Source: Gluconobacter oxydans
GTDB taxonomy: Bacteria > Pseudomonadota > Alphaproteobacteria > Acetobacterales > Acetobacteraceae
Direction of reading: 5' to 3'
DNA length: 64,000 nt
NCBI RefSeq assembly: GCF_006539685.1
Contig: NZ_BJNM01000003.1
Coordinates: 62,001 to 126,000, forward strand
How positions within the stretch are numbered: the first letter of the stretch is position 1; the number at the start of each line of letters is the position of its first letter. A program made the translations under genes and the position numbers. Shown piece by piece: positions 1 through 64,000 of this stretch. A model generated the notes under the pieces. The model worked only from the letters and a program-made list of their open reading frames with translations, had not been told where the DNA came from and made no database searches.

Positions 1-1
1 C

Positions 2-1102
2 CTGCTGCAACGGGCTCTGGCGCATATTCACGGCGTTGCAGAAAAGCGGAATACCATTCCCATCCTGGCCAACGTTCTGATGAGCTATCAGGATGATGTT
101 CTGCGCCTGACGGCGACGGATATGGAAATTGCCGTCGTGGAAGACGTTCCGGCGAGCGGTGAGCGCTCCGGCTCTACGACCGTTCCGGCTGCTGTGCTCT
201 TCGAGATCGTCCGCAAGCTGCCCGATGGCGTTGCTCTGGAGTTCGATCATCAGGACAGCGAGGCTCCGCTCGCCCTGCGTGCCGGTCGTTATGCGACCAG
301 CCTGAACGTCCTTCCGGTTGATGATTTCCCGGCGATGGTTGCTGGCGATCTGCCGCATCGTTTTTCGATCCCGGCAGCAACGCTTCGTGGTCTGATCGAC
401 CGTACCAAGTTCGCCATTTCCAACGAAGAAACCCGCTATTACCTGAACGGTATCTACCTGCACGTTGCAGAAAACGGGTCCATTCCGATGCTGCGGGCCG
501 TGGCCACAGATGGTCACCGTCTCGCCCGCGTCGAGACGGAACTTCCGGAAGGTGCACGTGGCATGCCGGGCGTCATCATCCCACGCAAGACCATCAATGA
601 ACTGCGCAAGCTGCTCGATGAAGGGGCGGCCGATCTGGAAGTGTCGCTGTCCGACACCCGCATCCAGTTCCAGGCCGGGCCGGTTCTGCTGACCTCCAAG
701 CTGATCGACGGCACTTTCCCGGAATACGAGCGTGTCATTCCCAAGGGCAATGATCGCATCCTGCGGGTTGGAAAGCGCGATTTCGCAGCTGCTGTTGGTC
801 GTGTTGCGGCCATTAGCCAGGAGCGTTCACGGCCGGTCAAGCTGTCTGTTACGCAGAACATGCTGAACCTGTCCGCCACCAGCCCCGATCAGGGCGTGGC
901 GCATGAGGAACTGGACGAAAACGCCGTTTCCTACGACGCAGCACCGATCGAAATCGGCTTTCAGGCCCGTTACCTGACGGACATCACCGATCAGATCGAC
1001 GTGGAAGTGGAGTTCGCATTTTCCGACAGCTCTGCTCCCACCATCGTCCGTGACACGGCATCGCCTTCGGCTCTGTATGTCCTGATGCCCATGCGGGTCT
1101 GA
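2..1102 (+). CDS. dnaN: DNA polymerase III beta sliding clamp (5' end outside window)
   Basis: Ring-shaped clamp that tethers DNA polymerase III to the template. The reading frame is already open at the first bases: the residues before the first in-frame ATG (80) read LLQRALAHIHGVAEKRNTIP, the classic N-terminal clamp segment, so the gene starts upstream and only about ten residues are missing. The three-domain clamp fold is covered to the normal end (LYVLMPMRV, resembling the usual clamp C-terminus). recF follows after 13 bases and gyrB after that, the common dnaN-recF-gyrB order. dnaA, if adjacent, would lie outside the window. Confidence 0.97.
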   Translation: MLQRALAHIHGVAEKRNTIPILANVLMSYQDDVLRLTATDMEIAVVEDVPASGERSGSTTVPAAVLFEIVRKLPDGVALEFDHQDSEAPLALRAGRYATSLNVLPVDDFPAMVAGDLPHRFSIPAATLRGLIDRTKFAISNEETRYYLNGIYLHVAENGSIPMLRAVATDGHRLARVETELPEGARGMPGVIIPRKTINELRKLLDEGAADLEVSLSDTRIQFQAGPVLLTSKLIDGTFPEYERVIPKGNDRILRVGKRDFAAAVGRVAAISQERSRPVKLSVTQNMLNLSATSPDQGVAHEELDENAVSYDAAPIEIGFQARYLTDITDQIDVEVEFAFSDSSAPTIVRDTASPSALYVLMPMRV

Positions 1103-1115
1103 ACACGAGCCACGA

Positions 1116-2219
1116 TTGAAACTGACCCGGCTCGCGCTGACGGATTTCCGGAACTACACCCATACCGTCTGGACCCCGGAAGCCTCTATTCTGGTTCTGA
1201 CGGGGGAGAACGGGTCCGGGAAGACCAATCTGCTCGAAGCCGTTTCCCTGCTGGCCCCCGGTCGGGGCCTGCGGGGGGCAGCACTTCCCGCCTTGTGCCG
1301 TCAGGGCGCAGAACGATGGGGGGTTGCGGCCACGCTCCAGTCTGGCCTGGACGAATTCCGGATCGGCACGGGGAGCGACCTGAGCGAAAAACAGCGCCGG
1401 ACATTTCGCCTCGATGGGGAAAACATCCGCTCCCAGGCTCTGATCGGCCAGAGGTTTTCCTGTGTCTGGCTGACGCCCCAGATGGACCGGCTTTTTCAGG
1501 AAGGCTCCAGCGGCCGGCGGCGGTTTCTGGACAGGCTGGTCATGGCGCTGTCTCCCGATCACGGACGCCAGATCGCAGCGCATGACCGCTCGGTCGTCAG
1601 TCGAAACAGGGTTCTGTCTGAACGTCAGAACGAGGTGGAATGGCTTACTTCCATAGAAGATTCCATCGCCCGTCATGCGGTCGCTGCGTCTGCCGCGCGG
1701 TTGGCGCTCATCGAGAGCATGAACGCCCATCCTTTTGAAAATGATGGATTTTCTGCCAGTACGCTGCATCTGGACTGCGCCATCTCAAGCCGCCTGACAA
1801 CCCAGCCGGCTCTCGAAGTTGAAGACTGGATCAGGAACAGCCTGCGACAGGCCCGCACAGAAGACCGACAGCGCTCCACAACATCCGTCGGCGCCCATCG
1901 GGCCGATTTCACGCTTTCAGACACCGCCACGGGACGTCCTGCCGAGCTTTCGAGCAGCGGCCAGCAGAAGGTCATGCTGACCGGCACGATCCTGTCCCAT
2001 GCGCGGCTGATGACACAGGAACGGGGATACGCCCCGGCCATCCTGCTTGATGAACCCCTGCTTCATCTGGACGAGATGCGACGACATGCGCTCCTCAACA
2101 GCCTTGAGGGGCTGCGGGCGCCTGTCCTGATTACGGGCACGGATGCCGAGGCGTTCGCGCCGATCGCAGGCCGCGCCCAGTTTTTTTCCGTCAGGAACGG
2201 CACCATATCCCCGTCCTGA
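1116..2219 (+). CDS. recF: DNA replication and repair protein RecF
   Basis: SMC-like ATPase that helps load RecA at gapped DNA with RecO and RecR. The N-terminus reads LTRLALTDFRNY, followed by a Walker A motif GENGSGKTN at about residues 29-37. An ABC-type signature (LSSSGQQK) and Walker B (AILLDEPLLHLDE) lie in the C-terminal third. Its 367 residues are normal for the family. The start is TTG at 1116, 13 bases after the dnaN stop, with no strong Shine-Dalgarno; no earlier in-frame start would fit the family's N-terminus. It probably depends on translation of dnaN. Confidence 0.96.
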   Translation: MKLTRLALTDFRNYTHTVWTPEASILVLTGENGSGKTNLLEAVSLLAPGRGLRGAALPALCRQGAERWGVAATLQSGLDEFRIGTGSDLSEKQRRTFRLDGENIRSQALIGQRFSCVWLTPQMDRLFQEGSSGRRRFLDRLVMALSPDHGRQIAAHDRSVVSRNRVLSERQNEVEWLTSIEDSIARHAVAASAARLALIESMNAHPFENDGFSASTLHLDCAISSRLTTQPALEVEDWIRNSLRQARTEDRQRSTTSVGAHRADFTLSDTATGRPAELSSSGQQKVMLTGTILSHARLMTQERGYAPAILLDEPLLHLDEMRRHALLNSLEGLRAPVLITGTDAEAFAPIAGRAQFFSVRNGTISPS

Positions 2220-2241
2220 TACGCCGCCGCCGCTGGCCTAA

Positions 2242-5530
<3,289 letters not shown>

Positions 5531-5634
5531 ACGGAGCACTCGAACGTCTTGCAATAATCGGCAATTCGAAGTGATGACACAGTCTGCGGGCTCCGTTTGA
5601 CGCGGACCCGCGGTTTGGATACCCCGGGCGGGAC

Positions 5635-6969
5635 ATGACCGACAGCACCCATCGCACCACTGCCATCATCCTTGCTGCGGGCCTCGGCACGCGCATGAAA
5701 TCCCGTCTGCCAAAGGCGCTGCACCGTCTGGGCAACCAGCCGATGATCAACCATCTCATCACAACTGCCCGGCAGGTCTTTGATGATGTGGTCGTCGTCA
5801 CCGGTCCGGACATGCCGGAGCTTGAAAAGGCCGTCCGTCCTTTCAAAACCGTCACACAGGTCGAGCGACTTGGCACAGCACATGCCGCCAACACGGCTCG
5901 GGACCTGTTCGGCACTGGCGATGTGGCCATTCTGTATGCCGATAATCCGCTGATTACGGCAGAGACGATGCGACGCCTGCTGGCAGCACGCAGGGAAGGT
6001 GCCAGTCTGGCGCTTCTCGGAATGCGACCTGCGGAACCGGGGCGTTATGGCCGGATTGTCGAAGACCACGGCAGGGTCGTGAAGATCGTCGAATTCAAGG
6101 ATGCCACGGAAGACGAACGCCGCATCACGCTGTGCAATGCGGGCGTCATGTGTGCCGGAGCCGACGATTTCCGCACCTGGCTTGCAGATGTCGGCAACGA
6201 CAATGCCCAGGGTGAGTATTATCTGACAGACGTGGTTGAAATGGCCGCAAAAGCCGGACCGGTCGTTTGCGTGGAAGCACCGGAAGCCGAACTGGCAGGC
6301 GTCAATTCCCGCTCGGAACTGGCTCGTGCAGAAGCGACGCTTCAGACCCGGCTGCGAAATGCAGCCATGGATGCGGGTGTTACGCTTGTTGCTCCTGAAA
6401 CCGTGTTCTTCAGCACCGACACCGTCATCGAAGCGGATGTGACGATCGAGCCGAACGTTTTCTTTGGCCCCGGCGTGAAGGTCCGTTCAGGTGCCCTCAT
6501 TCGCGCCTTTTCCCATCTGGAAGGCTGCGAGGTCGGGGAAAATGCGATGATCGGTCCCTATGCCCGGCTGCGCCCCGGCACGCTTTGTGCCGCGCAGACG
6601 CATGTTGGAAATTTCGTCGAACTCAAGAATGTAGAGTTGGGTGAGGGCGCGAAGGCCAATCACCTGACCTATCTGGGCGATGCCTCGATCGGGAGTGGCA
6701 CGAATGTCGGAGCAGGGACCATCACCTGCAACTACGATGGCGTGTTCAAACACCGGACCACGATCGGCGAGCGCGTGTTCGTTGGTTCGGATTCCATCCT
6801 CGTGGCTCCTGTGACAGTCGGGGACGATGCCGTTATTGCGGCCGGCAGCGTCATCACCAGTGATGTCCCTCCCGGCGATCTGGCTCTGGGCCGGGCCCGG
6901 CAGACGCTGAAAAGCGGGCAGGGCCTTCAGATCAAACAGTCTCTCAAAGCTCGGAAGGAACAGGGCTGA
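5635..6969 (+). CDS. glmU: Bifunctional UDP-N-acetylglucosamine pyrophosphorylase / glucosamine-1-phosphate N-acetyltransferase
   Basis: Cytoplasmic enzyme that acetylates GlcN-1-P and then couples it to UTP, giving UDP-GlcNAc for peptidoglycan and lipopolysaccharide. The N-terminal nucleotidyltransferase has LAAGLGTRMKSRLPKALH; the C-terminal half is a left-handed beta-helix of hexapeptide repeats with the active-site stretch NHLTYLGDASIG and CNYDG. Its 444 residues are close to the usual 450-460. ATG 5635 follows a GGCGGGA stretch. The stop overlaps the glmS start (TGATG), so the two consecutive amino-sugar enzymes are translationally coupled. Confidence 0.97.
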   Translation: MTDSTHRTTAIILAAGLGTRMKSRLPKALHRLGNQPMINHLITTARQVFDDVVVVTGPDMPELEKAVRPFKTVTQVERLGTAHAANTARDLFGTGDVAILYADNPLITAETMRRLLAARREGASLALLGMRPAEPGRYGRIVEDHGRVVKIVEFKDATEDERRITLCNAGVMCAGADDFRTWLADVGNDNAQGEYYLTDVVEMAAKAGPVVCVEAPEAELAGVNSRSELARAEATLQTRLRNAAMDAGVTLVAPETVFFSTDTVIEADVTIEPNVFFGPGVKVRSGALIRAFSHLEGCEVGENAMIGPYARLRPGTLCAAQTHVGNFVELKNVELGEGAKANHLTYLGDASIGSGTNVGAGTITCNYDGVFKHRTTIGERVFVGSDSILVAPVTVGDDAVIAAGSVITSDVPPGDLALGRARQTLKSGQGLQIKQSLKARKEQG

Positions 6970-8795
6970 TGTGCGGTATCTGCGGTATTGTTGGACACCA
7001 GCCTGCCAGCCCGATTGCGTTTGAGGCGCTCCGCCGTCTTGAATATCGCGGATATGATTCCGCTGGCATCGCCACGCTGACGGCATCCGGGGACATTGAG
7101 CGCCGTCGTGCGGCTGGCAAGCTCGACAATCTGGAGCATGTCCTGAAAGAGCACCCGCTGCCTGGCACGACCGGGATCGGGCATACGCGTTGGGCCACGC
7201 ATGGCGCGCCCACGGAAAATAATGCTCATCCTCATGAGGCCGGTCGTGTGGCGATCGTCCATAACGGCATCATCGAGAACTTTGCCGAGCTCAAGAAAGA
7301 GCTTGAGGCGAAGGGACGCGTGTTCCGGACGGAAACGGATTCAGAGACGGTCGCCCATCTGGTCGATGATTATCTGGGGCAGGGGCTGGAGCCTCGGGAA
7401 GCAGCCTTTGCTGCGATCAAGCGGCTGGAAGGCGCCTATGCCATTGCCATGATCTTCAAGGATCATGAAGGCCTGCTGATTGGCGCGCGTCATGGTGCTC
7501 CACTGGCGGTGGGCTATGGCAATGGTGAGATGTTCCTTGGATCGGACAGCATTGCGCTGGCTCCGATGGCCCGGAAGATGACCTATCTGGAAGATGGCGA
7601 CTGGTGTGAACTGACACCTGATCATGTCACGATTTTTGATATGACCGGCGCGGAAGTCAGCCGTCCGGTTCAGGATCTGACGTTCATGGCCGGACAGGTC
7701 GGCAAGGACGGCTACCGGCATTACATGGAGAAGGAACTCCATGAACACCCCGTCGCCATCGGACAGACGCTGAAGCGGATTACGGATCCGGCTTCAAAGC
7801 GTATTGCCCTTCCGGAAATGCCGTTTGACCCGGCACAGGTTCCCCGTATTACCATCACGGCCTGCGGCTCGGCCTATTATGCCGGCATGGTCGGGCGGTA
7901 CTGGCTGGAATCCCTCGCGCGCATTCCGGTGGAGATCGATGTTGCGTCGGAAATGCGCTACCGCGAGCCGCCGCAGCCGGACAAGGGCGTGGCGCTGCTG
8001 ATTTCCCAGTCCGGCGAGACTGCTGATACGCTCGGGGTTCTGCGGAGCCTCAAGAAGGCCGGACAGAGCATTGTTTCCGTACTGAATGTCGAGCACTCGA
8101 CCATGGGACGCGAAAGCGATCTCGTCCTAGGTATGGATGCTGGGCCGGAAATCTCCGTAGCCTCAACCAAGGCTTTCACGGCGCAGCTTTCTGTTCTGGC
8201 GGCTCTGGCAATCGATTTCGCGCGCGCCCGCGGCACGATGGATCAGGCCCGTGAAGAACGTCTGACGGCCAGCCTGCTGGATCTGCCGTCCCGCGCTGCA
8301 GAAGTCTTTACCCGTACCAAGGATATCCAGGCGATGGCGGCCGTTGTCGCTCAGGCCCGCGATGTCCTGTATCTGGGGCGCGGCATCTGCACGCCGATCG
8401 CCTTTGAAGGTGCATTAAAATTAAAAGAAATCAGCTACATCCACGCAGAAGCTTATGCCGCGGGTGAACTGAAGCATGGCCCCATCAGCCTGATCGACCA
8501 GACCGTTCCGGTCGTTGCCATCGCACCGTCCACGATCCTGTTCGACAAAACGCTCTCCAATCTGCAGGAAGCGAAAGCGCGTGGCGGACGCATTCTTGCC
8601 TTCACCGATGCAGAAGGTGCGAAACGTCTTGAGGGCGTGGCGGAACAGGTTGTTATCATGCCGGATGTGGACGCTTTCGTGGCCCCGATCCTGTATGCCA
8701 TTCCCGTTCAGATGCTGGCTTATGAAGTGGCTCTTCTCAAGGGGACCGACGTGGATCAGCCCCGGAACCTTGCCAAATCAGTCACGGTTGAATGA
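6969..8795 (+). CDS. glmS: Glutamine--fructose-6-phosphate aminotransferase (isomerizing)
   Basis: First committed step of amino-sugar synthesis: fructose-6-P plus glutamine to glucosamine-6-P. The N-terminus MCGICGIVG places the catalytic cysteine at position 2. The glutaminase domain spans about residues 1-240, followed by two SIS sugar-isomerase domains (SQSGETADT, then EISYIHAEAYAAGELKHGP), ending in the canonical KSVTVE tail. Length 608 is normal. The ATG shares its A with the glmU stop. The stretch around 8414-8431 is unusually AT-rich, with two TTA leucine codons. No glmS ribozyme was seen upstream, and none would be expected outside Gram-positives. Confidence 0.97.
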   Translation: MCGICGIVGHQPASPIAFEALRRLEYRGYDSAGIATLTASGDIERRRAAGKLDNLEHVLKEHPLPGTTGIGHTRWATHGAPTENNAHPHEAGRVAIVHNGIIENFAELKKELEAKGRVFRTETDSETVAHLVDDYLGQGLEPREAAFAAIKRLEGAYAIAMIFKDHEGLLIGARHGAPLAVGYGNGEMFLGSDSIALAPMARKMTYLEDGDWCELTPDHVTIFDMTGAEVSRPVQDLTFMAGQVGKDGYRHYMEKELHEHPVAIGQTLKRITDPASKRIALPEMPFDPAQVPRITITACGSAYYAGMVGRYWLESLARIPVEIDVASEMRYREPPQPDKGVALLISQSGETADTLGVLRSLKKAGQSIVSVLNVEHSTMGRESDLVLGMDAGPEISVASTKAFTAQLSVLAALAIDFARARGTMDQAREERLTASLLDLPSRAAEVFTRTKDIQAMAAVVAQARDVLYLGRGICTPIAFEGALKLKEISYIHAEAYAAGELKHGPISLIDQTVPVVAIAPSTILFDKTLSNLQEAKARGGRILAFTDAEGAKRLEGVAEQVVIMPDVDAFVAPILYAIPVQMLAYEVALLKGTDVDQPRNLAKSVTVE

Positions 8796-8857
8796 AGGAT
8801 TTTCCTATCGGGGGAAATTTTTTGCAGACATTATAGTAACATCACACATGGCAGCCT

Positions 8858-8872
8858 GAAGGAGACGCAATA
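8858..8872 (+). promoter_or_regulatory. Strong Shine-Dalgarno followed by ATA rather than ATG
   Basis: GAAGGAGA at 8858-8865 lies 4-5 bases before ATA at 8870, in frame with the downstream dehydrogenase. There is no in-frame ATG, GTG or TTG between the upstream stop (8837-8839) and the GTG at 9227. A three-codon ATG-GCA-GCC-TGA reading frame (8848-8859) ends on the first bases of the Shine-Dalgarno, in a different frame. The signal supports initiation here on a non-standard codon, or an ATG lost by mutation or sequencing error. Confidence 0.5.
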
Positions 8873-11821
8873 TCCGGAATATCGGCCGGAAATTCAGGAC
8901 TCTCTCCCAGCGCCTCTGAAATCACCATACGCGAAGCTTTTATCAGGCGACTGGATGAACAGGGATTTGAAGGTGATATCAACCTTCAGGTCTCGTCGCG
9001 GCTGGTTTCTTCCACCGATAACAGCATCTATCAGCGCCTTCCGGCCGCCGTTATTCATCCACGCACGCACGAAGATCTCAACCGGGCCGTCCGCGCTGCC
9101 GCAGATGGTGAACTGACCCTTGCGATCCGTGGTGGCGGGACAGGCACCAACGGGCAATCGCTGACGGATGGTATCGTCCTTGATGTCTCCCGCCATCTGG
9201 ACCGGATCCTGGATTTCGATGCCGAGGTGGGGACGGTCACGGTGGAACCGGGCGTTATTCTGGCTCGGCTTAATGCCTTCCTGAAGCCTCACGGATTTTT
9301 CTTCCCCCCTACGGTCTCGACCGCCACGAGAGCCACGATCGGCGGGATGATTGCTACCGACGCGTCCGGCAAGGGGTCGCGCATCTATGGTCGGACTTCC
9401 GACTACATAGAAACGATGGACGTCGTGCTCTCGGACGGAACCGACCTGCAGATCGGCCGACTGACAGCACCCCAGCTGGAAGAGGCGATGAGCGGGAAAG
9501 GGCTTGCCGCCCAAGCCTATCGCGAAGTCCATCGGGTCGTCACGGAACAGGCCGACGAGATCCGGCGTGTCTTCCCGGACATGAACCGTGGCCTGACGGG
9601 ATACAATCTTCAGAACGTCCTGCTTGAGGACGGAAGCTTCCATATCGCACGGCTCTTGGCGGGATCGGAAGGCACGCTTGCCCTGACCAAGAAGGTTGTT
9701 CTGCGGGTCAGACGTCTGCCGAAATACCGGCAGCTTATCGTCGTTCGCTATGCCAGCTTCAACGATACCCTGCGTGATGTTCAGACGCTTCTGCCAGCCA
9801 ACCCGTCTGCGGTAGAAGTGCTGGACGACCGCGTCCTCGCCAAGGCCCAGCAGGACGTGACATGGCACGCGCTGGAACGCGTCCTTGGCACCAGATCTGC
9901 GCTCCCGGTCAAGGGTATGAGCTTCATCGAGTTTGTCGGGGATGATCTGGATGTCCTGCAGGAACAGATGGCCCATGCGGTCACCCTGCTTGCGAACTCT
10001 CCGCACAAACCCATTGATCATAAAGCAGTTTCTGATCCGGACATTATCGCGAACCTCTGGACACTGCGGGAAAAATCGGTTGGTCTTCTCGGGCGTCCGG
10101 ACGGTCACAAACAAGGCGTTCCGTTCGTCGAGGATACTGCCGTTCCTCCGGAAGTTCTCCCTGAATATGTCAGCGAGTTCCGTGATATTCTGGACGAGTA
10201 CGGACTGTCCTATGGCATGTTTGGACATGCCGATGTCGGCTGCCTGCATGTCCGCCCGTTTCTGGACATGCTCACACCGCAGGACCGGGCTCTGATCCGT
10301 CCCATTTCAGATGCTGTGGCCGCTCTGACGAAACGGCACGGTGGTCTGCTCTGGGGCGAGCATGGGCGGGGATTTCGGGGCGAGTTCTCGCCGCTGTTTT
10401 TCGGTGAAACGCTGTTCGCAGAACTCTGCCGGATCAAGGATGTCTTTGATCCCAAAGATATTTTCAACCGCGGCAAGCTGGCGCCCGGTGGGGCGGGCTA
10501 TCCCGTGGACCGGATCGACAGCATCCCGTTCAAGGGCAGCTTCGACGAGGATATTGCTCCTGCACTCCGCGAACCCTATGCGCTTTCCATAAGCTGTAAC
10601 GGCAATGGCGCCTGTTTCAACCGTGAGCCGGACATGGCCATGTGCCCGTCCTACAAGGCCACGAAAGACCGGTCGCAGTCCCCGAAAGGCCGGGCTCTGC
10701 TGCTCCGGAGCTGGGCCAGGCTGCGCTCCCTGCCGGACAACGCGCCTGACCGGGAGATGCTCCCGGTTCTGACGGAAGAGCTCAAGGCATCCCTGGACAC
10801 CTGCCTGTCCTGCAAGGCCTGCGCGACGCAGTGTCCGATCCGCGTGGATATTCCGTCCATGCGTTCGAAGTTCCTGGCGACCTACTTCCGCGACAACCGC
10901 AGGCCGGTTCGCGACTATCTGGTGTACTGGCTGGAGCCACTGCTGGCGGTCGGGAGACAGGCTCCGGCGCTGGCCAATCTCCTGATGCACAATCCGCTCT
11001 CACAGGCTGTTCTGTCCCGGATCGGGCTGGTGGATCTTCCGCATCTGAAGCCTGCACGGCTGGGAGCCGACAGTCGGGTCAGTCGCTCCTGGCTGCGTCG
11101 TAACCGTCATAACCCGCGGGCTGTAATCCTGATCCAGGATTCCTTTACCGCCAGCTTTGACGGGGGCCTCATCGAGAAGGTCCATACGCTTTTGACGTCT
11201 CTTGGGCTGGACGTGAAGGTCACACCCGTCTGGGACAACGGCAAGGCCCGGCACGTTCTGGGGTTCCGCAGGGGCTTTGGCGTTACGGCCCGTCAGACAT
11301 TGCGGAAGCTGCACGGTCTGACGGCTTTTGGTATTCCGGTCGTTTCGCTGGATGCCGCTACTGGACTCATGTTCACGCAGGAATACAGGGAAGTCGCAGG
11401 GGACACACCCATCCCGGCCGTTCTTCCGCTGGAAACCTACCTGCGTGGACAGATAGAGCAGGGGGCGTTCGCGGAGGTACAGACTGCGGGTAAGGCGGAA
11501 TCCTTGACGGTGATCTCGCACTGCACGGAACAGGCGGCCCGTCCGGAAAGCGCTGGGGACTGGGCCTTCATTCTCCGGCATTTCGGATTACCGGTTCAGG
11601 CAGGCAAGGCCGGGTGCTGTGGCATGGCCGGCCTGTTCGGACATCAGAAAGAACAGGCGAGCCTCTCCCGCCAAATCTTTGATCAGAACTGGGCGGGGAA
11701 AGTGAAGCAGCCGGTGCTGGCGACCGGATTTTCCTGCCGCTGCCAGACCGAGCGTATGGCCGGTCATCGCCTGCCCCATCCGGCGGAAGCATTGATCTCC
11801 GCGTTGCAGGAACGGTCCTGA
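8870..11821 (+). CDS. FAD-binding and Fe-S-binding dehydrogenase, YdiJ/D-2-hydroxyacid dehydrogenase type
   Basis: Large respiratory-type flavoprotein, about 983 residues if it starts at ATA 8870. The N-terminal segment LDEQGFEGD...STDNSIYQRLPAAV matches the start of E. coli YdiJ (a D-2-hydroxyglutarate dehydrogenase). It continues with an FAD_binding_4 domain (RGGGTGTNGQ), an FAD-oxidase C domain (GHADVGCLHVRP), a ferredoxin-like region (CNGNGACFNREP...MCPSYK and CLSCKACATQCP), and a C-terminal cysteine-rich CCG-type region (GCCGMAGLFGH). Starting at GTG 9227 would delete half the FAD-binding domain, so the upstream frame is surely coding. Substrate is inferred from family; D-2-hydroxyglutarate or D-lactate are possible. 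Confidence 0.9.
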   Translation: MSGISAGNSGLSPSASEITIREAFIRRLDEQGFEGDINLQVSSRLVSSTDNSIYQRLPAAVIHPRTHEDLNRAVRAAADGELTLAIRGGGTGTNGQSLTDGIVLDVSRHLDRILDFDAEVGTVTVEPGVILARLNAFLKPHGFFFPPTVSTATRATIGGMIATDASGKGSRIYGRTSDYIETMDVVLSDGTDLQIGRLTAPQLEEAMSGKGLAAQAYREVHRVVTEQADEIRRVFPDMNRGLTGYNLQNVLLEDGSFHIARLLAGSEGTLALTKKVVLRVRRLPKYRQLIVVRYASFNDTLRDVQTLLPANPSAVEVLDDRVLAKAQQDVTWHALERVLGTRSALPVKGMSFIEFVGDDLDVLQEQMAHAVTLLANSPHKPIDHKAVSDPDIIANLWTLREKSVGLLGRPDGHKQGVPFVEDTAVPPEVLPEYVSEFRDILDEYGLSYGMFGHADVGCLHVRPFLDMLTPQDRALIRPISDAVAALTKRHGGLLWGEHGRGFRGEFSPLFFGETLFAELCRIKDVFDPKDIFNRGKLAPGGAGYPVDRIDSIPFKGSFDEDIAPALREPYALSISCNGNGACFNREPDMAMCPSYKATKDRSQSPKGRALLLRSWARLRSLPDNAPDREMLPVLTEELKASLDTCLSCKACATQCPIRVDIPSMRSKFLATYFRDNRRPVRDYLVYWLEPLLAVGRQAPALANLLMHNPLSQAVLSRIGLVDLPHLKPARLGADSRVSRSWLRRNRHNPRAVILIQDSFTASFDGGLIEKVHTLLTSLGLDVKVTPVWDNGKARHVLGFRRGFGVTARQTLRKLHGLTAFGIPVVSLDAATGLMFTQEYREVAGDTPIPAVLPLETYLRGQIEQGAFAEVQTAGKAESLTVISHCTEQAARPESAGDWAFILRHFGLPVQAGKAGCCGMAGLFGHQKEQASLSRQIFDQNWAGKVKQPVLATGFSCRCQTERMAGHRLPHPAEALISALQERS

Positions 11822-11873
11822 AAACAGGACGTTGATAAGGATGAAGCGCCTCTGGACGCACCCCGTCCAAGCT

Positions 11874-11886
11874 GTAACACTGTTAC
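11874..11886. promoter_or_regulatory. 13-base palindrome upstream of thiE
   Basis: GTAACACTGTTAC is a perfect inverted repeat (6-base arms, one central base) in the 116-base gap before thiE. It could be an operator half-site pair, but nothing identifies the binding protein, and no THI-box (TPP riboswitch) core was seen in the gap. Confidence 0.25.
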
Positions 11887-11937
11887 CTGTCCGATGATGC
11901 GCGGCTTTTCGTGCAGGCCCTGTGGAGTACGAATGTG

Positions 11938-12558
11938 ATGTCTTCCCTTCCATCAAGGATTTACGCTGTCGTCGACCATCCGCGCTGGGTGGAACGGCTT
12001 GGTGGAGCGGGTCTGCGTTTCATCGAACTCTATCTGCGTGACCTGCCGGAAGAAGAGATCAGGGCGCAGGCCCTGCTGGCACAGGAACTGGCCGCACGTT
12101 TCAATGTTTCTCTGGCACTGAACCGCTACTGGCAGACGGCCATCGAACTGGGCTATGAATGGCTGCATCTTGGCCCTGAAGATCTGGAAACGGCGGATCT
12201 CAACGCGATCCGGACCGCTGGCATCAGATTTGGCATCTCGACCCATACGCACGAAGAGCTGCAGACGGCACTGGCCTGCAAGCCGGATTATGTGTCCTTC
12301 GGCCCGGTCTGGTCCACGCAGCTCCGGGGCGTGCCGCTGACGGGGCGGGGCTTGGAGAAACTGGCAGAATGGCGCGGGCTGTGCGGCAATGTTCCGCTGG
12401 TTGCCATTGGTGGCATCACCGTGCCCCGGCTGGCGGAATGCTTGGAGGCAGGCGCCGATACGGTTGCCGTCATGAGCGACTTCATCGGCCATCAGGACCC
12501 GGAAGGGCAGGTCCGACGCTGGCTCGACGCCGTCTCCCGGGAGACAGCACCAACTTGA
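11938..12558 (+). CDS. thiE: Thiamine-phosphate synthase
   Basis: Joins the hydroxymethylpyrimidine and thiazole moieties to make thiamine phosphate. A TIM-barrel protein with the family's motifs in order: IYAVVD near the N-terminus, WLHLGPEDL, FGISTHTHEEL, PDYVSFGPVWST and a C-terminal phosphate-binding VAIGGI. About 206 residues, normal for ThiE. ATG 11938 has GGAG ten bases upstream; an upstream in-frame start at 11911 would add nine residues. The partner thiamine genes are not in the window, and no TPP riboswitch was found, so regulation is unclear. It could equally be a TenI-like paralogue, but the motifs favour ThiE. Confidence 0.88.
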   Translation: MSSLPSRIYAVVDHPRWVERLGGAGLRFIELYLRDLPEEEIRAQALLAQELAARFNVSLALNRYWQTAIELGYEWLHLGPEDLETADLNAIRTAGIRFGISTHTHEELQTALACKPDYVSFGPVWSTQLRGVPLTGRGLEKLAEWRGLCGNVPLVAIGGITVPRLAECLEAGADTVAVMSDFIGHQDPEGQVRRWLDAVSRETAPT

Positions 12559-12568
12559 AACACACCAA

Positions 12569-12584
12569 GTCGTCTGAAGACGAC
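12569..12584. promoter_or_regulatory. 7-bp dyad before the antiporter gene
   Basis: GTCGTCT-GA-AGACGAC, a perfect inverted repeat with a two-base centre, lies between the thiE stop and the AAGGAG (12591-12596) of the antiporter gene. No T-run follows, so it is unlikely to be a terminator; a protein-binding site is possible. Confidence 0.3.
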
Positions 12585-12607
12585 CACATGAAGGAGCCGA
12601 GACAACG

Positions 12608-15184
12608 ATGATGGTGACAGGACTGGCAGCCGTACTTCTAGCGCTTGCGTTCCTGCTCACGCTTGTCAGCATCATCCAGCCCCTCGCGAAACGTCTCGAG
12701 ATTTCCGAAGCTGTCCTGCTGGCATTGACCGGGATCGGGCTGGGCCTTGTCGCGTCCCTTATCGTGCGCTCGTCTGCGACCGATCTGCTGGACGGGGCGG
12801 CCGAGGCGCTGATCTATTTCCCGGTCAACAGTGAAGCCTTCCTGCTGATCTTCCTGCCCATCCTGGTGTTTCAGGGGGCCATGGCCATCGACGTGCGCCG
12901 CCTGGCCCATGAAACGGCAACGGTATTGCTCCTGGCGGTTGTCGCCGTCATCGTTTCGACCGCCACCATTGGCTTCGCGCTTTATCCGTTTGCCCAGCAG
13001 AGCCTCGTCGTCTGCCTGCTTCTGGGGTCGATCGTCGCGACGACCGATCCGTCCGCCGTGGCCGGGATTTTCCGTGAAATCGGTGCGGCTTCGCGTCTGA
13101 CGCGCCTTGTCGAAGGCGAGGCCCTGCTGAACGACGCTGCGGCCATTTCGATCTTCTCGATCCTTCTGGCAGCCGTCACCTCGCATCACCAGATCCATCT
13201 GGCCGACGCGCTGATGGACTTCCTGACAGCCTTCATCGGGGCGATCGTGGTTGGTGTCTGTCTGGCGCGCCTCACATTGCTGCTGATTGCGGGACTGGGG
13301 GGATCGGCGGCTTCGGAAGTCACGCTGACGCTGGCGCTGCCTTATGCCGTTTACATCCTGTGCGATGAGATGCTCGGCTTTTCCGGCGTGGTCGCAACGG
13401 CTGCTGCGGGGCTGACCGTCTCTGCTTACGGACCGTCGACCTTCCGGCCGCAGGTCTGGCGTTTCCTGAACGAGATGTGGGAGCAGCTCGTTTTCTGGGC
13501 CGGCTCTCTCGTATTCCTTCTGGCCGCCATGCTGGTGCCCCGGCTGCTGATCGGCATGACGAAATGGGATTTCGTACTGATCCTGATCGCCAGCGTCGCG
13601 GGCCTGATTGCACGTTCGGCCGTGATTTTCGGAATGCTGCCGCTTCTTGCCATCACGAAGCTCTCGCCGCCCGTTCCCAACCCCTTCAAGGCCACCATGG
13701 CCTGGGGTGGCATCCGTGGCGCCATCACTCTGGCGCTGGCACTGGCCGTGACCGAGAACCAGAGCGTCTCGAGCCCCGTTGCGCATTTCGTCGGCATCAT
13801 CGCCACCGGCTTCGTTCTCATCACGCTTCTGGTCAACGGAACCACGCTTCGCGCGCTTGTCCTGTTCTTCAAGCTGGACCAGCTTTCGCCCATCGATCAG
13901 GCCATCCGCCAGCAGATTGTGGGCATCGGCCTCGGTGAGGTTGCGGAACGCACACGGGAGCTTTCCGAAGAACTCGGTTTCAGCGAGCAGACCCGTGCCG
14001 GCGTCATCAGCCGTCTTGAACGGCGCGCGGAAAAGGAGAGGGCGGCCAACAATTTTGAATCCGCCCTGAGCGACCGCAACCGCGTCGATATCGCCCTGAT
14101 CACCATCGCCAATCAGGAGCGCTCCCTGCTGCTGGACCTGTTCCGCATTCAGGGACTGTCCCGACGCGTGATGGAGACATTGCTGCGCACGACTGAGTCC
14201 ATGGCCGATGGCGCACGTCTCGAAGGGCGGTATGGTTATGTCCGGGCCCTCAAGCGCCGCCTTCAGCCCTCATTGCGCTTCCGGATCGCGCAGGAACTCC
14301 ACAGCCGCCTTCATATCGACGAGCCACTGACGAACTGCATGATGGAGCGCTTCGAGATGCTCATCATCGCGCATCTCGTCTCGCTGTCGCTTCAGCGCTT
14401 CATCCGCCAGCGCATGGAGCCGACGCTTGGCCCGCGTATCACGGAAATCGTGTCTGAAGTGCTCGGCCGCCAGCGCAAGCTTCTGGACGATGCGCTGGAA
14501 ACGCTGCGCCTGCATTACTCCGGCTATTCCGAGGCTCTGGAAAGCCGCATCCTGCGCCAGATTGCCCTGCGTCTGGAGGATGAGGAATATGATGCGCTCG
14601 AAGCGGATAACCTGATTTCCGAGGAGCTGCACCGCGAACTGCATCGGGAAATCGAACGCCAGCGCGCTCGGCTGGATGCGCCCCTGCGGTTCAATCTCAA
14701 GAGTGGCATCGAGCAGCGTCTCCGGGCCTTTCCGGCCTTCAACGGCGTTCCCGACAGCGTGCTTCAGAAGCTATCGCGCAAGGTCTCCATGCATTTCGTC
14801 TCGCCTGGCGAAATCCTGTTCAAGCGCGGGCAGCGCGTGCGCGTCGTCTATGCGCAGGTGGCAGGACTGGCGGAAGTCAATCTGGCGGAACGGGACCTGC
14901 TGTTCGGAAGCGGAGATCTGATCGGCGCAGCCTCCGTCATCCGCAACGAGACCATGCCCGGGACCGTCCGCTCCCTGCAGTTCAGCCATCTGCTCGCCAT
15001 TCCGCGTCCGGTGTTCGAGAAGCTGCTGAAGGAATATCCCATCGTTCAGCGCCTCATTATCCAGCGTAGCCAGAAAAGGGCGGACGGGCTGCTGACGCCC
15101 GTCACGGTTCGCACGCTGGATGGTGATGTTGTCTCAACCGCATCGGCCCCGGAAATGCGCCGTCTGGTTGCGCCGCCGTCTTAA
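12608..15184 (+). CDS. Na+/H+ antiporter (CPA1 type) with C-terminal cyclic-nucleotide-binding-like domain
   Basis: Predicted inner-membrane cation/proton exchanger, 858 residues. Residues 1-420 contain about a dozen hydrophobic segments and CPA1/NHE motifs (ATTDPSAVAGI, then EGEALLNDAAAIS with the transport-linked ND pair). The next roughly 280 residues are hydrophilic and helical. About residues 700-830 look like a cNMP-binding (CAP_ED) beta-roll (VPDSVLQKLSRKV, SPGEILFKRG, VFEKLLKEYP), but the phosphate-binding cassette (GAASVIRNETMPGTVRS) lacks the usual Glu and Arg. Start ATG 12608 is 11 bases after AAGGAG. The stop overlaps that of the convergent transporter. Confidence 0.88.
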   Translation: MMVTGLAAVLLALAFLLTLVSIIQPLAKRLEISEAVLLALTGIGLGLVASLIVRSSATDLLDGAAEALIYFPVNSEAFLLIFLPILVFQGAMAIDVRRLAHETATVLLLAVVAVIVSTATIGFALYPFAQQSLVVCLLLGSIVATTDPSAVAGIFREIGAASRLTRLVEGEALLNDAAAISIFSILLAAVTSHHQIHLADALMDFLTAFIGAIVVGVCLARLTLLLIAGLGGSAASEVTLTLALPYAVYILCDEMLGFSGVVATAAAGLTVSAYGPSTFRPQVWRFLNEMWEQLVFWAGSLVFLLAAMLVPRLLIGMTKWDFVLILIASVAGLIARSAVIFGMLPLLAITKLSPPVPNPFKATMAWGGIRGAITLALALAVTENQSVSSPVAHFVGIIATGFVLITLLVNGTTLRALVLFFKLDQLSPIDQAIRQQIVGIGLGEVAERTRELSEELGFSEQTRAGVISRLERRAEKERAANNFESALSDRNRVDIALITIANQERSLLLDLFRIQGLSRRVMETLLRTTESMADGARLEGRYGYVRALKRRLQPSLRFRIAQELHSRLHIDEPLTNCMMERFEMLIIAHLVSLSLQRFIRQRMEPTLGPRITEIVSEVLGRQRKLLDDALETLRLHYSGYSEALESRILRQIALRLEDEEYDALEADNLISEELHRELHREIERQRARLDAPLRFNLKSGIEQRLRAFPAFNGVPDSVLQKLSRKVSMHFVSPGEILFKRGQRVRVVYAQVAGLAEVNLAERDLLFGSGDLIGAASVIRNETMPGTVRSLQFSHLLAIPRPVFEKLLKEYPIVQRLIIQRSQKRADGLLTPVTVRTLDGDVVSTASAPEMRRLVAPPS

Positions 15185-16608
15185 GGCACGGGTGGCGCGG
15201 TCTCTTTGCCGGGGACCAGAAGGTCACGGAAGCGCACGGCACAGAAACCAAGGATTGCCGCTGCCACAAGCGCGGCTCCTGAATGCAGCAGCCAGAACGA
15301 GACGTCGGAAATCCGTCCCAGCAGCGTCGCCAGCTTTCCGATCAGCAGGTTGGACAGGAACAGGTGAAGCGAGAAGCAGGCAACGAGAATGGTGTTCAGG
15401 CTCACGGGGGCTGCGCGTGAGAAAAGTGCCATTCCGATCGCATAACTCATCGAAAAACCGATGTCATTGATGATGTGAAAGGCCAGTCCCCAGAACAGAC
15501 TGACCTCATGGGGGCCCGGACTGATCCATGATCCCAAAGCCAGCATCAGCGGCCCAAAAGCCGCAATGAATGTCCCCAGCGCGACCTTGGAGATCTCCGA
15601 CAGATCGGGCCTGCGACGCGCATAGGCCTTCCAGAACCACAGAACCAGCACGGCGCACAGGGTGCTGATAAATCCGTCCAGGGAAATAAGATCGCTCACC
15701 GGCATCTCGTATCCCAGAAGATGAAGCTGGAAATGCTCGCGCCCCCAGAGCAGATAGCCGTCGAAGATTTCCGAGTTTGGGACAGCGCCCACCGCCAGAA
15801 CAGGCACAAGCGCCAGAAGCAGCAGGGTCGTCTTCTTTTCCTGCGACGTCAGGGCAGGGCGTGCGTGCTTTGTGGTTGCGGCCGGGGCCTCAGACCGACG
15901 CACCGCAACAGCAGGAGCGGGGAGCCAGCGCCGCCCCACGAGATAGACCACAAGCCCGATCAGCATGCCCAGGCCCGCTGCCAGAAAGCCCCAGTGCCAT
16001 TCGATCTGCGCCAGGCTCGCGCACAGGATCGGGGACACGATGACGGCGATCTGAAGCCCCATCATGTAGATCTGATAGGCATCCGAACGCCGCCGGTCAC
16101 CCAGTTCATACAATGCGCCGACCTGCGCGCGCAGACCGCCCGCCATGCCAAGCCCGGCCAGCAGAAAACCGAGAGCCAGTACAAAGCTCCAGTCAAATGA
16201 CATCAGGAAATGGCCCGCTGTCATCAGGATGGCGCCCAAGAGGATGGTCCGTGTCTGGCCGAGAACGCGGTCTGCCAGAAAACCGCCGAGGAGAGGGGTG
16301 GCATAAATCAGCGCCAGAAACAGACCTGTAATGGCTGCGCCCATGGCGCGCGGTCCCACAGGCGCATAAAGAGCCGAAACAAACGCCTCAAGCGGCCCGA
16401 GACCCACAACGGCTCCTGAATGAGCCGGCTGCAGCAGATGGTCCGTCAGATACAGGGCCAGAATGGCCTGCATCCCGTAGAGCGAGAACCCGACCCAGCC
16501 TTCGGTCAGCGTCAGCACCCACAGTCCGATAGGATGCCCCCAGAGTTCCAGCTGTTTTCCGGCGGAAGACGGTTCGACAACAGGGGAAGCAGGAAGGATC
16601 TCGGTCAT
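15181..16608 (-). CDS. POT/PTR2-family (peptide/MFS) transporter with altered ExxER motif
   Basis: Inner-membrane major facilitator of the proton-dependent oligopeptide transporter type, 475 residues with about 12-14 hydrophobic segments. Residues 29-55 match the POT signature region, but where POT proteins have TExxERFxYYGMR this one reads TEGWVGFSLYGMQ: the first Glu is kept while the second Glu and the Arg of the proton-coupling motif are replaced by Val and Gly. GGFLADRVLGQTRTILLGA is the usual MFS loop 2-3 motif. Substrate is unknown. It converges on the antiporter gene (shared TTAA) and its promoter side faces the palindrome array. Confidence 0.85.
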   Translation of the reverse strand: MTEILPASPVVEPSSAGKQLELWGHPIGLWVLTLTEGWVGFSLYGMQAILALYLTDHLLQPAHSGAVVGLGPLEAFVSALYAPVGPRAMGAAITGLFLALIYATPLLGGFLADRVLGQTRTILLGAILMTAGHFLMSFDWSFVLALGFLLAGLGMAGGLRAQVGALYELGDRRRSDAYQIYMMGLQIAVIVSPILCASLAQIEWHWGFLAAGLGMLIGLVVYLVGRRWLPAPAVAVRRSEAPAATTKHARPALTSQEKKTTLLLLALVPVLAVGAVPNSEIFDGYLLWGREHFQLHLLGYEMPVSDLISLDGFISTLCAVLVLWFWKAYARRRPDLSEISKVALGTFIAAFGPLMLALGSWISPGPHEVSLFWGLAFHIINDIGFSMSYAIGMALFSRAAPVSLNTILVACFSLHLFLSNLLIGKLATLLGRISDVSFWLLHSGAALVAAAILGFCAVRFRDLLVPGKETAPPVP

Positions 16609-16685
16609 GCGGCCTCATTCGCGCAGGGGCGGGATAACCTGCGTAAAGGGAGAAAGCCCGTGAGGTAAAGGGGGAGAGAGGGCAG

Positions 16686-16898
16686 TGGCAAAATGCCATA
16701 GAGTGCATTTGTGGCGTTTTGCCATAGTGCCATAACAAGGCGAACCAGCATCCGATCTATGGCAAAATGGCCCAGTTCCTAAAATTGGCATTTTGCCATA
16801 GATGCCAGGTTTGCCGTTACGGGAAAGCCTTGCATCCATCAGAAAGCAGCTGCTGGAAGCCGGAAAATCCTGGGTAAAATGGTAATGGCATTCTGCCA
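16686..16898. repeat. Array of TGGCA-N3-TGCCA palindromes (operator-like)
   Basis: Perfect or near-perfect copies at 16686-16698 (spacer AAA), 16712-16724 (TGGCG arm, TTT), 16786-16798 (TTT) and 16886-16898 (TTC); a degraded copy at 16760-16772 (TGGCAAAATGGCC). Each good copy is followed by ATA(G/A). Extra half-sites occur at 16729-16733 and 16803-16807. Centres of copies 1-2 and of copies 3-4 are each about 26 bases apart. The first copy is about 80 bases from the transporter start codon; the last is about 290 before the porin. No known regulator is recognised. Confidence 0.7.
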
Positions 16899-17131
16899 TA
16901 AGTGAAAAATGGCTGAAAACTGCCGATATTATTGCTTCCAGAGCAATCTGACGGAGAGAAATCCGGACGCAGGTCAGGGCCGGGTTCGCGCTCACATAAA
17001 TGTCGTATAAGATATATTATGCCAACTAATAGATCCGGAAATCCGGAATTTCTGACGTTTTTGTGAGAACACATCCTATTGTTGCGAAGAATGTCTCCAT
17101 TCGCGCTAGGAAAAGTATTGTAGTCCATTCT

Positions 17132-17162
17132 ACCGGTGCACGCCCGCATTGCGAGCACCGGT
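17132..17162 (+). promoter_or_regulatory. Hairpin in the porin 5' leader
   Basis: ACCGGTGC (17132-17139) pairs with GCACCGGT (17155-17162); inside, CGC pairs with GCG across one A.A mismatch, leaving loop CCGCATT. No T-run follows. The GGGAG Shine-Dalgarno (17171-17175) starts eight bases after the stem, so the structure could influence ribosome access or transcript stability. Confidence 0.5.
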
Positions 17163-17185
17163 GTATCCGCGGGAGCGGCTGTTAT

Positions 17186-18820
17186 ATGCCATCTATGTCC
17201 CTGTGCCGCCTGAGTCTCCTGGGAAGCACATTCTGCATTGCTGCACTCTCCGTCCTTCCGAATGTCGCATGGGCAGATGATTATACGGAGCTGCTCGACA
17301 TTCTCCGAGCCAAGGGCAGCCTGACCCGCTCGGAATACAATGTTCTGCTGGCCCATCACCAGCATCACTCGCATCCTTCCCTGCAGCGCGACGATGACAG
17401 CACCCCTGCCGCTCCGTCACGTCATCGCAACCGCTACATGCGCTATAGACCCCAGAATGAAGGCAACAGCCTGGAGGCTCCCCCGGATGTCACGACCATT
17501 GCGGCCGTTTCCGCAGCGCGCCGTGCTGCCATGGAAGCGTCCGCCAGTGCGCAGGATGCCCGCAATTCGCTTCTGGAAGCGCGCCGCACGTACAATCCGG
17601 ACAGCATCGTGCGCGTGAAGCCCTATGTCGCGGGCAAAGGCGTTACGATCCAGGCCGGCCAGATCGACATCAACATCTCGGGCTTCGTCAACGCTTACTA
17701 CACCTATAACAGTCCCGCCGGTGGTCGCGCTGTTGCGGGTGGCGTCTCGACCGGCAGCAGCGGCTTTGATTCCTCGTCCGTTCGTAACGGCCTGCTGCCG
17801 GGCGGTCTGATCCTCAAGCTGAACACGGTTCAGGACGGGATCAAGCTCGGTGCTGTCTTCGGCATGTATCCCGGCATCAACAACAACAATCCCAGTACCT
17901 TCAACGCCAATTCGGGCGGCAGCCCGGTGGGCCTTGGAACGGCTGGCCTCGATTTCCGTCAGGTTTACATGACCGCGGGAACGGACCAGTTCGGTACGGT
18001 CAAGCTAGGGCGAGACATTGCTCTGTTTGCGTCTGACGCCATCCTGAACGATGCCACACTCCTCAGCGTCGGCAGTACCGGCAGTAACGCCAATCCCGCC
18101 AACACGTCACTCGGCCGTATCGGCGTGGGCTATGTCTATACGGACTGGCTGCCGCAGATCACCTATATCTCTCCGAAATGGAAGGGTTTTCAGGCTTCCG
18201 TCGGCGTCATGACACCGCTGGATGAATACAACTTCGCCGGTGGCGGCCTGTCTGCGACCACGACCCAGCACAGCTCGCCCATGCTTCAGGGCAAAGTCAC
18301 CTATGATGGCAATATTCTCGGCTTCACGACCCGCTTCTGGAGCAGCTTCCTCGTCCAGCATCAGCAGAACCTGACCAGCTCAACACTGGGCAGCAGCAGC
18401 CGGAAAGGCACGACGGTCGAGGCCGGCGACGTTGGTGTGAAGGTCACGCGCGGACCGTTTGAAGGCGTGGCCTATTACTATTATGGCAGTGGTCTCGGCA
18501 CGACCGGTATCTTCTTCGATGGCGTATCTGCCGATGGGCGCAAGCGTGATTCCGAAGGCTACTACGTCCAGGCGGCCTACAAGATCCTGCCCAAGCTCAA
18601 GCTTGTTGGAAGCTACGGTGTCAGCAATCTCTATCAGGCGCCTGGTGAGGACAATCCGGACATGGTCCGGCGCAACCAGTCTGAAGTCGGAGCGATCTAT
18701 TACAACCTGACGGACTGGTTCACGATCGTCGGCGAATATGCCCATACGGAATCAGATTCCCACAGCAGCGCCCACGAAAGCGACCACACAATGTCCGCAG
18801 GTGCCATGATGACCTTCTGA
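17186..18820 (+). CDS. Outer-membrane porin with N-terminal helical and His-rich region
   Basis: Predicted trimeric-type beta-barrel porin, 544 residues. A signal peptide runs to WA just before DDYTELLD. The next segment holds a histidine cluster (HHQHHSH at about residues 55-61) and, around residues 110-135, an alanine-rich stretch likely to be a coiled coil, before the barrel begins at VKPYVAGKGVTI. The barrel has alternating strands such as VNAYYTYN and GYYVQAAYKI and ends in MSAGAMMTF with a terminal Phe. ATG 17186 has GGGAG ten bases upstream; an in-frame GTG further upstream would destroy the signal peptide. A strong terminator follows. Confidence 0.88.
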   Translation: MPSMSLCRLSLLGSTFCIAALSVLPNVAWADDYTELLDILRAKGSLTRSEYNVLLAHHQHHSHPSLQRDDDSTPAAPSRHRNRYMRYRPQNEGNSLEAPPDVTTIAAVSAARRAAMEASASAQDARNSLLEARRTYNPDSIVRVKPYVAGKGVTIQAGQIDINISGFVNAYYTYNSPAGGRAVAGGVSTGSSGFDSSSVRNGLLPGGLILKLNTVQDGIKLGAVFGMYPGINNNNPSTFNANSGGSPVGLGTAGLDFRQVYMTAGTDQFGTVKLGRDIALFASDAILNDATLLSVGSTGSNANPANTSLGRIGVGYVYTDWLPQITYISPKWKGFQASVGVMTPLDEYNFAGGGLSATTTQHSSPMLQGKVTYDGNILGFTTRFWSSFLVQHQQNLTSSTLGSSSRKGTTVEAGDVGVKVTRGPFEGVAYYYYGSGLGTTGIFFDGVSADGRKRDSEGYYVQAAYKILPKLKLVGSYGVSNLYQAPGEDNPDMVRRNQSEVGAIYYNLTDWFTIVGEYAHTESDSHSSAHESDHTMSAGAMMTF

Positions 18821-18822
18821 TC

Positions 18823-18858
18823 CTGAAAGACCGGGCACCTCCCTGCCCGGTCTTTCAG
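18823..18858 (+). terminator. Strong intrinsic hairpin after the porin gene
   Basis: A perfect 15-bp stem, CTGAAAGACCGGGCA with TGCCCGGTCTTTCAG, six-base loop, begins two bases after the porin stop. It has a CTTTCAGTT tail rather than a long T-run, but strength and position fit termination, and it may also serve the convergent operon. Confidence 0.8.
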
Positions 18859-18928
18859 TTCACGAGGATATCTCGCTCCTGCCCTGTGCGTCCTTCATGG
18901 GCAGCCCGCAACAGGCCAGCACCCCATA

Positions 18929-19726
18929 TTAATCCTGAAGGTCGAGCACCATTCCGTCATAGGCTGGCTCGACGCCAGCAGGCAGTGTCTGGCGCAGGGT
19001 CTGATAATCCATCTCTGGCCCCATATGGGTCAGGATGACGTGCCCCACACCGAGGCGCTCACGCCACTCGAGCACGCGTTCAAGCCAGGCATGAGCTGGA
19101 TGCGGCTCATACTGGAAGCAGTCCACGATCCAGGTTTGCACGCCTTCAAGCAGCGACAGGGACTCCTCCGAAAGCGTCTCGACATCCGTGCTGTAGGCAA
19201 AGTTTCCGCAACGCACGCCGAGGGACGTGATCCGACCGTGTCGCTGCTCGAAAATCCGAGCGGTCAGACCGGGGAACGTGACTGTCTCTCCGGGCTGCAC
19301 GACATGCTCGTCAAAAACCGGCCGGTAGAACTCCGGCCCTTTCCAGGGCGCGAACGCATAAGCGTAACGCAGGCGTAGTTCTTCCAGAACATCCGGCGCG
19401 GCCAGCAGCGGCAGAGGCGTTTCGATCACGCGGTTGATGGCCCGCAATTCATCGAGACCACCGATATGATCGCTATGCGGATGCGTATAGAGAACCGCAT
19501 GCACATGGCTCAGGCCACAGTTCAGCATCTGATTGCGAAAATCCGGCCCGGAATCCACCAGAAGCCGGAAACCGCCCTCACCTTCGATCACGACTGAAGA
19601 ACGTGTGCGCCGGTTACGCGGCTCAGTTGGGTCGCAGGCGCCCCAGATCCCCGTCCGTGGTCCCTCCTCGCCCCCGATCATGGGAACGCCGGCAGAGCCG
19701 CCACATCCAAGGATTGTCACTTTCAC
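18929..19726 (-). CDS. MBL-fold metallo-hydrolase (PhnP-like)
   Basis: Cytoplasmic metallo-beta-lactamase-fold hydrolase, 265 residues. The N-terminus MKVTILGCGGSAGVPMIGG and the metal-binding THPHSDHIGG at about residue 81 define the fold; a second metal site is provided by YSTDVET and the C-terminal ILTHMGPE. The arrangement resembles PhnP (phosphoribosyl cyclic phosphate phosphodiesterase), but no phn genes are nearby, so substrate is open. It is the last gene of the long minus operon and overlaps tatD by four bases (ATGA). Its pairing with tatD is frequent in alphaproteobacteria. Confidence 0.85.
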   Translation of the reverse strand: MKVTILGCGGSAGVPMIGGEEGPRTGIWGACDPTEPRNRRTRSSVVIEGEGGFRLLVDSGPDFRNQMLNCGLSHVHAVLYTHPHSDHIGGLDELRAINRVIETPLPLLAAPDVLEELRLRYAYAFAPWKGPEFYRPVFDEHVVQPGETVTFPGLTARIFEQRHGRITSLGVRCGNFAYSTDVETLSEESLSLLEGVQTWIVDCFQYEPHPAHAWLERVLEWRERLGVGHVILTHMGPEMDYQTLRQTLPAGVEPAYDGMVLDLQD

Positions 19727-20508
19727 GCAGCAATCCTCGTGAACAGACGACGGGCGTTTTCAGACGTGATCCGCGCGATCTCGTCCAGCGACACGCCCCG
19801 CTCTTCGGCCAGTCGGGCAGCCGTATGAGCGACATAACCCGGCGTGTTGGGTTTGCCGCGCTTCGGGACGGGAGCCAGAAACGGACTGTCCGTCTCGACC
19901 AGAATGCGGTCTTCCGGAACCATCCGCGCCACTTCGCGGATTTCCTCGCATTTCGGGAAGGTCAGCAGGCCCGAGAAGCTGATATATCCCCCGAGTTCCA
20001 GCGCCGCTTCCGCCAGTTTCGGGCCAGACGCAAAGCAGTGGATCAGGAACGGAAAAGCACCCTTGGCGTGTTCGTCACGCAGGATGGCGATCATGTCGTC
20101 ATCGGCGTTCCGGGTATGGATGACGACCGGCAGTCCCGTCTGACGTGCGGCCGCGATATGGGTGCGGAACGCAGCGTGCTGGGCTGGCTTAGCCTCGTCC
20201 CCACTGTGGAAATAGTCCAGCCCCGTTTCCCCAATCGCCACAACGGAAGGAGCTTCAGTCTTGGCAACAAGCTCCTCGACCGACGGCAGACGCTCCTCGT
20301 CCGCATAATCCGGATGAATGCCGATCGCGCACCAGATCCGCAGATCCGGCGTGTCATGCTGCGTCAGAGCAATCTGCGTATCCGCCTGTGAAAAGCGCGT
20401 GCCGATCGTGAGCATGCCGGACAAACCGGACTCCCGCGCCAGCTCGAAAGCGGGTGCGAGATCGTCGAGCTTGTCCAGATGACAGTGGGTGTCGATCAGT
20501 CCCGTCAT
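19723..20508 (-). CDS. tatD: TatD-family metal-dependent hydrolase/DNase
   Basis: TIM-barrel hydrolase of the amidohydrolase superfamily, 261 residues; family members act as Mg-dependent 3'-5' exonucleases or D-aminoacyl hydrolases. The HxH metal motif is in LIDTHCHLDKLDD at residues 4-16; downstream are AIGIHPDYA, AIGETGLDYFHS, VIHTRNADDD and VETDSPFLAP, the family's ligands in order. ATGA overlaps join it to metG upstream and the MBL hydrolase downstream. The exact substrate is not shown by sequence. Confidence 0.93.
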   Translation of the reverse strand: MTGLIDTHCHLDKLDDLAPAFELARESGLSGMLTIGTRFSQADTQIALTQHDTPDLRIWCAIGIHPDYADEERLPSVEELVAKTEAPSVVAIGETGLDYFHSGDEAKPAQHAAFRTHIAAARQTGLPVVIHTRNADDDMIAILRDEHAKGAFPFLIHCFASGPKLAEAALELGGYISFSGLLTFPKCEEIREVARMVPEDRILVETDSPFLAPVPKRGKPNTPGYVAHTAARLAEERGVSLDEIARITSENARRLFTRIAA

Positions 20509-22055
20509 GCCTCTTCCTCAACAAAACGCGGGAACAGACCTTCCGGCTTGGGAAGCGTGCGACCCGCCGGCAGCGGCGTTTCGAGGGCCGCAAATGTCCG
20601 CTCGTCATCCTGCACACCGAGTTGTGTCAGCATCCGGTCCATCGTGTTCGGCATGTAGGGCTGAAGCATGGTTGCGATCCCGCGGATCATGTCCACGAGA
20701 ACCCGCAGGACGTCCGCCATACGCTCCGGATCGGTCTTTTTCAGGGCCCAGGGCGCCTGACGGTCGATATAGGAATTGGCGGCGCGAATGACCTTCCAGA
20801 CTTCTTCCAGCGCATCCGTGATCGCCTTGCGTTCGATCTGTTCGGACATGATCGTCGGCAGCAGCGTCACCATCGCCAGCATGGCCTGATCGTCTTCGGT
20901 CAGGGTGCCGCGCTCGGGCAGAACACCGCCAAGATTGCGGGCCACCTGGCTCAGCGTGCGCTGGCACAGATTACCGAGATCGTTTGCCAGTTCGACATTC
21001 GTGCGAGTGATCATGGAGCGGCGGCTGAAATTAGAATCGCCGCCGAACGGTACTTCGCGCATCAGGAAGAAGCGCAGCGCATCCAGTCCGAACTCGTCAG
21101 CAAGCGCTTTCGGATCAAGGACGTTACCGAGAGACTTGCTCATCTTCTCGCCCTCGACCGTCCACCAGCCATGCGCGAAGACGCTCTTCGGCAGGTCAAT
21201 ACCCGCTGCCATCAGGAAAGCCGGCCAGTACACGCAATGGAAGCGCGCGATTTCCTTGCCCACGATATGGACATCCGCCGGCCAGAACTTCGCCCGCGGG
21301 TCATTGAGGTCGGGATAACCTACCGCCGTCAGATAGTTCGCCAGCGCATCGAACCAGACATACATGACATGGTCCGGATCGTTCGGAACCGGCACGCCCC
21401 ATTTGAAGCTCGTGCGGCTGACGGACAGGTCGCGCAGGCCCTGACGGACGAAGCTCTCGATTTCACGACGGGGGCCGACGGGACCGATGAAGTCGGGATT
21501 GTCTTCATAGAGTTTCAGAAGCCGGTCCTGAAAATCGGACAGACGGAAGAAATAGGACGGCTCTTTGACGCGCTCGACCGGCGCACCGGACGGCGCCACG
21601 AACGTTCCATCAGGCTTCTTGACCAGTTCGTCCTCGCCGATGAACGCCTCGTCGCGCGTGGAGTACCAGCCTTCATAGGCGCCCAGATAGATATGCCCGT
21701 TCGCCGCGACCTTTTCCCACAGCGCCTTGGCCGCGCCCTTGTGGCGCTCTTCGGTCGTGCGGATGAACTCGTCGGTCGAGATCGCCATGTCCTTCTGCAT
21801 CTGGCGGAAGGAGGCCGAAACCTCGTCAGCATAGGCCTGCGGGTCCATGCCCTTGGCGACGGCCGTCTGCTCGACCTTCTGGCCATGCTCGTCGGTGCCG
21901 CTGACGAACAGAACCTCCTCGCCGTTCAGGCGATGGAAGCGGGCCAGAACGTCGGCCGCGATGGAGGTATAGGCATGCCCGATATGCGGAGCGCCGTTCA
22001 CATAGAAGATCGGGGTCGTGATGGTGAAGCGCCGCGTCATGTCCACTCGTTTCAT
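20505..22055 (-). CDS. metG: Methionyl-tRNA synthetase
   Basis: Class I synthetase charging tRNA-Met. The HIGH signature (HIGHAYTSI) is near residue 22 and the KMSKS loop is EKMSKSLGN; the anticodon-binding helical domain occupies the last third. At 516 residues it is the short form without a C-terminal EMAP/tRNA-binding appendage. The ATG at 22055 starts MKRVDMTRRF; an internal ATG five codons later is an alternative. It lies 15 bases after holB and overlaps tatD by four, inside the eight-gene operon. Confidence 0.96.
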   Translation of the reverse strand: MKRVDMTRRFTITTPIFYVNGAPHIGHAYTSIAADVLARFHRLNGEEVLFVSGTDEHGQKVEQTAVAKGMDPQAYADEVSASFRQMQKDMAISTDEFIRTTEERHKGAAKALWEKVAANGHIYLGAYEGWYSTRDEAFIGEDELVKKPDGTFVAPSGAPVERVKEPSYFFRLSDFQDRLLKLYEDNPDFIGPVGPRREIESFVRQGLRDLSVSRTSFKWGVPVPNDPDHVMYVWFDALANYLTAVGYPDLNDPRAKFWPADVHIVGKEIARFHCVYWPAFLMAAGIDLPKSVFAHGWWTVEGEKMSKSLGNVLDPKALADEFGLDALRFFLMREVPFGGDSNFSRRSMITRTNVELANDLGNLCQRTLSQVARNLGGVLPERGTLTEDDQAMLAMVTLLPTIMSEQIERKAITDALEEVWKVIRAANSYIDRQAPWALKKTDPERMADVLRVLVDMIRGIATMLQPYMPNTMDRMLTQLGVQDDERTFAALETPLPAGRTLPKPEGLFPRFVEEEA

Positions 22056-22070
22056 AACGCCCGGACCATC

Positions 22071-22994
22071 TCAGCTGCCGGAAGCGAGTTCCGCTGCCTG
22101 ACGGATGGCCTGGGCCTTGTCCAGATTGAAGCCTTCGGTCTGACGCCTCAGCGTGTCCAGTTCGGAACACTGCCGCGCCGCCAGATCGGCCTTTGCAAGA
22201 TCCCCGCGCCGCGCTGCCGAGCGCGCACGGTCTGCCAGTCCCTCGCCTAGCAAATCGCAGAGCAATGCGAAACCTTCAGCCTCTCTCGCAATACGCTCGC
22301 TCAGGGCCATGGTTTCCGATCCACGCACCTGTCCGGCAAGGATTTCCGCCACAAATGACGCAATCGCCCCGTCCCGGTCCTGCGACAGAAAGAGTGCCCG
22401 GCCCGGCGATCCATGCGCCCGCGCCAGCACATCCGCAGAAATGCCCGGCAGTGCGGCGCGCATATCGGCGTCAGACAACGCGGACAATGTGAGCATCCGG
22501 CAGCGGCTGCGGATCGTGGGCAAGAGCGCGCCCGGAGAGGACGTGGTCAGCAGCAGGACGCAGCGCGGGGGTGGCTCTTCGAGGATCTTGAGCAGCGCAT
22601 TGGCCGCGAACCGGTTCAGATATTCCGCCCCGTCCACGATCACCACACGCCAGCCGCCTTCGGTCGCCGTATGGTGAAGGAAGGTCTGGACCGGACGAAC
22701 ATCCGCAGCGGTAATTTCACCGCGCAGACGGCCTTTTTTCTCGTCCACGGCCCGCGAGATTTCCAGCAGATCGCCGTGTGTTCCGGCTGCAATGCGACGT
22801 GCCTGGGACGAGTCTGGATTTTCCGCGTTCAGCAGGAGGCGCGCCAGACGGAAGGCCAGCGTTGCCTTGCCGATCCCCGCCGGACCGCAGATCAGCCAGG
22901 CATGATGCAGCATGCCACTGGCCAGCGCCTGCCGGAACGTCGCTTCCGCCTCGGCATGGCCATACAGGTTCAGAGTGTGACGCGGATCGCTCAC
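22071..22994 (-). CDS. holB: DNA polymerase III subunit delta'
   Basis: Clamp-loader subunit that works with delta and tau/gamma to place DnaN on DNA. A P-loop (GPAGIGKATL) sits at about residues 38-46, then LLKILEEPPPR and the SRC motif (TIRSRC) typical of clamp loaders. The cysteine cluster that binds zinc in E. coli delta' is not visible, as is common in alphaproteobacteria. 307 residues. It overlaps tmk by four bases (ATGA); the tmk-holB pair is a conserved bacterial arrangement. Confidence 0.92.
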   Translation of the reverse strand: MSDPRHTLNLYGHAEAEATFRQALASGMLHHAWLICGPAGIGKATLAFRLARLLLNAENPDSSQARRIAAGTHGDLLEISRAVDEKKGRLRGEITAADVRPVQTFLHHTATEGGWRVVIVDGAEYLNRFAANALLKILEEPPPRCVLLLTTSSPGALLPTIRSRCRMLTLSALSDADMRAALPGISADVLARAHGSPGRALFLSQDRDGAIASFVAEILAGQVRGSETMALSERIAREAEGFALLCDLLGEGLADRARSAARRGDLAKADLAARQCSELDTLRRQTEGFNLDKAQAIRQAAELASGS

Positions 22995-23635
22995 ACGCCC
23001 TGAACCGTCAGGCTTTCATGCACGGCCTGCAGGAGCGCCGCACTGACGGCCTCCGGCGTCTGACCGGCATCGACCCGCTTCACCCGCACTGGATCAGCCG
23101 ATGCGATCGCATCGAACCCGGCCAGAACGCGTTCATGAAATGCTTCCGCCTGAGCCTCGTAACGGTCCGTCTGGCCGCCCCGCGCCTTCAGACGCGCGAG
23201 TGCCTGCGGCCGGGGAAGTTCGAGCATCAGCGTCAGATCCGGCTCGAAGTCCACGAGTTTGCGGGCACCGTTCAGGAACGCCAGAACCTCCGGCGCACCC
23301 TGCCCGATGCCATAGCCCTGATAGGCCAGCGTCGAATCATGGAAGCGGTCACAGACCACGATCTCGCCCCGCTCAAGCGCTGGCAGAATGGCATTGTCGA
23401 GATGGTCCGACCGGGCAGCCATGTGCATCAGGATTTCCGCCCGCCAGGAGAGATCAACCTTGCCGAACAGCAGCAGGTTGCGGATTTCTTCCGCGCCCGG
23501 CGTCCCACCGGGCTCCCGCGTCAGCAGAACCTTATGCCCTTCCGCGCGCAGGGCCTCGGCCAGAAGGCGGGCCTGGGTGGATTTCCCGGCGCCCTCGCCT
23601 CCTTCAAGCGTAATGAACAGTCCTTTTCCAGCCAT
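22991..23635 (-). CDS. tmk: Thymidylate kinase
   Basis: Phosphorylates dTMP to dTDP. The P-loop is EGGEGAGKST at the N-terminus, with the DR(F/Y/H) motif CDRFHDSTLAYQGYG in the middle. I chose ATG 23635 (MAGKGLFITLEGG, 214 residues) because the family begins only a few residues before FIT-EGG; an in-frame ATG at 23656 would add seven residues and overlap the upstream stop. It starts four bases after the carboxypeptidase stop and overlaps holB, so translational coupling is likely. Confidence 0.94.
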   Translation of the reverse strand: MAGKGLFITLEGGEGAGKSTQARLLAEALRAEGHKVLLTREPGGTPGAEEIRNLLLFGKVDLSWRAEILMHMAARSDHLDNAILPALERGEIVVCDRFHDSTLAYQGYGIGQGAPEVLAFLNGARKLVDFEPDLTLMLELPRPQALARLKARGGQTDRYEAQAEAFHERVLAGFDAIASADPVRVKRVDAGQTPEAVSAALLQAVHESLTVQGV

Positions 23636-23639
23636 GCCC

Positions 23640-24914
23640 TTACTGCGCGGGACCATGGCCCAGACGCGTCATGGCGCGGGCGACCAGTCCGAGCTTCGCC
23701 ACCGATTCGCCAGCTTCCAGCGGCACACGGATGTCAGCCATGTTCGGCGCGGAAATCACCAGTGCACCGCAGACCTGACCCTTCGTCACTGGCGCAATGA
23801 CCGGAGAGGCATAATCGACCCCGATATGGGAGCGCTGCTGCCAGCCCACCGGGAGCGTCATGACGATATCGGCACCTGCCACCAGCGAGACCTGACGGTG
23901 TTCGCCCATCCAGACCGGCGCAGAATCCACAACCTGCCCGCGACGGAACAGCGTGGCGTTTTCGAAATTGGCGAATGCCCAGGACATCAGGCGCTCACCC
24001 TCATGGGCGCGCTCATTGCTCGACGACGAGCCGTTGATGACGACGATGACACGGTTACCGTTGCGCTGGGAGCTTGCACACAGACCAAAACCGCCCGCAT
24101 CCGTATGGCCGGTCTTCAGACCGTCAGCGAGGCCCTTATCGACCAGCACGTTCCGGTTGCCCTGACGGATGTGGTTGTAGGTGAACTCGAGCTCGCCGAA
24201 ATAATGGTAATACTGCGGGAAATCGCGGATCAGATGGGACGCGACCGTCGCGACATCGCGCGCCGTCATGTAATGGCCGTCTGCCGGCAGACCCGTCACG
24301 TTGACGAAATGCGAGTTCATCATGCCGAGCTTCGGCGCTTCTTCGTTCATCATCGCGACGAAGCGCTCTTCCGAACCCGCAATGCCTTCAGCCAGAACGA
24401 TGCAGGCATCATTGCCGGACTGGATCAGCATGCCCTGGATCAGATCGGATACCAGAACGCTCTGGCCCAGCGGCACGAACATCTTGGAACCCTGCGTGCG
24501 CCAGGCTTTCTCGCTGACCGGCAGGCTCTGCTCCAGACGGATGCGACCGGTAGCCAGCATGCCGAACACGATATAGGCCGTCATCATCTTCGTCAGGGAA
24601 GACGGTGCCATGCGCTCGTCGGACGCCTTGTCGAGCAGGACTGCGCCCGTGTCGTAATCGACGACATAGGCCCAGCGCGCCACCGTATCGAACGGTCCGA
24701 TCGGCGTGTTCGCCGGCGTGCCGACAGGTGCGTCTGCCGCAGAAGCCGCAGCGGCTTTCGCAGCATGGCCTGCATGACGGTGCGGGCGCGCAAACGCCTT
24801 CAGGGGCCCCGCAAAAGAAGCACAGGCCGCAATGCCTGCCACCCCACCGAAAAGAGAGCGTCTAGTCCGCACGTTCGTCCCCAGTTCCACGGCCTTCACA
24901 CAAGCGGCCGTCAT
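23640..24914 (-). CDS. D-alanyl-D-alanine carboxypeptidase (penicillin-binding protein, PBP5/6 type)
   Basis: Periplasmic DD-peptidase trimming peptidoglycan stem peptides. The serine-protease-like motifs appear in order: SSLTK (SxxK), SGN (QSGNDAC) and KTG (LKTGHTDAGG), followed by a PBP5-type C-terminal beta domain. Residues 14-40 form a signal with a twin-arginine-like TRRSLFGG, suggesting Tat export; Sec cannot be excluded. The start at 24914 overlaps the rlpA stop by four bases (ATGA), supporting it over the longer open frame. About 424 residues. The Ala/Pro-rich linker after the signal is longer than usual. Confidence 0.92.
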   Translation of the reverse strand: MTAACVKAVELGTNVRTRRSLFGGVAGIAACASFAGPLKAFARPHRHAGHAAKAAAASAADAPVGTPANTPIGPFDTVARWAYVVDYDTGAVLLDKASDERMAPSSLTKMMTAYIVFGMLATGRIRLEQSLPVSEKAWRTQGSKMFVPLGQSVLVSDLIQGMLIQSGNDACIVLAEGIAGSEERFVAMMNEEAPKLGMMNSHFVNVTGLPADGHYMTARDVATVASHLIRDFPQYYHYFGELEFTYNHIRQGNRNVLVDKGLADGLKTGHTDAGGFGLCASSQRNGNRVIVVINGSSSSNERAHEGERLMSWAFANFENATLFRRGQVVDSAPVWMGEHRQVSLVAGADIVMTLPVGWQQRSHIGVDYASPVIAPVTKGQVCGALVISAPNMADIRVPLEAGESVAKLGLVARAMTRLGHGPAQ

Positions 24915-25759
24915 TCCACAATGATCCGCGCGCCCTCTACCCCGCACAGGCGGGTGCGGTCCAGTGCCGCGTCCGCCTGTGCGATATCGGCATAGGGCCC
25001 GCCAACAGCACGCCACTCCAGTCCCGCGCCTTCAGAGGCATGCAGAACCGTACCGCCACAGCGCATGGCGACACTCGCCGCCGTCGCGTGACCGGAAAAT
25101 ATTCCCATCAGGACATACAGCCCCGATGGCCCCGGACTGCCCTGCATCCAGGTCGCGGGCAGCGGCCCCACGGCGACGGAGGACGCCGCCGCGGACGAGT
25201 CGTTCCCGTACACCCGTGAAGACCCGTCACTCAGGGATGTCTCGCGGACTTCCCCGACAGGAGCCGCGGAAATGTTCTGGGCCGGCGGCTTGCCCAGCCC
25301 TTCCGCCAGAGACCGGCTGGCCGCTTCGTCTTCCGTGACCTCAACGGGCGTATCCGCCGTCATGCCCAGCAGATCCGCGACTTTCGGAGAAAGCGCGATG
25401 ATGCGCCCCGGATCAGCCGGGCCACGATCGGTCAGCCGGATGCGGACGATCCGCCCGTTCAGCAGATCGCGGACACTGACGATCGCCGGAAGCTGGAGCG
25501 TCTGATGCGCGCCGGTCATGCCGTTCGCGGACCAGGCCTCGCCATCCGCCATCAGTCCGCCAGCCGGTGCGTGCTGCCGCGTTGCCAGACCTGTCACGTG
25601 ATAGTCGAACTGCTCGTTGGGGTAGAACCAGCCGTGCGTTCCGCGCCAGGCACTTCCCAGTTCGTAATGCGGGTGCGGGGCAGGCGTCGGTTCTTCACGG
25701 TGACAGGCCGCAAGCAGCGGCAGAAGGGCCAGAGCGGCCCCGTAATTACGCAGAGACAA
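24911..25759 (-). CDS. rlpA: RlpA-like septal lytic transglycosylase lipoprotein with SPOR domain
   Basis: Outer-membrane lipoprotein that cleaves glycan strands lacking stem peptides. The signal ends in a lipobox (LLPLLAAC). A double-psi beta-barrel domain contains LPAIVSVRDLLNGRIV, the catalytic Asp in RLTDRGPADPGR, and LSPKVADLLGM; a C-terminal SPOR-like segment (YVLMGIFSGHATAAS) would target septal peptidoglycan. I favour TTG 25759 (GGGGA five bases upstream, compact lipoprotein signal); ATG 25792 is possible but overlaps mltB by 47 bases. It sits between mltB and the carboxypeptidase. Confidence 0.88.
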   Translation of the reverse strand: MSLRNYGAALALLPLLAACHREEPTPAPHPHYELGSAWRGTHGWFYPNEQFDYHVTGLATRQHAPAGGLMADGEAWSANGMTGAHQTLQLPAIVSVRDLLNGRIVRIRLTDRGPADPGRIIALSPKVADLLGMTADTPVEVTEDEAASRSLAEGLGKPPAQNISAAPVGEVRETSLSDGSSRVYGNDSSAAASSVAVGPLPATWMQGSPGPSGLYVLMGIFSGHATAASVAMRCGGTVLHASEGAGLEWRAVGGPYADIAQADAALDRTRLCGVEGARIIVE

Positions 25760-26741
25760 TGCCCGTCCCCAGAAGCCCGACGCCGAGAGCATAATAGTCC
25801 GAAGGGTTATAGCGGCGGATCACGTTGAAGTTGTGATAGACCATGAAAGCCTGCGTTCCCGGACCATCGGGCTGCACGACAGCACCCTGCACGTTCGACT
25901 GCGAGAACGCCGTCCCATCCACGCGACGCACGCCCAGCGCCATCCATTCGCCCAGCGTCCGCTGCCGGGTGCGGCCGATCTCGGCCTTGTCGAGCACCTT
26001 GGTCAGCGTGACTTCCTGCCCCCAGGGCTCGTTGACCTGCCAGCCGCATTTACCGAGATAATTGGCGATGGAGGCGAATACATCCGCTTCAGACGTCCAG
26101 ATATTGCGCTTGCCGTCCCCGTCTCCGTCCGCTGCGTAACGCAGATAGGCGCTGGGCATGAACTGCGCCTGCCCCATGGCGCCCGCATAGCTGCCGATCA
26201 TGGCGGCCGGTGCGATATCACCGTCATTGAGGATCTGAAGGGCCTTCATGAGCTCGTTGCGGAAGAAGGCAGAACGTCGCCCGTCAAAGGCCAGCGTCGC
26301 CAGCGCATCGATGACGGAATACGTGCCGTCATGCGCCCCAAATCCCGACTCGAGGCCCCAGATCCCCATGACGGCACGGTCGTCGCATCCGAAGCGTGCG
26401 CTGACGGGAGACATCACAGACTGCTGAGCGGCGTAGACGCTCCGTCCTTTCGCAAACCGCGACTCCGGCAGAACGCGATCGCGATACTGCGCCCAGGTCA
26501 GGGTGAACTCCGGCTGGTGACGGTCCAGTTTGAGCACGGAGGCGTTGGGCTGCGTCGTCAGACTGAGGGCCTGCGAGACGATCGAAGATGAAAGCCCCTG
26601 CGCCAGCGCCTGGGCCCGGACACTCTCGAGAAAAGCGCCATAACTCTGCACACGGGCCTGGGCATTGGCGGATGAAATCCCGACTGCCGCCGAACCGGCA
26701 ACGGAAGTCAGGGCGGCAAGCAGATGGCGTCTTTGAAGCAC
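25746..26741 (-). CDS. Lytic murein transglycosylase, MltB family
   Basis: Cleaves peptidoglycan between MurNAc and GlcNAc, forming anhydro-MurNAc. The catalytic Glu is in GIWGLESGFG; AGAMGQAQFMPS, and DADGDGKRNIW-like DGDGDGKRNIWTS with VFASIANYL, complete the MltB pattern. GTG 26741 gives a signal with QRRHLLAALTSVAG, compatible with either Sec or Tat, cleaved near NAQA. The longer open frame to 26855 adds about 38 residues unlike the family. It is the first gene of the eight-gene minus operon; the divergent dedA gene starts 200 bases away. Confidence 0.9.
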   Translation of the reverse strand: MLQRRHLLAALTSVAGSAAVGISSANAQARVQSYGAFLESVRAQALAQGLSSSIVSQALSLTTQPNASVLKLDRHQPEFTLTWAQYRDRVLPESRFAKGRSVYAAQQSVMSPVSARFGCDDRAVMGIWGLESGFGAHDGTYSVIDALATLAFDGRRSAFFRNELMKALQILNDGDIAPAAMIGSYAGAMGQAQFMPSAYLRYAADGDGDGKRNIWTSEADVFASIANYLGKCGWQVNEPWGQEVTLTKVLDKAEIGRTRQRTLGEWMALGVRRVDGTAFSQSNVQGAVVQPDGPGTQAFMVYHNFNVIRRYNPSDYYALGVGLLGTGIVSA

Positions 26742-26944
26742 GGTCAGGACCAGTCCCTTACGGGTAGAAATGATAGGACATACGCTAGCAATCCGCAGCA
26801 CGGACCGCCAGTCTCGGCGGGAGTGTCGCAGGTCATTCGCACCGAAATATGGCACGGCAAGATTGTCGTTGGCGCGCTGGCGTGCGAAACCGGCGCCTCA
26901 ATGTTCATGGAACCTCCCCACTCGTGATCGCCATCGGCCCCGCC

Positions 26945-27490
26945 ATGGCCTCGCAGCCAGCCTGGCTGAAGGCAGCCACCATCATTGTCGGCACCTTCAT
27001 TCTCGAAGACGCGGCCACGGTGCTTTCCGCCATCGCCGCCCGCGCCGGAGAAGTCAGCATTCCGCTGGCGCTCGGGGCCCTGTATTTCGGGGTAGCAGTC
27101 GGGGATATGGGCCTGTATGGCCTCGGTGCTGCCGGAGCCCGCTGGCCTTACCTCAAGCGGTTCCTGACCGTTCCCAAACGCGAACGTACACAGGACTGGT
27201 TCAGCACGAACGTCATCCGCGTCGTGGCCATTTCCCGCTTCGTGCCCGGCGCCAGGCTGCCGCTCTATACGGCCTGCGGTTTCTTCCGCGCGCCGTTCCT
27301 TCCCTTTGCCATGACCGCAGTTCTGGCTACGCTGGTCTGGACGACGTGTCTTTTCCTGCTTGCCATGAGAGTCGGGGGCTGGCTGCTCGCCCATCAGGGG
27401 GGCTGGCGCTGGGCCGGGCTGGCAGGGTTCGTCCTGTGTATCGTTGTCGTCGGGCGCCTGATCGCCCGTCTCCAGACCGTGAGCCAGTAA
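26945..27490 (+). CDS. DedA/VTT-family membrane protein
   Basis: Small integral membrane protein (about 181 residues, four to five hydrophobic helices). FILEDAATVLSAIAAR, GDMGLYGLGAAG and RFVPGARLPLYTACGF match the DedA (SNARE-associated/VTT) pattern: an acidic N-terminal motif and the (F/Y)xxxR-x-x-PG-x-R signature. Recent work assigns some DedA proteins to undecaprenyl-phosphate or phospholipid translocation; whether this one does is inference. ATG 26945 is chosen; GTG 26924 in frame is an alternative. Five bases separate it from the ATP-grasp gene, so they are almost certainly co-expressed. Confidence 0.82.
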   Translation: MASQPAWLKAATIIVGTFILEDAATVLSAIAARAGEVSIPLALGALYFGVAVGDMGLYGLGAAGARWPYLKRFLTVPKRERTQDWFSTNVIRVVAISRFVPGARLPLYTACGFFRAPFLPFAMTAVLATLVWTTCLFLLAMRVGGWLLAHQGGWRWAGLAGFVLCIVVVGRLIARLQTVSQ

Positions 27491-27495
27491 CAGCA

Positions 27496-28560
27496 ATGTC
27501 CAAGTCAGAAGCCGACCAGAACCCCCTCTCCCTTTTCGAATTCTGGCCTGGATCCATCTTCTACACCCCCATCGTCCTGTACTGGATCGCCATGGGGATC
27601 AAATACCGCGACCTCAGCATCTCGACCGCCGCCAATCCGCGTATCGAAACGGGCGGCCTGTGCGGCGAGAGCAAGTCCTCCATCCTCGACATGGGCGGCT
27701 CCACGGCCCAGTCCTATATCGCGCCTTATGTCGTCTTCCGCAGCGGCAAGGGTTCCGTTCGCCGCGCACTCGACGCCATGGAGCGCAAAGGCCTGTCCTT
27801 CCCCGTCGTCATCAAGCCCGATATCGGCTGCAATGGCACGGGTGTGAAGCTCGTCCATAACCACGAACAGCTCGAAGCCGTCCTGCCGCAGTTCCCTGAT
27901 GACGTGGACATGCTGGCACAGGACCTCATCACCTATCCTGTCGAGGCTGGGCTGTTCTATATCCGCCATCCCGACGAGCCACGTGGCCGCATCACCTCGA
28001 TCACCTACAAGGAAGCGCCGGTCCTGACAGGCGATGGCGTGTCCACAATCGAGGAACTGATCCTGCGCGATCCCCGCATGAGCCTGGTGCCGCAGATCTA
28101 TCTGCCCCGTCTGGCCGGACGGGAGAAGAACGTCCTCGCCAAGGGTGAGGAAATGCCGCTCGTCTTCGCGGGCAACCACTGCAAGGGTTCCGTCTTCCGC
28201 GATGGTCGAGCCGATACGACGGACGCGCTGACCGCACGCCTCGACGCCATCATGAAGGACATCCCGGATTTCCATTTCGGGCGCGTGGACGTGAAAGCCG
28301 CTTCCATTGAGGATCTGCGCCGGGGCGAGAACTTCCGGATCATCGAGATCAACGGTGTCGGCTCCGAAGCGACCCATATCTGGGACCGTGGCACGACGCT
28401 GTGGGAAGCCTATCGCGCCCAGTTCTCACATTACCGTCAGACGTTCCTGATTGGTGCTGCAAACAGGGCACGTGGCTGGAAGACGTCGGGCGCGTTCTCG
28501 ATGCTGCATTCCTGGCGCAAGCAGCGCCGACTGCTGGCGTCCTATCCGCTGAACGACTGA
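27496..28560 (+). CDS. Uncharacterised ATP-grasp protein with membrane-proximal N-terminal region
   Basis: 354 residues. The ATP-grasp core has FPVVIKPDIGCNGTG (glycine-rich loop) at about residues 105-119, the ATP-binding VDMLAQDLI segment, and a metal-binding FRIIEINGVGSE near the C-terminus. The fold resembles D-Ala-D-Ala ligase or carboxylate-amine ligases, but the first 60 residues (FEFWPGSIFYTPIVLYW, then STAANPRIETGGLCGESK) are not those of Ddl and include one hydrophobic helix. The substrate is unknown. It follows dedA by five bases, suggesting a membrane-linked ligase acting on a lipid-associated or envelope substrate. Confidence 0.8.
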   Translation: MSKSEADQNPLSLFEFWPGSIFYTPIVLYWIAMGIKYRDLSISTAANPRIETGGLCGESKSSILDMGGSTAQSYIAPYVVFRSGKGSVRRALDAMERKGLSFPVVIKPDIGCNGTGVKLVHNHEQLEAVLPQFPDDVDMLAQDLITYPVEAGLFYIRHPDEPRGRITSITYKEAPVLTGDGVSTIEELILRDPRMSLVPQIYLPRLAGREKNVLAKGEEMPLVFAGNHCKGSVFRDGRADTTDALTARLDAIMKDIPDFHFGRVDVKAASIEDLRRGENFRIIEINGVGSEATHIWDRGTTLWEAYRAQFSHYRQTFLIGAANRARGWKTSGAFSMLHSWRKQRRLLASYPLND

Positions 28561-28581
28561 ACCCGGCGCGGCAGGCTGGCT

Positions 28582-29046
28582 TTACTGGCCCAGCTTGCCG
28601 CCGCCAAAGATGTAATTGCTGACCTGCTGCTCGAGCGAAAGCTGATCCCGCGTGTCGGTGATCTTGCCTTCGCCGGACAGTGTCGTGTGGGAATGACCTG
28701 GCTGGATCTGCAGGGCGTTGTCCGCCGTCATGGTCGGCGCACCGATGCCCACGGCCGTATCAACGGGAAGATGCAGGCGCTGGTCCACCGTAAAGGCCAC
28801 ATCGGCCATCTGCGTGCGCGGATCGAGTGTGATGGAGACGACGCGTCCCACCGGCACACCTGCGAGATCGACATTCGCGCCCGTATGGAGGCCATTCGCG
28901 GAATTGAAGGCTGCGTGCAGGATCTCGCCCTGAAAATCAGGCCCTTTACGCAGGGCATTGCCGTAGACGAGGAATGTTCCGGCAATCGCCAGAACGAGAC
29001 CACTGGCCAGGATGGCGCCCCCACGGCCGCTCAATGTTGACTGCAT
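28582..29046 (-). CDS. mlaD: MlaD-like MCE-domain protein
   Basis: Membrane-anchored lipid-binding protein of the Mla phospholipid transport system. Residues 10-30 form a single TM anchor, followed by one MCE domain (FNSANGLHTGANVDLAGVPVGRV is the diagnostic stretch) and a short C-terminal helix ending in YIFGGGKL. 154 residues, typical of MlaD. The ABC partners (mlaE, mlaF) are not next to it in this window, so it stands alone and convergent to the ATP-grasp gene. AGG before the ATG is adequate as a ribosome-binding site. Confidence 0.88.
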   Translation of the reverse strand: MQSTLSGRGGAILASGLVLAIAGTFLVYGNALRKGPDFQGEILHAAFNSANGLHTGANVDLAGVPVGRVVSITLDPRTQMADVAFTVDQRLHLPVDTAVGIGAPTMTADNALQIQPGHSHTTLSGEGKITDTRDQLSLEQQVSNYIFGGGKLGQ

Positions 29047-29096
29047 GCCAGCCTCGCCTTCCGGAAAATCTTGAACAGAACGGGAGTTAGTCCTCC

Positions 29097-29114
29097 CTTG
29101 ACCGCCCGGTCAAG
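29097..29114. promoter_or_regulatory. 18-base perfect palindrome between mlaD and uppP
   Basis: CTTGACCG-CC-CGGTCAAG lies in the 183-base gap between divergent mlaD and uppP, about 50 bases upstream of the mlaD start and 115 upstream of uppP. Two related short dyads, GGTTACC (29126-29132) and GGTGACC (29138-29144), follow with centres 12 bases apart. It looks like an operator cluster; the regulator is unknown. Confidence 0.45.
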
Positions 29115-29229
29115 ATGGAGACCAGGGTTACCAGAGAGGTGACCTCCAAGGTTGCGTCCTCTGCCACCATCAGGCAAGTGATCTGCTTTTCCGCCTTTGT
29201 GACGAAGGCTTCCACCCGAAACAGGCTCC

Positions 29230-30072
29230 ATGACGCTTCTCCAGGCCCTCATCCTCGCCATCGTTCAGGGAATTACCGAACCCTTCCCGGTCAGCAGCCT
29301 CGGTCATGCCGTACTACTGCCCGCGCTCCTGCACTGGGATCTGGACGAACACGCGCCCATGTTCCTGCCGTTCCTGACCATGCTGCATGTCGGCACGCTG
29401 GTCGCGCTGGCCGGTGTGTTCTGGCGGGACTGGATGGCCATTCTAGGCGGCATGTTCGGTCGCTACGGCAGTTACCGGCAGATGGAAGCGATTCGGATCT
29501 TCGGACTGCTGGTCATCGCCACCATTCCGGCCGTTCTGGTCGGATGGCTTCTGGAGCATCGCCTGCGCGCCGTATTCGGCACGCCCCTCGCCGTTGCGGG
29601 GTTCCTGATCCTCAATGGCTTCCTGCTGATGGTCACCGAATGGCTCCGGCGCCAGAAGGGCCACCGCGACCACAAGCCCATTGCAACGCTTGCACCGAAG
29701 GATGCCGTGATCATCGGCATCTGGCAGTGCCTGGCCCTGCTGCCAGGTCTGTCGCGTTCGGGTGCAACCATGAATGGTGGCCTTCTGCGCGGGCTGGACC
29801 ATGAAACGGCCGCGCGGTTTTCGCTCCTGATGGCGCAGCCCATCGTGCTTGCGGCCACGGTCCGTGAAGCCTGGCAGATGCGTCACATGACAATCTCACA
29901 CGACATCATGGTGCAGTGTGTTGCCGGTGCCGTCGTTGCCGGGCTGACCGCGCTGATCTGCTCGCTCGTGATGCTGCGCTTCTTTCGCAACCATGATGGC
30001 TGGGCCCTGACACCGTTTGGTGTCTACTGCGTTCTGGCCGGCCTTTTCGCCGGTGCCGTCATTCTTCTCTGA
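29230..30072 (+). CDS. uppP: Undecaprenyl-diphosphate phosphatase (BacA/UppP type)
   Basis: Inner-membrane enzyme converting undecaprenyl-PP to undecaprenyl-P for reuse in envelope glycan synthesis. 280 residues, about eight hydrophobic helices. The (E/Q)xxxE motif is QGITE at residues 13-17 and the second motif PGLSRSGAT is intact. The loop after the first motif reads PFPVSSLGH rather than the usual FLPISSTGH. Start ATG 29230 follows AGGCTCC. The family also confers bacitracin tolerance when abundant. It is divergent from mlaD; the permease gene follows after 38 bases. Confidence 0.93.
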   Translation: MTLLQALILAIVQGITEPFPVSSLGHAVLLPALLHWDLDEHAPMFLPFLTMLHVGTLVALAGVFWRDWMAILGGMFGRYGSYRQMEAIRIFGLLVIATIPAVLVGWLLEHRLRAVFGTPLAVAGFLILNGFLLMVTEWLRRQKGHRDHKPIATLAPKDAVIIGIWQCLALLPGLSRSGATMNGGLLRGLDHETAARFSLLMAQPIVLAATVREAWQMRHMTISHDIMVQCVAGAVVAGLTALICSLVMLRFFRNHDGWALTPFGVYCVLAGLFAGAVILL

Positions 30073-30110
30073 CCTTTCCAGCCGCCGTTTTTCGCGGCAC
30101 ATTGCGGATC

Positions 30111-31652
30111 ATGCCAGCTTCGATACAATCTCCTCCCGATCTCCCCGGACCAGGCCGCCGAAAGACCCTTGAACAGGTCCTTTTCGAGAACGACACGAAC
30201 GGCCTCAAGCGCAGCCTGACGGCGACGCAGCTGATCATCCTCGGGGTCGGGTCCACGATCGGCGCTGGTATCTACGTCATGACGGGTACGGCTGCTGCCG
30301 AATATGCCGGCCCCTCGGTCCTGATTTCCTTCGTCATCGCGGCCCTTGCCTGCCTGTTCACGGCCTTTTCGTACGGCGAACTTTCCTCGACCCTTCCCGT
30401 ATCGGGCTCGGCCTATTCCTACGCCTATATCTCGATGGGCGAGAAAGCGGCCTGGATGGTCGGCTGGCTCCTGCTTCTGGAATACGGCATCTCATGCTCT
30501 GCCGTCGCGGCGGGCCTGTCGGGTTATGCAAGCTCCCTGCTGGGCGTCACCGGCTTTCACATGCCATCCGCGCTGACCCACGCAACGCTCCAGCCCGTAC
30601 CCGGCACGGCCGGAGCACAGATCAGCGCCGACTGGCGGTTCGATCTGATTGGCTTTACCGCGACGCTTCTGGTGACGGCCCTGCTGGTCCGGGGCGTCGA
30701 GGAATCCGCCCGCATCAACACCATGATCGTGGCGCTTAAAGTCGGGGTACTGTTCGTGTTCGTGGCACTGGGCATCGGGGCCGTCAATCCGGCGAACTGG
30801 CATCCGTTCATTCCCGCCAGTGAAGGCGGGTTCCATTACGGGGTGCGTGGCATTTTCCGTGCCGCCTCGGTCATTTTCTTCGCTTATGTCGGGTTCGAGG
30901 CCGTCTCCACAGCCTCAGCCGAAGCGCGCAACCCTACACGCGATGTCCCGATCGGTATTATCGGCAGCCTGCTGATCTGCACCATCGTCTACATGATCGT
31001 CGCCACTGTCCTGCTCGGTATCGTGCCTTATCGTGAACTGGATGTGCCCGATCCGCTCGCCATTGCCGTGAAGATCATGCACACGCCCTGGCTGTCCCTG
31101 CTAGTCAATGTCGGCGCAACGATCGGCCTGTGCTCGGTTCTGATGGGCCTGATGTATGCCCAGTCCCGTGTTCTGCTCACCATCAGCCGTGATGGTCTGA
31201 TCCCGCAGATCTTCAGCGTCATCCATCCGAAATTCCGCACGCCGTGGATCGGGACCATCGTTCTCGGCTTCGTGGTCGCACTCATCACCGCAACTCTGCC
31301 GATCGACATCATCAGCGATCTCGTTTCCATCGGGACGGCTGCGGCGTTCGGGATTGTCTGCTTCACGGTCATCTGGCAGCGCAACACGCGACCTGACATC
31401 GTGCGTCCCTTCAGCGTCCCGCTGGGCGGTATCCGCATCCGTGGGATCTGGATCGGCACGACCCCCGCGCTGGGCATCCTGTTCTGCCTGGTCATGACCA
31501 TTCCGCTGGTCTCGGACATGGTTCACGCCGTTACCAGCGGCAATCCGGTCCCGCTGATCCTTCTGGTGACCTATCTGGCGCTGGGCATTGCAACTTACGC
31601 CTTCTACGGACGGCGCCATTCAAAAATGCGCCCCGAGCCTCCCTTAGTCTGA
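30111..31652 (+). CDS. APC-family amino acid permease (cationic amino acid transporter type)
   Basis: Inner-membrane proton-linked or exchange amino acid transporter, 513 residues with about 12-13 hydrophobic helices. The APC signature IILGVGSTIGAGIYVMTG is at about residues 44-60, and FFAYVGFEAVSTASAEARNP matches helix 6 and its following loop in CAT-type permeases. Substrate cannot be read from sequence. ATG 30111 is preferred to the upstream TTG 30102. The 3' end overlaps the convergent mscS-like gene by nine bases. Confidence 0.9.
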   Translation: MPASIQSPPDLPGPGRRKTLEQVLFENDTNGLKRSLTATQLIILGVGSTIGAGIYVMTGTAAAEYAGPSVLISFVIAALACLFTAFSYGELSSTLPVSGSAYSYAYISMGEKAAWMVGWLLLLEYGISCSAVAAGLSGYASSLLGVTGFHMPSALTHATLQPVPGTAGAQISADWRFDLIGFTATLLVTALLVRGVEESARINTMIVALKVGVLFVFVALGIGAVNPANWHPFIPASEGGFHYGVRGIFRAASVIFFAYVGFEAVSTASAEARNPTRDVPIGIIGSLLICTIVYMIVATVLLGIVPYRELDVPDPLAIAVKIMHTPWLSLLVNVGATIGLCSVLMGLMYAQSRVLLTISRDGLIPQIFSVIHPKFRTPWIGTIVLGFVVALITATLPIDIISDLVSIGTAAAFGIVCFTVIWQRNTRPDIVRPFSVPLGGIRIRGIWIGTTPALGILFCLVMTIPLVSDMVHAVTSGNPVPLILLVTYLALGIATYAFYGRRHSKMRPEPPLV

Positions 31653-32849
31653 CGACATCGACGAACTGCCGGGCCCCATACCCGGGCCCATATAGCTTCC
31701 CGGCGGCGGCCGGCTGATCGGGGGCGCCATCCGTTCCCAGGGCTCCTGCATACCGGCTGCGGGGGGCATCATGGAGAAACGCGAACGGGGCAGCGCCTCG
31801 GGGCATTCATCGCGGATGCGGGCGATGATCTTCTCGCGAATATCGCACCGCAGATCCCAGCTCTGAAGCGCCGTACGCGCACTGGCGATGATGCGGATGG
31901 ACATGACATGCGCGTCGCAATCCGCCACCTGCACGTCGAACACGCGCCCGTCCCAGAGCGGACATCCCCGCACGATCTCGTTCAGCATCTCGCGGATCTT
32001 GTCCATCGGCGCCTGATAATCGACCCACAGGAACACAACACCGATGATGGCCGCGGAATTATGCGTCCAGTTCTCGAACTGGTTTTCCAGAAAATACGAG
32101 ATCGGCACGATATGCCGTCGCCAGTCCCAGACCCGCAGCACCACATAGGTCGCGTTGATTTCCTCAACCCAGCACCAGTCGCCATTGATAATGATCAGGT
32201 CTTCCATCCGGATCGGCTGTGTCAGCGCGATCTGCACACCCGCGATCAGGTTCGTCAGCAGCCCGCGCGCTGACAGACCCACGATCAGGGACGCCGCCCC
32301 CGCAGACGCGAACAGGGACAGCCCGTACTGCTTGACGGAGGGAAACAGCATGAGCGCCGAGGCCACGGTCACGATGCCCACCAGGATTTCCGTCAACCGC
32401 CGCAGGACGCGGATCTGCGTCTGGTGCGAGCGGATCATGATGTCGTCGGTCTCTTCACGCGCCGCCAGGCGGTTAAGATAGACCTCCGTCATGATCCGGA
32501 AAACCATGATCGCCGAGAACCCGAAAGTCAGGATCAGCAGGAACAGAAAGAAGAGCTGAAGATCGTCTTCCTGCGCCGCCGTAAATCCCGTTGCAGCCGG
32601 CAACGCGGACAGCATGGCCAGGAGCGCCACCATCAGCCGCGTGGGCCTGCGCAGGGAGGAGACGATGCGCCGGATCAGCGCAGCCTTGCGCGATCCCGGG
32701 ATCCGCAGAAGCTGCGTCGTCACCAGATTGCCGCAATAGAACGCCAGCACCCCCACAACCACCAGCATCAGCACCGAAACGACGGAAGCAGGCAGCCAGG
32801 TGAAATAGGACCGTATGGCAAACAGGGTGCTGACGAAATGTTGCGTCAC
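31644..32849 (-). CDS. MscS-family mechanosensitive channel
   Basis: Inner-membrane tension-gated channel, 401 residues. Several hydrophobic helices in the first 180 residues lead to the pore-lining segment (SLFASAGAASLIVGLSAR), then GLLTNLIAGVQIAL and the MscS beta domain (TQPIRMEDLIII, NATYVVLRVWDWRR, PISYFLENQFENWT). The C-terminal cytoplasmic alpha/beta part is followed by a Pro/Gly/Ser/Met-rich tail. It carries two or three more N-terminal helices than E. coli MscS. Convergent overlap with the permease is nine bases. A GGAGT-like site precedes the ATG. Confidence 0.9.
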   Translation of the reverse strand: MTQHFVSTLFAIRSYFTWLPASVVSVLMLVVVGVLAFYCGNLVTTQLLRIPGSRKAALIRRIVSSLRRPTRLMVALLAMLSALPAATGFTAAQEDDLQLFFLFLLILTFGFSAIMVFRIMTEVYLNRLAAREETDDIMIRSHQTQIRVLRRLTEILVGIVTVASALMLFPSVKQYGLSLFASAGAASLIVGLSARGLLTNLIAGVQIALTQPIRMEDLIIINGDWCWVEEINATYVVLRVWDWRRHIVPISYFLENQFENWTHNSAAIIGVVFLWVDYQAPMDKIREMLNEIVRGCPLWDGRVFDVQVADCDAHVMSIRIIASARTALQSWDLRCDIREKIIARIRDECPEALPRSRFSMMPPAAGMQEPWERMAPPISRPPPGSYMGPGMGPGSSSMSSD

Positions 32850-32991
32850 CAGACGAAGGACTCCTTACATCAAAAGGAATTGCGGGCCTGAAAGAGGCCA
32901 AATGGATTGGAAAACCGTGATACCTCAAATGCCACGGGCACCCCGGACAATGCGACCCGTAAAAACATCTTATTTTCCCGGGACTAACGTG

Positions 32992-33020
32992 TTGACACCC
33001 TGAAAGATCCCCCTTAAAAC
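32992..33020 (+). promoter_or_regulatory. Sigma70-type promoter for tRNA-Met
   Basis: TTGACA (32992-32997), a 17-base spacer and TAAAAC (33015-33020) give a near-consensus -35 and moderate -10; initiation about 33027 would leave a 26-base leader before the tRNA. The best promoter match I saw in the window. Confidence 0.65.
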
Positions 33021-33052
33021 CCCGCGACAACGCCGGTTAACCCCGGCCGGAT

Positions 33053-33127
33053 GGCGGTGTAGCTCAGTGGTAGAGCAGGGGAATCATAATCCCTTGGTCG
33101 GCGGTTCAAATCCGTCCACCGCTACCA
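33053..33127 (+). tRNA. tRNA-Met (CAT), elongator
   Basis: A complete cloverleaf with encoded CCA: acceptor GGCGGTG/CACCGCT (first pair G.T), D-arm GCTC/GAGC, anticodon loop ATCATAA on a GGGGA/TCCCT stem, T-arm loop TTCAAAT. The paired first position and the absence of a GGG/CCC anticodon stem argue against the initiator. The sequence resembles alphaproteobacterial elongator tRNA-Met; tRNA-Ile with a modified CAT is less likely. Confidence 0.93.
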
Positions 33128-33202
33128 TCCCTTTTCCCGAAACAGAAAATTCATTGCGGCGATGCCCTGCTGTGCAGGACTGTTTCCTGTATTCTGCCCG
33201 GC

Positions 33203-34072
33203 ATGATCAAGAAACCCCTCGCCGTCGTGACGATGGTCTATAACGAGCCGGAGCATCTTCAGCTCTGGCGCCGTCATTATGGCGCGCAGGCCGGAGAAGC
33301 TGCCTGCTACGTGATCGATCACGGATCGGATGATGGCTCGACAGAGCATCTGGGGCAGGTCAACGTCGTGCGGATCCCACGCTCCCCACAGGACGATGAA
33401 CGCCGCACCCGCGCCATCGGAAAATTCTGCGACAGCCTGCTCGAATGGTATGACAGCGTCATCTATACGGATGTGGACGAAATCCTGCTCGCGGACCCGG
33501 CTTTTGTCCCTTCCCTGACGGAATTCGCGCTCCTGAACCGCTCCCCGGTCGTCACCGCCACAGGCTTTGATGTCATCCATATTCCGGACGAGGAAGCGTC
33601 GTTCGACTACAGCCGCCCCTTCTCACTTCAGCGCCGCCATCTCCGCTTTTCCAGCGCGATGTGCAAACCGGTCCTGACCCGCATTCCCATTACTTGGGCC
33701 CCCGGCTTTCACTGCTGCGAGGAGGCCGTTCCCAGCCTTGCGGCCCCGCTTTTCCTCTTCCATCTCCGCTACGCGGATCTGGGATCGGGACTGGAACGGC
33801 TGGACCGCACGCGCAGGCAGCCCTGGATTTCCGAAGATGTCGGACGTCACCAGCGTCTGGAAAACACGGACTGGGAGAACATGCTGCGCAGCATGGCCGG
33901 ACTGCCCCGGACGGACTGCACGCTCGACAACCGTGACGAGCGTCTGAGCCAATGGCGCCAGCAGGTCGAGGACAGCACACAGACACGGGTACATGACCGC
34001 TACCGCCTTGATCTCCATCTGAGCGGCACGGAACTGTGGCGCGTTCCCGAGCGGTTCGTAGGGCGGGTCTGA
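33203..34072 (+). CDS. Glycosyltransferase family 2-like protein
   Basis: Predicted cytoplasmic GT-A glycosyltransferase, 289 residues. The N-terminus AVVTMVYNEPEHLQLW and VIDHGSDDGSTEHL match the Glyco_tranf_2_4 family, and YTDVDEILL supplies the DxD metal-binding motif. An aromatic/His-Cys region (ITWAPGFHCCEEA) follows, and no membrane helix is evident. It stands alone between tRNA-Met and a bidirectional terminator; no polysaccharide cluster is adjacent, so donor and acceptor are unknown. The ATG follows TGCCCGGC, with a weak Shine-Dalgarno. Confidence 0.85.
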   Translation: MIKKPLAVVTMVYNEPEHLQLWRRHYGAQAGEAACYVIDHGSDDGSTEHLGQVNVVRIPRSPQDDERRTRAIGKFCDSLLEWYDSVIYTDVDEILLADPAFVPSLTEFALLNRSPVVTATGFDVIHIPDEEASFDYSRPFSLQRRHLRFSSAMCKPVLTRIPITWAPGFHCCEEAVPSLAAPLFLFHLRYADLGSGLERLDRTRRQPWISEDVGRHQRLENTDWENMLRSMAGLPRTDCTLDNRDERLSQWRQQVEDSTQTRVHDRYRLDLHLSGTELWRVPERFVGRV

Positions 34073-34077
34073 GACAC

Positions 34078-34113
34078 AAAAAAGCCGGCCCTTTGCGGGA
34101 CCGGCTTTTTTTA
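34078..34113. terminator. Bidirectional intrinsic terminator
   Basis: AAGCCGGCCC-TTTGC-GGGACCGGCTT with one bulged A, flanked by A-runs on the left and T-runs on the right, lies directly after the glycosyltransferase stop. The T-run is seen on both strands, so it can also end the converging DUF4167 transcript. Confidence 0.9.
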
Positions 34114-34131
34114 TCTGTCTGAACCGAGACT

Positions 34132-34590
34132 TCAGTCTGCCTCGACCTCAGCCGTGCGATGATCCTGGTCATCTTCCGAGGAACGCTCGGCGTTGTGCTC
34201 GGCATCCTGTTCCTGCGAGGGCTGCTCCTCTTCGGAACGCTCGCCACGCGGCTCCCGGCGGTCTTCATAAGCGCGCTGGCGCTGCTGCTGACGCTCGGTG
34301 CGCTCCTGCTGGCTCTTCTCGGCAGCCTGGTTCATGGCATTGAGAATACGGAAATAATGCTCCGCGTGCTGGAAATAGGCTTCTGCAAGAATGCGGTCGC
34401 CAGTTCCGGTCGCGTCGCGGCCCAGCTGGAGATACTTCTCGAACAGCTGCTGCGCCGTACCACGGACCCGCAGATCGGGTCCGTTACTGTCAAACACATG
34501 GTTGCGGTTCAGAGGTGTCTGGGCATTGCTGCTGCGTGATGGCCCACTACCCGCACGATGATGCCGGCCTCTTATGCGCTTCATATTCAT
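34132..34590 (-). CDS. DUF4167 protein
   Basis: 152-residue protein of unknown function found near prfA/prmC in alphaproteobacteria. A basic N-terminus (MNMKRIRGRHHRAGSG) is followed by the conserved DUF4167 block RVRGTAQQLFEKYLQLGRDA...AEAYFQHAEHYFRI, then a highly charged Gln/Glu/Arg-rich tail, probably disordered. Nucleic-acid binding is plausible from charge but not shown. ATG 34590 (or 34584) is chosen; the longer frame upstream is not conserved-looking. The 264-base gap up to prmC holds no gene. Confidence 0.85.
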   Translation of the reverse strand: MNMKRIRGRHHRAGSGPSRSSNAQTPLNRNHVFDSNGPDLRVRGTAQQLFEKYLQLGRDATGTGDRILAEAYFQHAEHYFRILNAMNQAAEKSQQERTERQQQRQRAYEDRREPRGERSEEEQPSQEQDAEHNAERSSEDDQDHRTAEVEAD

Positions 34591-34854
34591 CGACCCGTGA
34601 TGCACTTTCATGATGACGTGGACCGTTCTGCAACTGCAGAAAGTCCGACCGCCGCTGTCGAAAAAGACGTCTGTCTGTTCCGCTATGGCTGAACCCAGCT
34701 CAGCCAGTCTTCCATCGTCAGTGCATGATGACATGAACGATGGGCAAAGATGCGCCTGACAGTGCTGGCAAAAACACCCTCAATTCGCATGCATTGGCTT
34801 TAGCAATACCAAGTTCCGTCAGTCAAGCCAACGGTTTTTCGTCACGATCCGCCC
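34591..34854. other. Gap between prmC and DUF4167 genes
   Basis: 264 bases with no convincing gene or structural RNA. Open frames here are extensions of neighbours. It probably contains the DUF4167 promoter and leader on the minus strand. Confidence 0.4.
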
Positions 34855-35703
34855 TCACCCGTCCGATTGCAGCACGAGGGCTCGTTCGATGCCGCCCAGA
34901 TCGGCCTTATGCGCCACGTCCCGCAGCCCGCTCGCCGTCCCCAGCGCAGAGACCGCATCGATCTGCCCGATCCCCATCTCCAGAATCGCGTATCCCCCAC
35001 GCACCAGAAGTCCGGGCAACGCAGCGCACAGGATGCGATAGGCGTCCAGTCCGTCCGCGCCACCATCCAGAGCCCGCGCTGGCTCATACTGCAGAACTTC
35101 GGGCATCAGCCCCGCCAGATCCCCGCTCTCAATATACGGCGGGTTGGACAGAACAACATCGAACCGTCCCGTCAGCGCATCCGCCCAGCTTCCGGCCAGA
35201 AAGGCACTGCGTTTCTCCAGTCCGGTACGAACGGAATTACGCTTAGCCAATGCAGCCGCCTGCGGAGACAGATCCACGCCGACGCCCCTCGCCTGCGGAT
35301 ATTCGGACAGGGCCGCCAGCAGCAGGCAGCCTGTTCCAGTTCCAAGGTCAAGAATGGAGAGCGGCGCGCTGCGATCCGGACAGGCATCCAGGAGGGCTTC
35401 GATCAGGGCTTCACTGTCAGCCCGGGGGATCAGCGTGTCACGTCCCGTCTCCAGATCCAGCGTCCAGAAGCCAGTTTCGCCGGTGATGAATGCCAGAGGT
35501 TCCCGTTCCAGCCGCCGCTTCAGAGCCTCTGCGAATCGCAGCTCCTGCGCGGGCTCTACACCGTCCAGAGACAGCAGACCGCCCAGATCCCGCCCTGTCG
35601 CCCAGCACAGCAGGAGCCGGGCTTCACGGCGCGCATCGTCGATCCCGGCCTGCTCCAGCGCCTGTGAGGCCTCGCGCAAAAGATCATCTTTGGCCATCAT
35701 CAT
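34855..35703 (-). CDS. prmC: Release factor glutamine methyltransferase
   Basis: Methylates the GGQ glutamine of RF1/RF2. SAM-binding motif I is ILDLGTGTGCLLLA, and the catalytic NPPYIESGD follows; an N-terminal helical domain (about 80 residues) recognises the release factor. 282 residues. The start codon region is ATGATGATGGC, so the exact initiator is uncertain by two codons. Its substrate gene prfA lies 500 bases away on the same strand, but an unrelated gene on the opposite strand is interposed, so the pair is not one simple operon. Confidence 0.95.
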   Translation of the reverse strand: MMMAKDDLLREASQALEQAGIDDARREARLLLCWATGRDLGGLLSLDGVEPAQELRFAEALKRRLEREPLAFITGETGFWTLDLETGRDTLIPRADSEALIEALLDACPDRSAPLSILDLGTGTGCLLLAALSEYPQARGVGVDLSPQAAALAKRNSVRTGLEKRSAFLAGSWADALTGRFDVVLSNPPYIESGDLAGLMPEVLQYEPARALDGGADGLDAYRILCAALPGLLVRGGYAILEMGIGQIDAVSALGTASGLRDVAHKADLGGIERALVLQSDG

Positions 35704-35730
35704 TCAAGCGAACCTGTTATAGTTGGTGTC

Positions 35731-36201
35731 ATGAAGTCCAAACGCGCCTTCCTCTATTCCGCCCTGCTGCTTGGCTGCACGCTCAATCCCGTTCACGCCC
35801 AGTCGGAACTGTCCACGGAACTGCCCCCGTCCTTTACCGTGACGGACGAGCGCGCGCCCGAAGAAATTTCGGAAGTCTCACGCCTCTATCTGGACGGCAA
35901 TCTGGTTGCGACCTTCAGGCTGGGCCTGTCCAAGGCGCATGAGACGCAGACGATCCCGCTTCCGGTCGGCCGCTTCGATGTCGATTATGCCCTGTGTGGC
36001 GAAATCACCATCGTCCATAACGGCCATCAGGAAACCCATCAGGTCAGCAGCGAAGGCCAGCTCCACCACCCCGAAGGGCACTCGCTCGACGCCGTGGGGA
36101 CCAACAACTTCACCGATTTCTTTCTGGTCGATTACGACGATGCCGCAGTTGCCACGCACCGGCATGGCCGCGCTGCCGTCTGCGCAACACCGAATACCTG
36201 A
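35731..36201 (+). CDS. Small secreted protein of unknown function
   Basis: 156 residues. Signal peptide MKSKRAFLYSALLLGCTLNP with cleavage after HA. The mature part is beta-rich (SRLYLDGNLVATFRLG, VGRFDVDYALCGEITIVHNG) with two cysteines and several histidines; I recognise no family. It lies on the + strand between prmC and prfA (both -), diverging from prmC by 27 bases and ending three bases before the prfA stop. Composition matches its neighbours, so recent transfer is not indicated. Confidence 0.75.
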   Translation: MKSKRAFLYSALLLGCTLNPVHAQSELSTELPPSFTVTDERAPEEISEVSRLYLDGNLVATFRLGLSKAHETQTIPLPVGRFDVDYALCGEITIVHNGHQETHQVSSEGQLHHPEGHSLDAVGTNNFTDFFLVDYDDAAVATHRHGRAAVCATPNT

Positions 36202-36204
36202 GGC

Positions 36205-37266
36205 TCAGAACCCTTCGGCGGCGAGCAGTTCCGTCTGCTCTTCACGGGTCAGGGCATCGATGATCTCATCGAACTCACCGCCCATGATCCGGTCGATTTT
36301 GTAAAGCGTCAGGTTGATCCGATGGTCTGTCACACGCCCCTGCGGGAAATTGTAAGTCCGGATGCGCTCGGAGCGATCGCCCGTCCCAACCTGTGATTTC
36401 CGGTCCGCGGCCCGGGTGGCATGAAGCTGTGCGCGTTCCCGCTCATAGAGCCGGGCACGCAGGATCTTCATGGCCTTGGCCTTGTTCTTGTGTTGGCTCT
36501 TTTCTTCCTGCATCGCCACGACAATGCCGCTGGGCATGTGCGTGACACGGACTGCACTCTCGGTCTTGTTGACGTGCTGACCACCCGCCCCCGAAGCGCG
36601 ATAGACGTCAATCCGCAGATCATCGTCATTGACCGTCACATCGACTTCTTCGGCCTCGGGCAGCACGGCCACGGTCACGGTCGAGGTGTGGATCCGTCCT
36701 TGACTTTCCGTGGCCGGAACACGCTGCACCCGGTGCACACCGGATTCGTATTTCAGCCGCGCAAAAACAGACCGGCCGGAAATGGTCGCCATGCCTTCCT
36801 TGAGGCCGGCCACCTCGTTCTCGGCATATTCCATGACTTCAAAACGCCAGCCATTCTGTTCGGAAAAGCGGCGGTAAGCATCAAACAGTTCCGCGGCAAA
36901 CAGGCCTGCCTCATCGCCACCCGCTGCCGGACGGATTTCAAGAATGGCGCTGCGTTCATCCGCCGCATCTTTCGGCAGAAGCGCAAGACGCAGGGCGTGC
37001 TGAAGATCGGGCAATGTCGCCTCGATCTCCGCAAGCTCCATCTGGGCCAGCTCACGCATTTCCGGATCATCAAGCAGGGCCTGAGCCCCGGCTTTCTGTT
37101 CCTCGGCACTTTTCCAGGCCTGAATGGAGGCGACCACAGGCTCCAGTTCGGCATATTCCTGCGACAGACGGGTGAAGTCCTCACCCGTCAGCTCGCCGGA
37201 AGACATCAGGGCCTGGACTTCCTCCGAACGCGCGACAATCCGCTCAAGCCTGTCGTCAAAGGCCAT
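36205..37266 (-). CDS. prfA: Peptide chain release factor 1
   Basis: Recognises UAA and UAG and triggers peptide release. The GGQ motif is in [19 protein letters not shown] at about residue 230, and an RF1-type stop-recognition region precedes it; the C-terminus [16 protein letters not shown] is typical. 353 residues. It follows hisS by four bases, the last gene of a minus run lysC-NMO-rodZ-ispG-hisS-prfA. Confidence 0.97.
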
Positions 37267-37270
37267 CTGT

Positions 37271-38518
37271 TCAGGCGCGTCCTGCGCTCAGAATCCGCGC
37301 CAGATCCGCAACCGGCACTTCCTGCTGCTCGCGGCTGGAGAGGTCACGAAGCTGCACGATATTCTTGGCGATTTCCTCATCACCCAGAACGATCGCATGG
37401 GATGCGCCGGACTTCACCACCCGCTCCATGCGCTTCTTCATGTTGCCACGGGTCTCGATTTCGGCCCGCAGACCAGCAGAGCGCAGAACACGTGCAATAG
37501 ACGCGGCTTTGAGGACAGCCTCGTCTCCCATCGGCACCAGCGCAATACCGGCCGGAAGTTCGGGGACGGAATCCAGCAGCATCGCCAGACGCTCGATCCC
37601 GCCAGCCCAGCCGATCGCCGGAATGGCCGGACCACCCATCTGCTCCACGAGCCCTTCATACCGGCCACCGGCCAGCACCGTGCCCTGAGCGCCCAGCTTC
37701 GAGGTTACGAACTCGAACGCTGTGTGGCTGTAGTAATCGAGGCCACGGACGATGCGGGGGTTCTCAACGAAGTCCACGCCAAACGCCTGAAGACTAGAGC
37801 GCAATCCGTCCCAGAACTGCCGGGAGTCGTCGTTCAGATAATCCGCAAATGCCGGAGCAGCGTCGAGCAGCTTACGGTCCTGTTCAGACTTGCTATCCAG
37901 AATTCGCAGCGGATTGGCTTCAAGACGAACGCGGCTTTCTTCCGACAGCGCATCCGCATGATCGCGGAAATACGCCACCAGAGCCTCCCGCCATGCCTGA
38001 CGGCTGGCGAGATCGCCAAGCGTATTGAGTTCCAGCGTGACATGATCGCCCAGACCCAGCTCGCGCAGAATGTCCTGCGCCATGGCAATCGTCTCGGCAT
38101 CCCGAAGCGGGCTTTCCGCCCCGATCAGTTCCGCGCCGATCTGGTGAAACTGCCGGTAACGCCCCTTTTGCGGACGCTCATAACGGAACATGGACCCGTG
38201 ATAGAACACCTTCTGCGGCAGGGACTGCGTCAGGCCATTCGTGACCAGCGCCCGGCAGATCGCCGCCGTGCCTTCGGGACGCAGGGTGATGCTCTCACCG
38301 CCGCGATCCTCGAACGTGTACATCTCCTTGGACACGACGTCGGACGTTTCGCCGAGCGTGCGCGAAAAGACGCGCGTGTCCTCGAAGATCGGTGTGCTCC
38401 ATTCCTCGAAACCATAGGTCCGCAGCACCCTGCGGGCCGTCTCCACGACATGGTGGTGACGGCGCATGGTCTCGCCAATGAGGTCATGGGTGCCGCGTGG
38501 GGGCTGAAGTCCTGACAT
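37271..38518 (-). CDS. hisS: Histidyl-tRNA synthetase
   Basis: Class II synthetase, 415 residues. Motif 1 lies around [17 protein letters not shown], motif 2 around [20 protein letters not shown], and the His-specific [13 protein letters not shown] and motif 3 GWAGGIERL follow; the C-terminal anticodon-binding domain has [11 protein letters not shown]. The start overlaps the ispG stop by one base, so the two are coupled. No unusual residues were seen. Confidence 0.97.
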
Positions 38519-39663
38519 CAGCTGGCTGCCGGGTCCATCTGCTTGGCCGTGGACGCCTCGACCTTGCCGGCCTCGATGTCCGAAACCTTCTTTTCCACCA
38601 GTTCGACGATATGCTCGATCATGTCGCCAGCTGGCATCGTGTGATCCTGACGGCCTGCGGCATAGACCATGTGACGGCCATTGCCACCGCCGGTCACGCC
38701 GATATCCGTCATCAGCGCTTCACCCGGGCCATTTACCACACAGCCGATGATGGACAGTGTCAGCGGCGTCTTGATGTGCTGCAGACGGTCTTCCAGCGTC
38801 TGCACCGTCTCGACGACGTTGAAGCCCTGACGCGCACAGGACGGGCAGGAAATGATTTTCACGCCACGATGACGCAGGCCAAGGGACTTCAGGATATCCC
38901 AGCCGACCAGCACTTCCTCTTCCGGAGCAGCGGAAAGCGAAACACGCATCGTATCGCCTACGCCAGCCCAGAGCAGGTTGCCCAGACCGATGGAAGACTT
39001 CACGGTACCCGCACGCTTGGAGCCTGCCTCGGTGATGCCGATATGCAGCGGGTGATCACAGCAATCCGCAAGCTGCTGATAGGCTGCGACCGCCATGAAC
39101 ACGTCCGAGGCCTTTACGCTGATCTTGAACTCATGGAAGTCGTGATCCTCGAGGATCTTCGCGTGCTCGAGAGCGCTCTCAACGAGGGCTTCCGGGTTTG
39201 GCTCACCGTATTTTTCGAGCAGGTGCTTCTCGAGCGAACCGGCATTCACGCCGATGCGGATGGAGCAGCCATAATCCCTGGCGGCATTGACGACTTCACG
39301 CACGCGCTCGGCACTGCCAATGTTACCGGGATTGATACGCAGGCAGGCCGCACCGGCCTTGGCGGCTTCGATAGCGCGCTTGTAGTGGAAATGGATGTCC
39401 GCGACGATTGGAACATTCACCTCACGCACGATTTCCTCGAGAGCGGCCGTGCTGGCTTCGTCAGGGCACGACACGCGCACAATATCCACGCCCGCCAGTT
39501 CGGCGCGGCGGATCTGCTCGATCGTGGCCTGCGCGTCGGAGGTCAGGGTGTTGGTCATGGTCTGCACAGAGATCGGGGCATCACCACCGACCGCAACCTT
39601 GCCGACATGGATCTGGCGCGACTTGCGACGCTCGATGTGCTGATAGGGACGGTAGCTGCTCAT
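38518..39663 (-). CDS. ispG: 4-hydroxy-3-methylbut-2-enyl-diphosphate synthase (IspG/GcpE)
   Basis: Fe-S enzyme of the non-mevalonate isoprenoid pathway, converting MEcPP to HMBPP. The N-terminal TIM barrel begins with [20 protein letters not shown]; the cluster ligands are in [10 protein letters not shown] and [11 protein letters not shown], followed by TGGGNG. 381 residues, short bacterial type. The 91-base gap upstream to rodZ contains two GC-rich hairpins (39680-39695 and 39722-39736) without T-runs. It feeds undecaprenyl and ubiquinone synthesis, matching uppP and ubiG in the region. Confidence 0.96.
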
Positions 39664-39754
39664 GATTTACCTCTTCGTGCCCGGAAAGGACCGGGAGCTC
39701 TGACCCAGTGGGCTGTATTCAGGGGCACTGAGCCCCCCTGACGGATATAAGGGT

Positions 39755-41026
39755 TTAATGCGATGGCGACGATTGTTCCAGCGGCTGATGTTCAAGCTGC
39801 CGGGCATTGAGGTCATCGGCCGAGACTTCAGGTGCTGCCGGTGCCTTCCGGGGAACGGAAACAGGCGGCGCTCTGGGCGGGACAGGCGCAGGCGCGACGG
39901 TCGACGGCGCAGCGGTTGCTCCCGGTACGGGAACCGGCGCATTGGGCTGCACCGGAAGCGCGATCCCCGACCCGAACGCTCCGGAACGGATGGCATCGGC
40001 CGTCACCTCGACATTCCGGCGGACCTGCCCTTCTTTCCCCAGCGGCGCACTGGTTGCCCCGGCCGTGGTCAGGACGATACCACCGGCATTGCCGAACGAC
40101 ATCCGGAACGGAGCGCCTGCGGGATCGCCCTGCCAGCTTTCACCCGGCTGCATCACACGCGACATGAGAACATGCCCGTCCCGGTCCCTGACCTGCGTCC
40201 AGACGGGAGCCAGCGCCCGGAGCACAACGGCTCCTTCGGGTACAGCTGGCGGCAGATCCGTAGCGGGCTGGCCGATCGCCCCAGCCTGCTGCGAAGGCGC
40301 GGCCTCACCTGCCGGGAGCGGTTCTGAATCGTCATCCGAAGCCAGCGGAGCCACAGAGGGTGCAACCGTCGAGGGCGTGGATTGTGCAACTGAAGGCGCT
40401 GCAGAAACATCCGGCGCCGGAGCATTCTGCGTCGGTGCGACTGCTGGTGCTGGTGTTGCGGGAACAGAGGACGCCGTCACGGGAGCATGTGGCTCCGGCG
40501 TCGGAGCGCGTCCGGGCATCACTGAGGCGACCTGCGGAGAGGTCATGGCAGGGGTTGCAGCCCCTGGCATCAGTTCCGCCACAGCCGGAACCTGCCTCTG
40601 GGCCGGGTTGTCATGTTCCGTAAAGCGGTACCAGCCCACATAGGCCGCGACCACGACCACGAGCCCTGCCCCGACGAGCACGCCGACCGGCAGCCCGCGG
40701 TCACTTTCAGGCTGCGGGAAAACCAGCTCCGGCTTGCGGGTTACGGCGCCACGCGTGTCACGGCGGAACCGCTCGACCAGCGCATCCGCATCCAGCTGCA
40801 TGGCATGGGCATAGGTGCGGAGAAATCCCACCGCATAAGCCACGCCAGGCAGCTTCGACAGATCGTCCGCCTCGAGCGCTGCCAGCAGTTTCGGGCGGAT
40901 TCGCAGCCATTCCGCGACATCTTCAAGCCGCCAGCCGAGTTCCTCGCGACGCGCACGCAGCACCGTTCCGACACTTGGCTGGTCGGAAGGTTGCGAAAAC
41001 GGGCGGTTCGAGGACGGTGGGGACAT
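39755..41026 (-). CDS. rodZ: RodZ-like cytoskeletal membrane protein
   Basis: Inner-membrane protein that in other bacteria links MreB to the elongasome. N-terminal helix-turn-helix (HTH_25) at about residues 20-85 (GTVLRARREELGWRLEDVAE), one TM helix at about 113-132 (VGVLVGAGLVVVVAAYVGWY), a long Pro/Ala-rich periplasmic linker, a DUF4115 beta domain (VVLRALAPVWTQVRD), and another low-complexity tail. 423 residues. It is 14 bases after the nitronate-monooxygenase-like gene. The lengthy Pro/Ala segments are the only oddity. Confidence 0.88.
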   Translation of the reverse strand: MSPPSSNRPFSQPSDQPSVGTVLRARREELGWRLEDVAEWLRIRPKLLAALEADDLSKLPGVAYAVGFLRTYAHAMQLDADALVERFRRDTRGAVTRKPELVFPQPESDRGLPVGVLVGAGLVVVVAAYVGWYRFTEHDNPAQRQVPAVAELMPGAATPAMTSPQVASVMPGRAPTPEPHAPVTASSVPATPAPAVAPTQNAPAPDVSAAPSVAQSTPSTVAPSVAPLASDDDSEPLPAGEAAPSQQAGAIGQPATDLPPAVPEGAVVLRALAPVWTQVRDRDGHVLMSRVMQPGESWQGDPAGAPFRMSFGNAGGIVLTTAGATSAPLGKEGQVRRNVEVTADAIRSGAFGSGIALPVQPNAPVPVPGATAAPSTVAPAPVPPRAPPVSVPRKAPAAPEVSADDLNARQLEHQPLEQSSPSH

Positions 41027-41040
41027 GACCGGACAATCCG

Positions 41041-42084
41041 TTAGCTTGGCGCGTGGATGCGGGTTTCGCGCTGCCTGATGGCATCCACGGCCTGCTCAAC
41101 CAGCGTCGCGATGATTTCGGCGACCGGACGGACTTCCTTGACCATGCCCACGGACTGACCAGCCATGACCGAACCCGTCTCCACGTCACCGTCGATGACG
41201 GCACGACGCAGGGCACCGGCCCAGTAATGCTCGATCGAGAGCTGGGCTTCTTCCTTAGTCAGCTCGCCACTCTGGAACTTCCGGAGTGCCTCGCCCTGCA
41301 GGCGCGCGAAGTTCCGGCCCCCTTCATTCGAAAGACCACGCACCGGGATGACCGGGAACAGCTCATCGAGCTGCACGGTCGTCACCGCATCGCGGGCATT
41401 GGCGCGCAGGAAGGCCTTCTTGAAGTTCTCATGCGCGATGCTCTCTTCGGAGGCTGCAAACAGCGTTCCGAGCTGCGCACCGGCCGCGCCCTGTTCCAGA
41501 TAGGACAGGATCGCGTCACCACGGCCCAGCCCACCAGCAACGAACACGGGAACATCACGGATATGCGGCAGGATTTCCTGCGCCAGAACCGTCAGCGAAA
41601 CCGGACCGACATGGCCGCCGGCTTCCGAGCCTTCGATCACGAGAGCCTCAATGCCCATGCGCACCAGACGCTTGCCAAGAGCCAGAGCCGGAGCGAAACC
41701 GATCGCCCTCGCCCCGCCATCGCGCACCTTGCGGATCGTGGCGCTGTTCGGCACGCCGCCCGCGAGCACGATATGCGAGATATTGTGTGCCAGACACACA
41801 TCCACGAGCCGGTCCAGCTGGGGATGCATGGTGATGAGGTTCACGCCGAACGGGCGCTTCGTCATCGCCTGCGTGGCAACGATTTCCTCTTCCAGACGCT
41901 CGGGCGACATCGCACCACAGGCGATGACACCGAATCCGCCGGCATTGGAAATCGCGGAAACCAGATGCCGCTCGCTGACCCAGGACATGGCGCCCCCGAG
42001 GATCGCGACTTCGCTCCCGAGGAAGTCACAGCCCGGCTTCCACAGCCGGTCCAGCGTCGCGCGGGCGTTCAGGGTTTCGCTCAC
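41041..42084 (-). CDS. Flavin-dependent nitronate monooxygenase-like oxidoreductase
   Basis: FMN-binding TIM-barrel enzyme of the nitronate monooxygenase/FabK-like superfamily, 347 residues. The diagnostic stretches are FGVIACGAMSPE, IEGSEAGGHVG (with the active-site His) and FVAGGLGRGDAI. The physiological substrate is not evident: nitronate detoxification and enoyl reduction are both known in the superfamily. It overlaps lysC by four bases (ATGA) and precedes rodZ by 14. Confidence 0.87.
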   Translation of the reverse strand: MSETLNARATLDRLWKPGCDFLGSEVAILGGAMSWVSERHLVSAISNAGGFGVIACGAMSPERLEEEIVATQAMTKRPFGVNLITMHPQLDRLVDVCLAHNISHIVLAGGVPNSATIRKVRDGGARAIGFAPALALGKRLVRMGIEALVIEGSEAGGHVGPVSLTVLAQEILPHIRDVPVFVAGGLGRGDAILSYLEQGAAGAQLGTLFAASEESIAHENFKKAFLRANARDAVTTVQLDELFPVIPVRGLSNEGGRNFARLQGEALRKFQSGELTKEEAQLSIEHYWAGALRRAVIDGDVETGSVMAGQSVGMVKEVRPVAEIIATLVEQAVDAIRQRETRIHAPS

Positions 42085-43406
42085 GCGTCGGCTCCCTCTT
42101 TGGCATCAAGGCCATAAGCCGTGTGCAGAGCGCGCATGGCCAGTTCGGTATATTCGGAATCGATCAGGACGGAGATCTTGATCTCGCTCGTGGAGATGAC
42201 CTGCACATTGATGCCGCGATCGGCCAGCGTGCGGAACATCCGCGCGGCCAGACCGGCATTCGAGCGCATGCCGATACCCACGACACTGATCTTCACCACG
42301 TTGTGCGACGTGATCAGCTCTCCATACTGGACGTATTCGCGGGCCTTCTCCAGCACGGCGCGGGCAGCGGCCTCGTCGGCCTTGCTGACCGTGAAGGTCA
42401 TGTTCGTCATGTTGTCCACGCCGACGCTCTGGACGATCATGTCAACATTGATGTTCGCGGCTGCCAGCGGATCGAAAATCGCGGCGGCAATGCCCGGACG
42501 GTCCGGAATGTTCCGCACGGAGATTTTCGCTTCGTCATGCGAGTTGGCAATCCCCGCAACCAGTTCCTTCTCCATGATCTCGTCCTCATCAACCACAATC
42601 GAACCGCTGTCGTCATCCGTCTCGGCGAATGATGACAGCACCCGCACACGGACACCCTCGCGCATGGCGAGACCGACACTGCGGGTCTGAAGTACCTTGG
42701 CGCCTACCGAAGCCAGTTCAAGCATCTCCTCATAGGTGATGCGATCCAGCTTCTTGGCGCGTTTCACGATGCGCGGATCGGTCGTGTAGATCCCGTCCAC
42801 ATCGGTATAAATATCACACTGATCGGCGTTGATGGCAGCCGCGACGGCCACGGCGGACGTGTCCGATCCGCCACGTCCCAGCGTCGCGATGCGGCCATCG
42901 GGGCCGACGCCCTGGAAGCCGGCCACAACCGGCACGACATCATCATCCAGGCAGGCCAGAAGCGCCGTGCCGTCCACGCTCTCGATGGCGGCTTTGCCAT
43001 GTGCGTCGTCCGTCACGAGCGGGATCTGCCAGCCCTGGAACGACCGCGCCTTCACGCCAAGCGCCTGAAGCGCGATGGACACAAGGCCGCTCGTCACCTG
43101 CTCGCCGGCGGCTACAACGGCATCGTATTCCTTCGGATCCGCCAGCGGGTCCAACTCGGCGCAGTATCCGACCATCCGGTTCGTGACACCGGCCATGGCG
43201 GAGACCACGACGGCCACACGGCGGCCGCGGTCATGTTCCGCTTTCACGCGTTTTGCAACGTTCCGGATGCGCTCGATATTCCCGACGGACGTGCCGCCGA
43301 ATTTCATGACAACCGTCTTCCGTTTCCCGCTTTCGCCCTTGATGGCGGCATGGGGATCGGCACGACCGGAAACCTGGTCGTGGACGGGCGTATCGGGCAT
43401 GGACAT
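42081..43406 (-). CDS. lysC: Aspartate kinase
   Basis: First step of the Asp family pathway (lysine/DAP, threonine, methionine). The kinase N-terminus reads VVMKFGGTSVG; the catalytic domain continues to LGRGGSDTSAVAVA and two ACT regulatory domains follow (ISVRNIPDRPGIAAAIF and ISVVGIGMRSNAGLAARMF), indicating feedback control. I chose ATG 43406 (441 residues, GGAG about 11 bases upstream); the open frame extends to 43514 but the extra residues are not kinase-like, and about 20 residues before the core are poorly conserved either way. Confidence 0.95.
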   Translation of the reverse strand: MSMPDTPVHDQVSGRADPHAAIKGESGKRKTVVMKFGGTSVGNIERIRNVAKRVKAEHDRGRRVAVVVSAMAGVTNRMVGYCAELDPLADPKEYDAVVAAGEQVTSGLVSIALQALGVKARSFQGWQIPLVTDDAHGKAAIESVDGTALLACLDDDVVPVVAGFQGVGPDGRIATLGRGGSDTSAVAVAAAINADQCDIYTDVDGIYTTDPRIVKRAKKLDRITYEEMLELASVGAKVLQTRSVGLAMREGVRVRVLSSFAETDDDSGSIVVDEDEIMEKELVAGIANSHDEAKISVRNIPDRPGIAAAIFDPLAAANINVDMIVQSVGVDNMTNMTFTVSKADEAAARAVLEKAREYVQYGELITSHNVVKISVVGIGMRSNAGLAARMFRTLADRGINVQVISTSEIKISVLIDSEYTELAMRALHTAYGLDAKEGADA

Positions 43407-43528
43407 CGCGGATAAGGCTCCAGTACGTGTCTGGCGTTGCGCGCTCGGGTCTGGCATCGGGTACGGCAAAGACATGCAAACCACCCGGCACCTGGACAGA
43501 CTCTGCCGGTCCACATACTCGTCTCACT

Positions 43529-43552
43529 CCGCCACGTCCAGATGACGTGCGG
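43529..43552 (+). promoter_or_regulatory. Hairpin in the ubiG leader
   Basis: CCG-C-CACGTC / GACGTGCGG with loop CAGAT and one bulged C, about 30 bases upstream of the ubiG start codon in the lysC-ubiG divergent gap. No T-run; it may be an operator (CACGTC dyad) or leader structure. Confidence 0.3.
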
Positions 43553-43580
43553 CAGACAGGCACACAGAAGGAGAATTCTG

Positions 43581-44336
43581 ATGCTCACAGAAACATCCTC
43601 GGGACAGGATTCCAGACGCTCGTCCGTATCGGAATCCGAGATCGCCCATTTCAGCGCCTTGGCCGAGGACTGGTGGAATCCGCGCGGCCCCATGGCCCCG
43701 CTGCATGCCATGAACCCGCTCCGCACCGAATGGGTGAGCCGTCATGTCGCCCCCCTGCGCAAGGCGTCTTCGGGGCCTCTGAGCCTGCTCGATATCGGCT
43801 GCGGTGCTGGTCTGGCCAGCGAGGCCTATGCCAAACTCGGCTTCAACACACTCGGAATCGATGCCAGTGCGGCTGGCATCCGCGCGGCTGAAGCGCATCT
43901 GGCCGCCCATCCCCTGCCACCAGAGGCAGCCTCCCTGTCCTATCGCAATGGCAGCGCGGAAGATCTCGTTGCGGAAGGTGCGCGCTTTGATGTCGTCAAC
44001 GCCCTGGAAGTCATCGAGCACGTCAATGACCCGCAGGACTTCCTGATCATGCTGGCCACGCTGACGAAACCGGGAGGCATGGTCGCGGTGTCCACCCTGA
44101 ACCGGACACCGCGCTCCTTTGCCGTCGCCAAGCTTGGCGCGGAATATCTGCTGCGGATGTTGCCGGTGGGCACGCATGACTGGAAAAAGTTCATCAAGCC
44201 AGACGAACTCGCCGCCATGGCCCGCCGTGCTGGCCTGCGCATGCTGGACATCGCCGGGATGAGCTACGTCCCGTTCCAGTGGCGCGAAAGCCGTGATACC
44301 GGCATTAATTACATCGCGATCTTCCGCAAGGACTGA
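43581..44336 (+). CDS. ubiG: Ubiquinone biosynthesis O-methyltransferase
   Basis: SAM-dependent methyltransferase acting on two hydroxyl groups of the ubiquinone ring. Motif I is LLDIGCGAGLASE, with VNALEVIEHV and TLNRTPRSFAVAKLGAEYLL as UbiG-specific regions. 251 residues. ATG 43581 sits seven bases after AGAAGGAGA, an excellent site; the upstream in-frame stretch is excluded. It is divergent from lysC and closed by a strong terminator. Confidence 0.96.
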   Translation: MLTETSSGQDSRRSSVSESEIAHFSALAEDWWNPRGPMAPLHAMNPLRTEWVSRHVAPLRKASSGPLSLLDIGCGAGLASEAYAKLGFNTLGIDASAAGIRAAEAHLAAHPLPPEAASLSYRNGSAEDLVAEGARFDVVNALEVIEHVNDPQDFLIMLATLTKPGGMVAVSTLNRTPRSFAVAKLGAEYLLRMLPVGTHDWKKFIKPDELAAMARRAGLRMLDIAGMSYVPFQWRESRDTGINYIAIFRKD

Positions 44337-44340
44337 ACAA

Positions 44341-44384
44341 AAAAGAGCGGTTGCAGCATATCATTTTGCTACAACCGCTCTTTT
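44341..44384. terminator. Bidirectional intrinsic terminator after ubiG
   Basis: AAAAGAGCGGTTG pairs with CAACCGCTCTTTT (13 bp), with a longer inner loop, starting four bases after the ubiG stop. A and T runs on both sides allow it to serve the convergent lactonase gene too. Confidence 0.9.
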
Positions 44385-44399
44385 CGGATTAGTGCTCGA

Positions 44400-45671
44400 T
44401 CAGACCTGTGTGTTCATGAACGCAAAGGTCGTCGGGCTGCCAACGGGGGTGAAATTGTTCGTAAACGCAATTTCGCCCGTCTTCTTGTCCACCTTGAAAG
44501 AGGTCACGGCATCCGAGCGCTGGTTGGCGCAGAACAGGAATGCTCCAGACGGATCAAACATCAGAGCGCGACCGTAATCCGCATGCATCCAGACCTCGTC
44601 CTGAAGGGTCAGCGTTCCGTCCGCGCCGATGGCGAACACGGCTAGCGAATCACCCAGACGGTTGGAGACATAGACGAACTTGCCACTGGCCGAGATCAAG
44701 ATTTCCGCCGCAAGCGTCGAACCACGGAAATGCGACGTCACCGTGCTGACGGTCTGAATGTCGCTGATCGCGCCCGTTGCCGGGTCGAAATTGGAAACGA
44801 CAACCTTCGAATCCTGCTCGCACAGATTGTACAGGATGCGGCCGGAATGGTTGAACTGGAAGTGGCGGGGCGCCGAGCCCGGTTCCATGTCGTAATAAGG
44901 CGTCTTGGCCGGGATCAGCTTGCCGGTATCGATGTTCAGCGTCCACATGTAGACGCGGTCCAGGCCCGCATCATCCGCCAGCACGAACTTGCCGCTCGGG
45001 TCCGAATGGATCATGTGCGGATGTGAACCCGAGTGATCGGACACGGCGAAATTGCCCTGCGGATTATCCGAAGCCCGCTCCGGCTGGCGCGGTCCCGTAT
45101 TGTGCACGACGTCCGATGCCTCACCCAGCGATCCGTCCGAGCGGATCGGCAGGACGGCAACGCAGCCACCCACATAGTTGGCGACCAGTACGTAGCGACC
45201 CGAATGGTGGATGCTCAGATGGGCCGGAACGGCACCTTTCGAGCTGACAACGTTCAGCTTGCGCAGCGAACCTGTCTTGGGATCGATCGCAAATGCCGTG
45301 ACGGAGCCGTCCCCATCCTTGTTGAAATCGTCAATCTCGCTCAGCGCGTACAGGAAGCGCTGGTCCTTCGAAATCGCAAGGAAAGACGGGCTGGCGATAT
45401 CCGTGAAGGTCGTGATCGGCGTCAGAACGCCCGTATCGCGATCCATATCGAAAACGGAAATCCCCTGTCCGTTCCCGGTTCCACCTCCCGGCGGCCCATG
45501 TTTCGTATATCCGCCGACGAAACAGATCGTCTTTGCAACCGGCTTCGGCGGTGGCGGAGGTGTCGGAACTGCCTTTTCAGGGTCAGCGGCCCCGGCGACG
45601 CCGGTGCCGGCCGCAGCAACGCCGGCAACCAGTCCGACCGCAAAATTACGGCGGGAAACAGGGTGGGACAT
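44400..45671 (-). CDS. Tat-exported seven-bladed beta-propeller lactonase
   Basis: 423-residue protein of the lactonase (Pgl/YbhE) family, which hydrolyses sugar-acid lactones. The N-terminus has a clear twin-arginine signal (SRRNFAVGLVAGVAAAG) followed by a proline-run linker, so it should be folded before export to the periplasm. The propeller repeats are visible as SPSFLAISKDQRFLYA, VPAHLSIHHSGRYVLVA, GSHPHMIHSDPSGKFVLA and RHFQFNHSGRILY. In a bacterium that oxidises sugars in the periplasm, gluconolactone is a likely but unproven substrate. Divided from ubiG by a terminator. Confidence 0.87.
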   Translation of the reverse strand: MSHPVSRRNFAVGLVAGVAAAGTGVAGAADPEKAVPTPPPPPKPVAKTICFVGGYTKHGPPGGGTGNGQGISVFDMDRDTGVLTPITTFTDIASPSFLAISKDQRFLYALSEIDDFNKDGDGSVTAFAIDPKTGSLRKLNVVSSKGAVPAHLSIHHSGRYVLVANYVGGCVAVLPIRSDGSLGEASDVVHNTGPRQPERASDNPQGNFAVSDHSGSHPHMIHSDPSGKFVLADDAGLDRVYMWTLNIDTGKLIPAKTPYYDMEPGSAPRHFQFNHSGRILYNLCEQDSKVVVSNFDPATGAISDIQTVSTVTSHFRGSTLAAEILISASGKFVYVSNRLGDSLAVFAIGADGTLTLQDEVWMHADYGRALMFDPSGAFLFCANQRSDAVTSFKVDKKTGEIAFTNNFTPVGSPTTFAFMNTQV

Positions 45672-45766
45672 GATGGATCTGCATTCCTTTCAGTATGGCA
45701 GGGATAACGCCCGCTACCAGGAAAAGACGCATTCCCGACCCCGATACCGGTTTCCCGGCCACTGGT

Positions 45767-46255
45767 TCAGTGGACGTCCTTCGGCAGTTTGCATTGCGGC
45801 CCCACGGGTGGACCAGCATAGCGGGTCCAGGTCTGGGTTTCCCCCAGAAGGGGCATTCCCAGAACGAATCCGCGCAGTTTCAGGACATTGGGCTCAGACA
45901 CCCATATCCGCGCCTGATAGACCCGTCCGGTCCGCGGATCAAGAATATGACCCTGCCACTTGCGGTCCTCAATTGGGACAAAGTCTGTCAGCATACGGAT
46001 TCCACACTGCGACCGCCCCCACACATCCTTGGGAACAGCCCCGTCATAAGCCATGCCAATCAGCTGTCCGCAGAGCATGTGACCGCAGGGCTCAATGGAA
46101 AACAGACCGTCATGCTCCTCGGACAGCCACAGCCCCTCTTCGGGAATATCCGAAGGAGCCGCACCTGCTGAAGCGGATGTCTGCGCCTGTGCCGGGACAC
46201 AGGAAAGTGATGACACAGCCAGCAGGACAGCCGCGAAAAAGCCTGCTCCCCGCAT
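45767..46255 (-). CDS. DUF2147-like secreted protein
   Basis: 162 residues. Signal peptide to AQAQ, then a lipocalin-like beta domain: EGLWLSEEHDGLFSIEPCGHMLCGQLIG resembles DUF2147 with its two-cysteine CGxxLCG pattern, and GRSQCGIRML supplies a third cysteine. No enzymatic motif. The ATG directly abuts the grxC stop, so it is the distal gene of the comF-grxC group; the lactonase starts 95 bases downstream. Confidence 0.78.
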   Translation of the reverse strand: MRGAGFFAAVLLAVSSLSCVPAQAQTSASAGAAPSDIPEEGLWLSEEHDGLFSIEPCGHMLCGQLIGMAYDGAVPKDVWGRSQCGIRMLTDFVPIEDRKWQGHILDPRTGRVYQARIWVSEPNVLKLRGFVLGMPLLGETQTWTRYAGPPVGPQCKLPKDVH

Positions 46256-46513
46256 TCAGACCTTGCCCAGCAGGGCATCGAGACGCCCCGCACGATCAAG
46301 CGCCATCAGGTCATCACACCCCCCCAGCCCCTTACCGTCCACAAATGTCTGCGGCACGGTCCGGCGGCCGGATCGACGGATGGACTCCTCGCGCTCGGCC
46401 GATCCGTGAGGCGCATTGATTTCCTGAAACTCTATCCCCTTGGAGCGCAGCAGGCTGACGGCATGCACGCAGTAAGGACATCCAGGCTGGGTATAAATCT
46501 CGACTTTCGACAT
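46256..46513 (-). CDS. grxC: Glutaredoxin 3
   Basis: 85-residue dithiol glutaredoxin using glutathione to reduce disulfides. MSKVEIYTQPGCPYC carries the CPYC active site at residues 12-15; TVPQTFVDGKGLGGCDDL holds the cis-proline and glutathione-binding GG-x-D. ATG 46513 has GAGGA seven to ten bases upstream, excluding the longer open frame. Seven bases separate it from comF. Confidence 0.96.
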   Translation of the reverse strand: MSKVEIYTQPGCPYCVHAVSLLRSKGIEFQEINAPHGSAEREESIRRSGRRTVPQTFVDGKGLGGCDDLMALDRAGRLDALLGKV

Positions 46514-46520
46514 AGGATCC

Positions 46521-47291
46521 TCATTCCTGGACAAAGCGCGGGTTCTGTTCATCCACTCTCCCGGTCCGCGCTGCAACCAAAATATCCACACTCGCCGCAC
46601 CGGCCTTCATCAGAGCCATCGTGCAGGCCGATGCCGTGGACCCTGTCGTCAGCACGTCATCCACAAGCAGGACGGCCTGTCCTTCTATCCGCGCTCCACG
46701 TCCTTTCCTCACCCGAACAGCATGTTCCATCTCTCGCTCACGCTCCCCCGCAGACAGGCGGGCCAGTGCGCGCGTGGAGCGGACACGCTGAAGAGCGTCC
46801 ACCACACAGGGCAGACCCGCAAGCCGTGAAACGCCCTGTGCCATCAGGGCAGCCTGATTGTAACGCCGTTTCCACAGACGGGTGCGATACAGCGGAACGG
46901 GCACGACAAGCGTGACGTTCTGCAGCATGTCCTCAGCGGCCGATGCCATCTGGCGGCCCATAACAGCTGCATTTTCAGTATGATCAGAATATTTCAGTGG
47001 CAGGATCAGACGCCGCGACCATGTATCGTAAACGAAAGCCGCCCGCGCCGAACGCCAGACCGGCGGGTGGGCCTGACAGGCCGCACAGCAGTTCTGAGGA
47101 CCGCCCAAGCCCTCGTTTTCCAATGGAACGCCACAACGGTGACAACTGGGAGAAACAATACGGTGAGCGGCCTGGAAACACGTGCCGCAGAACGCGCCTT
47201 CCGTCATGACTTCCGTCCCGCAGGCCGCACAGGTCGGAGGCAGAAGCGTATCCAGAACAACGCGCGCGCTGCGGGTCAGAAGCCGTTTCAC
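46521..47291 (-). CDS. comF: ComF-family phosphoribosyltransferase-like protein
   Basis: 256 residues. An N-terminal four-cysteine zinc ribbon (CAACGTE, FCGTC, CHRCG, CCAAC) precedes a phosphoribosyltransferase fold with the PRPP motif VLLVDDVLTTGSTASAC. In naturally competent bacteria ComF acts in single-strand DNA handling; elsewhere its substrate is unknown (GntX-like). No other competence genes were seen in the window. It overlaps the DUF3553 gene by four bases. Confidence 0.9.
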   Translation of the reverse strand: MKRLLTRSARVVLDTLLPPTCAACGTEVMTEGAFCGTCFQAAHRIVSPSCHRCGVPLENEGLGGPQNCCAACQAHPPVWRSARAAFVYDTWSRRLILPLKYSDHTENAAVMGRQMASAAEDMLQNVTLVVPVPLYRTRLWKRRYNQAALMAQGVSRLAGLPCVVDALQRVRSTRALARLSAGEREREMEHAVRVRKGRGARIEGQAVLLVDDVLTTGSTASACTMALMKAGAASVDILVAARTGRVDEQNPRFVQE

Positions 47292-47476
47292 CCTGTGCGC
47301 GGTACCAGTTTGAGCGTGATTCGGGATGCGTCGATCAGGACCTTCCCCTGATGCTGGAAATTGACGGTCACCCGCTCTTCCACAGCCGACTGGACCTGGC
47401 CCCAGCCCCAGTCGGGATGATCGGGATGCTGGACAATCTGTCCAGGCTCAAGAAAGGACTGAAAGGGCCCGGTCAC
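47288..47476 (-). CDS. DUF3553 small protein
   Basis: 62 residues. PGQIVQHPDHPDWGWGQVQS...RVTVNFQHQGKVLIDASRI matches the DUF3553 family, whose SH3-like sequence is also found in UvrD-type helicase tails; function alone is unknown. ATGA overlap with comF shows coupling. It is 36 bases after the phosphomutase gene. Confidence 0.88.
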   Translation of the reverse strand: MTGPFQSFLEPGQIVQHPDHPDWGWGQVQSAVEERVTVNFQHQGKVLIDASRITLKLVPRTG

Positions 47477-47512
47477 TGACAGACCTGCCAGAAGACCGGA
47501 ACCCCTTCCATG

Positions 47513-48919
47513 TCAGTGCCCTGCATTCTCGCCGGAGAAATCAGGTGCCTCGAGACCGGAGGCCTCAAGCTGGGCAGCCAGCGCTGCCTTCAGACGGTCA
47601 AGCCCGGCGTCGTCACGCGCTTCCGCCCGGGCCACCAGAACGGCTTGGGTGTTAGAAGCCCGAAGCAGCCACCAGCCATCGGGCGTATTGACGCGAACAC
47701 CGTCAATTTCGGACACATCCGCGCCCTCTCGCCGCAGACGTTCGGCCACTTCCGTGATGACCTCGAACTTGCGTTTGTCATCGCAGTTGAAACGAAGCTC
47801 AGGCGTCGTAACCGTCACCGGCAGGCTGTCGCGGAAATCCGAAAGCGGTCCCGGCAGACGCGAGACAATCCCAAGAACCCGCACGGCAGCGTAAAGCGCA
47901 TCATCAAAACCGTACCACTTGTCGGCAAAGAAGATATGCCCGGACATCTCGCCCGCCAGCGGAGAGCCGGTTTCAGCCATCTTGGTCTTGATGAGCGAAT
48001 GACCCGTCTTCCACATCAGCGGCTGTCCACCAGCCTTTGCGATCTCGTCGAAGAGGATCTGGCTGGCTTTTACATCCGCGATGATCGTAGCCCCCGGATG
48101 ACGGCTCAAAACGTCCTGCGCCAGCAGAACCAGCATCTGGTCACCCCAGAAGATCTGGCCGCGATTGTCGACAATACCGATCCGGTCCGCATCACCATCA
48201 AAGGCAATCCCCAGATCGGCCTGCTTTTCGTCCACAACGCGGATCAGGTCCTGAAGATTTTTCTCGACCGTCGGATCGGGATGATGGTTCGGGAAATGCC
48301 CGTCGATCTCTCCGAACAAAACCGTATGCTCGCCCGGAAGACGCTCGACCAGACGGCTGAGCACGACACCCGCTGCGGAATTGCCATTGTCCCAGACCAC
48401 CCGAAGCGGCCGGATACCATCATAGTCCTGTACAAGCCGGTCAATATAACGGTCGGAAATATCGATTTTAGTCGCAGTTCCGTTCGTCGCGGGAAGAACG
48501 TCGCCGGATGCGGACAGACGGCCCAGTTTTCGGATCTGGTCACCGTAAAACGGTTTGCCGCCCATCATCATCTTGAAGCCGTTGTAATCGGGTGGATTAT
48601 GGCTCCCCGTGACCATGACGGCACCATCGGCGCTATCCGCCACGGAGGCGAAATAGAGCATGGGCGTCGGCCCACATCCGATCCGCGTCACTTCCGCTCC
48701 GGATTCGACGGCGCCCCGGACCAGCGCCTCTTCCAGCGTCGGCGAAGACAGACGGCCGTCATATCCGACCACAATCCGCTTTCCACCGGCGCGGATCACC
48801 ATGCTCGCGAATGTGCGACCAATGGCGAACGCGTCGGCCGGATGCAGCGTCTTTCCGACGATCCCGCGGATATCATATTCCCGCAGGCTCGTCGGATCGA
48901 AATCATGCCGGAATGGCAT
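47513..48919 (-). CDS. Phosphomannomutase/phosphoglucomutase
   Basis: Interconverts hexose-6-P and hexose-1-P, feeding GalU. The four alpha-D-phosphohexomutase domains are visible: YDIRGIVG and GYDGRLSSP at the N-terminus, the phosphoserine loop [12 protein letters not shown], the Mg-binding FDGDADRIG, and the C-terminal [20 protein letters not shown]. 468 residues, the bifunctional PMM/PGM type (AlgC-like). The start overlaps the galU stop by one base, so glucose-1-P production and use are coupled. Confidence 0.93.
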
Positions 48920-49803
48920 CAGGGGGCGTCCACATACTGCTTGTACTTCTTGAGGAACGCCTTCACGGACCCGCCAAGATCCTCACGGTCGATCGAGAAG
49001 GCGATCTGGGCTTCGAGGAAGCCGGCCTTGTCACCGCAGTCATAGCGCGTGCCTTCATAGCGCAGACCGTGGAACGGCACTTCACCGATCGTCTTGGCCA
49101 TCGCATCCGTCAGCTGGACTTCATTGCCCGCGCCACGCTCCAGCTTCGCCAAATACTTCATGACGTCCGGCGTCAGCACATAGCGACCGATGATGGACAG
49201 GTTCGAGGGGGCATCTTCCGGAGCCGGCTTCTCGACCAGTCCCTTGACCTCGACCAGCTTACCGTCGTCGCTGCCGACGTCCAGAATGCCGTAGCGGTTC
49301 GTATGCTCAGACGGAACTTCCGTGACTGCCACGACATTGCCGCCGGTCTGGTTGTAGGCCTCGACCAGCTGACCGATGCAGCTGCGTCCCTTGACGATAT
49401 CGTCCGGGAGCAGAATGGCGAACGGATCGTCCCCGATGAACGAACGCGCACACCAGATCGCATGACCCAGGCCCAGCGGCTCCTGCTGCCGCACGGCCAC
49501 AAGGGAGCCCGCTTCCACACTGCTGGGTGCAAGCGCTTCAAGTGCGCTCTTCTTGCCGCGCTCCTTGAGCGTTGCTTCAAGTTCATAAGCAATGTCGAAA
49601 TAATCGATCAGGCTGTCTTTGCCACGACCGGTCACCAGACAGAATTCTTCAATCCCGGCTTCGCGGGCTTCATCGATCGCGTACTGGATCAGCGGCTTAT
49701 CGACGACAGGAAGCATTTCCTTCGGCATGGCCTTGGTCGCAGGCAGGAACCGCGTACCGAGACCGGCAACAGGAAGAACAGCTTTTTTCAGTGGCTTGAT
49801 CAC
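48919..49803 (-). CDS. galU: UTP--glucose-1-phosphate uridylyltransferase
   Basis: Makes UDP-glucose for polysaccharide, lipopolysaccharide core and cellulose-type products. The nucleotidyltransferase signature [19 protein letters not shown] begins at about residue 9, with [19 protein letters not shown] and [10 protein letters not shown]. 294 residues, typical. It heads the minus-strand galU-pgm unit; the upstream gap (49804-50033) carries a 19-base tandem repeat. Confidence 0.96.
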
Positions 49804-49971
49804 GAAACCTCACACATCAGCCGAAAATGACGCCCGACCGCCGAACAGGAAGTCCAGGCGCTCTCAAGGACGCAACGAGGAATAACCCTGTCTCAGTAGT
49901 CTGGCAACAAGATGGCACAGACTAAAGAACAGCAAGGAAACGCTTCGTTCCCCTGTGGGGTTTATTTTCGT

Positions 49972-50009
49972 GATGTCTGATTTTTACTGGGATGTCTGAT
50001 TTTTACTGG
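49972..50009. repeat. Two perfect 19-base tandem repeats
   Basis: GATGTCTGATTTTTACTGG occurs twice head-to-tail (49972-49990, 49991-50009). A partly inverted CGACATCTGAATGTCAG (50017-50033) lies next to the 3' end of tRNA-Leu. The repeat is 24 bases from the tRNA and about 170 from galU. Confidence 0.85.
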
Positions 50010-50033
50010 GATACACCGACATCTGAATGTCAG

Positions 50034-50119
50034 TGGTGCGGCCGAGAAGACTCGAACTTCCACGGGGTTGCCCCCACAAGCACCTCAAGCTTGCGCGTCT
50101 ACCATTCCGCCACGGCCGC
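50034..50119 (-). tRNA. tRNA-Leu (GAG)
   Basis: Complete cloverleaf with a long variable arm: acceptor GCGGCCG paired with CGGCCGC, anticodon stem CAAGC/GCTTG around loop TTGAGGT (anticodon GAG), T-arm loop TTCGAGT, encoded CCA. 86 bases. Reads CUC/CUU codons. Confidence 0.95.
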
Positions 50120-50168
50120 CCCGTGACAAACGACCCTGCTTCGTGCATGACCGTCCGGTGTGGAAGGG

Positions 50169-50197
50169 GCTATAGCTGATGCCGAAAACGAGGGCAA
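50169..50197 (-). promoter_or_regulatory. Candidate promoter for tRNA-Leu inside the lipB 5' end
   Basis: Minus strand: TTGCCC (50192-50197), 17-base spacer, TATAGC (50169-50174), initiating near 50162 and running into the tRNA at 50119. The -35 lies in the first codons of lipB. Moderate match only. Confidence 0.4.
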
Positions 50198-50880
50198 TGA
50201 CCCGAAATGAGATTTGTGAAGAAATTTTGTGGAAATCTTCCCCGGGACTGACTCCCTACCCCGAGGCCCTGACCTTCATGGAGGAGCGTGCGCGGGCCAT
50301 TCATCAGGGGACAGCAGAACCGCTGGTCTGGCTTGTCGAGCATCCTCCCGTCTTTACGGCAGGCACCTCCGCCAAAGATGCGGACCTCTACAATCCTCAC
50401 GGCTACCCGACCTATTCCGCCGGACGCGGCGGCCAGTGGACCTATCACGGACCGGGGCAAAGGCTCGGTTATGTCATGATGGATCTGACGAAGCCGAACG
50501 GCACCGTCCCGTCCCGCGACCTGCGCGCTTTTGTCGCGGGACTGGAAGGCTGGATGACCGACACCCTCGCCCGGCTCGGCGTCACGGCCTTTACCCGAGA
50601 GGGCCGGATCGGCGTCTGGACGATCGATCCCCTCACGGGCCTGGAAGCCAAGATCGGGGCGCTGGGCATCCGCGTCAGCCGGTGGGTCAGCTGGCATGGC
50701 GTTTCGATCAATGTCAGTCCCGATCTGACAGATTTCGATGGAATCGTGCCCTGCGGCATCCGCGAGTTCGGTGTCACCAGTCTCCAGCGATTCGACAGCA
50801 GCCTGACGATGGCGGATCTCGATGACGCCCTCGCCGCCGCATGGCCCGGACGGTTCGGCTCTATTCCGCAGGCGGCGTGA
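50179..50880 (+). CDS. lipB: Lipoyl(octanoyl) transferase
   Basis: Transfers octanoyl from acyl carrier protein to lipoate-dependent enzymes. The signature [16 protein letters not shown] is at about residues 80-95; the catalytic Lys ([18 protein letters not shown]) and Cys ([13 protein letters not shown]) are both present. 233 residues. ATG 50179 has GGAAGGGG nine bases upstream; ATG 50197 is a less likely alternative. The last 20 bases overlap the convergent lolA gene. Confidence 0.95.
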
Positions 50881-51454
50881 AGACGGACGGGGCGATGGCC
50901 ACGCCCTGCTGCACAGCGGAAAGCTCCACCACGAAATGATGCTGTCGGGCATCCACGCCCTGCAACCCGATCAAACCGAGCTGACCGTTCACCTCCGAAA
51001 ACTGGATCGTCAGCAGCCCCTGGGACGGATTATCCGCCTGCGCGACCGAAATCTGCAGCGACCCGTCCCCATGCCGCACATCCGTAACCTGCACGTCACC
51101 ATCGAACCGGATCGGATATTTCAGCAGCAGGCCGAGCGGATTGTGACGCAGCGACAGATGCGTGACAGCGCCCGTTGCCGGATCATCGAGCACAAGGTGC
51201 CCGTCACCCGCGACGAGTTCCATCGGATGCGGCGCCACATAATCCAGCCTCAGATGCCCCGGAATATAGGAAAAACGCCCCGCGCTCTCCCCGGCATCCG
51301 GCCCATGTTGCAGGAAGGCGGCCTGCAGTCCCTGAACACCGTTCAGATAGGCCTCGATACGATGCACGTCGTCCTGCTCGGCCGCAGGCAGGTGGCCATA
51401 GCCACCCGTCGCACAGCCTGACAGCAGAAGGAGGGCCAGCAGAGCACGTTTCAT
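50861..51454 (-). CDS. LolA-like lipoprotein
   Basis: 197 residues resembling the outer-membrane lipoprotein carrier family (LolA/LolB-like fold): [20 protein letters not shown] and [20 protein letters not shown] are typical of LolA, but the N-terminus ends in a lipobox (LLLLSGC), whereas LolA itself is soluble periplasmic. So it is probably an anchored LolA-fold protein. Its start overlaps the bolA stop by four bases. It converges on lipB with 20 bases of antisense overlap. Confidence 0.82.
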
Positions 51455-51765
51455 GGGGTTTTCTCTCCATGCAGAACCAGCGACAGCGCATGCAGCCCGG
51501 AGCTGAATTCCGCAGCCAGCAGACCATTGACCAGCCGATGGCGCGCCACCCGGTTCAGTCCGTCAAACCGCGCACTTGTGATGGCGACATTGAAATGCGT
51601 CTCCCCACCGCCCCCAAGAGCTTTCGCCCCGGCATGATGCGCATGACGGGCGCTGTCATCCTGGATCTCGAGTGTCGTGGGCGAAAGTTCCCGTCGAAGG
51701 ATCGCCTCGATCCTTTCCCGTCGGATGGAGTGCGGCGCGGAAGAGCGTGAAGCTGTTTCAGACAT
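51451..51765 (-). CDS. BolA-family protein
   Basis: 104 residues, with IQDDSARHAHHAGAKALGGG and THFNVAITSARFDGLNRVARHRLVN, the BolA class II KH-like fold and its conserved His. BolA proteins usually partner monothiol glutaredoxins in Fe-S handling or bind DNA; the glutaredoxin in this window is dithiol and distant. Coupled to the LolA-like gene by ATGA. The J-domain gene diverges 69 bases away, matching a common alphaproteobacterial order bolA / J-protein / cobS-cobT. Confidence 0.92.
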   Translation of the reverse strand: MSETASRSSAPHSIRRERIEAILRRELSPTTLEIQDDSARHAHHAGAKALGGGGETHFNVAITSARFDGLNRVARHRLVNGLLAAEFSSGLHALSLVLHGEKTP

Positions 51766-51834
51766 GATGAAAATCGTCCAGCTGGAGGAATGGCCGCTTG
51801 CATCGTGCGGCTGTGATTGCCCATATCAGACACC

Positions 51835-52455
51835 ATGCAGCGCAAATCCACCAGACACCGGGCCTTCGATCCCGATCCTGACGCGCCGGAACAGGTCTGC
51901 GACCATCCGGGCTGCAACGAACCTGCGGGCTACCGTGCGCCGCGCGGGCGCGATGCCCTGCGCTCGTATTTCTGGTTCTGCCTTGAGCATGTCCGCGAAT
52001 ACAATTCCCGCTGGGATTTCTATCGCGGTATGACGCCGGGCCAGATCGAAGCGCATCTGCGGGCTGACGTCTCATGGCAGCGCCCGTCCTGGAAGCTCGG
52101 CACCGGCACGGCCAACAAGGCCGAGTTCAACGAGGATGACATCCTCGACCCGCTCGACATTCTTGGCGCGACCCGCCACAGCCGGGCCGAACGGGCGAAA
52201 GATGCGGCCCGGCAGCGCGCGTCTGCCCAGACCGCCGGAATCCCCGAGCCCCTGCGCCAGCCCCTTGCGACCCTGGACCTGACATGGCCTGTCTCTTTCG
52301 ATGACGTGAAAACCCGCTATCGCGCCCTCGCCCGCCAGCATCATCCCGATGCCAATATCGGCGATGCGAAATCCGAAGAGCGTTTCAAAGCCATCGGCTC
52401 GGCCTATGCCGTGCTGAAAGTCCATTTTACGCGACAGGATGATTTCGTTTCCTGA
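51835..52455 (+). CDS. J-domain protein upstream of cobS
   Basis: 206 residues. An N-terminal region with a Cys-His set ([28 protein letters not shown]) that could bind a metal precedes a C-terminal J domain with the HPD motif ([12 protein letters not shown]), expected to stimulate DnaK. Start ATG 51835 follows a stretch without strong Shine-Dalgarno; an upstream TTG at 51817 is less likely. cobS begins 85 bases later. The conserved neighbourhood suggests a role in chelatase maturation, but that is inference. Confidence 0.85.
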
Positions 52456-52540
52456 ATTTTTAGACTGGAACACAGGACGCCGAGGCTCCATCTTCTCCAG
52501 AACGTCCTGATCCAAGAGCCAGAGAAAGCCCAAGAGTCCC

Positions 52541-53557
52541 ATGAGTGATTTCGCGACGATTGACACCCCGGAAGCCGTGACCACCGCTGAAAATGCCGCG
52601 GTCCCGACCAGCGTTCTCGGCGCTCCCGATCTCATGGTCTCCTCGGCAGAAGTCTTCGGCATCCGCACGGACATGCAGGTTCCGGCCTATTCCGTACGCA
52701 CGGAACATGTCCCCGACATCGACCCGTCCTACAAGTTCGACGAGGACACCACCCGGGCCATTCTCGCGGGATTTGCCTTCAACCGGCGCGTCATGGTCCA
52801 GGGCTTCCACGGCACCGGCAAGTCCTCCCATATCGAGCAGATCGCCGCACGCCTGAACTGGCCCTGCGTCCGGATTAACCTCGACAGCCATGTCTCGCGG
52901 ATCGATCTGATCGGCAAAGATGCGATCGTGCTCAAAGACGGCAAGCAGATCACGGAATTCCGCGAAGGCCTGCTGCCCTGGTGCCTCCAGCATCCCTGCG
53001 CCCTGATCTTCGACGAATACGATGCCGGCCGCCCGGACGTGATGTTCGTTATCCAGCGCGTGCTGGAAGCCGAAGGGCATCTGACCCTTCTGGACCAGAA
53101 CCGCGTCATCCGTCCGAACCCCGCTTTCCGTCTGTTCGCGACCGCCAACACGGTGGGTCTGGGTGATACGACCGGCCTGTATCACGGCACCCAGCAGATC
53201 AATCAGGGCCAGATGGACCGCTGGAACATCGTCGCCACCCTGAACTACCTGCCGCTGGAACAGGAAGTCGGCATCGTCACGTCCAAGCTGAAGATCCCCG
53301 CAGAAGACAAGGACGCCACGACGCTGGTCGAGCGGATGGTCGCCCTGGCGAACCTCACGCGCTCCGGCTTCATGGCCGGCGACATCTCGACCGTCATGTC
53401 CCCGCGCGCCGTCATCGCCTGGGCGGAGAACAACCGCATCTTCAACGACGTGGCGTTCTCCTTCCGCCTCACCTTCCTCAACAAATGCGATGAGGCCGAG
53501 CGCGGAATCGTGGCGGAATACTACCAGCGCTGCTTCAACGCCTCACCGCTGGCCTGA
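52541..53557 (+). CDS. cobS: Cobaltochelatase subunit CobS
   Basis: AAA+ ATPase subunit of the aerobic cobaltochelatase, which inserts Co2+ into hydrogenobyrinate diamide with CobN and CobT. Walker A is [10 protein letters not shown] at about residue 92 and Walker B is [34 protein letters not shown] contains sensor 1. 338 residues. Four bases separate it from cobT. The large CobN subunit is not in this window. Confidence 0.95.
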
Positions 53558-53561
53558 TCCC

Positions 53562-55436
53562 TTGTCTGCTCCCAAGACTTCCCTCACCGACGAAGAACGG
53601 CAGGAACGCTTCCGTCAGGCCACCATCGCCACTCTGCGCGCCATGGGCGGAGCGCCGGAGCAGGGCGTGGATTTTCAGGGGGCCGTCAACGGAAGCCGCC
53701 AGAACGCCGCCGCTGCCGGCAATGTGGAACTGCCCTATCTGTCGCGCCACATGCACGACTGGGAAATCCGCAAGATCCGGGGGGCAGCGGATTCCGCTGC
53801 CCTGCGGATGCGGTACCATGCCCAGAAAGACGCAGGCGCACCGGCTGAGCCCGTAGCCCGTCAGGCGTTCGATGCGCTGGAACAGGCCCGTTGCGAGGTC
53901 TACGGCTCGCGCCACATGGCAGGCGTACGCGCCAATCTGGAACAGCGTGTCGCCCAGCATTGCGCCGAACTTGGCTGCAACCGGATGAAAACGCGCGAGG
54001 ACATGCCGGCTCCCGTCGCGCTGGATCTCCTTGCCCGAGAAGCCATGAGCGGCCATCCCATGCCTGTTCAGGCCGGAGCGGCTCTGGATGAATGGCGCGC
54101 GTCCCTGACGCCCGCGGCAAAAGCCGCACTCGCCGACATGGCCCGCACCCAGAGCGACCAGACGGCCTTCGCTCGCGCCACAACCCGCTTCCTCGGCGCC
54201 TGCAAGCTCACAACCGTCCCCGATGAGGACGAAGAGCAGATGGCCCCGTCTGATCTGCCGTCCGACGAAGGGGAAACGACGGACAGCGACGCACCTGAGG
54301 CAGAAGGTCAGGACCAGCAGGCCCCTGCCGCCACCGAAGAGGAAGAAGACGGCTACCAGCCCGAGAGCGGAGAGACTGGCCTTTCCGGCGAAAGCGAAGC
54401 CACGGAATCCGCCGAGATGTCGGAAGACGGCACCGAAGAAGCTGCCGGACCTTCAGACCAGCAGGCCGACACCGGCCCTTCCGAAGCTCCCAATACCTAT
54501 AAAGCGTACACCACCGATTTCGACGAGGAAGTGAACGCCTCCGATCTGTGTGACGCCGACGAACTGGACCGTCTGCGTCAGAAACTCGACCAGCAGATGT
54601 CCCAGCTCCATGGCCTGGTCTCACGCCTTGCACACCGGCTGCAACGCCGCCTCATGGCGCAGCAGCAGCGCCGCTGGGAGTTCGAGCAGGAAGAAGGCAT
54701 TCTCGACGCCGGGCGCCTGTCCCGCGTCGTGACCAATCCGACCCTTCCGCTCTCGTGCAAGCATGAATGCGAGACGGAGTTCCGCGACACGGTCGTCACT
54801 CTCCTGATCGATAATTCAGGCTCCATGCGTGGCCGCCCGATCGGCACGGCCGCCATCTGCGGCGACATTCTGGCCCGCACGCTCGAACGCTGCGGCGTGA
54901 AGGTCGAAGTTCTTGGGTTCACGACCCGCCAGTGGAAAGGTGGCCAGAGCCGTGGGCGCTGGCTTAAGAACGGACGCACGCCCCAGCCGGGGCGCCTGAA
55001 CGATTTGCGCCACATCATCTACAAGGATGCCGACACGCCCCTGCGGCGCGCCCGGCGCAATCTGGGCCTGATGCTGCGCGACGGTCTGCTCAAGGAAAAC
55101 ATCGACGGCGAAGCCCTGCTCTGGGCCTGGAAACGGCTGCGCCGCCGCCCGGAACACCGCCATATCCTGATGGTGATTTCCGATGGCGCGCCGGTCGATG
55201 ACAGCACGTTTTCCGCCAATCCGCACAACTATCTGGAAGACCATCTGCGAAAGGTGATCGCCTGGATCGAGGCGGATCGCGGGACGGAACTTCTGGCCAT
55301 CGGCATCGGCCATGACGTCACGCGCTATTATCGCAACAGCGTCACCATCAGCTCCGCCGAAGACCTCGGCGGAACCATGATGGCCCAGCTCAGCGCCCTG
55401 TTCGCGCCTGCAGGCGCTCGTCGCGCAGCGCAATAA
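53562..55436 (+). CDS. cobT: Cobaltochelatase subunit CobT
   Basis: Partner of CobS, 624 residues from TTG 53562. An N-terminal domain is followed by a long Glu/Asp/Gln-rich linker (about residues 225-330) and a C-terminal von Willebrand A domain with the MIDAS sequence [13 protein letters not shown]. The open frame extends back into cobS, but the TTG four bases after the cobS stop gives [14 protein letters not shown], the family N-terminus. The 3' end overlaps the convergent decarboxylase gene by 47 bases. Confidence 0.93.
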
Positions 55437-56817
55437 CGGCGTCCAGCATCCGGTCGGTATGGACGGTCGTGGTCCGGTGATTGACGATCGCCGCCCGCAC
55501 CGCCAGCCGACCGTTGATCTTCGTCGTGGACGGCGCGGCGATCCCGCTTTCATGCAGATCCTGCACCAGTTCCGAGACTTCGGCATCTTCAAGACCGTCG
55601 ATCCCGAAGCAGACGATATTCAACGTCACCGGCGCCAGCAGAACCAGCCCGTCCGTCCGCTCCACGCGCCGCGCCAGATCGGCAGCCACGTCACAGCATG
55701 TTTCGACCATTTCTCCCATGCGCCCGGCCCCGTAATGGCCCAGCGTCATCCAGACCTTGAGCGCCCGGAAGCCGCGTGACAGATCCGGCCCGAAGTCACA
55801 GAACCAGGGCGCCCCGGCCGCAAGCCCGCGCTCTTCACGCACGAGATAATCCAGGGACTGCGCAAAAGCCGCCGCATGTTTACGGCTGTCGCGCACCAGA
55901 ACGCAGCCCGCGTCATAGGGAACCTGCGCCCATTTATGGAAATCAAAAGCCAGACTGTCTGCTTTCCCTATCCCGGCAAGCTGCGGCTGAAAGCGCGATG
56001 AAAGACAGGCCAACGCCCCGAATGCCGCATCCACATGGAACCAGAGGCCAGCCTCACGAACGACCGCCTCGATCGCCACCAGATCGTCAATCGCCCCGCA
56101 GTCAACGGTTCCGGCCGTGCCCGCAACCATGAACGGCACGAAACCGGCCTTCCGGTCCTCGGCGATCATGTCCCGCAAGGCGCTGACATCCATACGATGA
56201 TCCGCCAGAACGGGGACACGCCGCAGCACTTCGCTTCCCAGCCCTGCCAGATCAAACGCCCGCGGCAGACATCCATGAGCAGTCGTCGCGGCATAACCCA
56301 CGAGCCTGCGGCCAGCGATGCCTTCCTTCCGGATGGACAGGTCCTGCGCCCGGCTTGCCGTGATCACGCTGATGAAATTGGCCATGGACGAGCCCGTTAC
56401 CAGACAGCCCGAACCGTCCTGCGGCATGCCGACCATCTGCAGGGCCCAGCGAATAACCTCACGCTCGACCTCGATCGGCGCGTGATCGCGTCCACCACAA
56501 TTCGCATTCAGGCCACCAGCCAGCATTTCCGCCAGCATCCCGACCGGTGTACCCGCGCCATGCACCCATCCCATGAAACCGGGATGTGTATTCCCCACAC
56601 CATAAGGCACGACCAGATCAAGATAACGCCCGTACAGATCGTCGAGGGAATGTCCCTTTTCCGGCAATCCTTCCTTCAGAGCCTGCCGGGCAGAAGATGG
56701 CATGGGTCTCCAGACGGGCCCCTCTCCCACATGCTCCATGCGGTCAAAAACCTCGTCCAGCATCCGGTGCCCGATGTCACGAATGTCGCGCCAGTCGGTA
56801 GGGTCCAGTCCGGCCAT
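55390..56817 (-). CDS. PLP-dependent group II decarboxylase (aromatic amino acid decarboxylase type)
   Basis: 475 residues. The fold-type I decarboxylase landmarks are present: [40 protein letters not shown] and the PLP-binding lysine in [15 protein letters not shown]. The subfamily includes aromatic-L-amino-acid, glutamate and other decarboxylases; substrate is not assigned. A shadow frame of this gene encodes nothing family-like. It overlaps the end of cobT antisense by 47 bases and is 77 bases downstream of the DUF1217 gene. Confidence 0.9.
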
Positions 56818-56894
56818 GATTATCCCTTCACCTGAAATCCGTCAGGTGTCTGCGATACAGGGCCGCCCGGTCGATGTCACGTCAGGAAAAACGC

Positions 56895-57716
56895 TCAGAA
56901 CAGCGCAGAATAGAGTGACGAACTGCTGTCGCTACTCGAGTTCCCGGTAAAGAGGGAAAGAATGCTCGTGCTAGACCCGCTCCCGCCATAGAGGGTCAGC
57001 ATGCTTGCAGGCGTCGTGCTCGTAACGGGGTGGATCTGCAGCAAGGCAAGATATTGCTGCGCGAACTGCTGGATTCCCTGTTTCGTACTGAGTTTGGACA
57101 TATCCAGCTTCGATCCAAGCAGACGGACCTGCTGATCATAATCCAGGGCACCGAACTGTGTCGTGTCAAAACCGGAGACAACCTCAGCCACTTTCAGGAG
57201 CTTCGGATCCGCCATCACATTGGCAAGAGTCATATCCGTCGTGGCCGTCCGGGTGAAATACAGCGCATCCCCCAGGCCCGGCGTTTCTGTCTGCAGGCTG
57301 TCTTCGTAACTGTTGGTCAGGTAGCTCTGCGTGATGCTCTGCACGGTGTCGGAAGACGCCAGGGGGGAAGTCGACCAGTCGGAAAAGGCATTCGCAAACG
57401 CCTTCCAAGCCGAATTTCCGCTGGTCTGGGCCAGGGATTTGGACGAGGTCGGATCCTGCGTCATGAGATCCTTGAGGACCGCCGTCTGACCAATGACAGA
57501 AGACATTCCATAGGCCCCGAGCACTACCGTGAGGGCCTTGTAGTTTTTCAGAAGCTGCTCCGGTGTCTTGATCGAAGCCGCATCCTTCTGGAAGGCCGTG
57601 ACGGCCTGCTGGGCGGAGACGCTTGTTTTTTCCCACTTGTTCGCCGAAGAGTCTTCATCCTTGATGATGGAGACATACTGCGGAATGGCGGGCATGGCGG
57701 AAATGGAGGAAGACAC
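56895..57716 (-). CDS. DUF1217 protein (flagellar-associated family)
   Basis: 273 residues with repeated helical segments: AVTAFQKDAASIKTPEQLL, YKALTVVLGAYGM, VQSITQSYLTNSYEDSL and IQQFAQQYLALLQ match DUF1217, a family encoded near flagellar genes in alphaproteobacteria. No signal peptide; the C-terminus is Ser-rich. No flagellar gene is in this window. ATG 57716 follows GAGAAACGC, a moderate site. Ser/Gly-rich tail gives a lower-complexity end than usual. Confidence 0.78.
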   Translation of the reverse strand: MSSSISAMPAIPQYVSIIKDEDSSANKWEKTSVSAQQAVTAFQKDAASIKTPEQLLKNYKALTVVLGAYGMSSVIGQTAVLKDLMTQDPTSSKSLAQTSGNSAWKAFANAFSDWSTSPLASSDTVQSITQSYLTNSYEDSLQTETPGLGDALYFTRTATTDMTLANVMADPKLLKVAEVVSGFDTTQFGALDYDQQVRLLGSKLDMSKLSTKQGIQQFAQQYLALLQIHPVTSTTPASMLTLYGGSGSSTSILSLFTGNSSSDSSSSLYSALF

Positions 57717-57817
57717 GCGCGTTTCTCCGAAAAAGGAGTAGGTCCGTCACTCTATCTCCCCATTCCCTAATACAGTCTTAACGTCTCCTGTCCTTCTCCA
57801 CAGTCCGGAACCCCCTC

Positions 57818-58681
57818 ATGTCCATTCGCCTGCCCCTGCTCGCCGCCACTGCCGCGCTTCTGATGCCGGTTATGGCCAGCGCCTCCACCCTTTCCGGTCT
57901 GCCGGAATCCTGCTTCACCTACGAACTTTCCGGCACGAAGGCCGCCACGCATGGCCTGACGGCAAAAACCCTGCATGCGACCCTGACCGGCACCGACATC
58001 ACGCTCGACATCCGCGGCGTGAACCTGTCCGATCCGTCCGGGCACGTTGAAAGCGCCACCCTGGAGCGCTTCAACGCCGTGGCAGCCTATGCCGCACTCA
58101 GCGCCTTCCGTGGCGGGATCAGCGCGGCCTGCAAGGACCAGAGCCTGACGATCAACAGCAGCGATATCCGCAGCGGAACCCCGCAGGCCGCCTGGACAGA
58201 CGTCACGCTGGCTCGCCCCGGCCACAACATGACCATCCGCAAGGCTTCAATCCAGGCTGTCCAGACCACGCCGGACCTGCGACTGAAGGTCGAAGGCACG
58301 GGCATCCATGACACCAAACAGCCCCTCATGCCCACGCAGCTTTCGGCAGACCTCACGATCCAGGGTCTCGATACCGCACGCCAGCAGATCACGATCAACG
58401 CCCTGCACGCCGTCTCCGGCAGCAGCGCCATCGACGGCAAGGGCAGCATCGAACCCGGCGCAACAGCCTCCACCTCAGCCGCGGACCTGCATGTCAGCGT
58501 CACGAATGTCGACACCCTGATCGGCGAAATCCGCGACACGGCCTCGAAGAAGGTCGTGGCCGCCCTGACGATCGCCCGGCTGATGGGCCGTCAGAGCGGC
58601 GATGCGACATTGTGGGACATCGGGCTGAGTGGCGGTGTTGTGACCGTCAACCGCATCCCGCTGCCGTTCTCAGTCCCCTGA
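57818..58681 (+). CDS. Exported protein of unknown function
   Basis: 287 residues. Signal peptide (LLAATAALLMPVMASAS) then a beta-rich, repetitive mature part (TGTDITLDIRGVNLSD, LTINSSDIRSGTP, ADLTIQGLDTARQQ) with no recognised family; overall Ser/Thr/Ala-rich. It resembles periplasmic AsmA-like or DUF2125-like folds only in composition. The Shine-Dalgarno before 57818 is poor. The last 12 bases overlap the convergent mfd gene. It stands divergent from the DUF1217 gene by about 100 bases. Confidence 0.72.
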   Translation: MSIRLPLLAATAALLMPVMASASTLSGLPESCFTYELSGTKAATHGLTAKTLHATLTGTDITLDIRGVNLSDPSGHVESATLERFNAVAAYAALSAFRGGISAACKDQSLTINSSDIRSGTPQAAWTDVTLARPGHNMTIRKASIQAVQTTPDLRLKVEGTGIHDTKQPLMPTQLSADLTIQGLDTARQQITINALHAVSGSSAIDGKGSIEPGATASTSAADLHVSVTNVDTLIGEIRDTASKKVVAALTIARLMGRQSGDATLWDIGLSGGVVTVNRIPLPFSVP

Positions 58682-61600
58682 TTTCGCCGCCTCAAGCTTG
58701 CGGATCATCTTGCACAGGACGGTCGTGACCTTCTTGGCATAGCCAATGCGGGTCGCGTTCGTCATTTCGCGGATAACCGCAAGCTTGTGATCGGGGCGGA
58801 TCTTCACGCCCGATTCCTTCTTGCGCGTCACCCAGTCAATCAGCGCAGCCGGATTGCGGAAACGGTTGCGGCGGAACTGGATCACCATGCCCTTCGGCCC
58901 GGTTTCCAGACGTTCCACGCCAGCCTCACGGCACAGACGCTTGATCAGGACCACATCGAGCAGATTGCCCACTTCCGGCGGAAGCGATCCGAAACGGTCC
59001 ACAAGTTCCGCCCGCATGGCCTCGACCTCGGCCTCGTTCGTCAGTGACGCAATGCGCCGATAGAGCCCCAGACGCACCGGAAGATCCGGCACATAGGCCT
59101 CGGGGATCAGGACCGGCAGGCCGAGAATGATGTTCGGGGTCCAGCTGTCCTCGTCGTCCTGACGTTTGCCGCGCTCACGGCGCATATCGATCACGGCATC
59201 TTCGAGCATCTGTTGATACAGCTCGATTCCGACTTCCTTGATATGCCCGGACTGCTCATCACCCAGCAGGTTGCCTGCACCGCGCAGGTCTAGGTCATGG
59301 GAAGCCAGCGTGAAGCCTGCCCCCAGCGAGTCCAGCGTCTGCATAACCTCAAGACGCTTTTCCGATGACGGAGACAGCGGACGTGTTTGCGGCCAGGTCA
59401 TATAGGCGTAACCGCGCTGCTTGCCCCGTCCGACACGTCCACGAAGCTGATAGAGCTGCCCCAGCCCGAACATATCCGCGCGGTGAATGATGATCGTATT
59501 CACGCTCGGCATATCCAGCCCGCTTTCCACGATATTGGTGGAGAGCAGAATGTCGTATTTTCCGTCCGCGAATTCCGTCATAACGCGTTCGAGTTCGGTC
59601 GGCGTCAGACGTCCATGGGCCTGAACTGTCTTGGCGTCCGGTACGATTTCCGTCAGGCGCTCGGCCATCCGGTCCATATCTGCCAGGCGCGGCACGACGC
59701 AGAAAATCTGGCCGCCGCGGAACCGTTCGCGCTGAATGGCCTCGCGGATCATGACGCTGTCGAACGGCGTGATGAATGTGCGCACTGCCAGACGGTCCGT
59801 CGGCGGGGTCGCGATCAGGCTCATTTCGCGGACGCCGGACAGCGAAAGCTGAAGCGTTCTGGGCAGCGGCGTGGCTGACAGGGTCAGGACATGCACGTCC
59901 TCACGCAGCGCCTTCAGACGCTCTTTATGCGCCACACCGAAATGCTGTTCCTCGTCGATGATCAGCAGGCCCAGACGCTCGAAGGACACAGTCTTGGCCA
60001 ATAGCGCATGAGTGCCGACCACGATATCCACCGTACCATCCGCCATGCCCTCACGGACCTTCGTGGCTTCCTTGGGCGTAATCAGGCGTGAGAGCTGCGC
60101 CACGTTGACCGGAAAGCCCTCGAACCGTGCCGAGAAGCTGCGGAAATGCTGGCGGGCCAGCAGCGTCGTCGGCACCACGACCGCGACCTGCATCCCCGAA
60201 AGTGCAGCCACGAACGCCGCCCGCAGCGCCACTTCCGTCTTGCCGAAGCCCACATCGCCACAGACCAGCCGATCCATCGGCCGGCCGGCGCTCATGTCTT
60301 CCAACACGTCTGCAATCGCGCGGGACTGGTCTTCCGTCTCCACAAACGGGAAGCGCGCGCAGAACTCGTCCCACAGTCCTTCGGCCGGTGCGAGCGTCGG
60401 CGCATCCTTGAGCGCACGGGCCGCGGCTGTCTTGATCAGCTCACCCGCCATGACGCGGATGCGCGACTTCATCTTGGCTTTACGCGCCTGCCAGGCCGTG
60501 CCGCCCAGCTTGTCGAGCTGAACACCCACCTGTTCGGAGCCAAAACGGCTCAGAAGTTCGATATTCTCGACCGGCAGGAGAAGCCGCTGTTCCCCGTCAT
60601 AGAGGATCGACAGATAGTCATGCGCAACCCGGCCTTCGACGACCGTTTCAAGCCCGACATAGCGCCCGATCCCGTAATCGGAATGAACAACCAGATCCCC
60701 TTCCGCGATCTCGCCGACCTGCGAGATGAACTGCTCGCCACGCTTGCGGCGACGGGGGGGACGGGAAATCCGCTCGCCCAGAAGATCCTGCTCGGAGACG
60801 AAGCACAGACGGTCCGAGACAAACCCGCGCTCCAGCCCCAGCGTCAGCAGGCCGGTCGTGCCCTTCGGCATTCCTGCCGCATCCGGCCAGTCTTCATAGG
60901 ACGTCGTCGTAACACCATGCTCGGCCAGAAGATGCGAAATCCGCTCACGCGATCCGCGACTCCAGGCTGTGACGTAGGTTCTGCGTCCTGCCTCGGCCCA
61001 GGTCTTTACCTGCTGTCCGAAGGCTTCAAACATCCCGGCCCGGCTTCCGTCCTTGGCGCGCGCGAACAGCGGTCCGGGGCGATAGCCGGCATCCACGCCC
61101 TGAGCCGTATCCGGCATGGCAAATGCATTGAGGATGACGGAAGGCACATCCGCCAGCATCGACTCCCAGCCGTGAGCATCCAGATACAGCCTGTGCGGCG
61201 GCAGCGGACGATACAGAATTTCGCCCTCACGCGTCGGCACACGGCGGGCCTGATAATGATCGGCTATCATGTCCAGCCGCGCCTTGAGGATTTCCGGCGC
61301 GTGATGATCGAAGCTGACTGCCCCGCCCGGCAGATAATCCAGCAGCGTTTCCATCTGGTGCCCGTCACCGTCATGAAACAGCGGCAGGTAATGCTCCAGG
61401 CCAGGATAACGCCGGCCGTCGGAGACATTCTCGTAGATCGTATCGGATGTTGCCGCGGGGCCAAACGAATCGCGCCAGCCTGTCCGGAAGCGGCTGATGC
61501 TGTCGGGGCCCAGCGAGAATTCGGACACGGGGCGCAGTTCGAAGCACTTCAGGGTCTCAGTGGAGCGCTGCGTTCCAACGTCAAACGCACGGATGTTCTC

Positions 61601-62191
61601 GACCTCGTCCCCGAACAGGTCCAGCCGGATCGGATCACTTTCGCCGGCCAGAAACAGGTCGAAGATGCCGCCCCGTGTCGCGAACTCGCCCGCTTCCATG
61701 ACCGTATCGGTCCGGGTGTAGCCGTTGGCGATCAGCAGTTCGATCAGCATCGCCTGATCGAGGCTCTCACCCGTCTTCACGCTGATGGACTGCCCCCGGA
61801 ACGCCGAGCGCGGAGGAACGCGCTGGATCAGACTATGCACGGTCGTCAGCACAATCCGCCGCGCCTTGGTGGGCTCCAGCAGACGGCACAGCGTCCCGGC
61901 CCGTTCAGCAATCAGAACCGGATTGGGCGAAACGCGGTCATAAGGCAGACAGTCCCAGGCTGGCAGGCGCAGAACTTCCACTTCCGGCATGAGCCAGGCC
62001 AGCATATCGGCCAGCGCGGCCACGGCGGCGTCATCGCGAGCAACGTGGAGCAGAGGTCCGTCATGCTCGGCGAGACGCTGGCGGAGAAGAAAGGCCACAC
62101 TGCCATCCGGCACGCCCCAGACGGTCGGTCCGAAAGACCTGCCGAAGGACGCTGTGGACATTTCACGGGTCATGGTTTCGTTTTGTTCCAT
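58670..62191 (-). CDS. mfd: Transcription-repair coupling factor
   Basis: Removes RNA polymerase stalled at lesions and recruits UvrA. 1173 residues. The N-terminal UvrB-like module is followed by the RNA-polymerase-interacting domain (GIGRYVGLETVVEGRVAHDY), then RecG-like helicase motor motifs (CGDVGFGKTEVALRA; DEEQHFGVAHKERL; LSTNIVESGLDMPSVNT; QLRGRVGRG) and a C-terminal TRCF domain. Length normal. Divergent from recG with a 72-base gap that also holds the recG Shine-Dalgarno region. Confidence 0.97.
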   Translation of the reverse strand: MEQNETMTREMSTASFGRSFGPTVWGVPDGSVAFLLRQRLAEHDGPLLHVARDDAAVAALADMLAWLMPEVEVLRLPAWDCLPYDRVSPNPVLIAERAGTLCRLLEPTKARRIVLTTVHSLIQRVPPRSAFRGQSISVKTGESLDQAMLIELLIANGYTRTDTVMEAGEFATRGGIFDLFLAGESDPIRLDLFGDEVENIRAFDVGTQRSTETLKCFELRPVSEFSLGPDSISRFRTGWRDSFGPAATSDTIYENVSDGRRYPGLEHYLPLFHDGDGHQMETLLDYLPGGAVSFDHHAPEILKARLDMIADHYQARRVPTREGEILYRPLPPHRLYLDAHGWESMLADVPSVILNAFAMPDTAQGVDAGYRPGPLFARAKDGSRAGMFEAFGQQVKTWAEAGRRTYVTAWSRGSRERISHLLAEHGVTTTSYEDWPDAAGMPKGTTGLLTLGLERGFVSDRLCFVSEQDLLGERISRPPRRRKRGEQFISQVGEIAEGDLVVHSDYGIGRYVGLETVVEGRVAHDYLSILYDGEQRLLLPVENIELLSRFGSEQVGVQLDKLGGTAWQARKAKMKSRIRVMAGELIKTAAARALKDAPTLAPAEGLWDEFCARFPFVETEDQSRAIADVLEDMSAGRPMDRLVCGDVGFGKTEVALRAAFVAALSGMQVAVVVPTTLLARQHFRSFSARFEGFPVNVAQLSRLITPKEATKVREGMADGTVDIVVGTHALLAKTVSFERLGLLIIDEEQHFGVAHKERLKALREDVHVLTLSATPLPRTLQLSLSGVREMSLIATPPTDRLAVRTFITPFDSVMIREAIQRERFRGGQIFCVVPRLADMDRMAERLTEIVPDAKTVQAHGRLTPTELERVMTEFADGKYDILLSTNIVESGLDMPSVNTIIIHRADMFGLGQLYQLRGRVGRGKQRGYAYMTWPQTRPLSPSSEKRLEVMQTLDSLGAGFTLASHDLDLRGAGNLLGDEQSGHIKEVGIELYQQMLEDAVIDMRRERGKRQDDEDSWTPNIILGLPVLIPEAYVPDLPVRLGLYRRIASLTNEAEVEAMRAELVDRFGSLPPEVGNLLDVVLIKRLCREAGVERLETGPKGMVIQFRRNRFRNPAALIDWVTRKKESGVKIRPDHKLAVIREMTNATRIGYAKKVTTVLCKMIRKLEAAKSGD

Positions 62192-62263
62192 CCTGCTAAT
62201 GCCCTATACCTGCCGTTCCATCGCCTGTCAGCCCGAGGAGCACGGGAAGCGCCCGTTGTCACG

Positions 62264-64000
62264 ATGCCGTCCGAACAGTTCCTGCAGTCTCTTCCATCCC
62301 ATTTCGACAAAGAACAGCGCAACGAAGCATGGAACGACCGTCTCGCTCCCCTCTTCGCATCGCTGACGAGCCTGCCCGGCATCGGCCCCCGGCACGCTAC
62401 CCTGCTGGAGAAAATCGCGGGCGGCCGACGCGTTCTGGACCTGCTGTTCACTCTGCCCGAACGGGTTGTTGACCGGCGTATTCTGCGCACAGTCGCAGAC
62501 GGATACAATCTCGCGCCCGGCGAAATCCTGACAGCCCATGTGCGTGTCCTCGCCCTGCGCAAGGCCGGGCGCCCCGGACAGCCCTCCATCATCCGTACCG
62601 AAGACGACACCGGAAAGCTCGATCTGGTCTTCTTCCAGACGCGCAACATGCCCAGCCCCACGATCGGCGCCGAACTCCTCGTCTCCGGCAAGACCGGCAC
62701 GTTTCAGGGCGAGCTGACGATGCCACAGCCCGACCATGTTGTAAGCTGGGCCAAGCGCGACAGTTTCCCCTCGCTCGAACCCGTCTGGCCCCTGACTGCG
62801 GGCCTGTTTCCCTATACGGTCCGCAAGGCCATGCGTGCCGCTCTGGCACTCCTTCCCGACTTGCCGGAATGGCTGGACCCGGCTCTCGTTACCCAGCGCA
62901 AGTGGCCGTCCTTCACGCAGGCCCTGCGCCTGATGCAGTCCCCCGAGATCATCCCGCCGGAAATCGCCTGGGAGCCTGTCCGCAACCGCGCCCTGTCCCG
63001 TCTCGCCGCCGATGAACTGCTGGCCGATCAGCTCTGTTTCGGTCTCGCCCGCCTCAAGGCCCGCGAACGGCACGGACGCAGCTTCCCCGGCACCGGCGAA
63101 CTCCAGGCCGAAATGCTGCGCCGCTTTGGCCATAAACCCACCCACGCCCAGACACTGGCGATTGCCGAAATCGCCGCAGATCTCTCCGCCTCAACCCCCA
63201 TGATGCGTTTGCTTCAAGGCGATGTCGGGGCAGGCAAGACCTTTGTCGCCATGAACGCCATGCTCCAGACCGTCGAGTCCGGGGCACAGGCCGCTCTGAT
63301 GGCGCCTACCGAAATCCTTGCCCGCCAGCATTTTGAAACGCTCTCCCGTCTCTGCCCGACCGAATGCGTCTATCTGAGCGGCACCATCAAGGGCGCGGCC
63401 CGGCGCAAGACCCTCGCTGCCATCGCGGATGGAACTGCAAAGATTGTCGTCGGCACCCACGCCCTGTTTCAGGACGGCGTGACCTTCCACGACCTCGGCC
63501 TTGCCGTTATCGACGAGCAGCACCGATTCGGCGTCCGCCAGCGAATGAATCTGAGCGCCAAGGGGGAAGCGACCGACATCCTCGTCATGACGGCGACCCC
63601 CATTCCCCGCACGCTCCAGCTCATGGAATGGGGTGAAATGAGCGTCAGCCGTCTGGACTCGAAACCGCCGGGCCGTCAGCCGATCCGCACGACCCTCCAC
63701 AGCATGGACTCGCTCGACAGCGTACTCGCCGGCATCAGCCGCGCCCTGCGCGATGGTGTGCAGGTCTTCTGGGTCTGCCCTCTCATCGAAAACAGCGAGA
63801 CACAGGCCGCAGCAGCGGCGGAAGAACGATGGGCGTCGCTGGAGCAGCGCTTTGAAGGGCTCGTCGGCCTTGCTCACGGCAAACAGGACATTACCGTCCG
63901 TCAGGAGGCGCTGGACAGGTTCCGTCTGGGTAAAACACGCCTTCTTGTCGCTACCACCGTCATTGAAGTGGGCGTGGACATCCCGGCGGCTTCGGTCATG
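62264..64000 (+). CDS. recG: ATP-dependent DNA helicase RecG (3' end outside window)
   Basis: Reverses stalled forks and processes branched DNA. ATG 62264 opens a frame that stays open to the last base (579 codons of roughly 690). The wedge domain (LPGIGPRHATLLEK) leads to the helicase Walker A QGDVGAGKTFVA (about residue 320), DEQHRFG, and IEVGVDIPAASVM just before the window edge. Divergent from mfd, so two repair helicases share a 72-base region. C-terminal part not visible. Confidence 0.95.
   Translation, partial: MPSEQFLQSLPSHFDKEQRNEAWNDRLAPLFASLTSLPGIGPRHATLLEKIAGGRRVLDLLFTLPERVVDRRILRTVADGYNLAPGEILTAHVRVLALRKAGRPGQPSIIRTEDDTGKLDLVFFQTRNMPSPTIGAELLVSGKTGTFQGELTMPQPDHVVSWAKRDSFPSLEPVWPLTAGLFPYTVRKAMRAALALLPDLPEWLDPALVTQRKWPSFTQALRLMQSPEIIPPEIAWEPVRNRALSRLAADELLADQLCFGLARLKARERHGRSFPGTGELQAEMLRRFGHKPTHAQTLAIAEIAADLSASTPMMRLLQGDVGAGKTFVAMNAMLQTVESGAQAALMAPTEILARQHFETLSRLCPTECVYLSGTIKGAARRKTLAAIADGTAKIVVGTHALFQDGVTFHDLGLAVIDEQHRFGVRQRMNLSAKGEATDILVMTATPIPRTLQLMEWGEMSVSRLDSKPPGRQPIRTTLHSMDSLDSVLAGISRALRDGVQVFWVCPLIENSETQAAAAAEERWASLEQRFEGLVGLAHGKQDITVRQEALDRFRLGKTRLLVATTVIEVGVDIPAASVM

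What the first reader, a model, noticed from the sequence alone, without database searches (positions are those of the whole stretch)
26945..28560. DedA membrane protein paired with an uncharacterised ATP-grasp ligase
The two genes are five bases apart. The ATP-grasp protein has a full ligase core but an unusual first 60 residues including one hydrophobic segment and a GGLCGESK region not found in Ddl. Some DedA proteins translocate undecaprenyl-P or phospholipids. Neighbours are peptidoglycan enzymes, mlaD and uppP. A plausible model: a ligase that attaches an amino acid or similar carboxylate to a membrane-linked acceptor that DedA moves. This is the best candidate here for an undescribed enzymatic system.
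Basis: inference. Interest (0 to 1): 0.5.

Follow-up and report, generated by a model that had tools for sequence, protein, structure and literature searches.

The report
Ligase and flippase for ornithine lipids
Two neighbouring genes of an acetic acid bacterium, one for a membrane protein that probably moves lipids and one for an ATP-driven joining enzyme, keep company in many bacteria and in some sit among the genes for ornithine lipids, so they probably cap an amino-acid membrane lipid (perhaps with taurine) and move it across the membrane.

Summary
The pair is real: a DedA/VTT membrane protein (stop ends 27490) and, five bases on, a 354-aa ATP-grasp protein (27496-28560) that reaches no Pfam or NCBIfam cut-off. 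The linkage is not local. In three genome draws (phylum, class, class of a gammaproteobacterium) 43 genomes carry the ATP-grasp family; the VTT gene is next upstream in 31 and fused in 4. Fusions lie in three places of the tree. The substrate clue lies outside the window: all 10 carriers outside the window's class in the phylum draw have an OlsF-type ornithine-lipid synthase in the same cluster; a Variovorax plasmid has AG-OlsB and genome G1108 AG-OlsB-OlsA. An OlsB/OlsF gene is found in 42 of the 43 carriers, against 229 of 398 phylum genomes. Gluconobacter cerinus, reported to make the ornithine-taurine lipid cerilipin, carries the pair (L049). Best reading: the ligase amidates the carboxylate of ornithine lipid, in Gluconobacter probably with taurine, and DedA moves the product. 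The lipid link is well supported; taurine and flipping are inferred.

The parts
26945..27490 (+). DedA/VTT membrane protein; ATG 26945 likely, GTG 26924 possible
   Evidence: Pfam VTT_dom 36.0 bits vs 33.9; NCBIfam UptA models only 27.0 and 22.9 bits vs 250 and 300; conserved E28, D29, R105, R111, numbered from GTG 26924
27491..27495 (.). five-base spacer between VTT stop and ATP-grasp start
   Evidence: sequence
27496..28560 (+). ATP-grasp carboxylate-amine ligase of an unnamed family (AG), 354 aa
   Evidence: family alignment, model, PDB matches
27535..27603 (+). residues 14-36 of AG: moderately hydrophobic N-terminal segment
   Evidence: hydropathy, predicted helix 23-36
27652..27678 (+). 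residues 53-61 of AG, the GGLCGESK motif and its flank
   Evidence: G54, G57, E58, K60 invariant in A1
28282..28356 (+). residues 263-287 of AG, with R263, D265, E284, N286 (expected ATP/Mg residues)
   Evidence: invariant in A1; the profile aligns here with cyanophycin synthetases; assignment of roles is recalled ATP-grasp knowledge

Best explanation
The two genes form one lipid-modification unit. The ATP-grasp protein (AG) sits at the inner face of the cytoplasmic membrane through its N-terminal helix, activates the free alpha-carboxylate of an OlsBA- or OlsF-made amino-acid lipid (ornithine lipid) as an acyl phosphate with ATP, and joins it to a small amine. In Gluconobacter the amine is most likely taurine, giving tauro-ornithine lipid (cerilipin). 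The VTT protein then moves the capped, more acidic lipid to the outer leaflet. Shown here: conserved pairing and fusion of AG with VTT; an ATP-grasp fold with the expected ATP/Mg residues; a gene-cluster link to OlsF/OlsB/OlsA outside the window's class; an OlsB gene in this genome. Inferred: lipid carboxylate as substrate, taurine as amine, flipping by VTT, and that lineages without an ols cluster use the same substrate.
For: Pairing: 35 of 43 carrier genomes of three draws have VTT next upstream (31) or fused (4); a fifth fusion is in Azospirillum sp. B510 (WP_247894514.1). VTT and AG distances correlate, r 0.81 over 35 loci, 0 of 1000 permutations as high (shared species history adds to this). 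Substrate: OlsF within the cluster in 10 of 10 carriers outside the window's class in the phylum draw; in L161 it ends 37 bases before the frame of a VTT-AG fusion; OlsB 4 bases after the AG frame in a Variovorax plasmid (L037) and, followed by OlsA, in G1108 (L224). The NCBIfam models that score best against them are ornithine-lipid models: OlsF 428 bits over the whole length in L038, OlsB 175 and 179 bits in L037 and L224, 277 bits for the OlsB of this genome, all below the curated cut-offs. OlsB/OlsF present in 14 of 14 phylum-draw carriers (other genomes 215 of 384; Fisher 3.7e-4, not corrected for kinship) and 28 of 29 further carriers. Mechanism: closest solved relatives are cyanophycin synthetases, ATP-grasp amide ligases (Foldseek E 6e-11, VIA Z 15.9; profile E 3e-11). 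Amine: ornithine-taurine lipid is reported from G. cerinus (passages of PMC4484230, PMC6669457), whose genome carries the pair (L049). Transport precedent: DedA proteins moving undecaprenyl phosphate and, PetA of B. subtilis, phosphatidylethanolamine (passages of PMC12893004).
Against: No ols gene was found in the AG neighbourhood of the Alphaproteobacteria examined, the window included; there the link rests on co-occurrence, and in the window's family OlsB is almost universal (145 of 150), so it tests nothing. G513 (93% complete) has an unbroken-looking VTT-AG pair but no OlsB by two searches; its congener G576 has only a weak PF13444 match. Cysteine dioxygenase, one route to taurine, was found in 1 of 28 carriers tested and not in G000, so taurine would have to be imported or made otherwise. 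VTT is not next to AG in 8 of 43 draw carriers, among them the AG-OlsB-OlsA case and one AG-OlsF case. A Komagataeibacter-plasmid type sits with a methyltransferase and a haem-oxygenase-like protein instead. Paracoccus denitrificans is reported to contain ornithine lipid (a title in the reference list of PMC11631085) and carries AG; no taurine form is known to me.
Confidence: 0.5

Rival explanations
1. Same machine, other amine: AG caps ornithine lipid (or a related OlsB/OlsF product) with another amine or amino acid in some or all lineages, and taurine is not the partner of the window's enzyme.
For: Taurine rests on a species-level match with published chemistry only; cysteine dioxygenase is absent from 27 of 28 carriers tested; the AG family is diverse (36-69% identity to the query in A1).
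Against: Ornithine-taurine is the only capped ornithine lipid named for Gluconobacter in the passages seen.
Confidence: 0.25
2. AG acts before acylation: it joins free ornithine to a small amine, and OlsB or OlsF acylates the product.
For: Same gene clusters; nearest solved relatives join amino acids to peptide-like chains.
Against: It does not explain the VTT partner or fusions or the conserved membrane-surface N-terminus; unmodified ornithine lipid is also reported from G. cerinus (title cited in PMC12493201).
Confidence: 0.1
3. One reading: the ligase modifies undecaprenyl phosphate or a peptidoglycan precursor that the DedA protein recycles.
For: The VTT protein's weak NCBIfam matches are UptA (27.0 and 22.9 bits); local neighbours are envelope genes.
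Against: UptA cut-offs are 250 and 300 bits; D-Ala-D-Ala ligase models give 12.5-12.6 bits against cut-offs of 245.65 and 489; outside the family the recurring neighbours annotated are ornithine-lipid, hydrolase and methyltransferase genes.
Confidence: 0.08
4. A soluble or secreted small-molecule pathway; VTT serves export and the ols genes are incidental.
For: Some family members sit with methyltransferase and haem-oxygenase-like genes on plasmids; alpha/beta hydrolase upstream in 10 loci.
Against: OlsB or OlsF joins AG in several separate parts of the tree and in different layouts.
Confidence: 0.07

Closest known systems
Cyanophycin synthetase (CphA) ATP-grasp G domain
   Same: Best fold and profile match; shared GDGxST..LI stretch and ATP/Mg region; amide-bond chemistry
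   Different: AG is one 354-aa domain; it lies far below the cyanophycin synthetase cut-off in 11 of 11 members (best E 2e-7; P0001 17.8 bits vs 850); N-terminal membrane-surface helix instead of the usual N-domain
DedA/VTT lipid transporters (UptA, PetA)
   Same: VTT domain over cut-off, conserved acidic pair and arginines (roles recalled)
   Different: Not UptA by NCBIfam; partner gene and presumed cargo differ
Ornithine-lipid synthesis (OlsBA, OlsF) and its known modifications
   Same: Genomic partner; [quoted passage not shown]
   Different: No ATP-grasp or DedA component found described in 10 library searches
Vibrio cholerae VCA0649-VCA0646 putative operon
   Same: Ends with an OlsF shown to make ornithine lipid (PMC12186959, sections 7 and 9 read); the Vibrio-type clusters here also end in a run of small genes and OlsF
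   Different: Described as four genes; whether they match the small genes here was not tested

Membership tests
ATP-grasp carboxylate-amine ligases | ATP-grasp fold | tested here: met
   model pLDDT 83.6; Foldseek E 6e-11, VIA Z 15.9
ATP-grasp carboxylate-amine ligases | ATP/Mg residues | tested here: met
   K107, D265, E284, N286 invariant in 11 relatives; aligned region shared with cyanophycin synthetases; roles recalled
ATP-grasp carboxylate-amine ligases | ATP-dependent amide bond formation | not testable with these tools
   needs assay
D-alanine-D-alanine ligase | NCBIfam score over cut-off | tested here: not met
   12.6 bits vs 245.65 and 12.5 vs 489
Cyanophycin synthetase | full-length model score | tested here: not met
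   17.8 bits vs 850 for P0001
DedA/VTT family | VTT domain over gathering score | tested here: met
   36.0 vs 33.9
DedA/VTT family | fold match to a solved member | tested here: inconclusive
   no PDB match with E <= 0.001
UptA undecaprenyl phosphate transporter | NCBIfam equivalog score | tested here: not met
   27.0 vs 250; 22.9 vs 300
Ornithine-lipid modification enzymes | ornithine-lipid synthase in the genome | tested here: met
   OlsB in G000; 42 of 43 draw carriers; not met in G513
Ornithine-lipid modification enzymes | acts on ornithine lipid | not testable with these tools
   needs lipid analysis of mutants or an enzyme assay

The most novel reading that the evidence does not exclude
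A conserved cap-and-flip module for amino-acid lipids: an ATP-grasp ligase of an unnamed family converts zwitterionic ornithine lipid into a capped form (tauro-ornithine lipid in Gluconobacter, other caps elsewhere), and a dedicated DedA protein, in some species fused to it, moves the product. This would give a gene to cerilipin synthesis and an amino-acid lipid cargo to a DedA protein.
Probability: 0.4. Interest if true: 0.85.

Novelty: new variant of a known kind. Interest (0 to 1): 0.7.

Why it matters
Ornithine lipids are widespread phosphorus-free membrane lipids. A 2025 paper lists 'taurine transfer' among their modifications and cites the 1976 chemistry (passages of PMC12493201); we found no gene named for it in the passages and searches made. 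If the reading holds, a 1976 lipid gets its enzyme, a DedA subgroup gets a cargo, and the fusions offer a single polypeptide in which synthesis and translocation can be studied together.

Tried and rejected
Peptidoglycan or undecaprenyl-phosphate substrate: rejected as the main reading, because those neighbours are local to the family while the recurring partners outside it are ornithine-lipid genes.

Taurine supply by cysteine dioxygenase: 1 of 28 carriers, no support. Other taurine routes were not searched.

Strict co-occurrence inside Acetobacteraceae: uninformative, OlsB is in 145 of 150.

PDB fold search with the VTT model gave nothing at E <= 0.001; no viral-library search was run. Occurrence of AG outside Pseudomonadota could not be tested.

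Papers: read in named sections: PMC12186959. Passages only: PMC11631085, PMC12493201, PMC4484230, PMC6669457, PMC10191378, PMC12893004. The rest were seen in search listings only. A 1978 report of enzymatic tauro-ornithine lipid synthesis is recalled, not found in the searches.

Dropped before counts: of 53 non-redundant AG proteins from genome contigs 48 went into A2 with P0001, of 44 VTT proteins 38 into A3. One search counts 161 loci that repeat some genomes, so the report uses the 43 draw genomes instead. VTT calls rest on a profile made here from the window protein's matches.

Full report
What is in the window. A VTT/DedA frame ends at 27490 and an ATP-grasp frame (AG) runs from 27496 to 28560, five bases later. 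The VTT protein reaches 36.0 bits against Pfam's 33.9. AG reaches no cut-off: its best Pfam match is ATP-grasp_4 at E 0.002 and its best NCBIfam match RimK at 22.5 bits against 143.4. The window is part of a 2.7-Mb genome (G000) whose close relatives are Gluconobacter. VTT_dom matches four places in G000.

A real family with a sharp edge. With an 11-member profile (A1), 14 of 398 phylum genomes match at E 2.8e-121 or better and the next match is 2.6e-12. At E <= 1e-30 it is in 62 of 150 genomes of the family, 28 of 337 of the class and 5 of 321 of a gammaproteobacterial genome's class. Phylum, class and gamma draws together give 43 different carriers. 28 plasmid records of seven genera also carry it.

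Linkage to VTT. Among the 43 carriers VTT is next upstream on the same strand in 31 and fused in 4; it was not found beside AG in G424, G598, G627, G641, G887, G970, G1000 and G1108 (flanks up to 8 kb, some contigs shorter). By draw this is 13 of 14 (phylum), 25 of 28 (class) and 1 of 5 (gamma); three genomes are shared by phylum and class, one by phylum and gamma. A fifth fusion is annotated in Azospirillum sp. B510 as one 590-aa VTT protein. In a Salinivibrio plasmid the two genes overlap by 4 bases; in Paracoccus denitrificans VTT lies nearby on the other strand. In a tree of 85 AG rows the fused label needs three changes and the not-VTT label four (changes can be gains or losses, and rows in no group were not counted). 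VTT and AG distances correlate at r 0.81 (35 loci). In G012, a relative in the same genus, VTT, AG and the next gene MlaD are all in broken frames while the flanking SLT, UppP and permease frames are whole, which fits loss of the unit but could also be sequencing error.

Linkage to ornithine-lipid genes. Neighbour clustering and Pfam showed a 600-aa Acyltransf_2 + Acetyltransf_5 protein downstream of AG in gammaproteobacterial loci. That architecture is OlsF; PMC11631085 states the Pfam 19576 N-terminus of OlsF. It is in the AG cluster of G105, G137, G197, G221, G267, G291, G327, G365, G424 and G068, all ten phylum-draw carriers outside the window's class, and in a Vibrio plasmid (L038). In G424 it follows AG directly without VTT; in G068 it precedes a VTT-AG fusion. 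Two further layouts: AG-OlsB in a Variovorax plasmid and AG-OlsB-OlsA in G1108. NCBIfam's best models are ornithine-specific: OlsF 428 bits (cut-off 620) in L038 against 138 for glycine GlsB; OlsB 175 and 179 bits in L037 and L224 (cut-offs 320 and 350). The nine VTT-bearing OlsF rows are one clade; L161, L224 and L037 lie in other parts of the tree, so the association is not a single inherited neighbourhood.

Co-occurrence. PF13444 is in 229 of 398 phylum genomes (E <= 1e-10) and in 14 of 14 carriers there (Fisher 3.7e-4 against 215 of 384, uncorrected for kinship). It is in 28 of 29 further carriers, the miss being 57% complete, and in 19 of 19 that are at least 90% complete. In the family draw 61 of 62 carriers have it at E <= 0.001; G513 (93% complete) lacks it in two searches and G576 has only E 7.7e-6, although G513 has the pair in one piece each. 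That is the clearest result against the reading. The G000 OlsB is a 318-aa protein, 276.5 bits to the OlsB model (cut-off 350).

Structure and chemistry. The AG model (pLDDT 83.6) is closest to cyanophycin synthetase (Foldseek E 6.1e-11; VIA Z 15.9, rmsd 5.4, 266 aligned), followed closely by LysX/ArgX, carbamoyl-phosphate synthetase, glutathione synthetase and Ddl, so the fold gives the chemistry (carboxylate plus amine, ATP), not the substrate. The profile search agrees (CphA2, E 3.3e-11), and the alignment shares the GDGxST..LI region and the ATP/Mg end. The N-terminal 60 residues are family-specific, with an interfacial helix and the GESK motif. The VTT model has no PDB match at E <= 0.001.

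Why taurine. Ornithine-taurine lipid (cerilipin) was described from Gluconobacter cerinus in 1976 (passages; also named), and the G. cerinus NBRC 3267 genome carries VTT and AG next to each other (L049). A ligase of this class is what an amide between a lipid carboxylate and taurine would need (inference). Cysteine dioxygenase was not found in G000 and in only 1 of 28 carriers, so supply is open, and other lineages may use other amines.

What remains open. Lineages without VTT beside AG (8 of 43), the Komagataeibacter plasmid type with methyltransferase and haem-oxygenase-like neighbours, and the small DinB-like, NRDE/TANGO2 and YHS neighbours of the Vibrio type are not explained. Novelty is judged from 10 searches of an open-licence library only, which misses most subscription papers.

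Noticed in passing
L285 (G012:C1:26000-36500): VTT, AG and the adjacent MlaD frame are all broken in one genome of the same genus while SLT, UppP and permease frames are whole; loss of the segment or sequencing error.
   Followed up: partly
L036 and L228-L236 (L229, L230, L233 and others): Second AG type without VTT nearby; in L036, L229 and L230 a methyltransferase and an iron-containing haem-oxygenase-like protein stand beside it (Pfam run on L229 only).
   Followed up: partly
L035, L038, L150-L154, L156, L157, L159, L160, L224-L226: A 187-aa DinB-like protein (weak Pfam match) near AG in 14 gamma-type loci, often with NRDE/TANGO2 and YHS-domain genes; role unknown.
   Followed up: partly
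L162, L203, L205, L207-L209, L211, L212, L223, L034: An alpha/beta hydrolase near the VTT-AG pair in 10 alphaproteobacterial loci, mostly just upstream.
   Followed up: no
G513, G576 (L286, L237): VTT-AG pair in a genus with no clear OlsB; worth checking for another amino-acid lipid synthase.
   Followed up: partly
window 31644-32849: MscS-type mechanosensitive channel gene near the amino acid permease.
   Followed up: no
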